A DNA stretch of 49,319 nucleotides from a virus. The position numbers and the translations under genes are program-made. This document shows, piece after piece, positions 1 to 49,319 of the stretch (its first letter is position 1; every line of letters starts with the position of its first letter). The stretch covers positions 1 through 49,319 of IMG/VR virus record IMGVR_UViG_3300031699_000002; one strand, written 5' to 3'. The notes below the pieces were generated by a model, which ran no database searches, was not told the origin of the DNA, and worked only from the letters and a program-made list of their open reading frames with translations.

Positions 1-200
1 TGATCTGAAAGACGAGAAGCTTACCAAAGCGATACGGAAAAGGATCAACGGGTTGAACGAGAAAAGGAAGGCGGAACGGAAAGAAGCTCAGAAATTGCTT
101 GCTGAAATGAAAAAGCAATTGAAGGAGTTTCAGGATTCTGCCAGCGCCAAGGACGATGATCAGAAAAAGAAACAAGGAAAGTATGAAGAGCTTTTAAAGA
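1..200. repeat. Left copy of the 200-bp terminal overlap
   Basis: Bases 1-200 are the same as bases 49120-49319 except at one position: T at 128 against C at 49247. An overlap of exactly 200 bases at the two ends, falling inside a single reading frame, is what a circular or circularly permuted genome gives when it is assembled as a line. The unique length is then about 49,119 bp. The mismatch changes Phe (TTT) to Leu (CTT) in the scaffold protein and may be a population variant or a sequencing error. A true short direct terminal repeat inside a coding gene is the less likely alternative. Confidence 0.85.
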
Positions 201-601
201 AAACGGAAGAAAAGGAAAAAAAGCTCGAGGGTACTTTTAAGCAGACAAAGGAACGGTTGATGAACACTGAAATATCCGCCGCTCTTAAATCTGCCTTGAT
301 TGACCAGGGAGTTCGGAAAGATCGTTTATCTAAGGCGCTGAAACTTTTTGATTTTGATTCCATTGACTTTGACTGGACCGATGAGGAGAGTCTGGAATTT
401 GAGATTGGAGATTTCTCACCAGAGGTTGAGAGCTTTAAGAAAGAATGGCCGGAATTTTTTGCGGATGGCGATGATGACCAGAATGGTGATAACTGGACCC
501 CGAGGAAAGGGAAAAAAACTTTCAAGTCAGGCGGTAAGGAAAAAGAGAAGCAGAAGGCCGAACTTGAAAATAAATTCCCTGCCCTTCGGAGAGTTTCTTA
601 A
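2..601 (+). CDS. Capsid scaffolding protein, 3' part (gene starts at 48950)
   Basis: This is the downstream part of a gene whose start lies at the other end of the window; joined across the ends the protein is about 256 residues. It is very rich in Lys, Glu and Asp, with a long predicted coiled coil over window bases 50-270, then a conserved-looking segment and a C-terminal tail ending FPALRRVS. Charge, coiled coil and position between the minor head protein and the capsid genes are typical of siphovirus scaffolds (GP20/DUF4355-like), which fill the prohead during assembly and then leave. A TTG at 53 could be mistaken for a start, but the frame is open upstream and continues from the other end. 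Assignment rests on composition and synteny, not on a catalytic motif. Confidence 0.75.
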   Translation, partial: DLKDEKLTKAIRKRINGLNEKRKAERKEAQKLLAEMKKQLKEFQDSASAKDDDQKKKQGKYEELLKKTEEKEKKLEGTFKQTKERLMNTEISAALKSALIDQGVRKDRLSKALKLFDFDSIDFDWTDEESLEFEIGDFSPEVESFKKEWPEFFADGDDDQNGDNWTPRKGKKTFKSGGKEKEKQKAELENKFPALRRVS

Positions 602-622
602 ACACATTAGGAGGTTTTCTAA

Positions 623-1471
623 ATGGCATACAAGAACGTACTTGTTGATGAGACACCTTGTAATATTCTTCCTGGCGGAATCGCTGGTGAAGCTATTACA
701 GCGGGTGACCTCGTCTACCTGGATTCCGACGGCGCGTGGCAGCTCGCTGACGCCGTTGCGAATACCGCAACCACCCGTAAGGATGCTTTGGGTGTGGCAT
801 GGAAAGATGCTCAGGCTAATGAATTTATGTCACCCGCCCGCATTGCTCGTATCCGTGATACAACCGCCTCGCTGACCATCGGGCAAAAAATTTATCTGTC
901 TTCCACTGCCGGAGCTTATACTGTCACTGAACCAACTACCGATATCAGGCAGGTTGTTGGTATTGCAATCAAATCGGATGAAATTCTGTTTGCAATCGGC
1001 GGCGCTTCGGGTGCTCCTGTTGATGTCGGTGGTGATATGAATGCCGACAGCCTTACCCTTGTTTCAACGCTGGACGTTGGTACGAATGCAACAGTGGGCG
1101 GAACTCTCGGTGTTACCGGTGCGACTACACTTACGGGTGGAATTGCCGATGGTACAAATGTCTCGGCCGGAACAACCACAGGCACAATCTATGCTACCAC
1201 TACCAGTGAAAAGATTGGTTTTCACGGTGTAGCAGGAACATCCCAGCGAGCTGGTGCAAGTCAGGCCGCTGTTACTGCAACCGCTGTTACCGCTGTTCTG
1301 ACTACAGCTTCTATTACCACGACACCTCATGGTTTTGCCACAGGCACTCAGGCAGATGCAATCGTGGCAAGAGTTAACCAGCTTGTCACTGACATGGGCA
1401 ATGTTGAAACTCTGCTCAATGAACTCCGTGCGGCGCTGGTAGCAAAGGGCCTGATCAGCGGAGCGGCCTAA
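623..1471 (+). CDS. Head fibre / capsid decoration protein
   Basis: A 282-residue protein with two parts. The first ~120 residues resemble the DUF2190-type capsid cement fold (ITAGDLVYLDSDGAW, then a region ending VGIAIKSDEILFAIGG). The second part has Thr/Gly/Ala repeats typical of trimeric fibres and ends in a segment like phage head-fibre C-termini (KIGFHGV, then AIVARVNQLVTDM and LRAALVAKGLI). It probably trimerises on the outer capsid surface. The ribosome site and spacing (taggaggttttctaaATGGC) are nearly identical to those of the major capsid gene at 2819, which fits high late expression. Composition is more GC-rich and repetitive than the next gene. Fold assignment is from recognised sequence character, not a structure. 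Confidence 0.7.
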   Translation: MAYKNVLVDETPCNILPGGIAGEAITAGDLVYLDSDGAWQLADAVANTATTRKDALGVAWKDAQANEFMSPARIARIRDTTASLTIGQKIYLSSTAGAYTVTEPTTDIRQVVGIAIKSDEILFAIGGASGAPVDVGGDMNADSLTLVSTLDVGTNATVGGTLGVTGATTLTGGIADGTNVSAGTTTGTIYATTTSEKIGFHGVAGTSQRAGASQAAVTATAVTAVLTTASITTTPHGFATGTQADAIVARVNQLVTDMGNVETLLNELRAALVAKGLISGAA

Positions 1472-1504
1472 ATTAAACAGTAAGAACGAAAGGCAAAATT
1501 AATA

Positions 1505-2806
1505 ATGGCTACTATATATAAAAATGAACGGTCTAAGGCGGGTGACCCTGATCATACGGCTTTTTTAGCCATACCTGTTTATGGGGAAATCAAAGCTACA
1601 TGTATTAGCTCCTTATGGGCTTGTCAGGTTGCTCTGAGAGCCGCCAATATTGAAGTTGATTTCTGTATCCTTTCAGGGTGTTGTCATGTTGATGATGCCC
1701 GTAATTACCTTATAAGGGAATTTTTGGAGGGTGATGCGGATCAACTTGTTTTCATCGATGCGGATATTGGGTTTGACCCAGTGGACTTGGTTAAGCTTAT
1801 CAGGAATAAACATGCCGTAGTAGGAGGCACATATCCTTTGAAGCAGAGCGAGGAGGATTATCCAGTGCGCTATGTTTATGATGATGATGGCAAATTCGAG
1901 AGTGATGAGGATGGATTGATTGAAGTAGAGGGCCTACCTGGTGGGTTCCTTAAGATCAGGCGTCATGTCCTTGAAGAACTTTCGGAGGAGTCAATTAACT
2001 ATCTAAGCCGTAAAGATGATCCAGACAGGACACGTATTCCTATTATCTTTGAAAGAACTTACAAGGATGGTATACGGTGGAGTGGTGATTATACATTTTG
2101 CCGTAAGTGGTCGGAAAATGGAGGAAGACTATATGTAGATCCTTCCTTCAGTTTTGAACACGCGGGTTCCTCTGTCTGGAAAGGTAGACTGGATTCATTT
2201 ATACGTAGGACTTCCCGTATAGCTATTAAAAACCTTATTGGTGCCATCATCGAGGAAAAGGTTGAGACTCAACACATAATCGATGCATTGTCAGAATGGG
2301 GTAATGATATCTTTGCGGGTGATACTGAATTTCAAGCCACTGCAATTTTGATGGCAAGAAATGCTACTGGTAATATTATTGAGGCTGGTAGTGGGTTATC
2401 CACTATCCTTATGGCCGCTGCAAATCAAAATATTAAGATTACCTCATTTGAGAATGACTCCAGGTGGTTTATGAAATGCCAGGAGACACTTATTGAGTTT
2501 GGAATCAAAAATGTTGATTTGCAGTATGCTCCTCTGATGGACTATGGCAAATTTATGTGGTATAATGCCACGATCATGCCTGGAAAATTGTGTGATCTTT
2601 TTGTATGCGATGGTCCTCCCAGGGGAGTAAAAGGCAAAAGGTTAGGTTCCGAGCTTTGGATACCACTTGCCAAAAAAGTTCTTTTCCATGACGCCGAAGA
2701 CCGCTATTTACAGATGATCCTTGAGAAGCACTGTTCGGATTTGGAATATCTCGGGATCCGAAAAAATACGGCCGTGGGTGTCGTAATGAAAAATAAGCAA
2801 TCGTAG
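1505..2806 (+). CDS. Glycosyltransferase (GT-A) fused to a methyltransferase-like domain
   Basis: A 433-residue bifunctional-looking protein. Residues ~15-235 look like a GT-A glycosyltransferase: AIPVYGEI near the start, then the metal-binding VFIDADIGFD and VVGGTYPLK. Residues ~285-430 resemble a Rossmann class I SAM methyltransferase: IIEAGSGLSTILMAAA matches motif I and LFVCDGPPR the motif-IV region. It sits between the decoration and major capsid genes but has a weak ribosome site (gaaaggcaaaattaataATG), unlike its neighbours, and is more AT-rich, so it looks like an inserted accessory gene. The likely role is adding a sugar, and perhaps methylating it, on a virion protein or a host surface polymer. 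The substrate is unknown. Confidence 0.65.
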   Translation: MATIYKNERSKAGDPDHTAFLAIPVYGEIKATCISSLWACQVALRAANIEVDFCILSGCCHVDDARNYLIREFLEGDADQLVFIDADIGFDPVDLVKLIRNKHAVVGGTYPLKQSEEDYPVRYVYDDDGKFESDEDGLIEVEGLPGGFLKIRRHVLEELSEESINYLSRKDDPDRTRIPIIFERTYKDGIRWSGDYTFCRKWSENGGRLYVDPSFSFEHAGSSVWKGRLDSFIRRTSRIAIKNLIGAIIEEKVETQHIIDALSEWGNDIFAGDTEFQATAILMARNATGNIIEAGSGLSTILMAAANQNIKITSFENDSRWFMKCQETLIEFGIKNVDLQYAPLMDYGKFMWYNATIMPGKLCDLFVCDGPPRGVKGKRLGSELWIPLAKKVLFHDAEDRYLQMILEKHCSDLEYLGIRKNTAVGVVMKNKQS

Positions 2807-2818
2807 GAGGTTTTTTAA

Positions 2819-3952
2819 ATGGCTGAATACACACAATTTGTACTCGGCGTTCTCGGTGCAGATTTTGAAGGTCTGAAAACCAGTGATAATGTCTACCTTA
2901 AAGACTTGCTGGCAGATGACATCGAATCTTCACTGGCGGAGTACAACAGCAGGGAACTTGCACTGAGCCGTCTGCTTTGCAAAAAGTATGATGACAAGAG
3001 TTCCCAGATGAAACGTACTTTTACCGATGATGCATTTGAGGAAATCGGTGAGCTTCAGACACCGGGTATGTACTCGTCCTTTGACGTGTGGAACTACCCT
3101 GTGCCGATCAAGCGCCTCGGCTCTCTTACAAAGATGACCCGTGAGCGTGTCAAGCTGATGACCTCGAAACAGTTTCTCAACTTCCACAATGGCAAGTTGG
3201 AGGCTGACATGGCCCGTATTACCAAGGAGATGTTTGAATCCGCAATGCTCAAGACGCCTACTGCCCGAGTGGATGCTCTCGACGGTCTTGCAACTACAAA
3301 GAAAGCATTTTGGAATGATGAAGCCTCGATGGACACTCCCCGTTCTAATGGGCAGATTACCTTCGATGGCGACCACCAGCATTACAATCCAGTATCAGCG
3401 GGTGGAAGCATTGGTTCTGCAGGCGCTGATCTTCAGACTTACCTGCTGGATCACATCCAGGAACATCGCGGCCTTTCCGGCGCACAGATTATTTTCTGGG
3501 CACGGTATGGAACGACGGTCAATTACATTCGTAATGAATCCACGTATTTCAAAGGCGTACATGAGGCGTCCGAAATTCTGGGACTCGTTAATCCTTCGTA
3601 CAATGCAACCGGCCAGACACAGGCCCTCATTGCCAGTGCAAAGAACCTGGGATACAACATCCGTATCGTAGGAACGTGGAAAGATGCGATTGTTATTTCC
3701 ACTCCTGATATCCCGGCAAACTACATTATGGCCACCGCCTACATGGGGCAGAATGATCAGAATTCTCCTATGGCATGGCGTGAACATCCCGCTTTCAAAG
3801 GCCTCGTGATCGAGGATCCTTCGGGCGGAAATCCGATCATCGGGAAAGATGCTCAGTACCGCAGGTATCTGGGGCTCGGCGTGAACAATCGTTCCGCTGG
3901 CGCTGTCCTGTATACCGGCGACACAAGCTGGGCAGAACCGTCCTTTTCCTGA
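2819..3952 (+). CDS. Major capsid protein (HK97-fold)
   Basis: A 377-residue protein in the position and size range of HK97-fold major capsid proteins, directly downstream of scaffold and decoration genes and upstream of connector genes. It has an N-terminal helical stretch (residues ~20-60), an extended-loop-like segment near residues 80-110, and a C-terminal domain rich in Gly/Ala and aromatic residues. The ribosome site is strong (aggaggttttttaaATGG) and nearly copies that of the decoration gene. Codon choice is GC-leaning as in other highly expressed genes here. No catalytic motif is expected; the call rests on synteny, length and composition. The long minus-strand frames opposite it are coding shadows. 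Confidence 0.8.
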   Translation: MAEYTQFVLGVLGADFEGLKTSDNVYLKDLLADDIESSLAEYNSRELALSRLLCKKYDDKSSQMKRTFTDDAFEEIGELQTPGMYSSFDVWNYPVPIKRLGSLTKMTRERVKLMTSKQFLNFHNGKLEADMARITKEMFESAMLKTPTARVDALDGLATTKKAFWNDEASMDTPRSNGQITFDGDHQHYNPVSAGGSIGSAGADLQTYLLDHIQEHRGLSGAQIIFWARYGTTVNYIRNESTYFKGVHEASEILGLVNPSYNATGQTQALIASAKNLGYNIRIVGTWKDAIVISTPDIPANYIMATAYMGQNDQNSPMAWREHPAFKGLVIEDPSGGNPIIGKDAQYRRYLGLGVNNRSAGAVLYTGDTSWAEPSFS

Positions 3953-3985
3953 TTTGAATTGATACATCTATTTTAAATTTCCGTG

Positions 3986-4016
3986 CAAGGGTCGTTCCTA
4001 ATACGAGCGGCCCTTG
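3986..4016 (+). terminator. Hairpin after the capsid gene, probable terminator
   Basis: CAAGGGTCGTTC and GAGCGGCCCTTG form a 12-bp stem with two G-U pairs around a 7-base loop (CTAATAC). It lies 34 bases after the capsid stop. The run of six T's comes only about 12 bases later, so it may attenuate transcription or protect the 3' end of capsid mRNA instead of stopping transcription completely. Confidence 0.55.
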
Positions 4017-4047
4017 TACATCATTTACTTTTTTACAAGGAGCCATG

Positions 4048-4323
4048 ATGGCTGAAAAATGCAAGTGTACAAAACCAGGTATTCCGAGCAATCTCCCTTC
4101 CCCAGCGGATACGTACAAGGGAACGGCGGCCTGTATAAAATGTGGTGGGACAATAACATTTCCCATCAACAAAAAGGAAGTCAAGAAAACTGGCGACCCG
4201 GTGGTTGATTACTTGGCAAATCGTGATCGTTTTGATGGCGGAGAACTGGACGGAGAAAAAGCTATTATCACCATGTTACTCAGGGTGGAGAAAGCTCTGT
4301 TGGGTAAAGGAAAAGGAAAGTAA
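4048..4323 (+). CDS. Small zinc-ribbon-like protein
   Basis: About 91 residues, beginning MAEKCKC. Four cysteines in two pairs (C-K-C near residue 5 and C-I-K-C near residue 30) suggest a small zinc ribbon; the C-terminus is basic (LLGKGKGK). Two ATGs are adjacent (4045, 4048); the AAGGAG at 4037-4042 favours 4048. Its leader (TTTTTACAAGGAG then ATGATG) closely matches that of the gene at 48592. It lies between the capsid gene and the connector genes. Function is not recognised. Confidence 0.6.
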   Translation: MAEKCKCTKPGIPSNLPSPADTYKGTAACIKCGGTITFPINKKEVKKTGDPVVDYLANRDRFDGGELDGEKAIITMLLRVEKALLGKGKGK

Positions 4324-4324
4324 A

Positions 4325-4681
4325 ATGGCTACTTATACGGCGGCACAATTACAATCTTATACCAGCGTACCATCAGTAGCCAGTTGGGAAGATGCTAAAA
4401 TATTAATCTATCAGACGATGGCAGAATCCATACTGACATCGCTTGATTTGGATACTGGTGTTACTGGATATACTGATGCCTATAATTCCGCCGTTATATT
4501 GCTATTTGATTGGCTTGCTTTGAACCCTGCCGGCGCCCGTAGCATAGGCAAGGGCAAAGTAAGATATACTTTCGATGATCTGCCTGTGACTGTAAGGGTA
4601 ATGTTACAGAGAGCAATGGATGGCGAGTCAGGGACTCTTGTTCCAGCGGTACTGGAAAGACGAGACATAGGTAGGAGGTAG
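4325..4681 (+). CDS. Head-tail connector protein (adaptor-like)
   Basis: A 118-residue protein starting MATYTAAQLQSY. The frame stays open upstream, but the ATG at 4325 follows the previous stop by one base and is the natural start. Mostly helical, with a WEDAKILIYQTMAESIL helix and an FDWLALNP segment. Position just after the capsid protein and before three more small connector-like genes fits a gp6/gp15-type adaptor that joins the portal ring to the tail. The assignment is by synteny and size. Confidence 0.55.
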   Translation: MATYTAAQLQSYTSVPSVASWEDAKILIYQTMAESILTSLDLDTGVTGYTDAYNSAVILLFDWLALNPAGARSIGKGKVRYTFDDLPVTVRVMLQRAMDGESGTLVPAVLERRDIGRR

Positions 4682-4683
4682 CC

Positions 4684-4977
4684 ATGCATGTATCACTCAG
4701 CTTTTATACAACAGCCACAAGTACCAACAGATCAGTAACAGAAACGTTGGTACATGAGGATGTGCATGGTGACCTCCAGCTATCCAAAGAAAGGACCTTG
4801 GCAAGTGGACATCGTGTGGATGTATCACAGATTCATATATTCTTTCCGTCTGAGTATATGACAAGCCTTGTTAACGGAATGATCGTGAAGTCATCAAGTA
4901 ATAAATATATCCTCGACCATATGGAAGACTTTGACACACATCAGGAAATCTATTTGTTGGAAGTGGGTGCTACATGA
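4684..4977 (+). CDS. Head closure / stopper-like protein
   Basis: A 97-residue protein, mainly beta by sequence character, second of four small genes between capsid and tail tube. Good ribosome site (AGGAGGTAGCC before ATG). Its stop overlaps the next start (4974). In siphoviruses this position holds the head-completion or stopper protein that closes the portal channel. No motif proves this. Confidence 0.5.
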   Translation: MHVSLSFYTTATSTNRSVTETLVHEDVHGDLQLSKERTLASGHRVDVSQIHIFFPSEYMTSLVNGMIVKSSSNKYILDHMEDFDTHQEIYLLEVGAT

Positions 4978-5393
4978 TGAAATTTTCCGGGGTTCCTGAA
5001 ATGAAGGATCGCGTAAAAAAGGAAGGCAATAAAAAACTCAGTGCAATGAAAAATGCAATGGATTATATATTGCTATCAATCGCGAATGATGCAAGGTCGC
5101 GGGCGCCTTTTAGGGACAGGACTGGGAACCTCAGGAATTCAATACTGACTGCTGGGTCGGAGAGTGAGATTCATACTCAACCATCGAGTGAAAGAAGGAA
5201 CCCAAGGCGGCGGCCCAAGAGTAATGCAAGCAAGCAGAGTAAAAATAAATTGGTCGGTTATGTATATGCAGGAATGGAATATGCCACTCAAGTGGAATTC
5301 AGGCCAGGGTTCTGGGTTCTGGGCGATGCATGGCGTAAGGGTACTGCAAATTTTTCTAAAAAGATATCCGACCTGGTGCGGAGGGCAGGATGA
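4974..5393 (+). CDS. HK97 gp10-like tail completion protein
   Basis: A 139-residue protein with the pattern of the HK97 gp10 family: an N-terminal helical part, then DARSRAPFRDRTGNLRNSI (the typical APxxTGxLRxSI signature) and a C-terminal YAGMEYATQVEFRPGFW segment. ATG codons at 4974 and 4977 are both possible; 4974 overlaps the previous stop. The protein would sit at the head-tail joint. The middle (residues ~65-90) is basic and low in complexity (RRNPRRRPKSNASKQSKNK). Confidence 0.7.
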   Translation: MMKFSGVPEMKDRVKKEGNKKLSAMKNAMDYILLSIANDARSRAPFRDRTGNLRNSILTAGSESEIHTQPSSERRNPRRRPKSNASKQSKNKLVGYVYAGMEYATQVEFRPGFWVLGDAWRKGTANFSKKISDLVRRAG

Positions 5394-5830
5394 ATTTTTC
5401 TTTTAATGCTAATGATCTGGTTGATGCAGTGCTGGCACTTATCAATGCGGACTCAACTATACTGGGGAGTGGATATATTGACGGATCAAATAATGTATGG
5501 TCCTACAATCTACCCAGAGGAAAAAATACTGGAGTACATTTACTTGTGGTACCTACAAACTTTATGCCGGATGAGATGCAACAGTATAGCGGAGAAATTC
5601 ATGTCCACTGCTATGCAGAACTTTTAACGAATGGTCAGATACCAACTACAATTGAAACTGTATTGGCAAGGGCGGAGTATTTATTGAACAATGAAAGTCC
5701 AACAGTTTCAGGATATACTTGTCAGCCTTTATTATCACTCGGAATTGTTCCGCCCGTACTCGATCTTTGGGACCAAGGAGAAGATAACAGAGTAAGGGGC
5801 ACATTAAGATTAATAGCCACGATTGGCTAA
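5390..5830 (+). CDS. Tail terminator-like protein
   Basis: A 146-residue protein overlapping the previous gene by four bases. Size, position immediately before the tail tube gene and the alpha/beta pattern (LVDAVLALINADS helix, then strands GVHLLVVPTNF and GEIHVHCYAE) fit the lambda gpU / HK97 gp11-like tail terminator, which caps the tube at its correct length. The sequence has no diagnostic motif, so this is inference from context. Confidence 0.55.
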   Translation: MNFSFNANDLVDAVLALINADSTILGSGYIDGSNNVWSYNLPRGKNTGVHLLVVPTNFMPDEMQQYSGEIHVHCYAELLTNGQIPTTIETVLARAEYLLNNESPTVSGYTCQPLLSLGIVPPVLDLWDQGEDNRVRGTLRLIATIG

Positions 5831-5842
5831 AGGAGGATTTGG

Positions 5843-6367
5843 ATGCCAAATGTAAACTCAGGACTGACTGTTACTTCCACTGCAATTCTGCAGGGCGGCG
5901 GTGATATCACAATGGACGGCGTAACACTCGGCGCCTATCAGGGCGGAGTTGTTATGACCTTTGCGCAGGACACCGTCTTTATTGACAGTGATCATGTTAT
6001 GGGTCATATCGATGCAGAGAAAATGAATACCACTCTCCAAGTCTCAACAGAGCTTGAACAGGTGACACTTGAAAACCTGGCGATTGGCTGGGGCTTGCAT
6101 TCAAGCTCCGTCCTCAGTGGTACATCTTCAAAAACGCTCGATCTGGTTCCCGGTACATCACTGGAAAAGGCGCAGCTCGTTTTTCTCGGTATGAGTGGAA
6201 CCTCTCGTACTCAGAACAGAACTTTTACACTGTACGATGTAATCAGGGTTGGGTCATCCGGTAGCACTTTCTACCGCGGTACCAAGCTCGTACTTCCTGT
6301 GACTTTTGAAGCTCTGATGAATTCAAGCGGAAGTTACGGAACGATTGTGGACACGACTATCTCATAA
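5843..6367 (+). CDS. Major tail tube protein
   Basis: A 174-residue, beta-rich protein without cysteine, preceded by an excellent ribosome site (aaaggaggatttggATG). It lies directly between the terminator-like gene and the tail assembly region. Composition is rich in Ser, Thr, Gly and Val, as in tail tube proteins, and its codons are GC-leaning like those of the capsid gene. It would polymerise into stacked hexameric rings around the tape measure. A glycosyltransferase gene follows immediately, which may be relevant to tail decoration. Confidence 0.7.
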   Translation: MPNVNSGLTVTSTAILQGGGDITMDGVTLGAYQGGVVMTFAQDTVFIDSDHVMGHIDAEKMNTTLQVSTELEQVTLENLAIGWGLHSSSVLSGTSSKTLDLVPGTSLEKAQLVFLGMSGTSRTQNRTFTLYDVIRVGSSGSTFYRGTKLVLPVTFEALMNSSGSYGTIVDTTIS

Positions 6368-6399
6368 GGGTTAGTTGGTACAGAAATAGGAGACACGGT

Positions 6400-7674
6400 A
6401 TGAAACTATTCTTTCCCGAATCTTTTGGACAAATTGATTACGTTGGATATAATCATGCCGTGTCTCTGTTTCATAAAGCTTTAAAGGATCGTATAACAAA
6501 AGACACTAATGAGGCTGATGCGCGGGTTTACTTCAATCTGCCGTACTATCAGCGGCCCCAGGAGCTAACGGCAACGGGCCTCCCGTTGATTGTATTTACT
6601 ATGTTTGAGACAACAGTAGTGCCAAGCAATTGGGTGCGGTTTTTGAACAAATTTGCGGACGTGGTAATTGTACCCTCGTACTGGAATTTTGTGAACTTTA
6701 AAAGGTCTGGAGTGAAAAAGCCTATACTTGTTGTATCATTAGGCTATGATCCAGAAAAGTTTCAGATAATTAAAAAATCTGAAATGAAAGAATTATATGT
6801 TTACATGTGGCAAGGAGTGTCTCTGGATATGGGCGGAAGAAAAGGATATGATACTGTATTACATGCATACAGAGAATTAAGAAAAGAAGGAAAGATAGGG
6901 AATGACTCCAGACTTATTATCAAGGTACGCCCACATAGACTTAAGGCGATTGAGATGTTTAAAGTTGATACAGGTGATGGAATTATTATTGAACAGCGGA
7001 ATATTTTAAGAACATCAATGATGGAGATGTATAAGAAAGTGGATTGCTGTATAAACCCGACACACGGAGAAGGGTTCGGGCTAATACCACTGGAGCAGAT
7101 GGCAATGGGCAAGCCGGTAATAGTACCGAACTGGTCAATGCCATATGTTTCAAAAGAGCATAATATCCTCGTCCCGTATGAGTTGAAAAAGTCTAATATA
7201 AATTGGACCCATAGATCATTACACATAAGCCGTAATGGTATAGCGGTGAATTTTGGTGGATTGCCTACAGAAATTTCTTGGTTCCCTAAGCCCATCAATA
7301 GAAGGGGTGTTGGACAGAGAATTGAAATTCCGGGAGTACCCTCAAGGCATTCAAAGAGAATACCTCTTCACCAGAGGATGTGGGGCCGTTTTATAAACAA
7401 GCTATCTGATATACAGATAAAATATGGACTTGTAACCAATCATGCTTATTACCCAAAAACTTTATGGACAGAGTATCCCGGTAAAGATGCGTGGATAAGT
7501 GTTGGAGATTTAAAAAGGAAAATGCTGTGGTGTTATAACAACAGAAAGGAGGCGAATGAGATAGGACTAAAGGCGGCTGAATTTGTACGCAAGAACTGGA
7601 CCTTGGAAACTTTGCGGAGAGAATTTCTGGCGGCTGAGCCAGAACTAACTTCAATCTTGGAAGGGAGAAAATAA
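6400..7674 (+). CDS. Glycosyltransferase, GT4-like (GT-B fold)
   Basis: A 424-residue protein. The N-terminal half is a Rossmann-like domain with PLIVFTMFETTVVP and VVIVPSYWNF; the C-terminal half contains the family 1/4 signature PTHGEGFGLIPLEQMAMGKP (residues ~220-240), where the E-x7-E type motif binds the nucleotide-sugar donor. C-terminal residues ~370-420 show the usual closing helix (FVRKNWTLETLRREF). It sits between the tail tube and tail chaperone genes, an unusual place for an enzyme, and is AT-richer than the tube gene. The likely role is glycosylation of a virion protein or host polymer; acceptor and sugar are unknown. Confidence 0.8.
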   Translation: MKLFFPESFGQIDYVGYNHAVSLFHKALKDRITKDTNEADARVYFNLPYYQRPQELTATGLPLIVFTMFETTVVPSNWVRFLNKFADVVIVPSYWNFVNFKRSGVKKPILVVSLGYDPEKFQIIKKSEMKELYVYMWQGVSLDMGGRKGYDTVLHAYRELRKEGKIGNDSRLIIKVRPHRLKAIEMFKVDTGDGIIIEQRNILRTSMMEMYKKVDCCINPTHGEGFGLIPLEQMAMGKPVIVPNWSMPYVSKEHNILVPYELKKSNINWTHRSLHISRNGIAVNFGGLPTEISWFPKPINRRGVGQRIEIPGVPSRHSKRIPLHQRMWGRFINKLSDIQIKYGLVTNHAYYPKTLWTEYPGKDAWISVGDLKRKMLWCYNNRKEANEIGLKAAEFVRKNWTLETLRREFLAAEPELTSILEGRK

Positions 7675-7675
7675 A

Positions 7676-8155
7676 ATGCCAGGAGCAGATATACTACAAC
7701 CAGTATCATTTTATGTGGATAAGGATTTCACGATCAAGTACGGAAAAGAGCAGAAGGAAATAAAAGTTCCCCGCATGTCTCATGCTTCAGGTGAGAAAGC
7801 TGTAAGGCTTATATCTGAGGTGATGAGTAAAAACGTGGCATCAGTGATAGAGCTATTGGGTATGGAGATGGAGAAAAAAGGATTGCAGGCTGATGGAAAA
7901 AAATACAAGGCACAGTCAGCACTTATCGGAACTTTTATATCAGAGCTGGTAAATGAAAGATACTATGGTATCATTCAAGATATGCTGGAAGTTATCTCGG
8001 AAGGTGTTATAACAAAGAAGATGCTGGGGGAAATGCAATTTACGGAGTCGGCTGGCGTACTTTGTTATTTACTTGATAACAATTTCCATGCACTAAAAAA
8101 TTTATCAGCCTCGCTCGATGCGATCACCATGTCTATTCAGCCGCCAAAAGAATAG
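7676..8155 (+). CDS. Tail assembly chaperone (gpG-like)
   Basis: A 159-residue, largely helical protein just upstream of the tape measure gene, the standard position of the lambda gpG-type chaperone that coats the tape measure during tail assembly. The start follows the previous stop by one base (taaaATG). Near the 3' end the sequence G CCA AAA GAA TAG gives a candidate -1 slippery site, and the -1 frame is open from 8080 to 8352, so a longer gpGT-like product is predicted (see the entry at 8149). Confidence 0.7.
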   Translation: MPGADILQPVSFYVDKDFTIKYGKEQKEIKVPRMSHASGEKAVRLISEVMSKNVASVIELLGMEMEKKGLQADGKKYKAQSALIGTFISELVNERYYGIIQDMLEVISEGVITKKMLGEMQFTESAGVLCYLLDNNFHALKNLSASLDAITMSIQPPKE

Positions 8156-8352
8156 TTCCGTGGAGTGAGGCAGAAATTTATTATGACTTTTTACAGTACG
8201 GATTCCTACCTGATCAGATCAGAGCCATGCCTTTCTATGATGTATACATGATCCTATATTGCCGATTATCTAAAAAGATCAATAGTGAAAATCAAGAGGC
8301 GCCGGCTCCAATAAATGCATCGGCTGGTAATGCACTGTTAAGTAGGAGGTAG
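8149..8352 (+). CDS. -1 frameshift extension of the tail chaperone (gpT-like)
   Basis: The -1 frame relative to the chaperone is open from just after a TAA at 8077-8079 to the TAG at 8350-8352, with no good start of its own. Slipping back one base at CCA-AAA (8144-8149) adds 67 residues beginning RIVPWSEAEIYYDFLQYGF, whose W-x-x-AE-x-Y pattern resembles the second half of gpGT fusions. The extension ends in ...LLSRR, and its last codons contain the tape-measure ribosome site (AGGAGG at 8344-8349). Programmed frameshifting at this spot is common in siphoviruses. The slip site is inferred; the open frame is seen directly. Confidence 0.65.
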   Translation, partial: RIVPWSEAEIYYDFLQYGFLPDQIRAMPFYDVYMILYCRLSKKINSENQEAPAPINASAGNALLSRR

Positions 8353-8357
8353 GATTC

Positions 8358-11261
8358 ATGGCTGATATTGGTACTATAAAAGGTCGTGCGGAGCTTGATA
8401 CTTCCGGCTTTACTAAAGGGTTGACAGCGGCTACCGGAGGACTCGGATCCTTCTCAAAACAGATGGCCGCCACAACCCTCGGTATGGTAGGAGCTGGAAG
8501 TATACAGGCCGTTTTATCAAAGGTTACTCAGGGTGTTAAGGCCTCTGTCCAAAGCTTTGTTAATTTTGAAGCAAAGATGGCAGAGGTATCCACCCTTGTT
8601 GATACTTCCAAAACTAATATGAGTGAATTGGAGAGGGGTGTTGTTAACCTCTCCAAGAAATATGGTGAAGATGCCGACGGACTTGCTACTGCTTTATATC
8701 AGACAATATCGGCCGGTATTGATGCGGCTGACTCAATAAAGTTTCTTGATGCCGCTACCAAGGCGGCTATAGGCGGTGTCACTGATACAGAGACGGCCGT
8801 CAATGCTTTGACCTCTGTTATCAATGCCTACGGTATGAGTGCGGACGATGTATCAGAGGTATCGGACTCTCTATTCACTACAATCAAGCTTGGTAAAACT
8901 ACAATGGCGGAACTATCCGGCGTGATAGGCCGTGTTGCCCCTATTGCCGCTTCCGCTGGTGTGAAGCTTGATGAAATGAATAATGCTCTGGCTACTATGA
9001 CTTTGGCAGGCTTGTCAACGGATGAGGCGGGTACGAGTGTTAGGGCGATGCTGGTATCACTTATCAAGCCAACAGATCAGGCAATGAAGGCCGCCGAGGC
9101 TTTGAATATAGAACTTGGAGTAAAAGGTATAAAAGCTGCTGGTGGATTCGCTGAGTATATGAGTGAACTTAGGGAGAAGACTGGTGGTAGCACAGAGGCG
9201 CTGGCAGAATTGTTTCCTAATGTACGAGCATTGAATGGCGTACTGACATTGACGGGTGGTGGATTTGAAAAATTAAATAACAATATTGATGAATACAATG
9301 ATAAACTCGGAGCCGCCGAAACTGCTACTAATAAAATGTTGGAGACAAGTAAAGTTACATGGGGACAGATCGGACAGCAATTGAAAGAATGGGGAAGGTC
9401 TGTAGGAGAGCATGTTCTGGAACCATTAGGCAAGGTCATAAAATTACATCGGGATTTAGAGGAAGCAAAGATGAAAGGCCCCGGTGTACACTACAACGAG
9501 TTGATGAAAAAAGAAAACAAATCAAGAGAGGAATGGTACGAGTTACTTGTTGAAATAAAAGCTAAAGAAATCGAGCTAACGGAACTGAGGGATAAAACAG
9601 AGGGACAGAATGAAGGCTTTACTAAAAATGTGGAAGCCAGAATTGCCAACGAGCAGAAAAAATTTAAGATTGCGAAAAATTACTATGACTTGAAAGTTTC
9701 TGAAGAGGCGATGGAGAGTGATAAAGCTAAGGCACAGGCAGAGAGGGATAAGGTAGAGCAGGAGAGGATGAGGAAGAGGCAGAAGGAAGCGGAAGAAAGA
9801 TTGAAGAAATTAAAGAAGGACCAAGAGGACGAGGAGAAAAAAGATAAAGAGAAGGCAAATAGAGTTAAGGAGCTTGCGGAGCTTGAGGTAGAGGTCGCTG
9901 AGGAAACTCATAAAGTACGAGTGGGAAATATCAATGCAGAGATTGAGGCATTGGATGAACTTGCAGAGAGTGACAAGCTCAGTGAGAATGAAAAACTGGA
10001 ATATAAATTACTTGCTTCATGGAAAAGAAAAGACCTTGCCGATTCAGAAAAAGAACACGCCCTAAGAATGCTTTCCATCCTGAAGGAACAAAAAGTAAAA
10101 GACGCCAAAGGCGATCAGGAGATGCTGAATAAAATTGAGGAGTGGTATAAGACTGCTTCTCATTCAATTGCTGAAGATTGGAAGCAGAGGGTAGCTAAGG
10201 AGTTGAAAATCGAAGCCGAGATCACAGGAGATATAAATAAAAACTTATGGGAGAATTGGAAAAAGGAAGTACATGAATCCTTTGAGCTATGGAAAAAAGA
10301 ATTAAAGAGTGGTTCGACAAAGGCGTGGGGTGATCTTGTTAAGAATGGTACTAATGAAATTCTGGCAATTGGAGATGCGTTTGGTATTCTGTCAGAGGAA
10401 GCTTCGATGAATATACAGAACTTCGGCAATGTTATAACTGCTACACTTACGGGCGGGCCGGTGGCAGGAGCATTAGCAGGATTAAAGGCTATTGGATCCG
10501 CTATTACAAGTGCAGGAGAGAAGTCTAAAGAGGCGGCAAAGCAAGAACGGGACGCCGCTGAGGCCGCTAAGACTGCTGGGAGGGCTTTTCTGAAAGCCGC
10601 TGGTAAAGAGGATGTACGGACAATGTCTATTACAGAGATAGGCGAATTTATGGAAGGAATAAAAGGAGATCAAGCCCGCATGGTTGCAGTAGGAGGAAGA
10701 GATGCCATGGAGTCTTCCGAATATAAACAACTACAAAAGATGTGGGAGGATGCTCTTGAAACCGTCGTGGCCAGGAGACTTGAACTGGGACAGATGACTC
10801 CAGAGCAGGCGGCCGCTGCTGGGTTTACTGGTGTAACAGCTACTAATGTATATAGCCAGGCATTATCTCCTTTTGAAGCAAAGTCTTGGGACCAAGCCAG
10901 ATCAATAGTTGAAAAGATGCTTGATGATGAAAAAATTGATGAGACTGTATACAAGAATTGGCTGAAAGCTCTTGCCACTAAATTCATAAATGAGGTAAGA
11001 CCGCAGGATTATATTGATATCATGGCGATGGCTAAGGGAGGTATTGTTACAGCTCCTACAATTGCAATGCTTGGCGAGAATAATAAAAAGGAAGCTGTCA
11101 TTCCTCTGGAGGATACTAACAGGCTGAAAGAAATATTCGGAGGGATTGGTGGTACTCTGGATGTAAATGTGAATGTAACTGGCGACACGGATTCGGCACA
11201 GGAAGTAGGAGAGGTTGTCGGTGATAGAGTGGAAACATTATTGAAATCAAAGGGGTTCTAA
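8358..11261 (+). CDS. Tail tape measure protein
   Basis: At 967 residues the longest protein here. Residues ~60-330 match the TP901-type tape measure core (ATKAAIGGVTDTETAVNALT; MAELSGVIGRVAPIAASAGV). Residues ~375-600 are a long, highly charged coiled coil. A hydrophobic Gly/Ala-rich stretch near residues 695-720 (VITATLTGGPVAGALAGLKA) could cross a membrane during DNA ejection. The C-terminus has the MAKGGIVTAPTIAMLGE motif common in these proteins. It sets tail length and is wrapped by the chaperones encoded just upstream. The minus-strand frames opposite it are shadows of its biased codons. Confidence 0.92.
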   Translation: MADIGTIKGRAELDTSGFTKGLTAATGGLGSFSKQMAATTLGMVGAGSIQAVLSKVTQGVKASVQSFVNFEAKMAEVSTLVDTSKTNMSELERGVVNLSKKYGEDADGLATALYQTISAGIDAADSIKFLDAATKAAIGGVTDTETAVNALTSVINAYGMSADDVSEVSDSLFTTIKLGKTTMAELSGVIGRVAPIAASAGVKLDEMNNALATMTLAGLSTDEAGTSVRAMLVSLIKPTDQAMKAAEALNIELGVKGIKAAGGFAEYMSELREKTGGSTEALAELFPNVRALNGVLTLTGGGFEKLNNNIDEYNDKLGAAETATNKMLETSKVTWGQIGQQLKEWGRSVGEHVLEPLGKVIKLHRDLEEAKMKGPGVHYNELMKKENKSREEWYELLVEIKAKEIELTELRDKTEGQNEGFTKNVEARIANEQKKFKIAKNYYDLKVSEEAMESDKAKAQAERDKVEQERMRKRQKEAEERLKKLKKDQEDEEKKDKEKANRVKELAELEVEVAEETHKVRVGNINAEIEALDELAESDKLSENEKLEYKLLASWKRKDLADSEKEHALRMLSILKEQKVKDAKGDQEMLNKIEEWYKTASHSIAEDWKQRVAKELKIEAEITGDINKNLWENWKKEVHESFELWKKELKSGSTKAWGDLVKNGTNEILAIGDAFGILSEEASMNIQNFGNVITATLTGGPVAGALAGLKAIGSAITSAGEKSKEAAKQERDAAEAAKTAGRAFLKAAGKEDVRTMSITEIGEFMEGIKGDQARMVAVGGRDAMESSEYKQLQKMWEDALETVVARRLELGQMTPEQAAAAGFTGVTATNVYSQALSPFEAKSWDQARSIVEKMLDDEKIDETVYKNWLKALATKFINEVRPQDYIDIMAMAKGGIVTAPTIAMLGENNKKEAVIPLEDTNRLKEIFGGIGGTLDVNVNVTGDTDSAQEVGEVVGDRVETLLKSKGF

Positions 11262-11262
11262 A

Positions 11263-13095
11263 ATGGCCGTACCAACGAGACTAAGCGGAGCCGCAACTAC
11301 TGTCACAATTGACGGGAACGATCTACACACTTATGGGATGATAGTCACCCGTGTAAATAATCCTGTACCTAAAGCAAGAAAAAGTGTCGTGCAGATTTTT
11401 GGAAAGCACGGTGATTTTGATTATACTAAACGGTACGGCATTCGTGTAATTACTTTGGAAGGATATATAATCGGCGATACTAACGCCCTTGTATTGACCA
11501 ATGAAGATGATCTAAAAAACTTTTTCAGGCTGAGGGAGAATGGTACTACATTCCAAGTAATTTTCTCTAATCAGTCTACACGTTATTGGGAGTGCAAGTA
11601 CGAAGGGCAATTCACAGTGGAGCCTCTTAGCTGTTGGTATTATGGACATGCTAAAAGATTTACACTCCAACTAAAGTGTGTTGTCCCTTATGCACAGAAA
11701 ACTACTGCAACTACTGCCAATGTGCGCCTTAATTCCCTTACCTATTATCCTATCACTTATGCAGGGAATGTACCAACGCCACTGATGGTCACACTTAAAT
11801 CCAAGATGGATGTCAACGTAGCAGAGAAAGCCATTGGTGCTCTAAATACCGATGAATCGCTATGGACAAAATCAAATTGTACAGGAGCCGCCGGCGATAG
11901 TCAAAGGTTATATCCTGCCGCCAGCGGTGGCCTGAAATTTACACGGACAGCACCAGGGGCATATAATGCCTATGTAAACATATTTGCTGAGATTGATACA
12001 TCAAAATATTATTGTGCTTTAGTACATGCAGAGGATCCTGATGGTGATTTGGATTTTGCTTGGATAAACAACGGGGCCGGTGGTAGCAAAACTGTTAGCT
12101 TTGCTAAGCTTAATTCATCATCAGCATCGGCCTATGATCATTTTGCTTTTATTAAAATGAGTGCGGCAGAATTGAACGGGGCATCTATCGCTTGGATTAG
12201 ACTATACGCCGATGCTACTTTTGGTGATAGCTTTAATATGGATGGCTTGATGGTGTATGAAATAACGGCCGCAGAATATGCAGATGATGATTTTTGGCCT
12301 ATCCCATATAATTCTGATGATACAGGGGACGATAAAATTCCTGTCAAGAATCCTAAGCTTTGGTTGTTTGGTTCAAGGAATATTGCTATCAACGGGCACG
12401 GCGATGACATCACGGATTGGACTTCCGGCGCCGCTGTTGTCACAGACCCTCTTGATCCTTCCAAAAAATGTATTGCATTGCCTGGCGGAGGCTCTGGGAC
12501 AACATACTACGGTCCTCCCTTCTTTGCCAGAGGCTCTACGACTTGGCAATTACGATACCAGATTTATATTCCTTACTCTACCGGTAATACTACTATGGGA
12601 ATATCAAGCAACTTTGAGTCACAAAACCAATCATGGTCTAATGTGGTGTCAACTACGGCAGGTACTCTCAGCTCATGGACTGCTGGCGATATTCATTCCG
12701 GCGCTACTAATGCGGAGGACTGTTATCTAAAATTTAGGTGTGAGGTTCCTGCTAATACTGTGGTATATCTTAGAGAGATTCAGGTGACTGATTATGATAC
12801 CTATGAAGATGTGGCCTATATCAGGAATGATTATAAAACAGCAGAGTGGATCGGCACTCTTGAGGAATATGATGTATTGATAATGGATTTTAAAAGAATG
12901 ATAGCTCAATACATTGATACACAGGCGGGAGATATTACCAATGCCATGGATAATTTTACAGGCGATAAACTGCTATTGAAAAATGGAGTAAATCTTTTAA
13001 GGTTTACTGATGCAAGGATAGGAGCTACGGACCCATCCACTGAGAGTGCTGGGACTGCCGATGCTGTTATCACTTATGTGGAGAGGTATTTATAA
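11263..13095 (+). CDS. Distal tail protein (Dit-like) with carbohydrate-binding-like inserts
   Basis: A 610-residue protein directly after the tape measure. Residues ~1-150 look like a Dit/phage-tail N-terminal domain (GMIVTRVNNPVPKAR; FGKHGDFDYTKRYG). The middle (residues ~190-510) holds two beta-sandwich-like stretches resembling carbohydrate-binding modules (AYVNIFAEIDTSKYYCALVH; STTWQLRYQIYIPY). The end (~520-610) returns to a strand-rich tail-protein pattern. Dit forms the hexameric hub between tail tube and baseplate. Evolved Dit proteins with inserted sugar-binding modules help adsorption, which is the inferred purpose of the inserts. Its stop overlaps the next start (TAATG). Confidence 0.65.
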   Translation: MAVPTRLSGAATTVTIDGNDLHTYGMIVTRVNNPVPKARKSVVQIFGKHGDFDYTKRYGIRVITLEGYIIGDTNALVLTNEDDLKNFFRLRENGTTFQVIFSNQSTRYWECKYEGQFTVEPLSCWYYGHAKRFTLQLKCVVPYAQKTTATTANVRLNSLTYYPITYAGNVPTPLMVTLKSKMDVNVAEKAIGALNTDESLWTKSNCTGAAGDSQRLYPAASGGLKFTRTAPGAYNAYVNIFAEIDTSKYYCALVHAEDPDGDLDFAWINNGAGGSKTVSFAKLNSSSASAYDHFAFIKMSAAELNGASIAWIRLYADATFGDSFNMDGLMVYEITAAEYADDDFWPIPYNSDDTGDDKIPVKNPKLWLFGSRNIAINGHGDDITDWTSGAAVVTDPLDPSKKCIALPGGGSGTTYYGPPFFARGSTTWQLRYQIYIPYSTGNTTMGISSNFESQNQSWSNVVSTTAGTLSSWTAGDIHSGATNAEDCYLKFRCEVPANTVVYLREIQVTDYDTYEDVAYIRNDYKTAEWIGTLEEYDVLIMDFKRMIAQYIDTQAGDITNAMDNFTGDKLLLKNGVNLLRFTDARIGATDPSTESAGTADAVITYVERYL

Positions 13096-14846
13096 TGAAT
13101 AGAATAATCGAGGTTATAAATAGTTCTGGAGATAAAGTGGCTCAGTTTATGCCAGATGAGTGTAATGCTATAATAAACAGGGAAGTAAATGCGGACTGGA
13201 GTATTATAGTTGATTATCCTATACCAAGTTTTTCCTATTTGGGTGAGGACAAAAGTGAGTATCTTACCACGTGGGGTGCAAAATTACGGGTTATAGATTT
13301 TGATGACAGTACCGATTACCAGACTTTCTTTATTATAAAAGTTGATAGGATAAGAATGGATACCGGTTCAGTAATAGTTAAGGTCCAAGGCATACATGAC
13401 TCAATGCAGGACTTAGCTACTGAAGTTATTACAGAAATACATTATATGTATGGAGTTGATCCTTCTGATGTGCTTACTAAGATACTAAGCTATTCAACTA
13501 ATTGGTCATCGGGCACGGTAAATCCCTCTGAGAAAATCTCTATTGATATAGGGCTGGAAACTGTGCTATCGGCTTTACAGAAACTTGCCAATATATGTAA
13601 TGCAGAATGGACAGCGGATGAGGTAAACTTGGAGATAGATTTATTGACCTCGCTGGGATCGGATAATTCAGTAGAGATCCGACCCGATAAAAATTTAATA
13701 TCACTTTCCAATAAATCTTTCTCCAGATCGGTAGTAAATAAGATATATGGATTTGGCGGAGGACAACCCGCAGCCACTTTGGAGCAGGCGCTTCATATTG
13801 TAAAGTCCTACGATGCAGGAGTAATAACAGTAGAGGGAAATAAAGTAGTTCCTGAGGATGATAGCTGGAATACAAATTATGAAGTGGTATGGTATGATGG
13901 AACTCATGCAGGGGCGGCACATCAGATAACGGACTGCTCCGCTGGCGCTACTAATGATACTATCACCGTTACGGTGGGCCTTACTATTTCGGCAGGCGAT
14001 AGATTTTATATAAGGGAGCTTGATAATACAGATATAAAATATATCAGAGCCGGTGCAAGTATCGCTGCCAGAGGAACGATCGAGGGAGTTTTCAGAGATT
14101 CAAGATATCAGGATATAGTAAATATGGTGAGGGACGGATCACTCAGTAGAGGGTATACAAGCGGAGTATGTGATGAATTCACGGATCTCGGCGCTGGTGC
14201 TTATACTGAGAATACAGATGCCACTTATATTACTTACGGAACATCATCGCAAAAAATAGTGGGTGGTCTGATCGATGTTGATGGAATCTATCAAGCTTTT
14301 ACAGGACTGACTACGGGAGAATTTTTTACCATGTTTGCACTGGTATATATAGAGGCTGGTTCAGTGTATATGCAGTGGAGCGATGACACAGGCGCAATAA
14401 CTACTGAGACAATTGATACCGTAGGTTGGAATAGATTTTCATTACAAGGAAAAGTAAGATCAGGAACTAATCTAAATATATATCTGATGGCTGGGTCAGA
14501 GGGTACTACCTTTTATGTAGATGCAGTACAGGTAACAAAGGGATTGGATCATGTTAGCTTTACAGCTAATGATCAAAAGAAGGACCTATGGGATGCGGCT
14601 TATGATAAACTAATGCAGATAAAGGACCCAGTGGTTAAATATGATTTATCTTTTGTGGACCTTTATAGATCATCAGTAGGAGAGTTTCCCAATGAAAAAA
14701 TTTCTATAGGTGATACAGTATATATATCTGATGATGAAATTGGATTATCTAAAACTTCCGCAAGGGTTGTTAAGCTGGTAGATAATATTTTTGAACCAGA
14801 GAAATCCAAGTTTACTATTAGTAATGTATTAGAAAGGAGCCTATAA
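13095..14846 (+). CDS. Tail-associated (Tal-like) baseplate protein with CBM-like insert
   Basis: A 583-residue protein. Residues ~1-230 resemble the phage tail endopeptidase/gp18-like domain that forms the tail tip hub. Residues ~355-490 form a jelly-roll-like insert ending FYVDAVQVTKGLD, the usual close of a carbohydrate-binding module. The final ~90 residues return to the hub pattern (ISIGDTVYISDDEIGL). It follows Dit with a TAATG overlap and precedes a short coiled-coil tail gene. It probably contacts the host surface. No protease motif is obvious, so enzymatic activity is not claimed. Confidence 0.6.
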   Translation: MNRIIEVINSSGDKVAQFMPDECNAIINREVNADWSIIVDYPIPSFSYLGEDKSEYLTTWGAKLRVIDFDDSTDYQTFFIIKVDRIRMDTGSVIVKVQGIHDSMQDLATEVITEIHYMYGVDPSDVLTKILSYSTNWSSGTVNPSEKISIDIGLETVLSALQKLANICNAEWTADEVNLEIDLLTSLGSDNSVEIRPDKNLISLSNKSFSRSVVNKIYGFGGGQPAATLEQALHIVKSYDAGVITVEGNKVVPEDDSWNTNYEVVWYDGTHAGAAHQITDCSAGATNDTITVTVGLTISAGDRFYIRELDNTDIKYIRAGASIAARGTIEGVFRDSRYQDIVNMVRDGSLSRGYTSGVCDEFTDLGAGAYTENTDATYITYGTSSQKIVGGLIDVDGIYQAFTGLTTGEFFTMFALVYIEAGSVYMQWSDDTGAITTETIDTVGWNRFSLQGKVRSGTNLNIYLMAGSEGTTFYVDAVQVTKGLDHVSFTANDQKKDLWDAAYDKLMQIKDPVVKYDLSFVDLYRSSVGEFPNEKISIGDTVYISDDEIGLSKTSARVVKLVDNIFEPEKSKFTISNVLERSL

Positions 14847-15148
14847 TGTCCCAGACATTAGAGGAGCAGATATATAATCTCAGAGTTGAGGTGGATAGGT
14901 TACGTATATTAGTTGAACAGGGCGTACAGTTTAAGCATAACATCGAGCCAGCGGATAAAGTAGCAGGACTATGCCAACATATAACAATAAAAGGAACTAC
15001 ATATTATATTAATCAGGAAGGTGAGGCTTTTCTTGGTACTATCTTTGCCGATAATATGAAATCAGGAGCTAATCAAGGAGCTGCTGGAGCAGCAGCTGGA
15101 GAATTGTGGCATGATACTGATGACGACACTATAAAAATGGGAGTATAA
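14846..15148 (+). CDS. Small coiled-coil tail protein
   Basis: A 100-residue protein starting with a clear heptad-type coiled coil (LEEQIYNLRVEVDRLRILVE, residues 5-24), then a short domain and an Ala/Gly-rich segment ending in an acidic tail (WHDTDDDTIKMGV). The ending resembles those of phage tail fibre or baseplate accessory proteins. It overlaps the Tal gene by one base (TAATG) and so is probably translated with it. A trimeric tail-tip or fibre attachment role is inferred. Confidence 0.5.
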   Translation: MSQTLEEQIYNLRVEVDRLRILVEQGVQFKHNIEPADKVAGLCQHITIKGTTYYINQEGEAFLGTIFADNMKSGANQGAAGAAAGELWHDTDDDTIKMGV

Positions 15149-15149
15149 A

Positions 15150-15416
15150 ATGTTTGCAGAACTTGATAAGATTTTTAGCAGTGCGATATTTTGGCAAGGA
15201 TCGGTTGTGATAGTGGCATTGGTTTCATTGTTCTTTACCATGTGGCATAAAAGGAATGGTTATAGGACTGAGGCAGACTGTGAGAATTTTAGAAAGTCCG
15301 TCAAGGAAAGTTTGGAAAGAGGTAACAAGCGATTTACTAAAACAGAAAAATGTTTAATCTTCCTGGTAGAAAAACAAGAGCCAGGAGCCGCCGCGGAGAT
15401 GGGACTTTATGATTAA
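15150..15416 (+). CDS. Small membrane protein, holin-like or phage membrane accessory
   Basis: An 88-residue protein with one hydrophobic helix (residues ~13-33, FWQGSVVIVALVSLFFTMW) followed by a basic, charged C-terminal half. It is the first gene of the lysis block and overlaps the endolysin start by eight bases. One transmembrane segment with a cytoplasmic tail fits a class III holin, or an accessory membrane protein. The gene at 15882 is the other holin candidate. Confidence 0.5.
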   Translation: MFAELDKIFSSAIFWQGSVVIVALVSLFFTMWHKRNGYRTEADCENFRKSVKESLERGNKRFTKTEKCLIFLVEKQEPGAAAEMGLYD

Positions 15417-15882
15417 CATGAAATGGAATGTACCCAAACTAAGGGAGATGATGGTTGAAGAAATCAACAATCACCTTGGTATGGCTTATAATTTTGGTGG
15501 GTTCGGCGAACCTATTGATCATGGCCTTGATTGCTCTGGTTTGGCGATGAGAGCTTTATGGTCAGCGGGATTTAATTTAAGAGACCGGACTGCTTATTCC
15601 CTATGGATGCTGTTCAGGGAGTGTGTTATACCAAGGCAAGAAGCAGAACCAGGGGACCTGTATTTCTATGGGCGCCCCGTTAATCATGTTATGGTATGTT
15701 ATAGAAAGTGGAATGATAAATACAGAATGTTGGCGGGAGCTTGCTCGGGGAATTCGTCAACAAAAACTTTGGACGAAGCATGGAGGAGGGTCGCCTATGT
15801 AAAAATTGTAAGGGATACGTATTGGTCAAACAATCTTGTAGGGGTTGTAAACCCGTTTAAATTGAACGAAGGAGGAAAGTAA
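15409..15882 (+). CDS. NlpC/P60-type endolysin
   Basis: A 157-residue cysteine peptidase-like protein. The catalytic Cys is in HGLDCSGLAMRAL (C42) and the catalytic His in PVNHVMVCY (H93), with PGDLYFY between them, the usual NlpC/P60 order. It would cut peptide bonds in peptidoglycan stems. There is no signal peptide, so release depends on a holin, and holin-like genes flank it on both sides. It overlaps both neighbours. No separate cell-wall binding domain is present. A tail-tip peptidoglycan hydrolase is the alternative, but the lysis-cassette context favours endolysin. Confidence 0.75.
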   Translation: MINMKWNVPKLREMMVEEINNHLGMAYNFGGFGEPIDHGLDCSGLAMRALWSAGFNLRDRTAYSLWMLFRECVIPRQEAEPGDLYFYGRPVNHVMVCYRKWNDKYRMLAGACSGNSSTKTLDEAWRRVAYVKIVRDTYWSNNLVGVVNPFKLNEGGK

Positions 15883-16109
15883 TGGCAGAGGAAAATGTTT
15901 TAAGAAGATTATGGAATTGGCTGAACGGAAAAAAAACTGTAATTGCGGCGGCATACTGGGGCATCGCAATCCCAGCAATACCTATCCTCTTCCCAGAGGG
16001 TGCGCCTCCCGAAGCTGAAAAGGCTATAGCTATTATTGGCCTTGTATTAACTTACCTGGGTTTGACCCATAAGACGATCAAATCCGCAACCAAAAAAGGA
16101 GATAATTAA
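15882..16109 (+). CDS. Holin-like membrane protein
   Basis: A 75-residue protein with two hydrophobic stretches (residues ~17-37 and ~47-62) separated by a short turn containing PEGAPPEAEK, and a basic C-terminus (IKSATKKGDN). Size, two membrane helices and position right after the endolysin (TAATG overlap) are typical of class II holins, which open the inner membrane at the end of infection. Confidence 0.6.
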   Translation: MAEENVLRRLWNWLNGKKTVIAAAYWGIAIPAIPILFPEGAPPEAEKAIAIIGLVLTYLGLTHKTIKSATKKGDN

Positions 16110-16110
16110 A

Positions 16111-16641
16111 ATGAGAAAGTTTCTTGGAATTATTCTGGTCGGGGCCTCGCTTGTTTTTGGCGCGGCTGATACTGTGGTAAATCTTGACTTTGAACGCGTA
16201 CCAAACTCCGAACTTGCTATTAGCTGTATTGTCTCCGATGTTGTCAATGACTCCGTGGGTGATACTCTCAGGCTTTACATGTACGGCCGCAATCGCACAG
16301 CCGCTGGGACGAAAACGGGAGTATGCAGTACCTACACATCATGGCAGAAATGTTATTTCAATTGCGTGGCAAGTCCTGACTTTCCTTCTCCAGCGGATTA
16401 CCCAGAGGTTGATTCCGTTGTCGTAATTGTTCCAGCAGATAGTACATGGTATTTCCTGCCCTCAATAAGTACGCCTTTATTTCATCAGATGAGGATTCAA
16501 TTTATTATGGAGCAAGGAAATAATCGTACAAGTTCCGCTGGGACGAATACAAGATTTTTAGGGGAGGTTCTGCAAAGGCGTGAAGGCGCATCACCACACA
16601 GGGTTGCGAATTGGATCCTTGATACCTTAGTGGCACCATAA
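16111..16641 (+). CDS. Secreted or periplasmic protein of unknown function
   Basis: A 176-residue protein with a clear signal peptide (MRKFLGIILVGASLVFGAADT, cleavage probably after FGA). The mature part is beta-rich with four cysteines and no recognised domain. There is no lipobox, so it is not an obvious spanin lipoprotein. It follows the holin gene by one base, so it belongs to the late operon. It may act in the envelope during lysis or superinfection exclusion, but the sequence does not say which. Confidence 0.6.
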   Translation: MRKFLGIILVGASLVFGAADTVVNLDFERVPNSELAISCIVSDVVNDSVGDTLRLYMYGRNRTAAGTKTGVCSTYTSWQKCYFNCVASPDFPSPADYPEVDSVVVIVPADSTWYFLPSISTPLFHQMRIQFIMEQGNNRTSSAGTNTRFLGEVLQRREGASPHRVANWILDTLVAP

Positions 16642-16660
16642 CAATTTGGAGGAAGTAATA

Positions 16661-19009
16661 ATGCCAGTATTAGATACAATCAAAGATGGTGTCGGCAAGA
16701 TAAAGAAATGGATTATCAGTGCTGGCACTATTACTTTAATTATACTTGCCGGGTACCAGCTCGGTGATTGGGATGAGGAGAGGGGTTATCCAGTTATAAG
16801 CCCTTTAGGTGATACAACCTGGGTGTCAGACAGTACCAGATTAACAGAGGTAGCGGATTCTCTTAGTTCTATAATGGATACTTTTGCAATTGCTGTATTT
16901 AAAATAGGTGATCAGGAATCAGAAACCGGAAAGAAGGACGGACAGCTTGTCGATGTTTTTGATTTCAAAGAACAGACTCCAGGGTTTATTTTTGGTAAGA
17001 ATAATCAGAAAGTTTATTACTGTCAAAAGATACCAAGAAGTCAAATTGCTTTTTACCGATCCAAGCTTTGTCAAACATCAGAAGATGTTTATGTACCGCC
17101 GAAGGCAATTTTTCGTTATTCAAAATTACCTGACAGCTTGAAGCAGATCGTTTCTAACAAATCTTCTTTTAAGACAGTAAGTGTACTCGTTGACACCCTT
17201 GTAGATTTTGATAATGATGCACTTACCCCTAATGCCGCAAGAGAGGATTTAAATTCTATTGCTTCAGGGGATTATACTGTCGGATCTGATGGCGATTATG
17301 CTTTATGGAATTTAGGATTTACGGACTTGACAAACTTTACGGGTGATATTTCACTTATCCAAATTAGTGATGTTTCTTTTGAGGCAGCAACTCAAGCGAC
17401 TGAGCAGTTAAATGGGAATAAGTTTTTACTTGATTCCGATACTCCGCATTACGGGAATTATAATAACGGATGGTTGACAACAATTGCAGGAAATAATCTT
17501 ATTGGGTTTGATTTCAGAATGGATGGGTCAACCGAAGGCTCAAGTATTGAAGTTAGAAATTTAAAAATTACACAAACTGGTGGTCGGGCTGGTGCTGTAT
17601 ATGCTTCACTTCTTGCTACCGTATCTACGGATTCTTTTGATATTAGTTTTCATGATAATATTTTGTGTGGGAATAATTTGCATAACACCTGTGGAATAAA
17701 AGCAAGGATTTCTCAAGCTACATTCAACATATATAACAACGTCATATATGATTATGGAGAATACGGAATATGGATTGATCTTGCTCACTCAGCTTCAATT
17801 ATAGAAAATAATACCTGTTATTCAAACGATGTTAATGGAATTTTTGTTACGGCCAGCACAGCAGCAAAGATTCAAAATAATCTCTGTGTATCTAATGGTA
17901 CTGATTATGCTGGCATCGCGGCATGTACTGGTACTAATAATGCCGATTCTGATAGTACAGGAAATGACGATGCTTGGGTAACTGGGTCTGGAAATATTTG
18001 TGAGGTAACTATTGCGGATGAGGTAGTCACTACGGATTCAACCAGTGAAGATTTTATGAAGTTAAAGGATGGTAGTATTGAGGATGCAGGAGCAACTGTC
18101 AGCATTGCAGGAGACACACTTGGAATCCGTGGAAATGCTAGACCGGGAACTGATGCGGCATATTCTATTGGTGCGGATGAATATGATCCCGGTTGCGGTG
18201 TTTCATACGATACCATATATCGCGATACAACACGAGACTCCATACGTATCAAGTGTGATTCCGCTCAGGTTATTTATGCTGACTCTGAACAAGTAGACAG
18301 TATATTTTGTTCCGATACAATATCAAATTGGGCAGTTTCATTCCTAGATTCCATCTTGCTTGATACTGTATTCGTGGACTATGGTCCTTCTTATGATACA
18401 TCTTACTCAGATACAGCCGTCCAATGCAGTGTGTGTTTGGAGAATAATAAGTTGGTCGAATTCTCTGGCGACTCAATACATATTGATTCAATATGTTTTG
18501 AAGATACAAGCTCGGACTGGTCAGTCACGTGGCGAGATTCGATAAAAACGGATACAACCGATACACCAATAGATTCAGTAGATGGAATACAGGATACTAC
18601 TGTATTGGTTCAATGGACTATAGATACAGTAGTTGCTCCTGACACAACTTACGATACAATAAACACAAGTAATGGGGATACAACTTTCTGGTGGAGTAGA
18701 GATATTGTGGAGTCTTGTTCCACGATATATGACTCCTCTCGGAATGCCCGGAGAGTTGACACGGTAATTTACGTGACGAATTATTGTAGTGGGGATACAA
18801 TATCTACTGATAGTGTAGGGTTTTGGTATGGCTTAGTGGATACTATTGTAGATGTCACCGATGACCTATGCGGGATAGTGGCACTTGATACAGCCGCGTC
18901 TCCTTATGATACCACATACGCTGGTAAATCAAAACCCGGAGAATATCTTGTACCAAGTAAAGGATTCTTAGGCTATTGGCTAAGGCCATATCTGCAAAGT
19001 AAAAAATGA
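16661..19009 (+). CDS. Membrane-anchored right-handed beta-helix protein with Asp-Thr-rich repeats
   Basis: About 782 residues, starting MPVLDTIKDG; the TTG upstream at 16646 would swallow the GGAGG ribosome site, so ATG 16661 is chosen. A transmembrane helix lies near residues 20-36 (WIISAGTITLIILAGYQLG). Residues ~245-500 form a parallel beta-helix with repeated N-N-x-I/C-Y turns (IYNNVIYDYGEYGIW, IIENNTCYSNDVNGI), as in pectate-lyase-like and tailspike folds. The rest carries loosely repeated D-T/S-I/V units, including two ~60-residue repeats (VDSIFCSDTISNWAVSFLDS and IDSICFEDTSSDWSVTWRDS). An envelope-bound glycan-binding or polysaccharide-degrading role is possible; no catalytic residues are identified. 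It is the last gene before the terminator. Confidence 0.65.
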   Translation: MPVLDTIKDGVGKIKKWIISAGTITLIILAGYQLGDWDEERGYPVISPLGDTTWVSDSTRLTEVADSLSSIMDTFAIAVFKIGDQESETGKKDGQLVDVFDFKEQTPGFIFGKNNQKVYYCQKIPRSQIAFYRSKLCQTSEDVYVPPKAIFRYSKLPDSLKQIVSNKSSFKTVSVLVDTLVDFDNDALTPNAAREDLNSIASGDYTVGSDGDYALWNLGFTDLTNFTGDISLIQISDVSFEAATQATEQLNGNKFLLDSDTPHYGNYNNGWLTTIAGNNLIGFDFRMDGSTEGSSIEVRNLKITQTGGRAGAVYASLLATVSTDSFDISFHDNILCGNNLHNTCGIKARISQATFNIYNNVIYDYGEYGIWIDLAHSASIIENNTCYSNDVNGIFVTASTAAKIQNNLCVSNGTDYAGIAACTGTNNADSDSTGNDDAWVTGSGNICEVTIADEVVTTDSTSEDFMKLKDGSIEDAGATVSIAGDTLGIRGNARPGTDAAYSIGADEYDPGCGVSYDTIYRDTTRDSIRIKCDSAQVIYADSEQVDSIFCSDTISNWAVSFLDSILLDTVFVDYGPSYDTSYSDTAVQCSVCLENNKLVEFSGDSIHIDSICFEDTSSDWSVTWRDSIKTDTTDTPIDSVDGIQDTTVLVQWTIDTVVAPDTTYDTINTSNGDTTFWWSRDIVESCSTIYDSSRNARRVDTVIYVTNYCSGDTISTDSVGFWYGLVDTIVDVTDDLCGIVALDTAASPYDTTYAGKSKPGEYLVPSKGFLGYWLRPYLQSKK

Positions 19010-19038
19010 TTTGCCTTGTTGCTCTCTTCCTTCAGGGG

Positions 19039-19073
19039 CTGGGTCTGTTTTATACAGGCCCAGTCTTTTTTTT
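19039..19073 (+). terminator. Strong intrinsic terminator of the late operon
   Basis: CTGGGTCTG and CAGGCCCAG form a 9-bp stem (one G-U pair) around a 7-base loop (TTTTATA), followed by TC and eight T's. It lies 30 bases past the stop of the beta-helix gene and closes the long structural and lysis transcript. Confidence 0.9.
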
Positions 19074-19081
19074 CCATTTCT

Positions 19082-19227
19082 AAAACGCATGAAAAACGCA
19101 TGACGAGAACTATGCAGTCTATATTTTATATCAAGAGCCTAATTTTATTTTTTTTCCACTCTATATATACATATAAATCAGTGACTTACTGGGGGGTATT
19201 TGTATTGCGTTTTTCTTGCGTTTTTTT
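19082..19227. repeat. Control region A: inverted arms around a conserved AT-rich core
   Basis: The left arm (19082-19103, AAAACGCATGAAAAACGCAT then GA) and the right arm (19204-19227) are near-complementary: the right arm reads on the other strand as AAAAAAACGCAAGAAAAACG then CAAT. Between them lie a core at 19117-19139 (GTCTATATTTTATATCAAGA then GCC) and a run of T's. Core and arms recur at 36305-36447. Each arm itself holds a tandem CGCA(T/A)GAAAAA unit. It sits between the late terminator and the replication block. A repressor operator or a replication origin with AT-rich melting region are both consistent. Confidence 0.75.
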
Positions 19228-19228
19228 C

Positions 19229-19257
19229 TTGATATCCAAACGGGAATAATATACATT
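19229..19257 (+). promoter_or_regulatory. Candidate sigma70-type promoter for the replication block
   Basis: TTGATA at 19229-19234, a 17-base spacer and TACATT at 19252-19257 match the bacterial housekeeping consensus at 5 of 6 and 4 of 6 positions. It starts right after the right arm of control region A, so a protein bound to that arm could control it. The first supported gene downstream starts at 19499. The match is modest and the region is AT-rich, so chance is possible. Confidence 0.4.
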
Positions 19258-19284
19258 AATTACTGAGTTTATTTTTTTCATTAT

Positions 19285-19498
19285 TAGATCGGGGGTGAGG
19301 CAAGAGACAGAGCAGTCCGGTGGAGGCGAGGGAACATAGGCGCCACGACACGGTAGCAAGAAAGCTATTGGCGGAAAGGCACCCAAGCAAAATCGGATGG
19401 GAAAGCTCATAACAAGCCATGCAAAATTTTATTCAGTAGTGATCAAATTTTTTCCTTCCAAAAATCTTAACCTAAATAGCTTGAGGAATTTTCTAACA
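19285..19498 (+). other. Gene-free leader with a GC-rich, possibly structured RNA segment
   Basis: No convincing gene lies between 19010 and 19498. Within this leader, bases 19291-19385 are clearly GC-richer than their AT-rich surroundings and can pair: GGGTG (19293-19297) with CACCC (19380-19384), and GGTAGC (19352-19357) with GCTATT (19364-19369) around an AAGAAA loop. A further GTG..GCG/CGCCAC helix is possible at 19321-19346. It matches no RNA class I recognise. An open frame from 19397 merges with the gene at 19499, but its upstream part has no ribosome site. Confidence 0.35.
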
Positions 19499-19807
19499 AT
19501 GAAAAAGAAATTGCAACCACTACTAAATGTATACCGGGGACCGTTCACCGCTCTTGTTGAAAACAAAGCTACTGGGATGCACTACGAAATAAAAGACGAT
19601 CCAGAACACTTTGAACGCATGGCGCTGGACGCACCAGTTGAAGTTTGGGAATGTACTAAGATAAGATTTATGCCAGAGAAACAGAAGCAAGTCCGTTTCA
19701 CTTACAAGAAACATTTATACTTGCGGGTATTTCTGGAGCTTATCAAAGTCCATTGTGTAGTTGAGAAGTCAGACGGGTATGGGCATACTTCTTATGTAGC
19801 TGTTTAA
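19499..19807 (+). CDS. Hypothetical early protein
   Basis: A 102-residue protein beginning MKKKLQPLLNVYRG. The frame is open from 19397, but ATG 19499 follows a GAGGA ribosome site (19483-19487) and begins the more protein-like part. It contains a basic stretch (MPEKQKQVRFTYKKHLYLR) and no recognised motif. It is the first gene after control region A, a place where phages often keep host-takeover or regulatory genes. Function is unknown. Confidence 0.6.
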   Translation: MKKKLQPLLNVYRGPFTALVENKATGMHYEIKDDPEHFERMALDAPVEVWECTKIRFMPEKQKQVRFTYKKHLYLRVFLELIKVHCVVEKSDGYGHTSYVAV

Positions 19808-19836
19808 CTTTATCATATATTATGGAGGACTTAGAA

Positions 19837-20271
19837 ATGAAAGACCGTAAGAAAATCGAGAACGCCTTGATCCAGTTTCTTGCCATACACAGGTTCGGCG
19901 GGCATGTACCTTACTTTGATTTGAAAGCTGATGTACAATCCGCTCTCGACCAGCTAATCCTTAAGATAGAAAAACGAGCTTTTAAAATTCAGGTACAAGA
20001 AAGTGTTGGAGGAGCTTTAAGGATAACAGGTGAGAAAGTAAAAAAGAAAATGATTTTACTGATTCGTGGCGAGCAAGCAAGGCGCGGCATGAAAATAAAA
20101 ACTTTTGATGGTGAGGAATGCAGATTGATAGATTGGCGTGAACCGCATAAGCCAAGCTCCACGGGTCGTGTGATCGTAGAGTTTCCTTACCCGGAGGGTG
20201 ATTCAAAAGTATGTCCGACACGTGAATTTTTTCCCAGTGTGGTCGGTGGCGTTTGGAAAGAGGTATTCTGA
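19837..20271 (+). CDS. Hypothetical early protein
   Basis: A 144-residue protein starting MKDRKKIENALIQFL. The ATG at 19822 is in frame but contains the GGAGG that should serve ATG 19837, so the later start is preferred. The N-terminal half is helical and basic; the C-terminal half carries strands (MILLIRGEQARRG; GRVIVEFPYPEG). No known family is recognised. It lies between two other unknown early genes and is followed after one base by the next start. Confidence 0.6.
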   Translation: MKDRKKIENALIQFLAIHRFGGHVPYFDLKADVQSALDQLILKIEKRAFKIQVQESVGGALRITGEKVKKKMILLIRGEQARRGMKIKTFDGEECRLIDWREPHKPSSTGRVIVEFPYPEGDSKVCPTREFFPSVVGGVWKEVF

Positions 20272-20272
20272 A

Positions 20273-20593
20273 ATGAGGAGACATCAACGCCCAGTTGAAA
20301 TTAAAATCAAGGAATTACTAAGTGAGATGGCCGAAATAGATCAAGTGTATTCGTGGCGCCGTGGAAAGCACTTGTTGTATTTCAACAAGCTATCTGTTTT
20401 ATACATATATAAGAGGAGATTGGCTGAGTGCAGGCGCTGGCACAAGCCAGAGGCTATCATAAATGTTTTCATGTATACTCTGACTCTCGTCTCCAGTGGT
20501 ATGGGGCGGGCGGCTTTGAAGTATCGTGGGTTTGTAAAATGGGATCGGAGTAAATTATATTGTACTTCTGATAAGGAGGAGTTGAATGCCTAA
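20273..20593 (+). CDS. Hypothetical basic early protein
   Basis: A 106-residue, Arg/Lys-rich protein starting MRRHQRPVEIKIKELL. Start chosen at ATG 20273, one base after the previous stop, with GAGGT upstream. A mid-protein helix (LLYFNKLSVLYIYKRRLAEC) and a partly hydrophobic segment (IINVFMYTLTLVSSGMG) are seen, but not a full membrane anchor. It overlaps the next gene by eight bases. Nucleic acid binding is possible from its charge; no family is recognised. Confidence 0.55.
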   Translation: MRRHQRPVEIKIKELLSEMAEIDQVYSWRRGKHLLYFNKLSVLYIYKRRLAECRRWHKPEAIINVFMYTLTLVSSGMGRAALKYRGFVKWDRSKLYCTSDKEELNA

Positions 20594-20810
20594 GACTGAA
20601 AGACCTTTTATCTTCACTTGTCCTTGCGGTGTGACCGGACGGGCAGGGACATTATCAACGGCTAAGCTTTACAAGAAGGGACTTATATCATGCCCAAAGT
20701 GTCGAACCGCAGAGTGGTCCGAAGTAATGGCCTCGGGCGCAAAAAGATCAAGCGCAAAAAGATCAAGCATAAAGAGCAAGGGCAAGGGCAAGAGCAAGGG
20801 CAAGCGGTAG
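20586..20810 (+). CDS. Small zinc-ribbon protein with a Lys/Ser/Gly tail
   Basis: A 74-residue protein with two cysteine pairs (FTCPCGVTG and ISCPKCRT) that could bind one zinc, followed by a basic low-complexity tail (SSIKSKGKGKSKGKR). Good ribosome site (AAGGAGGAGTTG before ATG). Its last 121 bases overlap the next gene in another frame, so a hexamer-like GGCAAG-rich stretch (about 20770-20807) is read as SKGKGK in this frame and as EQGQGQ in the other. Transcription-factor-like or nucleic-acid-binding roles are possible. Confidence 0.55.
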   Translation: MPKTERPFIFTCPCGVTGRAGTLSTAKLYKKGLISCPKCRTAEWSEVMASGAKRSSAKRSSIKSKGKGKSKGKR

Positions 20811-21586
20811 AGACACCGCAAAGCTTTTCACAATTGATCTTTGACGCGGAGCCTCGCAAAGCTCCAATCAGGGTTCGGAAGATGTTACTTGATGAGTGGA
20901 CAAAAGTGTTTGGAGAAAAACGCTTTCCGGATGAACAAAGTAATATAAACATTTTTCTTGCACTTCAGTATCGCAAGGAAAAAAATCGCTTGGATAAAGC
21001 GGGAAAGGAGGTCACGGCGAGATTCGCCGGAAACTATAACAAAGCTATCAGGTTTGGAGGACTTGCAGATACTTCACTTTATAACTGTCTTAAACTAAAA
21101 TTTGAAGGAGACGAAACAATGGATACCAAAAAAGCAATCAAGAAAAACGCAAGAGCAACCGCAAAATCCCAGTCCAAGAAAGCAGTGAAAGCAGTCAAGG
21201 AGAGCAAGGGAAAAGCCCAGCCCAAGAAACAGAAGCAGTGTCGGGAGCCGGGCGAGATCAGGACCAATACTGTGCGCTTTGCTGTTTGCACTGCATTGAA
21301 GGCCGGGAAGACAGCGGAGCAGGTCGTGGCGTATGTATGCAAGGAGCTGGGGCGGGAGATCACACTGGGGCGTGTATCGATGATGCGTTCTAATTACAAC
21401 CGCGGCGTGTTTGAACATCTCGGATTTGCGGCACCCAAAGTTCCTCTGCAGGGTGAGCGGATTCCTTCGACAAAGAAAGCAGTTAAGAAGGGCGCGGAAA
21501 AGAAAGCTAAGAAAGTCCTGAAGAAAAAAGCCCAGCCCAAGATCACAACAGCAAAGAAAGCAATTATGAAGATCAAAGTTAGATAA
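20690..21586 (+). CDS. Histone H1-like basic protein, with a probable internal start
   Basis: A 298-residue frame. Residues ~45-140 are an ordinary-looking domain (LLDEWTKVFGEKRFPDEQSN). Residues ~143-298 are Lys/Ala-rich like histone H1 C-terminal tails (KKAIKKNARATAKSQSKKAV; KKAEKKAKKVLKKKAQPK-type) around a small folded segment (TNTVRFAVCTALKAG). An ATG at 21119 follows GAAGGAGACGAAACA, a good ribosome site, so a separate ~155-residue histone-like protein may be made from the same frame. Such proteins can compact or coat DNA. It starts inside the zinc-ribbon gene and ends before a hairpin terminator. Confidence 0.6.
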   Translation: MPKVSNRRVVRSNGLGRKKIKRKKIKHKEQGQGQEQGQAVETPQSFSQLIFDAEPRKAPIRVRKMLLDEWTKVFGEKRFPDEQSNINIFLALQYRKEKNRLDKAGKEVTARFAGNYNKAIRFGGLADTSLYNCLKLKFEGDETMDTKKAIKKNARATAKSQSKKAVKAVKESKGKAQPKKQKQCREPGEIRTNTVRFAVCTALKAGKTAEQVVAYVCKELGREITLGRVSMMRSNYNRGVFEHLGFAAPKVPLQGERIPSTKKAVKKGAEKKAKKVLKKKAQPKITTAKKAIMKIKVR

Positions 21587-21623
21587 TAGCTTTCAACTTC
21601 ATTGCTACCCCTACTTAAAGGAT

Positions 21624-21652
21624 GGGCGTCGGCTCTTAACGGGTCGGCGCCC
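21624..21652 (+). terminator. Hairpin directly upstream of the helicase gene
   Basis: GGGCGTCGGCTC and GGGTCGGCGCCC pair over 12 bp (three G-U pairs) around TTAAC, followed by TTTCT. It lies 38 bases past the histone-like gene and only 10 bases before the helicase ATG, which has no Shine-Dalgarno sequence of its own. It could terminate, attenuate or act as a translation control. Confidence 0.6.
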
Positions 21653-21662
21653 TTTCTGCCAT

Positions 21663-22949
21663 ATGCGATTACGTAACTATCAGAAATCCGGTCTCCGCTT
21701 CCTTGTGCGTGAAAGTAAGGCTTGTCTGTACTGGGAGATGAGACTGGGCAAGACGATCACCTCAGTCAAAGCTATAAGGGTATTACGGGCATACCCGTGC
21801 CTGATCGTGGCCCCATACAGTGCTTTCCCGTCGTGGTTTGAAGCTATAGGGGGCCAAGGGTGCTTAACAGTGTTGGAGGGGCCTCAGGGGCCTCGCCTGG
21901 CCCTCTTGAGGGGCAAAAATACCCTGTTTTATCTGATTAATTCAGAAGGGCATAGAATCCTCCCTGAATTAGCTGATTATGAATGGGCCTCAATTATCTT
22001 AGATGAATCCACATTTATCAAAAATCCCCGCTCCAAAGCCTCAAAATTTTACACATCCAAATTCACAGATGTTCCAGTTAAGTTTGTTCTGTCAGGGACT
22101 CCCGATCCTGAATCAAGATTAGACTTTATCCAGCAGTTACGTTTCCTTGATCGAATAGGAAATTATTGGAGCTTCAGGGATAGGTTCTGTTACTTGGAAG
22201 GATACAAGTATATACTTAAACCGAGCGGAAGAAAATTTCTTACTAAGATACTCTCCGAGTGTGCTGCCTTTCTTAAACAAAAAGATGTAAACTTAGGCGG
22301 AGAAAAAATATATCAAACTCATTTTGTGAAGTTACCACCACCCGCGATGAAACAATATAAGCAGATAATCAAAAATTTAAAAATAAGCCATAACAGGATG
22401 ACAATATACAAGACCGTAGCTTTCATGTGGGCAAGGAGATTGTTCGGAGGATTCGTAGGTAAAAAGATTATACATCAAGAGAAAATGAAATTAATAAAGA
22501 ATATATTTCATAATAGCAGGCCCCTGACACGGGGAAAAATAATACTTGCCCCGTTTAAACAAGAGATATATTTTATCACTTCACAGCTTAAAGCCTTCGG
22601 CGATGTAGGGCAAATAACTGGTGATACAAAACCTAAGGATCGGTTCGAGCTTGTTAGAAAGTTTCAGTCTGGAAATTTAAAAATACTGGTTTGTCAACCT
22701 GATACAGTGCGGCACGGGTTAAACTTATCAAGGGCTGGAGAAATTATCTTTTACTCCAGTCCTTTGTCTTTTGAAACTCGGTATCAATGTGAGGCCCGTG
22801 CTTCACTAAATGAGGATGGTGTGTTCATTACTGATATTGTTTGCGGCGGTACTATTGAGGAGGATATCGTAGTATCTATGAGAAAGAAAGAAAATCAATC
22901 GGAGCTTTTTAATCGAATGATCAGGAGGATAAATGGTGCTATCAATTGA
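21663..22949 (+). CDS. SNF2-type superfamily 2 helicase
   Basis: A 428-residue helicase starting MRLRNYQKSG, the usual SNF2 Q-like beginning. Walker A is reduced to EMRLGKT (residues 25-31), motif Ia is CLIVAPYSAFPSW, motif II is DEST (within IILDESTFIKNP), motif III is FVLSGTP, and motifs V-VI are PDTVRHGLNLSRAGEIIFYS and YQCEAR. It would use ATP to move on duplex DNA in replication or recombination. There is no ribosome site before the ATG, which sits right after a hairpin. It overlaps the RuvC-like gene by 17 bases. Short for the family, so it is likely the minimal two-domain core. Confidence 0.85.
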   Translation: MRLRNYQKSGLRFLVRESKACLYWEMRLGKTITSVKAIRVLRAYPCLIVAPYSAFPSWFEAIGGQGCLTVLEGPQGPRLALLRGKNTLFYLINSEGHRILPELADYEWASIILDESTFIKNPRSKASKFYTSKFTDVPVKFVLSGTPDPESRLDFIQQLRFLDRIGNYWSFRDRFCYLEGYKYILKPSGRKFLTKILSECAAFLKQKDVNLGGEKIYQTHFVKLPPPAMKQYKQIIKNLKISHNRMTIYKTVAFMWARRLFGGFVGKKIIHQEKMKLIKNIFHNSRPLTRGKIILAPFKQEIYFITSQLKAFGDVGQITGDTKPKDRFELVRKFQSGNLKILVCQPDTVRHGLNLSRAGEIIFYSSPLSFETRYQCEARASLNEDGVFITDIVCGGTIEEDIVVSMRKKENQSELFNRMIRRINGAIN

Positions 22950-23517
22950 TCCTGGTGTGAATACGGGCTGGTGTGTATGGGAGGATAAGATACCTCGGGA
23001 ATGGGGATGCATCACTGAGCCTGATAGCAATAAAAGAGCAGAGCTACCACAGCGAATAAAATCCATGGTTCTTAACTTATCAGAAACACTTGATTGGGTA
23101 ATTGAAAAACTTCCTTTAGTGATAATTGAAGGTACAGAGTTTTGGGAGTCTTCCAGCAGATCGAGGACATCGGCGAGGAGCGGTTCGCTTCAATTCTTAT
23201 CTATGTTAGTTGGAGCTTACTGTCAGGCCTTTTCCATCTGGGGATGCAATGTTAAAGTTATTTCTCCGCGCCAGTGGAAAGGTAATATGCCAGACAAGCT
23301 TGTTAGGGATAGAGCTAATACTATATTAGCAGAACACGGGGGCGGGTTAGAGAAAGTTATCCATACCTGTTGTGCTATAGGTATTGGAGCTAATCATTTT
23401 TCCTACAAGGAGTTTCACCATGTTACTGAAAGCGAAAGGAAGAAAAAAATTACGGCTAACAAAAAAACTAGTGATAAAATCAAGAAGGCCCGTAAGCCAC
23501 GAATCCGTTTTAGATGA
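22933..23517 (+). CDS. RuvC-like Holliday junction resolvase with an altered active site
   Basis: A 194-residue RNase H-fold protein. It shows the first catalytic Asp in SIDPGVNTGW (D6) and the second acidic residue in LVIIEGTEFW (E66). At the C-terminal site, where RuvC proteins carry H-x-x-D, this protein reads IHTCCAIGIG: His144 is kept but the Asp is replaced by Cys147. The C-terminal tail (residues ~165-194) is strongly basic. RuvC-like enzymes resolve branched DNA before packaging. The substitution may weaken or alter cleavage. Neighbours (helicase, glycosylase, nuclease) support a recombination role. Confidence 0.75.
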   Translation: MVLSIDPGVNTGWCVWEDKIPREWGCITEPDSNKRAELPQRIKSMVLNLSETLDWVIEKLPLVIIEGTEFWESSSRSRTSARSGSLQFLSMLVGAYCQAFSIWGCNVKVISPRQWKGNMPDKLVRDRANTILAEHGGGLEKVIHTCCAIGIGANHFSYKEFHHVTESERKKKITANKKTSDKIKKARKPRIRFR

Positions 23518-23671
23518 TACAGTAGAGACATTTAAAAAGCTGTACACCGACTACATGAAACACCGTAGCGGAGCAGATCATCCTTTTGATAGAAACATGG
23601 CGCTGGACTTTTTCTATAAAGGAATTCAACATGCTAACAAAATTAAAATGGCCTCCGCATTTCTTACTTAA
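23420..23671 (+). CDS. Small basic protein overlapping the resolvase
   Basis: An 83-residue protein starting MLLKAKGRKKLRLTKK. The start is ATG 23420, preceded by AAGGAG at 23408-23413; the frame is open upstream without a ribosome site. It overlaps the end of the RuvC-like gene by 98 bases and the glycosylase start by 41. The N-terminus is very basic, the rest helical and more acidic (LDDTVETFKKLYTDYMKHRS). No family is recognised. Confidence 0.5.
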   Translation: MLLKAKGRKKLRLTKKLVIKSRRPVSHESVLDDTVETFKKLYTDYMKHRSGADHPFDRNMALDFFYKGIQHANKIKMASAFLT

Positions 23672-24176
23672 CTGCAAAAAGTGTCCGCTCTGCAAAGATC
23701 GTAAAAATTTAGTAGTGGGACGCGGCACTGTGGGAGGCTTGCTGTTTATAGGCGAGGCGCCTGGCAGGGTAGAGGACGCACTGGGTACGCCGTTCATCGG
23801 TCCTTCAGGGAACTTACTTGATCAGATGTTACTGGACTCTGGGATTCATAGCTATTATATAACTAATACAGTGTTGTGCCGTCCAGTGGATCCCGTGACT
23901 AATGGCGATAGGGAACCAAGCTTTGAGGAGGTCTTAGCTTGCAGATCGAATCTGGAATCAATACTGTTACATGTATCACCTGTGTTTGTTTGCTTTATTG
24001 GAAAAGTTTCTGAGCAGTATCTATCCTCTGTTATCAATGTACCGTACAGCAGTGTGGTACACCCTTCGGCATTACTGAGGCGCGGAGGGGCCGGTACTTT
24101 TGCATATAAAGAGGCAGTAAAAAAATTAAGAAAAGTAAAGGAGATGATGTATGAAATTAAAGCTCAAAAAAATTAA
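23631..24176 (+). CDS. Uracil-DNA glycosylase, family 4-like (Fe-S)
   Basis: A 181-residue enzyme. LNCKKCPLC (C15, C18) with two further cysteines in NTVLCRPVDP and VLACRSNL supply a 4Fe-4S cluster. IGEAPGRVEDALGTPFIGPS is the family 4 active-site region, and VVHPSALLRRGG matches the His-Pro-Ser motif that binds DNA. The start is ATG 23631 with AAGGA upstream; the open frame before it belongs to the overlapping gene. The enzyme removes uracil from DNA. In this phage it may guard the genome against deamination or process host DNA. It overlaps the nuclease gene. Confidence 0.85.
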   Translation: MLTKLKWPPHFLLNCKKCPLCKDRKNLVVGRGTVGGLLFIGEAPGRVEDALGTPFIGPSGNLLDQMLLDSGIHSYYITNTVLCRPVDPVTNGDREPSFEEVLACRSNLESILLHVSPVFVCFIGKVSEQYLSSVINVPYSSVVHPSALLRRGGAGTFAYKEAVKKLRKVKEMMYEIKAQKN

Positions 24177-25134
24177 GAGGACGGCGTCCATACCGTTTGA
24201 GTTCCCGCCCGATTACACTATTGAATGGAAAGAAAACAACAGCAGTGAAAGCGGTATCACTTGTTCACTGCTACAAAAGTTCCTGAGATGCAGGCAAGCT
24301 TTTCTTTATACGATACACCGATGGGAGCCTAAGGGAAATCTGGGCTCGGGTTTATTATACGGAAGTATGTTTCACGATTTTTTGGAGAGGCTGTACAAAA
24401 GAAAAAAGAAAATGGAAAGCATTGGAATCAAAACGGTCTTCAATAACTATGTAAAGAATAATAAACATGACTTTCGATCCGTGTCCCCTGATGAGATACT
24501 AAGATTAAAAACACTGGCATCGGTTATGGCAGAAATGTATCAAGAGTTTTATAAGAATGATTTTAAAACTTTTGACTTCCGTTCCCTCGAGGAAGAATTT
24601 GATATTGAATGGAACGGATATAGGTTGCGGGGCAAGAGGGATGGGCTTGTAAACGAGGCGGGCGATAGACTGTTATTGTGGGAGAATAAGAATTATAGCA
24701 GGATCAATGCTGAGCTATCAGATATACTCCACTTTGATTTTCAGTGTCTTGTATATGTGTTGGCTACGGAGGCGGAAAAACTTATGACAGTTTCGGGAGT
24801 GAAATATAATGTCGTAAGAGTTCCACAAAATAAATTCACCGGCAGTGTAAAAGAGTACCGCGACACAATTAGGGAGGCAGTGGAATCAAAACCTGATTAT
24901 TATTTTATCCGGTATGATGTGCAGTATACGGATAGAGATAAAAGAAAGTTCGGCATAGAGTTGAAGGCGATGTTGGACGAGTGTAAGGCACTTATAAACG
25001 GAGACATACAAGTATATAAAAATGTGGGAGCTTGCTTGGGCCAGTATAAGTGTAGCTTTATACAGGCATGTTCGGCAAATTCTTTGCGGTGTTATCAGAG
25101 AAAACAAACGAGATTTCCAGAACTATCGCACTAA
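24151..25134 (+). CDS. PD-(D/E)XK exonuclease, RecB/Cas4-like, with Fe-S cysteines
   Basis: A 327-residue nuclease. SLLQKFLRCRQAFLY (residues ~39-53) is the N-terminal RecB-type helix with its Cys47; LRGKRDGLVNE and LLLWENKNYS supply the Asp and Glu-x-Lys of the active site; DFQCLVYVLA is the Q-x-x-x-Y helix. C-terminal cysteines in GACLGQYKCSFIQAC complete the one-plus-three arrangement that holds a 4Fe-4S cluster in Cas4/AddB-type nucleases. It likely resects DNA ends for phage recombination with the RecA-like ATPase encoded next. It is not associated with any CRISPR array here. Confidence 0.8.
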   Translation: MKLKLKKIKRTASIPFEFPPDYTIEWKENNSSESGITCSLLQKFLRCRQAFLYTIHRWEPKGNLGSGLLYGSMFHDFLERLYKRKKKMESIGIKTVFNNYVKNNKHDFRSVSPDEILRLKTLASVMAEMYQEFYKNDFKTFDFRSLEEEFDIEWNGYRLRGKRDGLVNEAGDRLLLWENKNYSRINAELSDILHFDFQCLVYVLATEAEKLMTVSGVKYNVVRVPQNKFTGSVKEYRDTIREAVESKPDYYFIRYDVQYTDRDKRKFGIELKAMLDECKALINGDIQVYKNVGACLGQYKCSFIQACSANSLRCYQRKQTRFPELSH

Positions 25135-25144
25135 AGGAGGAAGC

Positions 25145-25978
25145 ATGGCAAAAGTAAAGTTGGGTAAGAAAGGTAAGAGCAAGTGGACTAAAAGCAAGGG
25201 CAGTGAATTCGTACTGCCAACGGAGCTTAGCAAACCCTCAATGAACTTGGGAGAGTATACTATATGTATATTTGGAGAGGGCAAGGTAGGGAAGACAAGC
25301 CTGATCAGCCATTTCCCAAACCCTTACTTCCTTATGTTCGAGATCAGCGGGAAGGCATTAAGTCTGTTACAATCAAGGATTGATTCGTGGCCTACATTCC
25401 TTGCATGCCTTGACAAGCTTAATGAGAATAGGAACTACTGTGAAACAGTGGTGATGGATACAGGGTATGAGGCCTATGATTGCTGTTATCAATACATGTT
25501 GGAGGAATTTGGTGTTACTAATTTTAAAGAGGCGCCGTATGGATTTTGGAAGGAGGTAGATAAAGAATTCAAATCGGCCCATGATCGTATAGTTGATATG
25601 GGATTCGGTCTTGTTGTTACTGCCCACTGTGATGAGGAGGAGATCACAAAGAATGGATTCACCAGACATAAAACAACTTTACAGCTGGGCAAGCAGGCAA
25701 CAAGGTATTACAAAGCGGCCATGGATATTCTGGCTTACTATTACATTGATGGTGATGGTAAGAGGTGCTTAGCTATTCGAGGCGATGAGAGCACCTTGGC
25801 AGGTACCAGAACAGAGGGGCGCTTCCTGTATACTGATGGGACCGATATGATGAAAATTCCTATGGGTAAAAACTCCACAGAGGCCTATAAGAATTTCATC
25901 AAAGCTTTCAATAATGGTTTTATAAACCCTGATAATAAAAAAGGAGGTAAAGTCAAAAAGAAACTTTCTTTGAAGTAA
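25145..25978 (+). CDS. RecA-like P-loop ATPase (AAA_24 / Sak4-like)
   Basis: A 277-residue ATPase starting MAKVKLGKKGKSKW, preceded by AAAGGAGG. Walker A is IFGEGKVGKTSLIS (residues ~42-55) and Walker B is ETVVMDTGYEAYDCC. VVTAHCDEEE is a sensor-like strand. This is the layout of phage Sak4/AAA_24 proteins, which anneal or exchange DNA strands with a partner single-strand-binding protein. The next gene encodes an SSB-like protein and the previous one a RecB-like nuclease, giving a complete recombination set. Confidence 0.75.
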   Translation: MAKVKLGKKGKSKWTKSKGSEFVLPTELSKPSMNLGEYTICIFGEGKVGKTSLISHFPNPYFLMFEISGKALSLLQSRIDSWPTFLACLDKLNENRNYCETVVMDTGYEAYDCCYQYMLEEFGVTNFKEAPYGFWKEVDKEFKSAHDRIVDMGFGLVVTAHCDEEEITKNGFTRHKTTLQLGKQATRYYKAAMDILAYYYIDGDGKRCLAIRGDESTLAGTRTEGRFLYTDGTDMMKIPMGKNSTEAYKNFIKAFNNGFINPDNKKGGKVKKKLSLK

Positions 25979-26017
25979 TTTGTATCACTCAACCCAAAAC
26001 AAGAAAGGGCATACAAG

Positions 26018-26914
26018 ATGCCAAAACTTAAAGCCAAAAGCTCATCCATTTCTTCTCAACTCAAAAAGATGAGCAAGAACTATACCGAGGCCAAAGAGAA
26101 TGCCAAGACAATGTTCAGTCCTCTTCCAGAGGGAGAGTACGTGGGCAAGCTTACGGCCTGCGAACTGGTCGAAAGCAAAAGTTCAGGCAATCCCATGGTC
26201 CGTCGGTGCCATACTGTCAGTGAAGGCGAGTACAAGGGCAAGAACGTCTATGACAATATGAATCTTTTCACAAAAGACGGCCCGCGCCTTGAGTTCCTGG
26301 CCCAGTGGCTCGACACTGTTGGGTATGAGGACGCCGACATTGGCGATCTGGAAGATGTTTGCAAGAAGCTTAACAAGGAAGGATACGATTGTACTTTCCG
26401 AGTGAAGCACTCAGGCGAATACGTCAATGTACGAGTCCTGGAAGTTGGTGATGAGACGTGCGGAGAAGCTGAAGGCGACGGTGATGGAGAAGGTGGCGAT
26501 GATGAATTGGATCTTAGCACTCTGTCACGTAAAGAGCTTACCGACCTGATCAAAGAATATCAGATGGACATTGCAGTCAGTGGAAAAATGTCCGATGATG
26601 ATATTCGGAACGCAATCCGGGAAGCCGCTGGAGCTGAAGGCGAAGGCGAAGGCGAAGGCGAAGGCGAAGGCGAAGGCGAAGGCGATGAACTTCTCCAGGC
26701 CGCTGTTCAATTCTGTGAAGCCAACGAGATCGAGTATGAGGAAGATGATGATGCGGAAGCGTTGGCAGAAAAGATCAAGGCCTATGAGTTTCAGGAAGCT
26801 GATCTGGATGACGAGGAAAAGGAGTTACTGAAGGCACTGGAAATTTATGACGAGGTGGTTGTGAAGCCCGCGCCCAAAGCGAAGGGAAAAGCAAAGCCTA
26901 AATTCAAGAAATAA
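26018..26914 (+). CDS. Single-strand DNA-binding-like protein (DUF669-type) with acidic repeats
   Basis: A 298-residue protein. Residues ~25-145 look like the DUF669 OB-fold-type domain (PLPEGEYVGKLTACELVESK; CTFRVKHSGEYVNVRVLEVG). The remainder is acidic: a Gly-Asp-Glu linker, a SAP-like helix pair (LDLSTLSRKELTDLIKEYQM), an eight-fold Glu-Gly repeat encoded by GAAGGC units, more acidic helices, and a final basic tail (PAPKAKGKAKPKFKK). Acidic tails on SSB proteins recruit replication partners. The ribosome site (GAAAGGGCATACAAG before ATG) is only fair. A strong terminator follows. GC-leaning codons suggest high expression. Confidence 0.7.
   Translation: MPKLKAKSSSISSQLKKMSKNYTEAKENAKTMFSPLPEGEYVGKLTACELVESKSSGNPMVRRCHTVSEGEYKGKNVYDNMNLFTKDGPRLEFLAQWLDTVGYEDADIGDLEDVCKKLNKEGYDCTFRVKHSGEYVNVRVLEVGDETCGEAEGDGDGEGGDDELDLSTLSRKELTDLIKEYQMDIAVSGKMSDDDIRNAIREAAGAEGEGEGEGEGEGEGEGDELLQAAVQFCEANEIEYEEDDDAEALAEKIKAYEFQEADLDDEEKELLKALEIYDEVVVKPAPKAKGKAKPKFKK
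26636..26683 (+). repeat. (GAAGGC)8 hexanucleotide repeat in the SSB-like gene
   Basis: Eight perfect copies of GAAGGC encode Glu-Gly repeats in the acidic linker. Being a multiple of three, gain or loss of units keeps the frame, so the linker length can vary by slippage. Confidence 0.95.
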
Positions 26915-26950
26915 TTTCCAGCAGTTAGGTATACTTCTTATCCATAAGGA

Positions 26951-26979
26951 GGGGTGGGGTTTAGGCCCCACTCCTTTTT
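26951..26979 (+). terminator. Strong terminator just before the DNA polymerase gene
   Basis: GGGGTGGGG and CCCCACTCC pair over 9 bp (one G-U pair) around TTTAGG, followed by five T's. It ends 4 bases before the polymerase ATG. It likely sets the level of the SSB-like transcript and limits read-through to the polymerase. Confidence 0.8.
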
Positions 26980-26983
26980 CATT

Positions 26984-28747
26984 ATGAATACTTTAACGCC
27001 GATAGCTTTTGATATTGAAACCACAGGGTTCAATCCCAGAGAGGATGAGATATTTTCCTATAGCCTTGGGTATGAGGATGGGTCAACGGAAGTATACAGG
27101 CTTGATGGGAAAGACGGTAAAGAAAATCTGGGATACTTGAAAGACTTTTTTTCTGATACATCACTGGTAAAAGTCTGCCACAATTTTCATTTTGAAATGA
27201 AATTTGTTAGGAAGCTTGTTGATGTTCCTGATGATACTAAATGGCATGATACAATGATCATGTCACAAATACTTTGGAATACTTGTCCTTCACATGCTCT
27301 TGATTATCTCAGTTATCATCTTGCCGAGTACCCAACCGAACAAGATAAAGAGATCACACGGCTGTATAAGCTGTATCGTAATTATAAATCTATCCCAGTT
27401 GAATTCATGGATCCTTATCAGCGGGCAGATGCCGAAAGGACTATGCTGTTATATCTTTTCCTTTGGCCACAGATACAATCAAATGTATTGGAAGAGGATT
27501 ATCAAAATGAAATTAATACTGTTATAACAACGGTAAGGTTGGAAGAGGTAGGTATAAGGCTTCATTCAAAAAATGCGGAGAAAAAAATTGATTTTCTGGA
27601 TCAAAGTATAAATGAAATACAAGTGGAATTATATAACACCTATGGGCGTTTTATAAATCTCAGCAGTGATAAACAGCTTGGGCATTTACTTTATAAGGAG
27701 TTGAAGTATAAGCCCCTTATGTTCTCAGCGAAAACCAAAGAACCTATAACCAATAAGGAAGCTCTGTATAAATACAGAGAAATGTTTCCGAATGATAGGA
27801 TCTTTGACCTCTTGTTGATGCAAAGAACATATATAAAAGCAAAGTCCACAATCAAAAAATATTTGGACACTGCTGTTGATGGAATTCTTTTTCCTAATAT
27901 AGGAGTAAACGAGGCAAGGACAGGGCGGCAGACATCTAAGGATCCTCCGCTCCAGAATGTTAGCAAAAATGAATCACTTGTAAATCCTTACCATGTAGCC
28001 ATACGTGACTGCTTCCGTGCGCATGAAAGATCCATCTTACTGCTGGTAGATTATCAAGCTATAGAAATGAGGCTGATAGTGTTTGCCGCTGGGGATGAGG
28101 TGATGCTGGACATTCTGAACAGTGGAGGCGATCTACACCAAGAGGCCATGGAATGTTTTAGGGGTGTGGATTATGTAAGAGGACTGAAAGAAAAAAATCC
28201 TAAGCTTTTCAGCACCACAAGGAAGGCTGATAAAAATGCCCACTTTGCTATTGGTTATGGTGGCAGTGTTGTTACTGTGGCTAATGCTTGCGGGCTGGAT
28301 CCTATTGAGTTCCGAGGCATGTATAACAGATACAAAGAGCGGCATCCTAAAATCGTGGAGCTGTTTTCTACTATGATGAAAAAAGTCAGAGAGGATGGGT
28401 ATGTTGAAACTCCCTTTGGGAGGAAGCTAAATGTGGATCGTGGTGAGGCATTTGCCGGGCTTAATTATTACATTCAGGGAACAGCCGCTGGAATATTAAA
28501 ACGAGCTGAAGTAAAAGTGGATGCTTTACTGAAGAAAGAATATAATGATGAAATAAGAATTATACTTCCAATCCATGATGAGCTTATCATAAATCTTCCA
28601 AGGAAGTATATGCAATATAAATCTGAAGTGATAAGAAAAATCACTGATACTATGACCGACATTAACCATATAGATGTTAAGCTCGATGTTGAATGGAAAA
28701 GTTCAAAAACGACATGGGACAAAGCAAAGGAGGAGGTGTTAGTTTGA
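26984..28747 (+). CDS. Family A DNA polymerase with 3'-5' exonuclease
   Basis: A 587-residue replicative polymerase. The proofreading domain has IAFDIETTGF (D10, E12), VCHNFHFEMKF and YQRADAERT. The polymerase domain has NEARTGRQTSKDPPLQN, motif A LLVDYQAIEMRL (D near residue 355), motif B KADKNAHFAIGYGG and motif C PIHDEL (near residue 529). ATG 26984 is chosen because the open frame before it runs through a terminator. No ribosome site precedes it, like the helicase gene. The family's 5'-nuclease domain is absent, as in many phage enzymes. It overlaps the next gene by four bases. Confidence 0.95.
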   Translation: MNTLTPIAFDIETTGFNPREDEIFSYSLGYEDGSTEVYRLDGKDGKENLGYLKDFFSDTSLVKVCHNFHFEMKFVRKLVDVPDDTKWHDTMIMSQILWNTCPSHALDYLSYHLAEYPTEQDKEITRLYKLYRNYKSIPVEFMDPYQRADAERTMLLYLFLWPQIQSNVLEEDYQNEINTVITTVRLEEVGIRLHSKNAEKKIDFLDQSINEIQVELYNTYGRFINLSSDKQLGHLLYKELKYKPLMFSAKTKEPITNKEALYKYREMFPNDRIFDLLLMQRTYIKAKSTIKKYLDTAVDGILFPNIGVNEARTGRQTSKDPPLQNVSKNESLVNPYHVAIRDCFRAHERSILLLVDYQAIEMRLIVFAAGDEVMLDILNSGGDLHQEAMECFRGVDYVRGLKEKNPKLFSTTRKADKNAHFAIGYGGSVVTVANACGLDPIEFRGMYNRYKERHPKIVELFSTMMKKVREDGYVETPFGRKLNVDRGEAFAGLNYYIQGTAAGILKRAEVKVDALLKKEYNDEIRIILPIHDELIINLPRKYMQYKSEVIRKITDTMTDINHIDVKLDVEWKSSKTTWDKAKEEVLV

Positions 28748-28914
28748 AAAAGAAAAGGAGTAGGTATGGCACCGATCGAGTGAAGATGGTAAAAATAATT
28801 TCTGATTTTGCCAATCTATCACCTGGCAAAAAGACTTCTGGATATTTTACAAAAAGACAGCTAACAGAGCTGGTAGCTTTTATCACAGCAACACGGGAGA
28901 AACAAAATGCCTGA
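28744..28914 (+). CDS. Small basic protein (TTG start) between polymerase and primase
   Basis: A 56-residue protein starting at TTG 28744, eight bases after a strong GGAGGAGG ribosome site inside the polymerase 3' end. The N-terminus is basic (KKKRSRYGTDRVKM) and a helix follows (TKRQLTELVAFITATREKQ). It overlaps the polymerase stop and the primase start, so it is probably a real, coupled gene of the replication operon. Function is unknown. Confidence 0.55.
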   Translation: MKKKRSRYGTDRVKMVKIISDFANLSPGKKTSGYFTKRQLTELVAFITATREKQNA

Positions 28915-30949
28915 ACAGCAAAGCCTCATAAAAATGATGGGGCAATTCGGATTCATAGAGAAGGGCCAGAGTGGTGATCAGGCTGTAGGTATCTGTCCTT
29001 TTTGTGAAAGCTCCAAGATGTATGTAGGACAGAATAAACACTCTTGGAAATGTCACGCAGGCAGTTGTCAACGGGAAGGAGGGTTCTATACTTTTCTTTC
29101 ATTGATTGTAGATCACTGTCATAAACTTCTCCGTCCCAGTGGTATGGGACAAAAGCTTGCAGAGGATCGAGGCATCAGACTGAAAACTTTATGGAGACAA
29201 AAAGTAGGTTACAATCCTATAAACAATTCGTTTCTGATTCCAAACTTTTTCTTTGATAACACAAAGAAGGTTTTGAATATAGCTATCTATAAAGGGAGTC
29301 GGCTAATATCTACCAGCGGATGTAAGTTGGGGCTTTACGGCTGGGAGGAGCTGTATTCAAAGAAAGCTGATGAGGTTTGGTTGTGTGAGGGCGCCTGGGA
29401 CTGGCTGGCTATGTGTGATATATTACAGTCACTGGGTAAAAAGAAAACTGTGGCAGTGGGTTGTCCGGGCGCTGGGACTTTCAAAGCCGAGTGGGGACAA
29501 TTCTTTGATGGTAAGGATGTGAAAGTTATTTATGATAATGATGAGGCTGGAAAGCTGGGACAACATAAAGTCCATAATGCATTAATACATTATGCAAAGA
29601 GTCTCCGCTATGTACACTGGCCCAAGAAGCCAGACGGGTATGACCTTAGAGACTTTTTCAAGGATCATGGAGGGCGGGCTTTAAGAACTTTGCAGTCCTT
29701 ACGTTTATTGTTGAATGAGTTACCACCGGCCGTTCAAACTAAAAGCGGCAAGACAGTAGAGGCAGTGAAGCCTCGGGCTGTTGAATTCACTGGAAAAGGG
29801 ATTGACCATAAGGAAGTTTACAAGAGCTATAGAAAATGGTTGCACTTGCCATCCACTGATATTATAGATGTGTTGTTCGGTGCAGTGTTAGCAAACAGGC
29901 TGGACGGCGACCCCCTGTGGCTGTTTATGGTTGCACCCTCGGGCGGGACTAAAACAGAAATGCTATTATCTATTAGCGGAGCAGAGGGGATTGAAGTTAT
30001 TAGCTCTCTTACTCCCAAGACCCTTGTCAGTGGGATGACATTGGAGGGAGGCGTGGATCCATCACTATTACCTAAGCTTAATGGAAAAGTTTTAGTGATA
30101 AAAGATTTTACTGCTATACTATCAATGAATAAGACCCATCGGGATGAAATACTTGGTGACTTGCGTGATGCTTATGATGGAGAGTTTTCAAAGCCGTTTG
30201 GCAATGCAAGATGGAAAAAGTATAAGAGCAGTTTCGGGATACTTGCTGGTGTTACTCCTGAGATTGAAAAATATTTATCAGAGAGTGTGGCGATGGGCGA
30301 GCGTTTCCTACGCTTTGCCATTCCAATAGATAATTCAATCAAAGGGCGCAAGGGATTTATTAGGAGAGCGTTGGGAAATGTGGCCAATGAAACTGGTATG
30401 AGATGTAAGCTACAGAAAGTGGCGTCAAAAGTAATAGAGCATGAATATAAAACTATTCCCAATGTTAATGAAGTGATGACAGAAAAAGTGGTATGCTTAG
30501 CCCACTGGGTATGCATGGTTCGCGGTGTTGTCAGCAGAGATAGATACTCAAAACAAGTTACCAACAGCCCATACATTGAAGTAGGAACACGGGTGGCAAA
30601 ACAATTATGCAAGCTCGGGATGGGGATAGGAATGTTTAAAGGGAAAAGGACAGTATCTGGAGACGAGTATAAAACTATAACAAAAGTTGCTCGGGCTTCA
30701 GTACCAAGAGACTATGAAAATCTTTTCAGATTCCTTTTTAGAAACAATAAAGAATACTCCACCCATGAAATTGCTGAAGCTGTTAAGCTACCGCCTCAGC
30801 TTATAGACAGAGTGGCGCAGGATCTTAGATTGACTGGTGTATTGAGCAAGAGGAAGATAAGCGCCTTCGGTGCTAAATGGATTATTAATCCAGAAGTTCT
30901 GGAATTAACTGAGGAGTGTGGTATCTATGATAGAAAATATAGTGAATGA
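28907..30949 (+). CDS. Primase-helicase (zinc finger, TOPRIM, P-loop ATPase)
   Basis: A 680-residue protein. Residues ~28-55 form a zinc finger (ICPFCESS; KCHAGSC). A TOPRIM domain follows: VWLCEGAWDWLAM (Glu near residue 160), VIYDNDEAGKLG (near 208) and DGYDLRDFF. The C-terminal half holds a P-loop (FMVAPSGGTKTEML, near 340) and a Walker B-like VLVIKDFT, as in phage DUF3987/AAA-type helicases, and ends in a winged-helix-like segment (YSTHEIAEAVKLPPQLIDRV). It would lay RNA primers and unwind DNA at the fork, with the polymerase encoded upstream. GTG or other starts are not needed; ATG 28907 overlaps the preceding gene. Confidence 0.85.
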   Translation: MPEQQSLIKMMGQFGFIEKGQSGDQAVGICPFCESSKMYVGQNKHSWKCHAGSCQREGGFYTFLSLIVDHCHKLLRPSGMGQKLAEDRGIRLKTLWRQKVGYNPINNSFLIPNFFFDNTKKVLNIAIYKGSRLISTSGCKLGLYGWEELYSKKADEVWLCEGAWDWLAMCDILQSLGKKKTVAVGCPGAGTFKAEWGQFFDGKDVKVIYDNDEAGKLGQHKVHNALIHYAKSLRYVHWPKKPDGYDLRDFFKDHGGRALRTLQSLRLLLNELPPAVQTKSGKTVEAVKPRAVEFTGKGIDHKEVYKSYRKWLHLPSTDIIDVLFGAVLANRLDGDPLWLFMVAPSGGTKTEMLLSISGAEGIEVISSLTPKTLVSGMTLEGGVDPSLLPKLNGKVLVIKDFTAILSMNKTHRDEILGDLRDAYDGEFSKPFGNARWKKYKSSFGILAGVTPEIEKYLSESVAMGERFLRFAIPIDNSIKGRKGFIRRALGNVANETGMRCKLQKVASKVIEHEYKTIPNVNEVMTEKVVCLAHWVCMVRGVVSRDRYSKQVTNSPYIEVGTRVAKQLCKLGMGIGMFKGKRTVSGDEYKTITKVARASVPRDYENLFRFLFRNNKEYSTHEIAEAVKLPPQLIDRVAQDLRLTGVLSKRKISAFGAKWIINPEVLELTEECGIYDRKYSE

Positions 30950-31181
30950 AGTAATATGGCTTTACAGAGTGGATCACAATAAACCTTTTGACGAGTGTGT
31001 CAGGATAATAAGTGATAAGTGTGATGTGGATTATCAAGTATTATTAAGGGCCTGTAACATGAGGAGGAAACAGAAACGGAGCCAGATCGAAAATTCAGCC
31101 AATCAATTGAGGAATCCTTATAGGGATGTTGAACCCTTTAAGGGCCCAAGAAAAAAAAGAGATCCGTACTGGATGAACTAA
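30927..31181 (+). CDS. Small hypothetical protein after the primase
   Basis: An 84-residue protein starting MIENIVNEVIWLYRVDHN, nested over the primase 3' end. ATG 30927 is placed ten bases after GAGGAG (30911-30916); a GTG at 30918 would be too close. Helical N-terminus and a basic C-terminus (RRKQKRSQIEN; FKGPRKKRDPYWMN). It immediately precedes the modification cluster. No family is recognised; a DNA-binding adaptor is possible. Confidence 0.55.
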   Translation: MIENIVNEVIWLYRVDHNKPFDECVRIISDKCDVDYQVLLRACNMRRKQKRSQIENSANQLRNPYRDVEPFKGPRKKRDPYWMN

Positions 31182-31192
31182 AGGAGGTAGGA

Positions 31193-31789
31193 GTGAAATT
31201 GAAATTGAAAAAGAAAGTGAAGAAAACTATTGGGAAGATCAAGCCTTTAAGTGTGGAGATTGTCTCCGTTGATAGTGTTAAGCCATGGAAAGATAACCCG
31301 CGTATAAATGAACAAGCGGCAAAGAAGTTAGCTCCGATACTTAAGTGTCATGGACAGGTGACACCGATCGTGGTCTGGGAAAAAAACAAAGTGATATATA
31401 AAGGGAATACTACACATAAGGCCCTGAAGATGAACGGGGAAAAGACAGTGAAGGTATTGTTTGTAGATTTCCCCAGTGAGTCATCAGCAGTGGCCTATGG
31501 GATTGCGGATAATAGATCAAGTGAATTCAGCTACTGGGATGATGAGTTGCTGGAGAAGATGATGGAAACGGGTCAACTTGATTACGAGGAGATGGGTTTT
31601 ACCAAAAGAGAATTCAGAGCCATAACACTCCTACCCGATGTTGATATTGTAAACAGAAAGGCAGAGCATAAGGCGCTGGCTCCGCTGAATTCAATTGTGG
31701 TTAAATGTGAGACTGATATATTGGACGATCTTAGAAAGGATATCTCAGAGATCGTGGCTCAGTATCACGGGAAGGCGGTAATGGCATGA
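31193..31789 (+). CDS. ParB/Srx-like domain protein
   Basis: A 198-residue protein starting at GTG 31193, right after GGAGGTAGGA. Residues ~25-115 carry the ParB N-terminal-like pattern: VDSVKPWKDNPRINEQAAKK, then HGQVTPIVVW, IYKGNTTHKALKMNG and YGIADNRSSEF. ParB-like proteins of this type bind or cut DNA or hydrolyse nucleotides, and several phage versions accompany DNA-modifying enzymes. It overlaps the DpdA gene by four bases, so a partnership in base exchange or target choice is plausible. The C-terminal third is unrecognised. Confidence 0.7.
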   Translation: MKLKLKKKVKKTIGKIKPLSVEIVSVDSVKPWKDNPRINEQAAKKLAPILKCHGQVTPIVVWEKNKVIYKGNTTHKALKMNGEKTVKVLFVDFPSESSAVAYGIADNRSSEFSYWDDELLEKMMETGQLDYEEMGFTKREFRAITLLPDVDIVNRKAEHKALAPLNSIVVKCETDILDDLRKDISEIVAQYHGKAVMA

Positions 31790-32679
31790 TAATTCCTATA
31801 CTTGTTTCATTCGCATACCGTAATGCTCTTGGCCAGAAAGGCCTGGAGTATTTGCGGGAGATCGTGGACAGCGGCGGGGAGTTGAGGATGTTCTTGGACA
31901 GCGGGGCCTTTACTCAATTCACAGCGGGAAAGAAAGTGGACCTGGACGAGTATTGCGATTGGCTTTATAATATTAAAAACGTATTCAGTAAAATGGGCGT
32001 ACGGTGTGAGCATGTGGCGCTGGATGTTGTCGGCGATCAAATAGCTACACACAAAAACTATAAAGCGATGCTGGGCCGATTCCCTGACACTCTCCCGGTA
32101 TTTACGAGGGGAGGGTCTCTGTCTCTACTGAAAAGCTATTTGAGGACGCGGGAGAGGGTCGCACTGGGCGGGCTGGGCAATGTAGATAGGACATCTTGCA
32201 GATATGTGAGGGATTTATACAGCAAGTCAGAGGCGCTTAGGGAGAATTCACGCAAGGTACACTGGTTCGGATTTACGAATAAAGATTATGTGGCAACATA
32301 CAGGCCAGGTACAGTGGATTCCAGCGAGGCCTTCGTCGATGCCCTCAGATTCAAAAAGATTTCTATGTATCAACCAGAAGGGCGCCTTACCACTTCAGTA
32401 GTAAAGGGGAGTTTGAAGGAAGACAGGAGAGCGCGGGCACATCTTAGGCTTTTCTGTGAAAGGTATGGATTTAATTACGAGGACCTGGCTAACGTGGAAG
32501 AGAATTGGATAGGCGATTCATGCCTAAGCTGTATAGCAAGTATGGTTGGGAGTATTACTTACATACAAAAATTAATAAGGAGGACTGGCACTGTTTTTTA
32601 TATGGCAGTGATAAGCGAGGAAAGACTTATAAGTGTTAGAGAAGCTATCAAAAAAATAAAGGAGGCCGGAGATGTCTAA
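31786..32679 (+). CDS. DpdA-type DNA-guanine transglycosylase
   Basis: A 297-residue TGT-like enzyme. MFLDSGAFTQF (D38) matches the DSGGF-type substrate Asp of tRNA-guanine transglycosylases; VALDVVGDQIAT (D80, D84) fits the catalytic Asp region; VALGGLGNV is the Gly-rich base-binding loop; WFGFTNKDY and DSSEAF follow. It is shorter than tRNA enzymes and lacks their C-terminal zinc site, as phage DpdA proteins do. It would remove guanine from DNA and insert a 7-deazaguanine such as preQ0. It is flanked by ParB-like and QueC genes with overlapping ends, the expected setting. Confidence 0.85.
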   Translation: MIIPILVSFAYRNALGQKGLEYLREIVDSGGELRMFLDSGAFTQFTAGKKVDLDEYCDWLYNIKNVFSKMGVRCEHVALDVVGDQIATHKNYKAMLGRFPDTLPVFTRGGSLSLLKSYLRTRERVALGGLGNVDRTSCRYVRDLYSKSEALRENSRKVHWFGFTNKDYVATYRPGTVDSSEAFVDALRFKKISMYQPEGRLTTSVVKGSLKEDRRARAHLRLFCERYGFNYEDLANVEENWIGDSCLSCIASMVGSITYIQKLIRRTGTVFYMAVISEERLISVREAIKKIKEAGDV

Positions 32680-33325
32680 AAGGAAGCGGGCATTAAAAAG
32701 CTGTGTGGCACTTCTGTCGGGAGGTATGGATTCAAGTGTGATGGTTGCGTGGGCCCATGAACTTGAATGGGAAGTACACGGACTTACAATACTCTATGGG
32801 TCAAAGCACAATCAACGGGAAGCGAGGAGTGCAAAATGGATCGGGAAGAAATACTGTAAGAGTCATAAGATCCTCAGGCTTGATGGATTAGGGAAGCTGT
32901 TGCAATCGGATCTGATCAAGGGCTCAACTAAGATTCCTAAAGGCGCTGGGTCAATCGTTCCCATGAGAAATGCTATTATGCTTTCCATTGCCAGTGGTTA
33001 TGCAATCTCCAAGGGCGTTAAATATATATACTTGGCAACACACTACGGCGACCACGAGGTTTATCCAGACTGCAGGACTATTTTCAATAGGAGTATTAAG
33101 GATGCTCTTTGGGAAGGCAGTGAAGGAAAAGTAATACTCAGTTTTCCATTTCAGTACGAGTCAAGAGAATACATAATTAACTTGGGAGAAAAATTGGGTG
33201 TGGACTTCAATAAAACGTGGAGCTGTTACATGGGAGGAGAAAAGCCCTGCGGCAAGTGCGGAGCTTGCATTGAGAGGAAGAAAGTTTTTAAGCTCGTTAA
33301 AAAGGAGGATCCGCTATGCTGTTAA
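32672..33325 (+). CDS. queC: 7-cyano-7-deazaguanine synthase
   Basis: A 217-residue enzyme with the PP-loop motif LLSGGMDSSVM (residues ~15-25), the VPMRNAIMLS loop, and the four-Cys zinc site near the C-terminus (WSCYMGGEKPCGKCGACIER). QueC uses two ATP and ammonia to turn 7-carboxy-7-deazaguanine into preQ0. No amidotransferase-like extension is fused, so the simple preQ0 product is expected. It overlaps DpdA by eight bases and the sulfotransferase-like gene by ten. It catalyses the last synthetic step before DpdA insertion. Confidence 0.92.
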   Translation: MSKRKRALKSCVALLSGGMDSSVMVAWAHELEWEVHGLTILYGSKHNQREARSAKWIGKKYCKSHKILRLDGLGKLLQSDLIKGSTKIPKGAGSIVPMRNAIMLSIASGYAISKGVKYIYLATHYGDHEVYPDCRTIFNRSIKDALWEGSEGKVILSFPFQYESREYIINLGEKLGVDFNKTWSCYMGGEKPCGKCGACIERKKVFKLVKKEDPLCC

Positions 33326-34002
33326 TTACTGGTACACAGAGGTCGGGTACAAGTGTATTGAGTAAACTACTGATGAACCTCGGATATGATCTGGGAACCA
33401 GGTCGTGGCATGATGATATAAACGGCGGGCTTGAATCTCCTCATATCTGCTGGGCCATGAGGAAGTATCTCGACCTTCCGGGATTTCCATTCGAGGGGTT
33501 CGATGAATGGATTGGGAATGAAGTTGAACCTATGGATTTAAGTGAACTGGATAAAAAATTTGATGTCCAGAAATTTTCTTTCCTTTTGATGAATCCAAAT
33601 TTTGTCCGTACCTACTTGCACTTGCGTAGGAGAAAGGATAGGTTTCTCATACTAACTCGGGATCCTTCAGATGTGATAAAGTCAAAAGCTTGCACCCGTG
33701 AGAGGGTCGCAAGATTTTATGGCGATCATCGTATCCTAAAATTGGACGCTAAAACTTTGCGTAAAAGGTTTTTTGAATGTCTGGAAATTCTTAATGAAGG
33801 ATCGGAGCTGTTCTCCTTTTTGTTGTTCCCTGATTTTCTTCAGACTCCGAGGCTTGTATATGATAAGATTACGGAATTCGGAGGACTTGATATGCCGTGG
33901 GATGATTTTTTCATGGAGTGGGATCATCTAATTGATTTAGGACTATCGCACACATTCAAAAAGGAGAATGAGGATGATGGTAAAAGTAGCCAGGACATTT
34001 AA
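33316..34002 (+). CDS. Sulfotransferase-like P-loop protein
   Basis: A 228-residue protein. LITGTQRSGTSVLSKLL (residues 3-19) is the 5'-phosphosulfate-binding loop of PAPS-dependent sulfotransferases. LILTRDPSDVIKSKACTRER (near residues 112-131) fits the 3'-phosphate-binding Arg/Ser motif. GYDLGTRSWHDDINGGLESP lies between, a pattern seen in bacterial and phage members. It would move a sulfate from PAPS to an acceptor hydroxyl or amine. Its location between queC and queD, with overlaps on both sides, is not part of the known pathway. Candidate acceptors are modified DNA bases or virion glycans; a kinase-like role is a less likely alternative. Confidence 0.7.
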   Translation: MLLITGTQRSGTSVLSKLLMNLGYDLGTRSWHDDINGGLESPHICWAMRKYLDLPGFPFEGFDEWIGNEVEPMDLSELDKKFDVQKFSFLLMNPNFVRTYLHLRRRKDRFLILTRDPSDVIKSKACTRERVARFYGDHRILKLDAKTLRKRFFECLEILNEGSELFSFLLFPDFLQTPRLVYDKITEFGGLDMPWDDFFMEWDHLIDLGLSHTFKKENEDDGKSSQDI

Positions 34003-34396
34003 ATTTTGTGCTTCCCATAGACTGACTAAGCATAAGGGCCTGTGTAGAAATATACATGGTCACACATACGCCGTGGATCTGGTGATCGAGGACAAGATAA
34101 ACAGCCACACAGGCATGGTTATGGATTTTGCGGAGATGAGAATATTGGAAGAGGAGGTGAAGCATTATTTTGACCATGCTATACTACTGAATAAATATGA
34201 TGAGGAGCTGGTGAAATTCTGTGAGGAACAGGATTACAGGATCGTGTATTTAAAAGATGATCCAACGGCTGAGCTAATTGCGGGGTCGATACTTGAAACA
34301 GCCCGTATGATTTTTCCAGAAGTTAATTCAATATTTATCAGAGTCCACGAGAGTGAAAAAACCTGGGCCGAGGTGTGTTATGTTAAAGGTGAATGA
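33974..34396 (+). CDS. queD: 6-carboxy-tetrahydropterin synthase
   Basis: A 140-residue QueD. FKFCASHRL gives the zinc-binding H15, CRNIHGHTY gives catalytic C24 and zinc-binding H28 and H30, and VHESEKTWAEV gives the conserved Glu near the end. It converts dihydroneopterin triphosphate to 6-carboxy-tetrahydropterin. ATG codons occur at 33968, 33974 and 33977; AAGGAG at 33961-33966 best serves 33974. It overlaps the sulfotransferase-like and QueE genes, so all are probably co-translated. Confidence 0.92.
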   Translation: MMVKVARTFKFCASHRLTKHKGLCRNIHGHTYAVDLVIEDKINSHTGMVMDFAEMRILEEEVKHYFDHAILLNKYDEELVKFCEEQDYRIVYLKDDPTAELIAGSILETARMIFPEVNSIFIRVHESEKTWAEVCYVKGE

Positions 34397-34970
34397 AATA
34401 TTTTATTCCATACAGGGGGAAGGCCATGATGTGGGCGCCCCGCACCTCTTTGTCCGTCTCTCAGGATGTAACATGGCTTGTAGTTTCTGTGATACTGACC
34501 ATAAGAAAGGAATCGAGATATCGGTGGACGATCTATTGCAGTCTATATCTGTCGGCCCATACAAGTTTCTCCCAGTGGTGTTGACGGGCGGGGAGCCGTT
34601 GATGCAACCCGATGTCTGGGATTTTATTGAAGCTGTCAGAAATGTGGGGCGAAGGGTTGTGATAGAAACGAATGGCACTTTTCCTCTGAGGATGAGGAAT
34701 AGGCTGAATACCCATGTATGTGTTAGCCCTAAGATTCCTTTAAAACATGTGAAGATCGGATATATTAACAGCTTGAAACTGTTGTATCCTTTCTTGCCGG
34801 GCTGTGGGTTGAAGGAAGCTTTTGAATTGGATTGTGTCGCGGATCATATCTATATACAGCCGATAGACAATGATCCTAAATATGTGCAGGACATTGTGGG
34901 CATGTTAAAATGGAGCCCAGGTCTTGTTTCCCTGAGTGTTCAAGTCCATAAACTTTTTAAACTGTTATAG
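34380..34970 (+). CDS. queE: 7-carboxy-7-deazaguanine synthase (radical SAM)
   Basis: A 196-residue radical SAM enzyme starting [15 protein letters not shown]. The cluster-binding motif is C30-NMA-C34-SF-C37, the SAM-binding motif is [12 protein letters not shown], and VVIETNGTF follows. It rearranges 6-carboxy-tetrahydropterin into 7-carboxy-7-deazaguanine. ATG 34380 has GAGGTG upstream and lies within the queD 3' end; the frame is open earlier without a start signal. Slightly short for the family, but all core motifs are present. Confidence 0.92.
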
Positions 34971-34984
34971 AGGAGGTGGTCTCG

Positions 34985-35869
34985 GTGAAGGTAAAAAATA
35001 TTACGGATAGTGTAGTGAATAAAGCGGCTTTAAAAGTTGCTCGTCAAATTGCCAATTGTAAAGTTCAGCATATTATATTGTACGGGATACCCCGAGGCGG
35101 TTCTGAGGCTGTCATAAGGGTACATGAGGCTTTAAGAAAATGGAGCGGTATTCAAAGCAGTATCACAACTAATGTTAATGAGGCTAACATTATCATCGAT
35201 GATATAGTGGATACTGGTAATACTGCCAGGAAGTACATACAGAGAGGACAGCACTTCTTTGCTCTATTCAAAGCAGACGGAAAAAGTTATGTGAAATTTC
35301 CGTGGGAGAATTCCACTGGCGGGATTGATGATAATATAACCAGGGTGCTTCAGTACATCGGTGAGGATCCGTTACGTGATGGTCTGATAGATACTCCAAA
35401 AAGAATTATCAAGATGTACGGAGAAATCTTTCGCGGGTATAGTGAGGATCCTGCGAAGGTGCTGGGTCGTACTTTTCGAATGTCTGTGGATGAAATGATC
35501 ATCGTTAGAGATATACAATTTTATTCCATGTGTGAACATCATATGATGCCTTTCTTTGGAAAAGTTCATATCGCTTACATACCCACTGGCGGACTTGTTG
35601 TTGGTCTTTCAAAGCTTGCACGGGTCGTGGACTGCTTTGCCAAGCGCCTACAGATACAGGAGAGGATGACTGAGCAGATATCAGGCAGCATTGAAAAGAG
35701 ATTGAAGGCGAAGGGCGTGGCTGTGATCGTAGAGGGCCAGCATTTATGTATGCAGATGAGGGGAGTGCAGAAACAGGGCTCGGTGATGGTGACAAGCTCG
35801 TTGAAAGGCAGTATGAAAGAGGAGCGGGCAAGGATTGAATTATTACTTTTAAAAAATGGAGGAGTGTAA
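34985..35869 (+). CDS. folE: Phosphoribosyltransferase-GTP cyclohydrolase I fusion
   Basis: A 294-residue two-domain enzyme starting at GTG 34985, eight bases after AGGAGG. Residues ~1-105 are a type I phosphoribosyltransferase-like domain: [12 protein letters not shown] (residues ~32-43) and the PRPP loop [17 protein letters not shown] (68-84). Residues ~115-294 are GTP cyclohydrolase [15 protein letters not shown], then [11 protein letters not shown] (zinc C183 and H186), [11 protein letters not shown] and [10 protein letters not shown] (zinc C255). FolE opens the deazaguanine pathway by making dihydroneopterin triphosphate from GTP. The front domain could convert the guanine freed by DpdA back to GMP. 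The fusion frame is uninterrupted. Confidence 0.88.
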
Positions 35870-36288
35870 TGTTTATTGAATTAACAGAGATGCCGGAGAT
35901 GACTAAGGGCATCACGGGTATGGTTAAAGTGATTGGAAAAGAGCCAAGGAAGTTCAGGGTCTGTATTGATCACATTGCCGCCATCGTCCCAGTGGATGAC
36001 ACGTGTTGCCAGATTTTTATGAAAAGCGGAATACTCGGGAAGATTCAGCCGGCGGAAACTTATCAGGAAGTTGTCGATCTGATTAATAATTTTCTTTGCA
36101 CGGATAAGTATAATTTTCAGGTGTACACGGAAGGAGAGGTGTTGGACTTCTGTGAACGGTATGATATACCTACTTCTGATGTAGGAGGGATGGAATATAT
36201 CAGGCAGTCAGTTATGGAGGCTGATATTAATTTTTCAAAAATGCCTTTGGATGATCTGAGAGTATATTGCTATATCATAAATTCGTAA
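35869..36288 (+). CDS. Hypothetical protein closing the modification cluster
   Basis: A 139-residue protein with a TAATG overlap to the FolE fusion. The first ~70 residues have a small strand-helix pattern (RVCIDHIAAIVPVDDTCCQI, then TYQEVVDLINNFL) faintly like FlbD-type small proteins; the rest is helical and acidic. No enzyme motif is visible. Tight coupling suggests a role with the modification genes. Control region B starts just past its stop. Confidence 0.55.
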   Translation: MFIELTEMPEMTKGITGMVKVIGKEPRKFRVCIDHIAAIVPVDDTCCQIFMKSGILGKIQPAETYQEVVDLINNFLCTDKYNFQVYTEGEVLDFCERYDIPTSDVGGMEYIRQSVMEADINFSKMPLDDLRVYCYIINS

Positions 36289-36304
36289 AAATTTTTAGAA
36301 TTAT

Positions 36305-36447
36305 AAAACGCAAGAAAAATGCATGACTGGTACCATAGTGTATGTCTATATTATATATCAAGAGCCAATATTTTTTTTTCTTCCAATATATAATAGTGTT
36401 GTATGTATACATACTCTATGGTATTAGTCATGCGTTTTTCATGCAAA
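36305..36447. repeat. Control region B: second copy of the inverted-arm element
   Basis: The left arm (36305-36326, AAAACGCAAGAAAAATGCAT then GA) and right arm (36428-36447, TCATGCGTTTTTCATGCAAA then A) are inverted copies. The right arm read on the other strand shares GCATGAAAAACGCATGA with the left arm of region A. The core at 36344-36366 matches region A at 22 of 23 positions, again followed by a T-run. A 14-base palindrome lies at 36401-36414. The element fills the gap between the modification cluster and the small-gene block and ends at the ribosome site of the next gene. Confidence 0.75.
36399..36427 (+). promoter_or_regulatory. Candidate promoter or operator within control region B
   Basis: GTATGTATACATAC at 36401-36414 is a perfect 14-base palindrome, as dimeric repressors bind. 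TTGTAT (36399-36404), 17 bases and TATTAG (36422-36427) give a weak sigma70-like pair overlapping it. This is the only gap of any size in front of the 36.4-39.8 kb genes. The promoter match is modest. Confidence 0.35.
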
Positions 36448-36457
36448 AGAGGAGAAC

Positions 36458-36757
36458 ATGATCCAAAAGTATTTAATAATGAAGGGGATGGAATTTTGTA
36501 TTGCAATGAAATGGCATCCACAAAAAAAGGAACTGACAGTGGGTGGACATGGATCGATGAGGGAGGACATGGTATACATTGTCAAGAGTTGTTTTGGTAT
36601 GGCTGATGAAAAGTTTGAGGAGAAGTGGACACAGCGGAACAAAGTCAGGTTTGTTTTCAATTGCTTGGAAGAGGATTTAAATACTGCTATAACATATATG
36701 GATGGGCTGGGCTATACTATACGGCCTGTCCGTGAACACGGGAGGTTGATGAGATGA
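36458..36757 (+). CDS. Hypothetical protein, first gene after control region B
   Basis: A 99-residue protein starting MIQKYLIMKGMEFCIAMKW, with GAGGAG upstream. It has a mixed strand-helix pattern (MVYIVKSCFGMADEKFEEKW; CLEEDLNTAITYMDGLGYT) and no recognised motif. As the first gene after a promoter-like region it may be a regulator or host-takeover protein. Its stop overlaps an ATG at 36754. Confidence 0.55.
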   Translation: MIQKYLIMKGMEFCIAMKWHPQKKELTVGGHGSMREDMVYIVKSCFGMADEKFEEKWTQRNKVRFVFNCLEEDLNTAITYMDGLGYTIRPVREHGRLMR

Positions 36758-37071
36758 GCCTATGTCCGATTGAGAAATGTTGGGTAGGGTACTTAGCACA
36801 TAAATATGGAAAATCAAGATTGATAGAGGAGGTGAAATCCTATGTTCCTGAGCAAAGCAAACTTGGAGACGATACAGGCAGTAAGGAAGGACAAATCAAC
36901 TCCAGCACTGTACGTGATGTACATGGAGAGGAAAGGTTCCACGGTGTGTGTAAGTCAGAGAGCAGTGATGGCAGTGGGCCCAGTGAAAAAGGAGATCAGG
37001 GAGAAACTGAAATTCCTATCAGAGACAGAACAGACCCAGGATGTGGTCACTCTGCAGGGTGCGACTATTGA
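36754..37071 (+). CDS. Doubtful small ORF overlapping the next gene
   Basis: A 105-residue frame with a good ribosome site (GGAGG at 36741-36745) and an ATGA overlap with the previous gene. The first ~30 residues (CPIEKCWVGYLAHKYGKSRL) look protein-like, but the rest overlaps the gene at 36842 by 230 bases and becomes Ser/Gly/Asp-rich, as out-of-frame translations do. It may be real with a short meaningful N-terminus, or a shadow. Confidence 0.25.
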   Translation: MSLCPIEKCWVGYLAHKYGKSRLIEEVKSYVPEQSKLGDDTGSKEGQINSSTVRDVHGEERFHGVCKSESSDGSGPSEKGDQGETEIPIRDRTDPGCGHSAGCDY

Positions 37072-37576
37072 TGTAGTTCTGAAGAACATGCCATCGGATA
37101 CTATGTTCAAGGGATTGCTGGAGCACTGTGACATAAACGAGCAGGGTACGGCTGTACTGTCTGATGGGAAAATGAGTAAGAGCATAAGGGGCAAGGTCGT
37201 GAAAATGAAGCCTATGCCCTACAGAGAGCTGCTTAGGAGAGCTTTGGTAAAGAAAAAGGTAGCACGATCGGCTGTTAATCTTTCGAGGCTCAGGGCCATG
37301 TTGGATTCTATAGAAAAGGCATGCGGTGATAAAAGCGGTGAGCTTCCTATCTTCATTGAGTTTTCGGATCAAGATGATATAATAATCAGAACAGAACATC
37401 CGAGGTTTGGTCAAAGAATTATTGGAATAATGACGGCCCTACGAGGAGGGACATGGTTAAAGGAGGACGAATGGGAGAATGGATTGAAGTCTATGACAGA
37501 TCAGGGAACTTTGTTGGGGAAATTGAAGATAAGGAAATCAAAAAAGCGGAAAAAGCTAAGGCTGAAAATAAAGTAA
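36842..37576 (+). CDS. Hypothetical protein, possibly clamp-like fold
   Basis: A 244-residue protein with an excellent ribosome site (GAGGAGGTG at 36826-36834). Residues ~70-205 alternate helices and strands (YRELLRRALVKKKVARSAVN; GELPIFIEFSDQDDIIIRTE), with a faint resemblance to sliding-clamp-like proteins that I cannot confirm. The C-terminus is highly basic (KIRKSKKRKKLRLKIK). Its last 106 bases overlap the next gene. A DNA-binding function is plausible. Confidence 0.6.
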   Translation: MFLSKANLETIQAVRKDKSTPALYVMYMERKGSTVCVSQRAVMAVGPVKKEIREKLKFLSETEQTQDVVTLQGATIDVVLKNMPSDTMFKGLLEHCDINEQGTAVLSDGKMSKSIRGKVVKMKPMPYRELLRRALVKKKVARSAVNLSRLRAMLDSIEKACGDKSGELPIFIEFSDQDDIIIRTEHPRFGQRIIGIMTALRGGTWLKEDEWENGLKSMTDQGTLLGKLKIRKSKKRKKLRLKIK

Positions 37577-37755
37577 AGGAGGAAGTCTGCTTCAAAGAAT
37601 TCTTCCGTCAGCCAGCTGAGAATGTTATAATCAGTAGAGGAACGATGGAGCGGGCGGCGTTTATGATTGCGTTTATTGAAACGCATGGCTTGGGAAAGGA
37701 ACTGAATAAAAGCTGGGAGTTATTTCAATTGGAAAGGAGGGATGGAGATGCTTAA
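37471..37755 (+). CDS. Hypothetical protein
   Basis: A 94-residue protein starting MGEWIEVYDRSGNFVGEIED. ATG 37471 follows AAAGGAGG closely and is preferred over ATG 37453, which precedes that site. A Lys/Glu-rich helix (residues ~18-35) follows an N-terminal strand pair, and a second helix begins MERAAFMIAFIETHG. It overlaps both neighbours. Function is unknown. Confidence 0.55.
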   Translation: MGEWIEVYDRSGNFVGEIEDKEIKKAEKAKAENKVKEEVCFKEFFRQPAENVIISRGTMERAAFMIAFIETHGLGKELNKSWELFQLERRDGDA

Positions 37756-38008
37756 GGGATTGATGAAAATACTGGGACTGACAATGAGGGAGCCTCGAGC
37801 GCCGGAGCAGGGGAAGGCGGAATCACAATTGAAATCAAAGTCTGCACCGAAGAAAAGAAACGGTAGAGTATCAAGGGAGAGGCGCGGTGATAAGGGGTGC
37901 TTTGGTGGTCCGGGTAGTGTTGGGAGGAAAATGTCAAGGCGATTAAAAAGAAGGGCCGGCGACTATCTCAGTTTTTTAACCGGAGCAAGGAGGAAGAAAA
38001 GTGCCTGA
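37748..38008 (+). CDS. Small very basic protein
   Basis: An 86-residue Arg/Lys-rich protein starting MLKGLMKILGLTMREPR. ATG 37748 lies eight bases after AAGGAGG; ATG 37742 is too near. It has an amphipathic N-terminal helix and basic patches (SAPKKRNGRVSRERRGDKG; RRLKRRAGDYLSF). It probably binds nucleic acid or membranes. It overlaps genes on both sides, in line with a compact operon of small accessory genes. Confidence 0.5.
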   Translation: MLKGLMKILGLTMREPRAPEQGKAESQLKSKSAPKKRNGRVSRERRGDKGCFGGPGSVGRKMSRRLKRRAGDYLSFLTGARRKKSA

Positions 38009-38270
38009 GAAAAAGAAAAGGATATGGCAGAATACTGGGAATTGTTGGTATCGTAATTACGGGCTCGTGACAGTTTGTTTGTATTGCTCGGACAGCGGGA
38101 AGCTCTGGTGGTACACGGCGAGCGGGTCGATGAAGACTGACATGTCAAAAACGTTTAAGGAATTGGAGGACTGTCTGGGCGATATGGTTGCGCATGTACG
38201 ATCTGAAGGGGCACGGATTGTATCGGAGGCAAGCAATTTGAATACCGGCATTGAAGAAATAAAGGAGTGA
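38001..38270 (+). CDS. Hypothetical small protein (GTG start)
   Basis: An 89-residue protein starting at GTG 38001, six bases after AGGAGG. The N-terminal half is rich in aromatic residues and cysteine (GNCWYRNYGLVTVCLYCSDS); the C-terminal half is helical and acidic (FKELEDCLGDMVAHVRSEGA). No family is recognised. It overlaps the preceding gene by eight bases. Confidence 0.5.
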   Translation: MPEKKKRIWQNTGNCWYRNYGLVTVCLYCSDSGKLWWYTASGSMKTDMSKTFKELEDCLGDMVAHVRSEGARIVSEASNLNTGIEEIKE

Positions 38271-38274
38271 TGGA

Positions 38275-38592
38275 ATGAAATTAAAACCTTGTCCGTTTTG
38301 TGGTAGCAAAGCTAAAATGGATCGGACGGAAGGAATGGATCTCTACATTTCATGCACCAACATTAAATGTGGTGCAATGGTAGGTCCTGATTATAACGAA
38401 GATATTGTAAAAATGTCTAAAACCTGGAACCGCCGTTCACAGGACATCGGAACAAAAGCACAGGCCACCAACAAACGCTATGTGACGGCTCGGAAAGTAT
38501 GGTGTGAATGGCTAGAATATCGAGAGGAATTCCATGGAGAGTCTTTTCCTGTATGGTTGCAGGAGCGCCTCAATGCTTCGCAAAGCACATAA
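38275..38592 (+). CDS. Lar-like restriction alleviation protein
   Basis: A 105-residue protein. The first ~55 residues fit the Lar family zinc finger: LKPCPFCGSKAKM, then ISCTNIKCGAMVG and the closing TWNRRS. Lar proteins of lambdoid elements lower host type I restriction. The rest (residues ~60-105) is a helical extension with a WCEWLEYREEFHGE segment. In this phage it would complement the deazaguanine base modification as a second anti-restriction measure. Many phage proteins with this zinc finger are only assumed to be Lar-like, so function is moderately sure. Confidence 0.65.
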   Translation: MKLKPCPFCGSKAKMDRTEGMDLYISCTNIKCGAMVGPDYNEDIVKMSKTWNRRSQDIGTKAQATNKRYVTARKVWCEWLEYREEFHGESFPVWLQERLNASQST

Positions 38593-38639
38593 CGTCAAAC
38601 GTTGTGGTGCATGGCTTTTAATTATAAGGAGGGATGGGA

Positions 38640-39062
38640 ATGAATCGGCTAAAGAAGATTGTAAATGAAGTGGTACCGACGAGCGAGGCGAGGAATTGGA
38701 TGTACTCTTTACTGAAAGAGATTATCAATCAATGGCCGTTGGAAGGTGTTCATATATTGAATGATTATTTTTTGAAGGATGAGGATGTGGCGGATCATAT
38801 GAATCCTGGCGCTATTCATGTAAATCAAATATACAGAAATAGAAACACAAAAAATTATTATACTATCAAAGGCACATGGGATGGGCGGCGTCCTGATGTA
38901 TCGGCGGCATGGCTGATGAGGAGTGATGGGACAGGTCATGCTTATGCTTGGCATGTTACGGCAGTAAAAAATGTTTGGGATATATCGGAGGAAGAGTTTG
39001 AGGATATGTGTGGCGGTCGTTCAGTGTGGTTTACTTTAGTTGAGGAGGCGGGTGATGAATAG
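38640..39062 (+). CDS. Hypothetical protein
   Basis: A 140-residue protein starting MNRLKKIVNEVVPTSEARNW, with AGGAGG before it. The N-terminal third is helical; the remainder is mixed and rich in Trp and Asp (WDGRRPDVSAAWLMRSDGTG; FEDMCGGRSVWFTLVEE). No motif is recognised. A short inverted repeat (AACGT-CAA-ACGTT, 38591-38603) lies in the 47-base gap upstream. Confidence 0.55.
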   Translation: MNRLKKIVNEVVPTSEARNWMYSLLKEIINQWPLEGVHILNDYFLKDEDVADHMNPGAIHVNQIYRNRNTKNYYTIKGTWDGRRPDVSAAWLMRSDGTGHAYAWHVTAVKNVWDISEEEFEDMCGGRSVWFTLVEEAGDE

Positions 39063-39507
39063 GATAATGAATGAACAAGATTTGAAAGATTTAAAGAGAG
39101 CGATGGTAAAAAGCATTGAGCATTGGATGGAGATATTACACGTATTCACGACTCCGGGTATTTGTATTAACATCAATTCAAGTACAAGGACGATAAATTA
39201 CGTGGAGGATGGGCAGGAGTTAATTGTTCATTATGATATCCTTGGATGCGCATTGTGCGATATGTTTCTTGACCCTAATGCCATTCGGAGTTTCAGATGC
39301 AGAGGATGTCCCGTTTGTAATCACAATAAAGGATTATATAATTTGTGTATTGGGACGCCCTGGTTAGGTTTTCATGAATGTCCTAATAAGGAGACTGCAA
39401 AGGCGATGTTGGAATTTTTATTAATGGTAGGAAGGAAGGAGGGGTTGATACCGGATTGCTTTAAACTTAATTTTGAAATGGAGGTGGTAAGTGAAAAAGG
39501 AAACTAA
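39055..39507 (+). CDS. Cysteine-rich hypothetical protein
   Basis: A 150-residue protein starting MNRIMNEQDLKDLKRAM at ATG 39055, after GAGGAGG. The middle holds several cysteines (LGCALCDMF; CRGCPVCNHNKG) and a later HEC, enough for a zinc site. The ends are helical. It overlaps both flanking genes. A nucleic-acid or protein-binding role is possible; no family is recognised. Confidence 0.5.
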   Translation: MNRIMNEQDLKDLKRAMVKSIEHWMEILHVFTTPGICININSSTRTINYVEDGQELIVHYDILGCALCDMFLDPNAIRSFRCRGCPVCNHNKGLYNLCIGTPWLGFHECPNKETAKAMLEFLLMVGRKEGLIPDCFKLNFEMEVVSEKGN

Positions 39508-39826
39508 GAAAGTGCTACTGACACTTGGGTTGCAGGTGCTGGTGGGGGCGGTCAAGGGATGGTGGGACAGGAGACAGACGAGGAATAAACAGTTAGAGGC
39601 GCTTAGAGTGATGACACGTAGGACACGGGAACAGTGCGGGGAAGTCATGAAAAGGTTAGAGGCAGTGAGGGACAGGTTGAATGTGACGGCTGTATGGGAG
39701 GGGGATACTATAACATTGAATGATTTGTTGAGGGTGATGGTGAATGAAGTGCGGGCGGGTTGGCCTGTGGATTCTTTTTTGGAGAGAATGGAACGCAGGG
39801 CAGGTTTGTCAAATATAGGAGAATAA
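39491..39826 (+). CDS. Hypothetical protein with membrane-helix-like start (GTG)
   Basis: A 111-residue protein starting at GTG 39491 with GGAGGTGG upstream. The first ~24 residues are amphipathic to hydrophobic (VLLTLGLQVLVGAVKGWWD), then a long Arg-rich helix (LRVMTRRTREQCGEVMKRLE). Membrane association of the N-terminus is possible. It precedes the small terminase gene. Confidence 0.45.
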   Translation: MKKETKKVLLTLGLQVLVGAVKGWWDRRQTRNKQLEALRVMTRRTREQCGEVMKRLEAVRDRLNVTAVWEGDTITLNDLLRVMVNEVRAGWPVDSFLERMERRAGLSNIGE

Positions 39827-39840
39827 TATATTTTTATGTT

Positions 39841-40536
39841 ATGGCTATTAAAAAATCTAAAACGGCAAAAGGGAAAGCTGAGAAGCGGACCCTGAAAAAA
39901 AAGCTACGGGTAAAAACTACCAATCCTACCTCTACCTCCTCCTCACCTACTACCACTAACCCTGTTGAAAATCCACGTCCAGCGCCTCGAACCGGTCCTC
40001 GTCCGACAAGAGGAGCAGTTTCCCCTTCCCAGTGGGAAGAAATAAAATGGAGATGGATAAAAGATGGAGTAAAATTTAGTGTTCTTGCAGCGGAGTATGG
40101 AACTACAAAAGGCGCGGTAAGTAAACATAGCTGTGTGGAGAAGTGGGGTGAACAGAGGGAGGAGTTTTGGGACGAGGCAAGGCTGAAGATCAAGAGCAAG
40201 ATAATCGGAATGTTTGCTCGGGCTTCCCTGCCTCCTAAACGTTTAGTGGAATTGATTGCACAAGGAGCTATAAGGACTCTGAAGTGGCAGAACATTAAGA
40301 CGGATCCTGTTACTTGGACAAGGACTACGAGATCGGGAAGGGAAGTTGAAGGGAAACCCTTTGTCCTGGAGAAAACTGTTCAAGTAATAGATAATGAAAA
40401 CACGAGGCTGTACAGGGAGCTGGCTGTACGAATGATGAATTTATTCCCCGCCCCTCAGCCCATAGAGAAACCTGCCACGGAAGAAAAAGATATACCTGTT
40501 AGACTGACTGCTTTTAAACGGAAAGGAGATGTGTGA
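39841..40536 (+). CDS. Small terminase subunit-like DNA-binding protein
   Basis: A 231-residue protein starting MAIKKSKTAKGKAEK. A basic, Pro/Thr-rich N-terminus (residues ~1-58) leads to a helix-turn-helix region (FSVLAAEYGTTKGAVSKHSC, near residues 79-98), then helices (LPPKRLVELIAQGAIRTLKW) and a Pro-rich C-terminus. HTH first, helical oligomer domain second and position upstream of the large terminase fit a small subunit that recognises packaging sites. Two inserted genes of sugar and methyl transfer separate it from the large subunit, which is unusual. The ribosome site is poor. Confidence 0.65.
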   Translation: MAIKKSKTAKGKAEKRTLKKKLRVKTTNPTSTSSSPTTTNPVENPRPAPRTGPRPTRGAVSPSQWEEIKWRWIKDGVKFSVLAAEYGTTKGAVSKHSCVEKWGEQREEFWDEARLKIKSKIIGMFARASLPPKRLVELIAQGAIRTLKWQNIKTDPVTWTRTTRSGREVEGKPFVLEKTVQVIDNENTRLYRELAVRMMNLFPAPQPIEKPATEEKDIPVRLTAFKRKGDV

Positions 40537-41363
40537 TGACTGTAACGGCTGGCATGCTTTCATTTATGCAGGATGATACTATCAAATCCTCGTTGGCGTC
40601 CATTATGGATTTTGTTGATGAGATTGTGATTGTGAATGGCTTAGTTAAAACTTACTATGAGGTGAATTACAATTACCCGGGCGGGCATGAGGCGGCAATC
40701 ACTGACCTGATAAGATCGTATAACTCAGTAGTTGAGGCTGTTGATGATCTGGGCTTAGGCGACAAAGTGAAAATTATATCAGGTCATATAATACCTCATA
40801 TATATGAATCAAAGGCGCATATACAAAATAGAATATTGGAGAATATCACAAAGGATATTTACTTGAAGGTAGATGGGGATGAGGTCTACAAGCCCGAGGA
40901 CCTCGAATTGATATTGAATATATTCAATATGGATTCCGAACTTACTGTCATGGCGTATCGGTGCTGGCACTTCTGGAAGTCATTGGATCAAGTTGTTATC
41001 GGCGGGCAATGGGACAGTCCTGTTACACGTGTATGGCGTTTCAAGCCTTCATTCCGTCATCCAGAGTCCTCGCGGATCGGATTCAATATGATGTATGACA
41101 CAAAAGAGGCAAAGCTCATCGAGATGCCTTGGGTACGGAAGTACGTCACACACATCAGGCTTATGTATCATCTTGGGTATGCGGATAGGCCTACCCGTGC
41201 TGTACAGAACAAACTCAGGTATTATAAACATCGGAACATTGAAAAACACGTTGAAGATACATGGACAAAGTGGCGTGATGGCGAACATGCTAGCCCTACC
41301 CATGATGATCCTGATAATGTAATCCTCTACCCAGTGGAATTGCTGCCAGAGGTTCTGCAATAA
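40536..41363 (+). CDS. Glycosyltransferase, GT2-like
   Basis: A 275-residue protein starting MTVTAGMLSFMQDDTIKSSL. The opening strand-helix pair, VDEIVIVNGL and YLKVDGDEVYKPEDLELI (acidic DGDE metal site near residue 113), match GT-A family 2 enzymes that begin by countering multi-site processive folds. A later segment (RVWRFKPSFRHPESSRIG) could shape the acceptor site. ATG 40536 overlaps the small terminase stop and has AAGGAG upstream. Together with the enzymes at 1505 and 6400, it gives three glycosyltransferases near structural genes. Acceptor unknown. Confidence 0.7.
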   Translation: MTVTAGMLSFMQDDTIKSSLASIMDFVDEIVIVNGLVKTYYEVNYNYPGGHEAAITDLIRSYNSVVEAVDDLGLGDKVKIISGHIIPHIYESKAHIQNRILENITKDIYLKVDGDEVYKPEDLELILNIFNMDSELTVMAYRCWHFWKSLDQVVIGGQWDSPVTRVWRFKPSFRHPESSRIGFNMMYDTKEAKLIEMPWVRKYVTHIRLMYHLGYADRPTRAVQNKLRYYKHRNIEKHVEDTWTKWRDGEHASPTHDDPDNVILYPVELLPEVLQ

Positions 41364-41452
41364 TGTATAAGGCATTTCTTTGGTTGTTGGGTATATTATA
41401 TACATTGATTTGGATTTTTGTTTGCCTATCAATTTTAATAGAAGAGGGTTAG
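41363..41452 (+). CDS. 29-residue single-membrane-segment microprotein
   Basis: ATG 41363 overlaps the glycosyltransferase stop (TAATG), so translation could be coupled. The product is MYKAFLWLLGILYTLIWIFV plus a short polar end (LSILIEEG-type), almost entirely one hydrophobic helix. It ends at TAG 41450-41452, six bases before the next ATG. No strong ribosome site of its own is present. It could be a membrane toxin, a lysis modifier or a chance frame. Confidence 0.35.
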   Translation: MYKAFLWLLGILYTLIWIFVCLSILIEEG

Positions 41453-41457
41453 TAACT

Positions 41458-41709
41458 ATGTGGCAGCATGTATTTCCTGTAAATGATTTATTTCCTCATA
41501 ACCTTGGACAGTTTGAAGGAGAGGAGTGGAAATACCATTGTGACTGCAATCCTTACATTGATCATGAAAGTAAATTGATTATACATCATGCTTTTAGTGG
41601 ACTTGATTTGATTGCCGAGGTGGAAGGTTCTCAAATTATCCAACGTCCTGATGGATTGACGATGTTAGGAGGGAAGATAGGAAAAAGTGGAAGGGTATTT
41701 TATAAATGA
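41458..41709 (+). CDS. Hypothetical protein
   Basis: An 83-residue protein starting MWQHVFPVNDLFPHNLGQFE, with GAGGG upstream. The frame is open earlier, but this ATG follows the best ribosome site. It has a compact strand-rich pattern (WKYHCDCNPYIDHESKLIIH; RPDGLTMLGGKIG) and no recognised domain. ATGA overlap with the next gene. Confidence 0.5.
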   Translation: MWQHVFPVNDLFPHNLGQFEGEEWKYHCDCNPYIDHESKLIIHHAFSGLDLIAEVEGSQIIQRPDGLTMLGGKIGKSGRVFYK

Positions 41710-42065
41710 GTACCTACGATACTTTAAAACTTCATTACGGTAAACGGTATGCGGATGAATTCTGCAAAGGAGGCTTTATGGGTAGAGGGCATGTATGGAC
41801 AGCAGAGGAAGATCAGATTGTGATGGATAAAACTTTAAAGGGTAGCGAAAAGGCAGATCGTATTGGCGTAACCAGAAAACGGGTTGAGGCACGGAAGTTC
41901 CGTCTTAAACATAAAGGGAATAAAATCTCAGATAAGGAGATTACGCAGGACAAGGAGATTAACAATTTCTTTGGTACTGCCAACGAGATTGCCAAACTCC
42001 TTAAACCATTGACTTTGGAGGACCGCAAAGACGTAATTGATTTTATATGGAATATTTTAGCATAA
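41706..42065 (+). CDS. Myb/SANT-like helix-turn-helix protein
   Basis: A 119-residue protein. Residues ~30-60 (HVWTAEEDQIVMDKTLKGSE, then ADRIGVTRKRVEARKFRLK) fit a SANT/Myb-type or GcrA-like three-helix DNA-binding domain. The remainder is a helical tail (LTLEDRKDVIDFIWNIL). It lies among packaging genes, so it could regulate late transcription or assist packaging-site recognition. It overlaps its upstream neighbour by four bases. Confidence 0.55.
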   Translation: MSTYDTLKLHYGKRYADEFCKGGFMGRGHVWTAEEDQIVMDKTLKGSEKADRIGVTRKRVEARKFRLKHKGNKISDKEITQDKEINNFFGTANEIAKLLKPLTLEDRKDVIDFIWNILA

Positions 42066-42089
42066 ATAACTTAGAATGAGGACATCAGT

Positions 42090-42605
42090 ATGAACCAAGA
42101 TATTGAAAATGTGAAGCTTGAAACGAGAATGACGGAGAAGGAGAAGGCGCTGTACGGATCCAAGATCAGTGTATTATCAAGAGTGCTGGAGTGGGGGAGC
42201 GGAGGAAGCACAATTGAATTTGGAGAGCGGGCGAGGCAGTATACAACTATTGAACACGATTTTATCTGGTACGGGTTAGTCAGTGCGTGGATCAGGAAGA
42301 AGGACCTGTATCATAAAATCAATTTGCATCTGGTAAGGGAAGATGATCATTTCACGCGGTACGCTATGATGCCCTTTGAGATTGGCAAACCCGAATACGA
42401 TATTGCATTGGTAGATGGACGGCGCAGGGTGATGTGTGCTATGACAGCATGGCATTTTCTGAGTGTCGGCGGATATCTTTTTGTGCATGATTACGATAGA
42501 GAACGGTATCACTTCATTGAAGCCGCCTACAGACTGATAGAACAAGTTGATACACTGGCAATGTTTGGCAAGAGGAGCAGTCCTTCTTATGTCACGTACC
42601 GTTAA
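42090..42605 (+). CDS. Class I SAM methyltransferase-like protein
   Basis: A 171-residue protein. VLEWGSGGSTIEFGERARQY (near residues 32-51) is motif I, TTIEHD the acidic ribose-binding end of strand 2, and IALVDGRRR the motif-IV region. The GSGGSTIEF form recalls motif I of the fused domain in the gene at 1505 (GSGLSTILM), so the two may be related. Substrates may be sugars or proteins; no DNA target-recognition domain is present. The stop lies in the start region of the large terminase gene. Confidence 0.65.
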   Translation: MNQDIENVKLETRMTEKEKALYGSKISVLSRVLEWGSGGSTIEFGERARQYTTIEHDFIWYGLVSAWIRKKDLYHKINLHLVREDDHFTRYAMMPFEIGKPEYDIALVDGRRRVMCAMTAWHFLSVGGYLFVHDYDRERYHFIEAAYRLIEQVDTLAMFGKRSSPSYVTYR

Positions 42606-44070
42606 GGACGGAGAGTACCATTTTGAATTTCTCCCTACGGGGAGGAAGTTGCTTGAAGCTATCTGCCGCCAGAGGACTCCGAATATCTGTTTATGCGGTG
42701 GGTTCGGATCGAGCAAGACAAGGACCCTATGTGAGATAGCTTGGGAACTGGGTTGTATATATAAGGAATTGTTGAGCGGGATATTTAGAAAGACAAGAGT
42801 ATCCTTGAAAGCTACAACATACCATGATTTTATTTATGACACTGTTCCTGAAGAATATATATTGGAACATAATAAAAGCGATCTGCAAGTTGTAACCAAT
42901 ACAAAATCTCAGTATAACTTTTATGGAATCGATCGGTTTGTAAGGAAAGGGTCACTGAAATTTGATATCATCTTTGTGGACGAGGCTATTGAGCTGGACA
43001 TGGATGATATCGTAATGCTTCAGGGTCGTTTGAGGGGACATGTCCTGCGTGTTCCTGTATTAGTCTTTTTGACTAACGCGGGAGCACCAGGAATGCCCCT
43101 CCATGAATTGTTTGTACAGAATGATGCTCTCCCTAAGCTGAAGCAAAAGGAGATCAATCTATTTACTTCTTATCTTCCCGATGGCCATAAGACCTATCAC
43201 GATACAGACGAGTATAGGAAAATTGAACAGAGGATAATTGATAAAGAGGTGAGTGATCCAGATTTCCTGTACCTCGAGGCTAACAGTTACGAGAACATCC
43301 ACAATCCGCCCGCGTACTTTTATAGACTTGATAAATGGAAGGGCACTCCGTATTATGATCGTTTTGTATTAGCTAAGTGGACAGCTTTTGAAGGACTTGT
43401 ATACGGTACTGTATGGGATCCAGCTGTTCATGTTATCCCTGCTTTTGAAATTCCATTTGATTGGAATAAAAGAGTTGTAATTGATTTTGGCTACACTGTA
43501 CAACATCCGCTTGTTATTATGTGGATTGCTATTAATCCTGTAACACGTATCAAGTACGTGTACCGTCAATACTATATGTCTGGCGTTCTATTACGGTTTG
43601 CATTGACAGAGTGCAAGAACATAACGGAGGAGGCAGGAGAAACTATTGAGCGGATAGTGTGTGATCATGATGCAGAGGGACGGGCTCAGGTCGATCACGA
43701 TTGGATGGACTCGACAACAGCAGTGAAAGACATTGATGCAGGGATTCAATCTACTACCGAGCTACTTATGTCAAGGAGAACGGACGGGATGCGCGGAGTT
43801 TATATCTTTGATAATTCTATGTCAGATGTTCAAGGATTCCAGTATGGGTTAGTCAAAAAAGATGTATTACTCGAGGAGTACAAGCTTCCCACGTGTCTGC
43901 AAGAGGAGATGGGCAGGTATATCTGGGGCTTGAACAACAAGCCTAAGCCTGAATTCGATCACGCCTGCGACTGCCTGCGATATGATGAGCAGACGGACAG
44001 ATGGGGCGAGTTTGTACCTGAGCTGGGCGATGGATCAAAGATGGGTACAAGGCGAAGGACTAAAAGATGA
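42589..44070 (+). CDS. Large terminase subunit
   Basis: A 493-residue packaging motor. The ATPase domain has a Walker A-like CGGFGSSKTRT (near residues 36-46) and Walker B FDIIFVDEAIELD (near 125). The nuclease domain has VIDFGYTVQHP (near 297), IVCDHDAEGR (near 357) and the late Asp in DHACDCLRYDE (near 456). It cuts and pumps phage DNA into the prohead through the portal. ATG 42589 follows GAGGAG by 11 bases and starts inside the methyltransferase 3' end. A few bases link it to the next small gene. Confidence 0.92.
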   Translation: MSRTVKDGEYHFEFLPTGRKLLEAICRQRTPNICLCGGFGSSKTRTLCEIAWELGCIYKELLSGIFRKTRVSLKATTYHDFIYDTVPEEYILEHNKSDLQVVTNTKSQYNFYGIDRFVRKGSLKFDIIFVDEAIELDMDDIVMLQGRLRGHVLRVPVLVFLTNAGAPGMPLHELFVQNDALPKLKQKEINLFTSYLPDGHKTYHDTDEYRKIEQRIIDKEVSDPDFLYLEANSYENIHNPPAYFYRLDKWKGTPYYDRFVLAKWTAFEGLVYGTVWDPAVHVIPAFEIPFDWNKRVVIDFGYTVQHPLVIMWIAINPVTRIKYVYRQYYMSGVLLRFALTECKNITEEAGETIERIVCDHDAEGRAQVDHDWMDSTTAVKDIDAGIQSTTELLMSRRTDGMRGVYIFDNSMSDVQGFQYGLVKKDVLLEEYKLPTCLQEEMGRYIWGLNNKPKPEFDHACDCLRYDEQTDRWGEFVPELGDGSKMGTRRRTKR

Positions 44071-44237
44071 GTTTCAAGGCAAAAGGAAAAAGTGATAGTA
44101 TTAATATCCATTTAACAGGAGGTAATCCCCAAAAGAAAAAAGTTGAATTACAGCTAAGCCCACTGGAGAAAAAAATACTATATGATTGGGAAACAAAGCA
44201 GAGAGTACAAAAAGTTAAACGAATGCCAAGGAGATAA
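44067..44237 (+). CDS. Small basic protein between terminase and portal genes
   Basis: A 56-residue protein starting MSFKAKGKSDSINIHLTGGN. ATG 44067 overlaps the terminase stop (ATGA), so the two are likely translated together. Lys-rich, with a helical end (LSPLEKKILYDWETKQRVQK). Its first six residues match those of the gene at 48382 (MSFKAK), hinting at a shared origin. Function unknown. Confidence 0.5.
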   Translation: MSFKAKGKSDSINIHLTGGNPQKKKVELQLSPLEKKILYDWETKQRVQKVKRMPRR

Positions 44238-44239
44238 TC

Positions 44240-44470
44240 ATGGCTGAATCTTACAACAAACCAAATCCAGAATGCACTAAATGTGGTGGCGTGCATGTGA
44301 ATGTTTACAAGAACAGGAATGAGGAATGCCCGATGTGCTGGAACGACAAAAAAGTTCCTAAGGAATATCAAGTCCGTCCGGCAAAGCCTGAGCCCTCCAT
44401 TCCAGAGGAGCCGAAGACAGTAAGAAAACCCAGGCGTAAAAAAACAATTATGTCCGACGGTGAAGAATAG
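44240..44470 (+). CDS. Small zinc-ribbon protein near the portal gene
   Basis: A 76-residue protein. PECTKCGGVHV and EECPMCWND give a four-Cys zinc ribbon (residues ~11-34); the rest is Pro/Lys-rich and probably disordered (PEPSIPEEPKTVRKPRRKK). The ribosome site is AAGGAG, two bases after the previous stop region. It resembles the gene at 4048 in size and zinc-ribbon type. A role as a structural adaptor or nucleic-acid binder is possible. Confidence 0.55.
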   Translation: MAESYNKPNPECTKCGGVHVNVYKNRNEECPMCWNDKKVPKEYQVRPAKPEPSIPEEPKTVRKPRRKKTIMSDGEE

Positions 44471-44480
44471 GAGGTGAATT

Positions 44481-46232
44481 ATGCCTGGCACTGCTACATC
44501 ACTGGAAGCCAAGACAGTGGCAAATTATGATGCCACAGATATTGACTCCAAAACTTATGATATGTACGCCCCAATACTTAATTACAAAAAAGCCATTACT
44601 GTATTGAAGCGCCCATCTGTTAATTATTCATGGGTGCCAGGTGATCACCTCCGCAGGCTGAAGGCGTATGAAATACTATGGTCCTATTGGAATAATATCT
44701 CAAGGGACTTTCGTATGGCTCCTGAGTCAGGGGATGACTCTCAGGCTGATGATCTGCTGGAGATGGGAGATGCCGAATGGCTCGTAGGAAAACTCAAGGC
44801 AAAGCTGTTTGGAGATGATGTGAAGATAGCCGTCCATACTGACAACATGGAAGAGGAGATTGATGTATTATTAAAGCTCGTAACAAATAAAGACATCCAG
44901 GACGAGGAGATCAAGACGAGTGCAAAGGAGAGGGCCGCTGAAGTACAACAAAAGCTTGCACTTGTTCCCGGGCGCCAGGTGTTTCTCAGGAACTGGTGGC
45001 ATGATCAAGCAATATTCAATATCATTGACAAGACGGAGACAAAGGGCGGATTCCTCGGTGACATGGTATACTATACGTACTGGGACGAGGCAGAGAAAAC
45101 AGTCAAGATCAAGTCCTATGATCCTGGATTCTGCTACCCGTATATATTCGGTGATGAGCCAGACTTGTCATGGGATGATACGGAGACTGAAGTGTCGGAG
45201 AGGATGATTGTTGCATGGGAGGAGTCCGTAACCGACACATCCTTTATCATCTATCGGGAAGTGTATGAATTGAGAATTGGTAAAGGCGGTGTATTAAGAC
45301 TGTGGAAACAGAAGGCGAGATTTGAGTATGGCGGAGAGGAAAAGGATCTGACATCATTCGGAGAGGATGAATTGATGGAGGGTGAGGCTCTGGACTGGGT
45401 AGACATAGGAATTGATTTCATGCCCTTTGTCTGGATCCCTTGCATCGGTGTTGCCGGCGAGGAGCCCTTCGGTATCAGCTATCTTCATTTTTCGATCTGC
45501 ATGTTAGACAGTCTGATCAATTCATATTCCGATCTTACTGTGAATTCCGAGTATCTGGGAGGTGTCACAGTCCTCGCCAGCGGTAAGAACATCAAGCCCC
45601 GTCGTGATTCAACTACCCTCGAGCCCATCGCCGTTGAGATTCAGCCACGATCTATGTATTACTTGGGAGAGGACGGGAACGTCACGATCCTCGATACTTC
45701 CAGGATGCAAACTGCTATCAAGGAAACTATTGAGAAGCAAGAGGAGAAATTCTTGCGGAACAATAATATCCCAGACATTGTAGCAGGGAAAATGCAGTCA
45801 GGACAAATTCCATCTGGTGTTGCCCTCGCATTAATGATGCAACCGCTATCCGATAAGATATCTCCTATCCGACAGCAAAGATCCGAGAGCTACAGCTATT
45901 TGTTTTATAATGTGCAGAGGCTATTTCAGCTATACGGCGAGCCCTATGTCAAAGGCATATTCTCAGGAGAGCTTTCTGAGGTTCAATTGCAGTACGGGCC
46001 CCTTATACCCTCTGATGATGAGGCTTCGATCAAGCGGTATGTAATGATGCAGGATCTTGTGGATGATAAGACTATCCTCGAGATCGCCAAACGTGAGGGC
46101 TTAAATATTGATGTGGACGTGGTGCAAAAGAGACTTGAGGAACAGAGGGAAAAGAAACTGAAAGAACAGCAGGACCTGTTTTCCATGAGGCGTGATGATG
46201 ATGAGTCTGGAAACCGTGGGGATCAAGAATGA
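44481..46232 (+). CDS. Portal protein
   Basis: A 583-residue protein between terminase and minor head genes, with AGGAGG before ATG 44481. It follows the SPP1 gp6-like portal layout: an N-terminal alpha/beta part (residues ~30-290), a stem-like region with WIPCIGVAGEEPFGISYLHF, helical clip and wing region (ETIEKQEEKFLRNNNIPDIV; LMMQPLSDKISPIRQQRSES), and a charged C-terminal coiled coil (VQKRLEEQREKKLKEQQDLF). It forms the dodecameric ring through which DNA passes. It overlaps the next gene by four bases. Confidence 0.85.
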   Translation: MPGTATSLEAKTVANYDATDIDSKTYDMYAPILNYKKAITVLKRPSVNYSWVPGDHLRRLKAYEILWSYWNNISRDFRMAPESGDDSQADDLLEMGDAEWLVGKLKAKLFGDDVKIAVHTDNMEEEIDVLLKLVTNKDIQDEEIKTSAKERAAEVQQKLALVPGRQVFLRNWWHDQAIFNIIDKTETKGGFLGDMVYYTYWDEAEKTVKIKSYDPGFCYPYIFGDEPDLSWDDTETEVSERMIVAWEESVTDTSFIIYREVYELRIGKGGVLRLWKQKARFEYGGEEKDLTSFGEDELMEGEALDWVDIGIDFMPFVWIPCIGVAGEEPFGISYLHFSICMLDSLINSYSDLTVNSEYLGGVTVLASGKNIKPRRDSTTLEPIAVEIQPRSMYYLGEDGNVTILDTSRMQTAIKETIEKQEEKFLRNNNIPDIVAGKMQSGQIPSGVALALMMQPLSDKISPIRQQRSESYSYLFYNVQRLFQLYGEPYVKGIFSGELSEVQLQYGPLIPSDDEASIKRYVMMQDLVDDKTILEIAKREGLNIDVDVVQKRLEEQREKKLKEQQDLFSMRRDDDESGNRGDQE

Positions 46233-48337
46233 AAGTTCAGGACTACAACAGGCGGATTTCTAAGCTGAGACTTGAAGCTAATTATTGGCAGAGAGTGACG
46301 GAGCACCGAATACAATCCGCTCTTGACAGGTCCTACAATGATCTTACAGACTTAATGGCCTTGACGAAAAAAGATACTCCTACCTATGACTTTTACAAGA
46401 CACGGAGAAAGGGTATTGAAAGAATATTGGATACTCTGTCAACGGATACACGCAAGGGCATAGTTGAGGGGATGTTTGGAACGGCGCACGGGGTGGCAGA
46501 TGGTTACAGCAAAGCAACAAGAAAGCTGATGAAGGACGCAGGGTACAGTGCTGATCTTGATAAACAGTTTGGGACTATCCCGATCGAATCAGTCGGCGTG
46601 GTTATGTCACGGGTATGGGATGACGGCTTCAGTTTTTCAGATCGTTTATGGAAAATGAATAGCACATCCAAGGCCGGTGTTAATCAGATCCTGGCGTCCG
46701 GTATTGCTCGAGGCCAATCAGCAGTCAATATGTCAAAGCAATTAAAGCAATACCTACGTGATCCATCTGTCCACCCTGGCGTCTCCTGGACTACGGGCGT
46801 TAAAAAGTCTGTCACAGGACGCGGGACAATACATCATAATGCCCTGCGCCTTGCCCGTACTGAAATCAATAATACATACAGGGAGACAATGGCCCGGGCT
46901 AATGCGAGAAGCCCTGTTACAAACGGATTGAAATGGAACATATCAGCAAGCCATCCGCGTCAAGATGTGTGCGACCTGTGGGCATTCGGTGACAGCTTCG
47001 GCATGGGGGAGGGCGTGTTTCCTGCACAGGGAATTCCGATCGATCATCCGCACGGGTTATGTTTTATAACGGATGTACTTCGCCGCCCAGAGGATTGGGG
47101 TAAGGAGAAAACAGCTGGCGAGGCAAGGCCGCTATCACTGGGAAGGGCGGAGAAACTACTAAGTAATCTAAGCAGGGGCGCGGTGAATGCGGCCTATAAA
47201 CATTTCAAGTCTAATGGAGGACTGATAAAAAAGAGAGGTCATATACAGGATGAGTTATTGGAAAACCCAAGGACGTTGAATGCCGCGTCCTCAAAGGGCG
47301 GGAGTTATGCAACACAGGCAAGGGATTATGCATGTAGACTATTGATAGAGAGGAAGTATACTGATGGTGAATTGGTCGATCTTGTACTGGCAAAGTTTCC
47401 CAACGTTGAAGGCAAAACTCCTTTCACTCGTACCCAGATAGTAAAGATGAGAAGAAAGCTGAATCAGGGAGTTAGGCCTGGATTCTTAAAACCTGAAACT
47501 CCCATCATTGAAATCAAGATCAGTCAGGGCGCCCCAGCCCCTAAGCCTATTACCACAACTCCTAAAGTGACAAAGACCACTGGGAAAGGAAAAGGACCGC
47601 TTGCTGATGCCGATAAATTGTTGGATAAATTCTTTGACATAAAATGTTATGGTGACAAATTTGTCCTTGATTATGTTAGGAGTTCTTTTAAAGATGCGCC
47701 CAGTAAATTGAAATTTGCAATTTCACAGACAGGGAAATTGGAGGTGGCTAAGTCTTATAGGGAATGCTCTTACTATTCGCCTTCAAGGACAGATCCAAAA
47801 GTTAACGTAAGGATGACGGACAGGACGGGTGTCAATATACGTAAAAGTTCGAGACATGAAATGGGGCATCACTTATACCATAATGCAAAAATGAATAGTG
47901 ACATTGAGGGGGATTATTTAAACGAAGGTCAAAAAAGAAATTTTGATATAGATAAGTTGAAGGTTGCTCGTCTGGCAGATAATGTTAGGCTATTAAAGAT
48001 GGTAAAAGAACTTCCTGGCGGTTGGGAGGACTTGGAGGACGAGATACTACATGATTTTGGCGGCTATGAAGAGGTGGAGCACTTGATAGGGGATGATAGA
48101 AACTGGGAAGACTATTTTGGTACATTAACACATAATAAAATGTTTGATGGACACAGTGAATCCTATTACAGGGCAAGAGAAAAATATGGAGATATAAGAT
48201 CCAGCGAGATGTTTGCCAATTTGGTTGACTTTTATGTGGAGGGTGGCGCTAAGTTAGATGTGCTAAAAAAGTATTCTCCAAATTTTTATAGAGAGTTTGA
48301 AAACATTTTGGATGGTTACTTGGCGGAAGAGGATTAG
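46229..48337 (+). CDS. MuF-type minor head protein with a C-terminal zincin-like domain
   Basis: A 702-residue protein. Residues ~140-290 contain the MuF minor capsid domain: LRLARTEINNTYRETMARAN, then HPRQDVCDLWAFGD and PIDHPHGLCFIT with its Cys/His pattern. Residues ~300-420 are a linker with a helical repeat. Residues ~470-702 look like a metalloprotease (zincin) module: SSRHEMGHHLYHN (H543, E544, H547) and a downstream SSEMFANLVDF whose E660 fits the third zinc ligand. MuF proteins enter the capsid and can carry C-terminal toxins or enzymes that are injected with DNA. The zincin may cut scaffold or a host protein. Confidence 0.8.
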   Translation: MKVQDYNRRISKLRLEANYWQRVTEHRIQSALDRSYNDLTDLMALTKKDTPTYDFYKTRRKGIERILDTLSTDTRKGIVEGMFGTAHGVADGYSKATRKLMKDAGYSADLDKQFGTIPIESVGVVMSRVWDDGFSFSDRLWKMNSTSKAGVNQILASGIARGQSAVNMSKQLKQYLRDPSVHPGVSWTTGVKKSVTGRGTIHHNALRLARTEINNTYRETMARANARSPVTNGLKWNISASHPRQDVCDLWAFGDSFGMGEGVFPAQGIPIDHPHGLCFITDVLRRPEDWGKEKTAGEARPLSLGRAEKLLSNLSRGAVNAAYKHFKSNGGLIKKRGHIQDELLENPRTLNAASSKGGSYATQARDYACRLLIERKYTDGELVDLVLAKFPNVEGKTPFTRTQIVKMRRKLNQGVRPGFLKPETPIIEIKISQGAPAPKPITTTPKVTKTTGKGKGPLADADKLLDKFFDIKCYGDKFVLDYVRSSFKDAPSKLKFAISQTGKLEVAKSYRECSYYSPSRTDPKVNVRMTDRTGVNIRKSSRHEMGHHLYHNAKMNSDIEGDYLNEGQKRNFDIDKLKVARLADNVRLLKMVKELPGGWEDLEDEILHDFGGYEEVEHLIGDDRNWEDYFGTLTHNKMFDGHSESYYRAREKYGDIRSSEMFANLVDFYVEGGAKLDVLKKYSPNFYREFENILDGYLAEED

Positions 48338-48381
48338 AGTTTATAAAGGAAAAAATTTATATTTAATACTAAGGAGTATGT

Positions 48382-48567
48382 ATGAGCTTTAAGGCAAAAA
48401 GGGAATTGGTGAAATCGTACCGAAAAAAATTCGGAGATTATCCTTTCATCTTTCACCTGGAAACTGATGAGGCTATGGAGAAAATGAAAACTGCTATTGC
48501 TACTAACACACCCATGCCCAATGAGGATGAGGTTTTGGGATCCAAAGACAGGCGTGTGGTGATTTAA
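48382..48567 (+). CDS. Small hypothetical protein
   Basis: A 61-residue protein starting MSFKAKRELVKSYRKKFGDY, with AAGGAG upstream. Basic N-terminus, acidic middle (ETDEAMEKMKTAIATNTPMP). Same first six residues as the gene at 44067. It lies between the minor head and scaffold genes. Function unknown. Confidence 0.5.
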   Translation: MSFKAKRELVKSYRKKFGDYPFIFHLETDEAMEKMKTAIATNTPMPNEDEVLGSKDRRVVI

Positions 48568-48591
48568 TTTAACTTTTTACAAGGAGAAATG

Positions 48592-48861
48592 ATGCCAGAT
48601 CTACGTGAACGGCAGAAGGTCTACACACAGGAAGAGGTGCTTCCTCTGTTAGATCGATACAAGGAACAATCCTTAATGCTGGACTGCAATGGACAGAACC
48701 AAATTAAGGCGTCCGTGTATGAGGAGCGGAAGATTCCCACTGAGCCTGAGAAGATCGATGGCGTGAGGGAAGCTCTGAAAGAGGGGTCCTTACCCCGCGG
48801 CCAGTTTATGATCCGTAATGAGGAACTATTTCGGATCAAGAAAATTTGGATAAGTGCCTAA
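48592..48861 (+). CDS. Small hypothetical head-region protein
   Basis: An 89-residue protein starting MPDLRERQKVYTQEEVLPLL. ATG 48589 and 48592 are adjacent; AAGGAG at 48581-48586 favours 48592, as in the gene at 4048 with the same leader. Helical N-terminus and a short strand-rich end (RGQFMIRNEELFRIKKIWI). It precedes the scaffold gene. No family is recognised. Confidence 0.5.
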   Translation: MPDLRERQKVYTQEEVLPLLDRYKEQSLMLDCNGQNQIKASVYEERKIPTEPEKIDGVREALKEGSLPRGQFMIRNEELFRIKKIWISA

Positions 48862-48949
48862 CCTACCTTTTACTTTTACCATTACTAATTAACTTCAATA
48901 ACAACCACAAATCGGGTCGCACCCGTTAAACGCAAGAGTGGAGGAATTA
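48862..48949 (+). promoter_or_regulatory. Leader of the scaffold gene with a small hairpin
   Basis: An 88-base gap that is AT-rich (tttaccattactaattaact) and then holds a short hairpin CGGGT-CGC-ACCCG at 48913-48925, followed by GAGTGGAGG as the scaffold ribosome site. It contains a late-promoter-sized AT-rich stretch, but I cannot pick a clear -35/-10 pair. The hairpin has no T-run, so it is not a terminator. Confidence 0.35.
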
Positions 48950-49319
48950 ATGTCTGTTACACTTGAACAAGTACAAGAGGAAGCAAAGAAACTCGGTATT
49001 GAACTTTCAGACGATCAAGCAAAATCCTATGTGACGTTAAACATGCTACCCGTCAAGCAGTCCGGCTCGTCCAAGGACGAGGATGACGGTGATGGAGATG
49101 AGGATGAGGTTGATCTTGATGATCTGAAAGACGAGAAGCTTACCAAAGCGATACGGAAAAGGATCAACGGGTTGAACGAGAAAAGGAAGGCGGAACGGAA
49201 AGAAGCTCAGAAATTGCTTGCTGAAATGAAAAAGCAATTGAAGGAGCTTCAGGATTCTGCCAGCGCCAAGGACGATGATCAGAAAAAGAAACAAGGAAAG
49301 TATGAAGAGCTTTTAAAGA
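48950..49319 (+). CDS. Capsid scaffolding protein, 5' part (continues at base 2)
   Basis: The gene starts at ATG 48950 after GTGGAGG and runs off the window end; its frame equals that of bases 2-601. The N-terminus begins MSVTLEQVQEEAKKLGIELS and carries a very acidic stretch (DEDDGDGDEDEVDLDDLKDE, near residues 43-62) before the coiled coil. The overlap with window bases 1-200 includes one Phe/Leu difference. Charge alternation and position fit a scaffold, as described for the 3' part. Confidence 0.75.
   Translation, partial: MSVTLEQVQEEAKKLGIELSDDQAKSYVTLNMLPVKQSGSSKDEDDGDGDEDEVDLDDLKDEKLTKAIRKRINGLNEKRKAERKEAQKLLAEMKKQLKELQDSASAKDDDQKKKQGKYEELLK
49120..49319. repeat. Right copy of the 200-bp terminal overlap
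   Basis: Identical to bases 1-200 except C at 49247 (T at 128). See the left copy for interpretation. Confidence 0.85.

Follow-up and report, generated by a model that had tools for sequence, protein, structure and literature searches.

A compact Gpt-like phosphoribosyltransferase domain fused to phage GTP cyclohydrolase I: a proposed role in guanine recycling during 7-deazaguanine DNA modification

The open reading frame at positions 34985–35869 (+ strand) of IMG/VR record IMGVR_UViG_3300031699_000002 encodes a phosphoribosyltransferase (PRT) domain joined to a GTP cyclohydrolase I (FolE) domain. The whole record of 49,319 bases was analyzed and is termed the window. The fusion gene probably encodes a bifunctional enzyme of the phage 7-deazaguanine DNA-modification pathway, by which guanine freed by the DNA transglycosylase DpdA would be recycled to GTP. 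The pathway is known, and the Gpt-like PRT is best seen as an undescribed compact component, and an undescribed architecture, of it. A search of 5.39 million open-access papers found none in which “dpdA” and “phosphoribosyltransferase” occur together, in keeping with an earlier note on this DNA whose author knew of no described enzyme with this pairing.

The frame runs from a GTG start codon to the stop codon with no internal stop and translates to 294 aa. A Shine-Dalgarno-like GGAGG, read directly at positions 34972–34976 (+ strand), is 8 bases ahead of the GTG at 34985. The longest open reading frame starts at an upstream GTG at 34976, however this codon sits within the GGAGG and the start at 34985 is therefore preferred. 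Residues are numbered here from GTG 34976 (297 aa); subtraction of three gives the numbering from the preferred start. The AlphaFold model of the whole fusion has a pLDDT of 94.3 and a pTM of 0.81. The earlier note described a PRPP-binding domain and a complete FolE in one frame beginning at 34985, and both the architecture (from the open frame, the PF01227 match and the PRPP loop) and the start are borne out. A chance or frameshift artefact as the source of the fusion is rejected, as dozens of diverged records repeat it.

The FolE domain is encoded at 35324–35851 (+ strand). Residues 119–285 match PF01227 with an E-value of 1.1e-71 and a score of 240 bits, where the cut-off is 27, and the TIGR00063 score is 232.8 bits against a cut-off of 181.6. 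The CEHH motif (35531–35542) and C258 (35747–35749), both on the + strand, are invariant in 60 fusions including that of the window; these are the residues of FolE enzymes that bind zinc and take part in catalysis (Cys, His-His, Cys). The window FolE is complete, as is the FolE of the Enterobacteria phage 9g type, and it lies in a similar 7-deazaguanine gene neighborhood; complementation of E. coli by the FolE of phage 9g is reported (PMC6884629). In passages of that paper, the main survey of phage 7-deazaguanine genes, the phage FolE is handled as a single-domain protein with no mention of an N-terminal PRT.

The N-terminal domain (34985–35308, + strand) is approximately 110 residues long and is a compact Gpt-like PRT domain by profile, Foldseek and loop spacing. 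The standard family model PF00156 matches this part with an E-value of 0.086 in the whole protein, where the score of 12.6 bits is below the cut-off of 26.3, and with 0.0079 for the domain alone. The PRPP motif proposed earlier is present at 35189–35224, however the standard domain search is sub-threshold for the N-terminal domain and thus does not by itself secure the call. The best NCBIfam match is the xanthine PRT model PRK09177, at 16 bits and far under its cut-off of 138. A profile built from ten family members matches the Yersinia and E. coli XGPRT structures in the PDB with E-values from 4.6e-13 to 1.4e-11; Sulfolobus GpT-1 and the purine PRT of Pyrococcus horikoshii are matched as well. 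In a Foldseek search of the PDB with the AlphaFold model of this domain (pLDDT 92, pTM 0.84), XGPRT chains are the top matches (E-value = 1.3e-6). By both methods every one of the nearest relatives of solved structure is a 6-oxopurine PRT, with XGPRT first; profile and predicted fold thus support a 6-oxopurine PRT of the guanine/xanthine type.

The window domain has the same fold as Gpt/XGPRT of E. coli and Yersinia (PDB 1a95, 4jls and 5xtk; Foldseek TM-score, normalized to the query, 0.67). Both have the PPi loop, a PRPP loop that includes the catalytic Asp, and a W/Y-x-x-x-P-W-D/E hood. Unlike Gpt, it is fused to FolE, has lost about 20 residues including the flexible loop, shows roughly 20% identity and falls below the family-model cut-off. 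The HGPRT/adenylate kinase of Zobellia galactanivorans likewise carries a purine PRT and a nucleotide enzyme in one chain, and both of its parts are functional (PMC7326950). It differs from the window fusion in its kinase partner, its full-length PRT and the absence of a link with DNA modification.

The active-site segments, all on the + strand, were compared over 63 family members (alignment A2). In the PPi loop P39-R40-G41-G42 (35090–35101), G42 is present in 63/63, P39 and G41 in 62/63 each, and R40 in 52/63. The 12-residue PRPP loop (35189–35224) displays the pattern DDxxD(S/T)GxT, where D75, D76, G81 and T83 are found in all 63 and the catalytic-type D79 in 62. The putative purine-O6-reading Lys, the counterpart of K115 in Gpt, is placed at K99 (35270–35272) in the window; the usual Lys of the family, present in 52/63, is one column on. 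The hood segment YVKFPWE (35288–35308) aligns with Gpt WIEQPWD in the HMM alignment, and its first position, 105, is Trp in 61/63, Tyr in the window and aromatic in all 63. In 62 of the 63 members the set of PRPP loop, catalytic Asp and aromatic residue for base stacking is complete. Loss of PRPP-binding residues in relatives, which the earlier note named as evidence against its reading, is not seen, these residues being near-invariant.

The spacing between the PPi and PRPP loops is 33 residues in the window, with a family median of 27, compared with 49 in Gpt and 51 in the unfused Cellulophaga phage PRT. By this measure the flexible active-site loop (loop II) of known PRTs and HPRTs is absent from the window domain, and it is for this reason classed as Gpt-like and not as a plain Gpt member. 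Catalysis by the domain is thus not to be taken for granted. Full deletion of loop II in Bacillus subtilis HPRT gives a dimer that binds pppGpp much more weakly (PMC6783271); by analogy, loss of the loop could, speculatively, release the phage domain from (p)ppGpp inhibition.

The PRT part is under purifying selection. Its dN/dS in close pairs is 0.02–0.28, mostly above that of FolE and far under 1. This value, with the active site intact in very diverged members, argues against a degenerating passenger domain of no function, a very improbable reading in spite of the domain being diverged, shortened and under the family cut-offs.

A Patescibacteria MAG (L120:4056–4451) encodes a 131-residue PRT that stands alone, lacks the loop and carries these motifs; the compact form thus occurs in cellular genomes too, independently of FolE. 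Free-standing relatives are found in 5 of 192 Patescibacteria genomes. When genome contigs were scanned with the PRT profile, ordinary PRTs dominated the matches, and the scan yielded only the L120 protein and a broken match in a Lewinella MAG.

The domain might also be a sensor that tunes FolE on binding PRPP, GMP or (p)ppGpp and does not turn these ligands over. PRT-fold regulators are known, such as PurR and PyrR, the flexible loop is absent while ligand-binding residues are kept, a ppGpp-bound PRT (PDB 5vog) is among the Foldseek matches, and FolE catalyzes the committed step, a natural point of control for a fused domain. However conservation extends beyond the PRPP loop to the catalytic-type Asp79 and the base-stacking aromatic, both near-invariant, and unfused members of canonical length retain the loop spacing of working enzymes. 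Unfused PRTs are also present in the same pathway, and that of the Cellulophaga phage is about 19 kb from FolE, where control of FolE in cis is impossible. A sensor is therefore considered rather unlikely, although it is the strongest of the alternatives.

The fusion gene lies in a run of genes on the + strand of the window that contains DpdA together with FolE, QueC, QueD and QueE. The other genes of the run are those of a ParB-like protein (31193–31789; phrog_620, E-value = 2e-27), followed by a DpdA-like DNA transglycosylase (31786–32679; phrog_887, E-value = 8.6e-23), QueC (32672–33325; PF06508, E-value = 1.8e-48), a sulfotransferase-like P-loop protein (33316–34002; PF13469, E-value = 1e-5, just under the cut-off), QueD (33968–34396; PF01242, E-value = 9.2e-28) and QueE (34353–34970; PF04055, and phrog_2076 with E-value = 4.4e-30). 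The ParB-like gene and the start of dpdA overlap by 4 bases, which suggests translational coupling. The sulfotransferase-like gene overlaps both queC and queD; its product could carry out a further base modification or be unrelated.

Among annotated phages, matches that cover 80% or more of the fusion protein are present in 33 records, from phages of Stenotrophomonas, Pseudomonas, Vibrio, Xanthomonas, Variovorax and Sphingomonas. The annotated fusions are named GTP cyclohydrolase only. Those of PaMx25, NP1, VpKK5, MMDA13 and vB_SM_ytsc_ply2008005c have the architecture and neighborhood seen in the window and carry just this label. In PaMx25 (L004:7871–8801), the gene annotated as hypothetical, PaMx25_38, is in the wrong frame and the start of PaMx25_37 (folE) is misplaced. 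The true PRT-FolE frame is open from L004:7908 and extends to 8801; the PRT part escaped annotation, since the FolE start was set at VFPWE and the stretch before it was assigned to another frame.

A scan of IMG/VR with the PRT profile gave 80 loci, nearly all of them FolE fusions beside Que genes. After removal of sequences more than 80% identical in the PRT domain, isolates and IMG/VR contigs together provide 65 non-redundant PRT-FolE fusions, of which 34 are flanked by 5 kb or more on each side. DpdA, QueD and QueE are present in every one of these 34, thus the link of the PRT with FolE, QueD, QueE and DpdA is near-perfect. The earlier note had proposed a check for other such fusions and for their co-occurrence with DpdA, and it regarded fusions common in phages without DpdA as evidence against its reading; none is seen among the 34 loci with flanks long enough.

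Several candidates were rejected. H35/H36 and H34, taken as possible partial fusions, are plain folate-operon FolE genes on apparently bacterial scaffolds. L035 and L109 were considered as counterexamples without DpdA, however L035 encodes a protein with phage homologues that bear the annotation queuine tRNA-ribosyltransferase, and L109 has a TGT-like open reading frame with a DSGGFQ motif. The family models phrog_7068 and PF01702 gave no match in the five records lacking a DpdA match.

A FolE tree of 94 rows requires six changes between fused and unfused labels, at least three of them forced by supported branches, hence the fusion has been gained or lost repeatedly. In three fusions (L012:1953–2921, L013:5965–6933 and L014:984–1952) the PRT is preceded by a segment that repeats the N-terminus of unfused FolE proteins and that in L012 reads MENIVTNPKDIECA. 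This FolE-like leader before the PRT suggests a separate origin. The same three loci have Cys in place of the catalytic-type Asp (DDICCTG), and they possibly represent a separate fusion that has lost activity.

The PRT is also found unfused in 7-deazaguanine gene clusters. In Flavobacterium immuto phages a short unfused PRT adjoins FolE and DpdA, in Brevundimonas phage StAshley it directly follows FolE, and in Synechococcus phage BUCT-ZZ01 it lies between QueE and QueD; Campylobacter and Cellulophaga phages likewise have an unfused PRT in a 7-deazaguanine pathway setting. A second IMG/VR scan, seeded with unfused PRTs, gave 80 loci, which with one from a phage collection make 81. Que genes are present at 76 of these 81 and at 27 of the 28 with flanks of at least 7 kb, but the scans were seeded with cluster members and the percentages are not an unbiased census.

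General purine salvage, in which the domain would increase the GTP available to phage DNA and RNA synthesis and have no particular connection with base exchange, has generic chemistry in its favor, as well as the nearness of the unfused Cellulophaga and Brevundimonas PRTs to genes for dNMP kinase and ribonucleotide reductase. It appears improbable. FolE and QueD are found in every tested annotated phage group with a Gpt-like PRT, four records with an unfused PRT in all, and the Que association is not expected of a generic gene, some seed bias remaining in it.

A recognizable transglycosylase is present at 18 of the 28 wide-flank unfused loci, and at 9 of the 27 wide-flank loci that bear Que genes no recognizable DpdA is seen within about 10 kb; some of these may carry a transglycosylase elsewhere. 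As the PRT also occurs unfused and sometimes with no recognized DpdA, its link is with the whole 7-deazaguanine pathway and is tightest to DpdA in the fused form. The earlier reading of the domain as a purine PRT for guanine recycling is partly supported. The 6-oxopurine type is borne out by profile and predicted fold, and the reading withstood those of its refuting conditions that sequence data could address, while the missing lid loop and the loci with no recognized DpdA count against it. Also counted against recycling are the many DpdA phages that have no PRT. Conversely, in 13 records with an unfused FolE cluster no clear PRT of the Gpt-like family is present elsewhere either; 12 lack one altogether and one has a marginal match.

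The Que clusters with no recognized DpdA speak for another reading, in which the PRT would use a 7-deazaguanine base (preQ0 or its amide), the nucleotide serving for incorporation by polymerase or for another use. So do Campylobacter phages, which have the PRT and are reported to be rich in dADG and to lack DpdA (PMC6884629). However 14 Campylobacter phage records contain a protein of about 260 residues that is 43%–44% identical to the annotated DpdA of the Flavobacterium immuto phages, e.g. in phage F379 (L134:1399–2175, – strand; phrog_19058, “unknown function”). Immuto-type proteins are present also in Cellulophaga phage phi13:1 (gp036, L136:10457–11236) and Brevundimonas phage StAshley (L135:1213–2013). 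The immuto type aligns to a DpdA profile built without it at an hhalign probability of 95.8 (E-value = 7e-9), and its HLLG...SLDTS resembles the HGLG...SVDS of DpdA. On this sequence similarity the protein is a candidate for the missing transglycosylase of Campylobacter phages. The phages of these three hosts were accordingly rejected as examples lacking DpdA; phages believed to have none are suggested to carry a remote homologue.

The remote homologue speaks against a 7-deazaguanine substrate, as does the presence of DpdA in every fused case with enough sequence. The substrate of DpdA is the free base, so that a PRT using 7-deazaguanine would compete with it. The PRT is moreover fused to FolE, which consumes GTP, and not to QueC, which makes preQ0, a choice of partner that counts for recycling of guanine. 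Use of a 7-deazaguanine base is thus quite unlikely. The Tyr for Trp105 and the shifted Lys of the window count against recycling.

In the proposed guanine cycle, DpdA would put preQ0 or a derivative of it in the place of guanine in DNA and so free guanine; in the transglycosylase family one guanine is released per base exchanged. The Gpt-like domain would then convert guanine and PRPP to GMP, acting on guanine as its substrate and without a flexible loop, host GMP kinase and NDP kinase would raise GMP to GTP, and the C-terminal FolE would start the route from GTP to preQ0 via QueD, QueE and QueC. The benefit to the phage would be the recycling itself. Hosts usually have their own Gpt or Hpt, and the need for a phage PRT is therefore not obvious.

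The scale of the release can be estimated. The window has a G+C content of 43%, which corresponds to about 21,000 guanines per genome on both strands. In some phages about 30% of guanines are modified (PMC6884629). At this proportion, and if a burst of 100 is assumed, about 600,000 guanines would be freed per cell. This amount would be roughly comparable with the GTP pool of a cell.

More broadly, and as a tentative proposal that falls a little short of an even chance, phages with 7-deazaguanine in their DNA may commonly carry an overlooked Gpt-like PRT, often fused to FolE, which salvages the ejected guanine. The fused form, at 87–145 residues to the end of the hood (median 107), would be among the smallest PRTs, having shed the loop and remained active. 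If this is true, base exchange would be a closed guanine cycle and not a one-way drain on GTP, the PRT would serve as a marker gene, and a recurrent domain concealed by “GTP cyclohydrolase” annotations would be explained. The cost of 7-deazaguanine modification would become testable, and the fusions would provide a PRT that lacks the flexible loop by nature and so lends itself to study of the loop's purpose.
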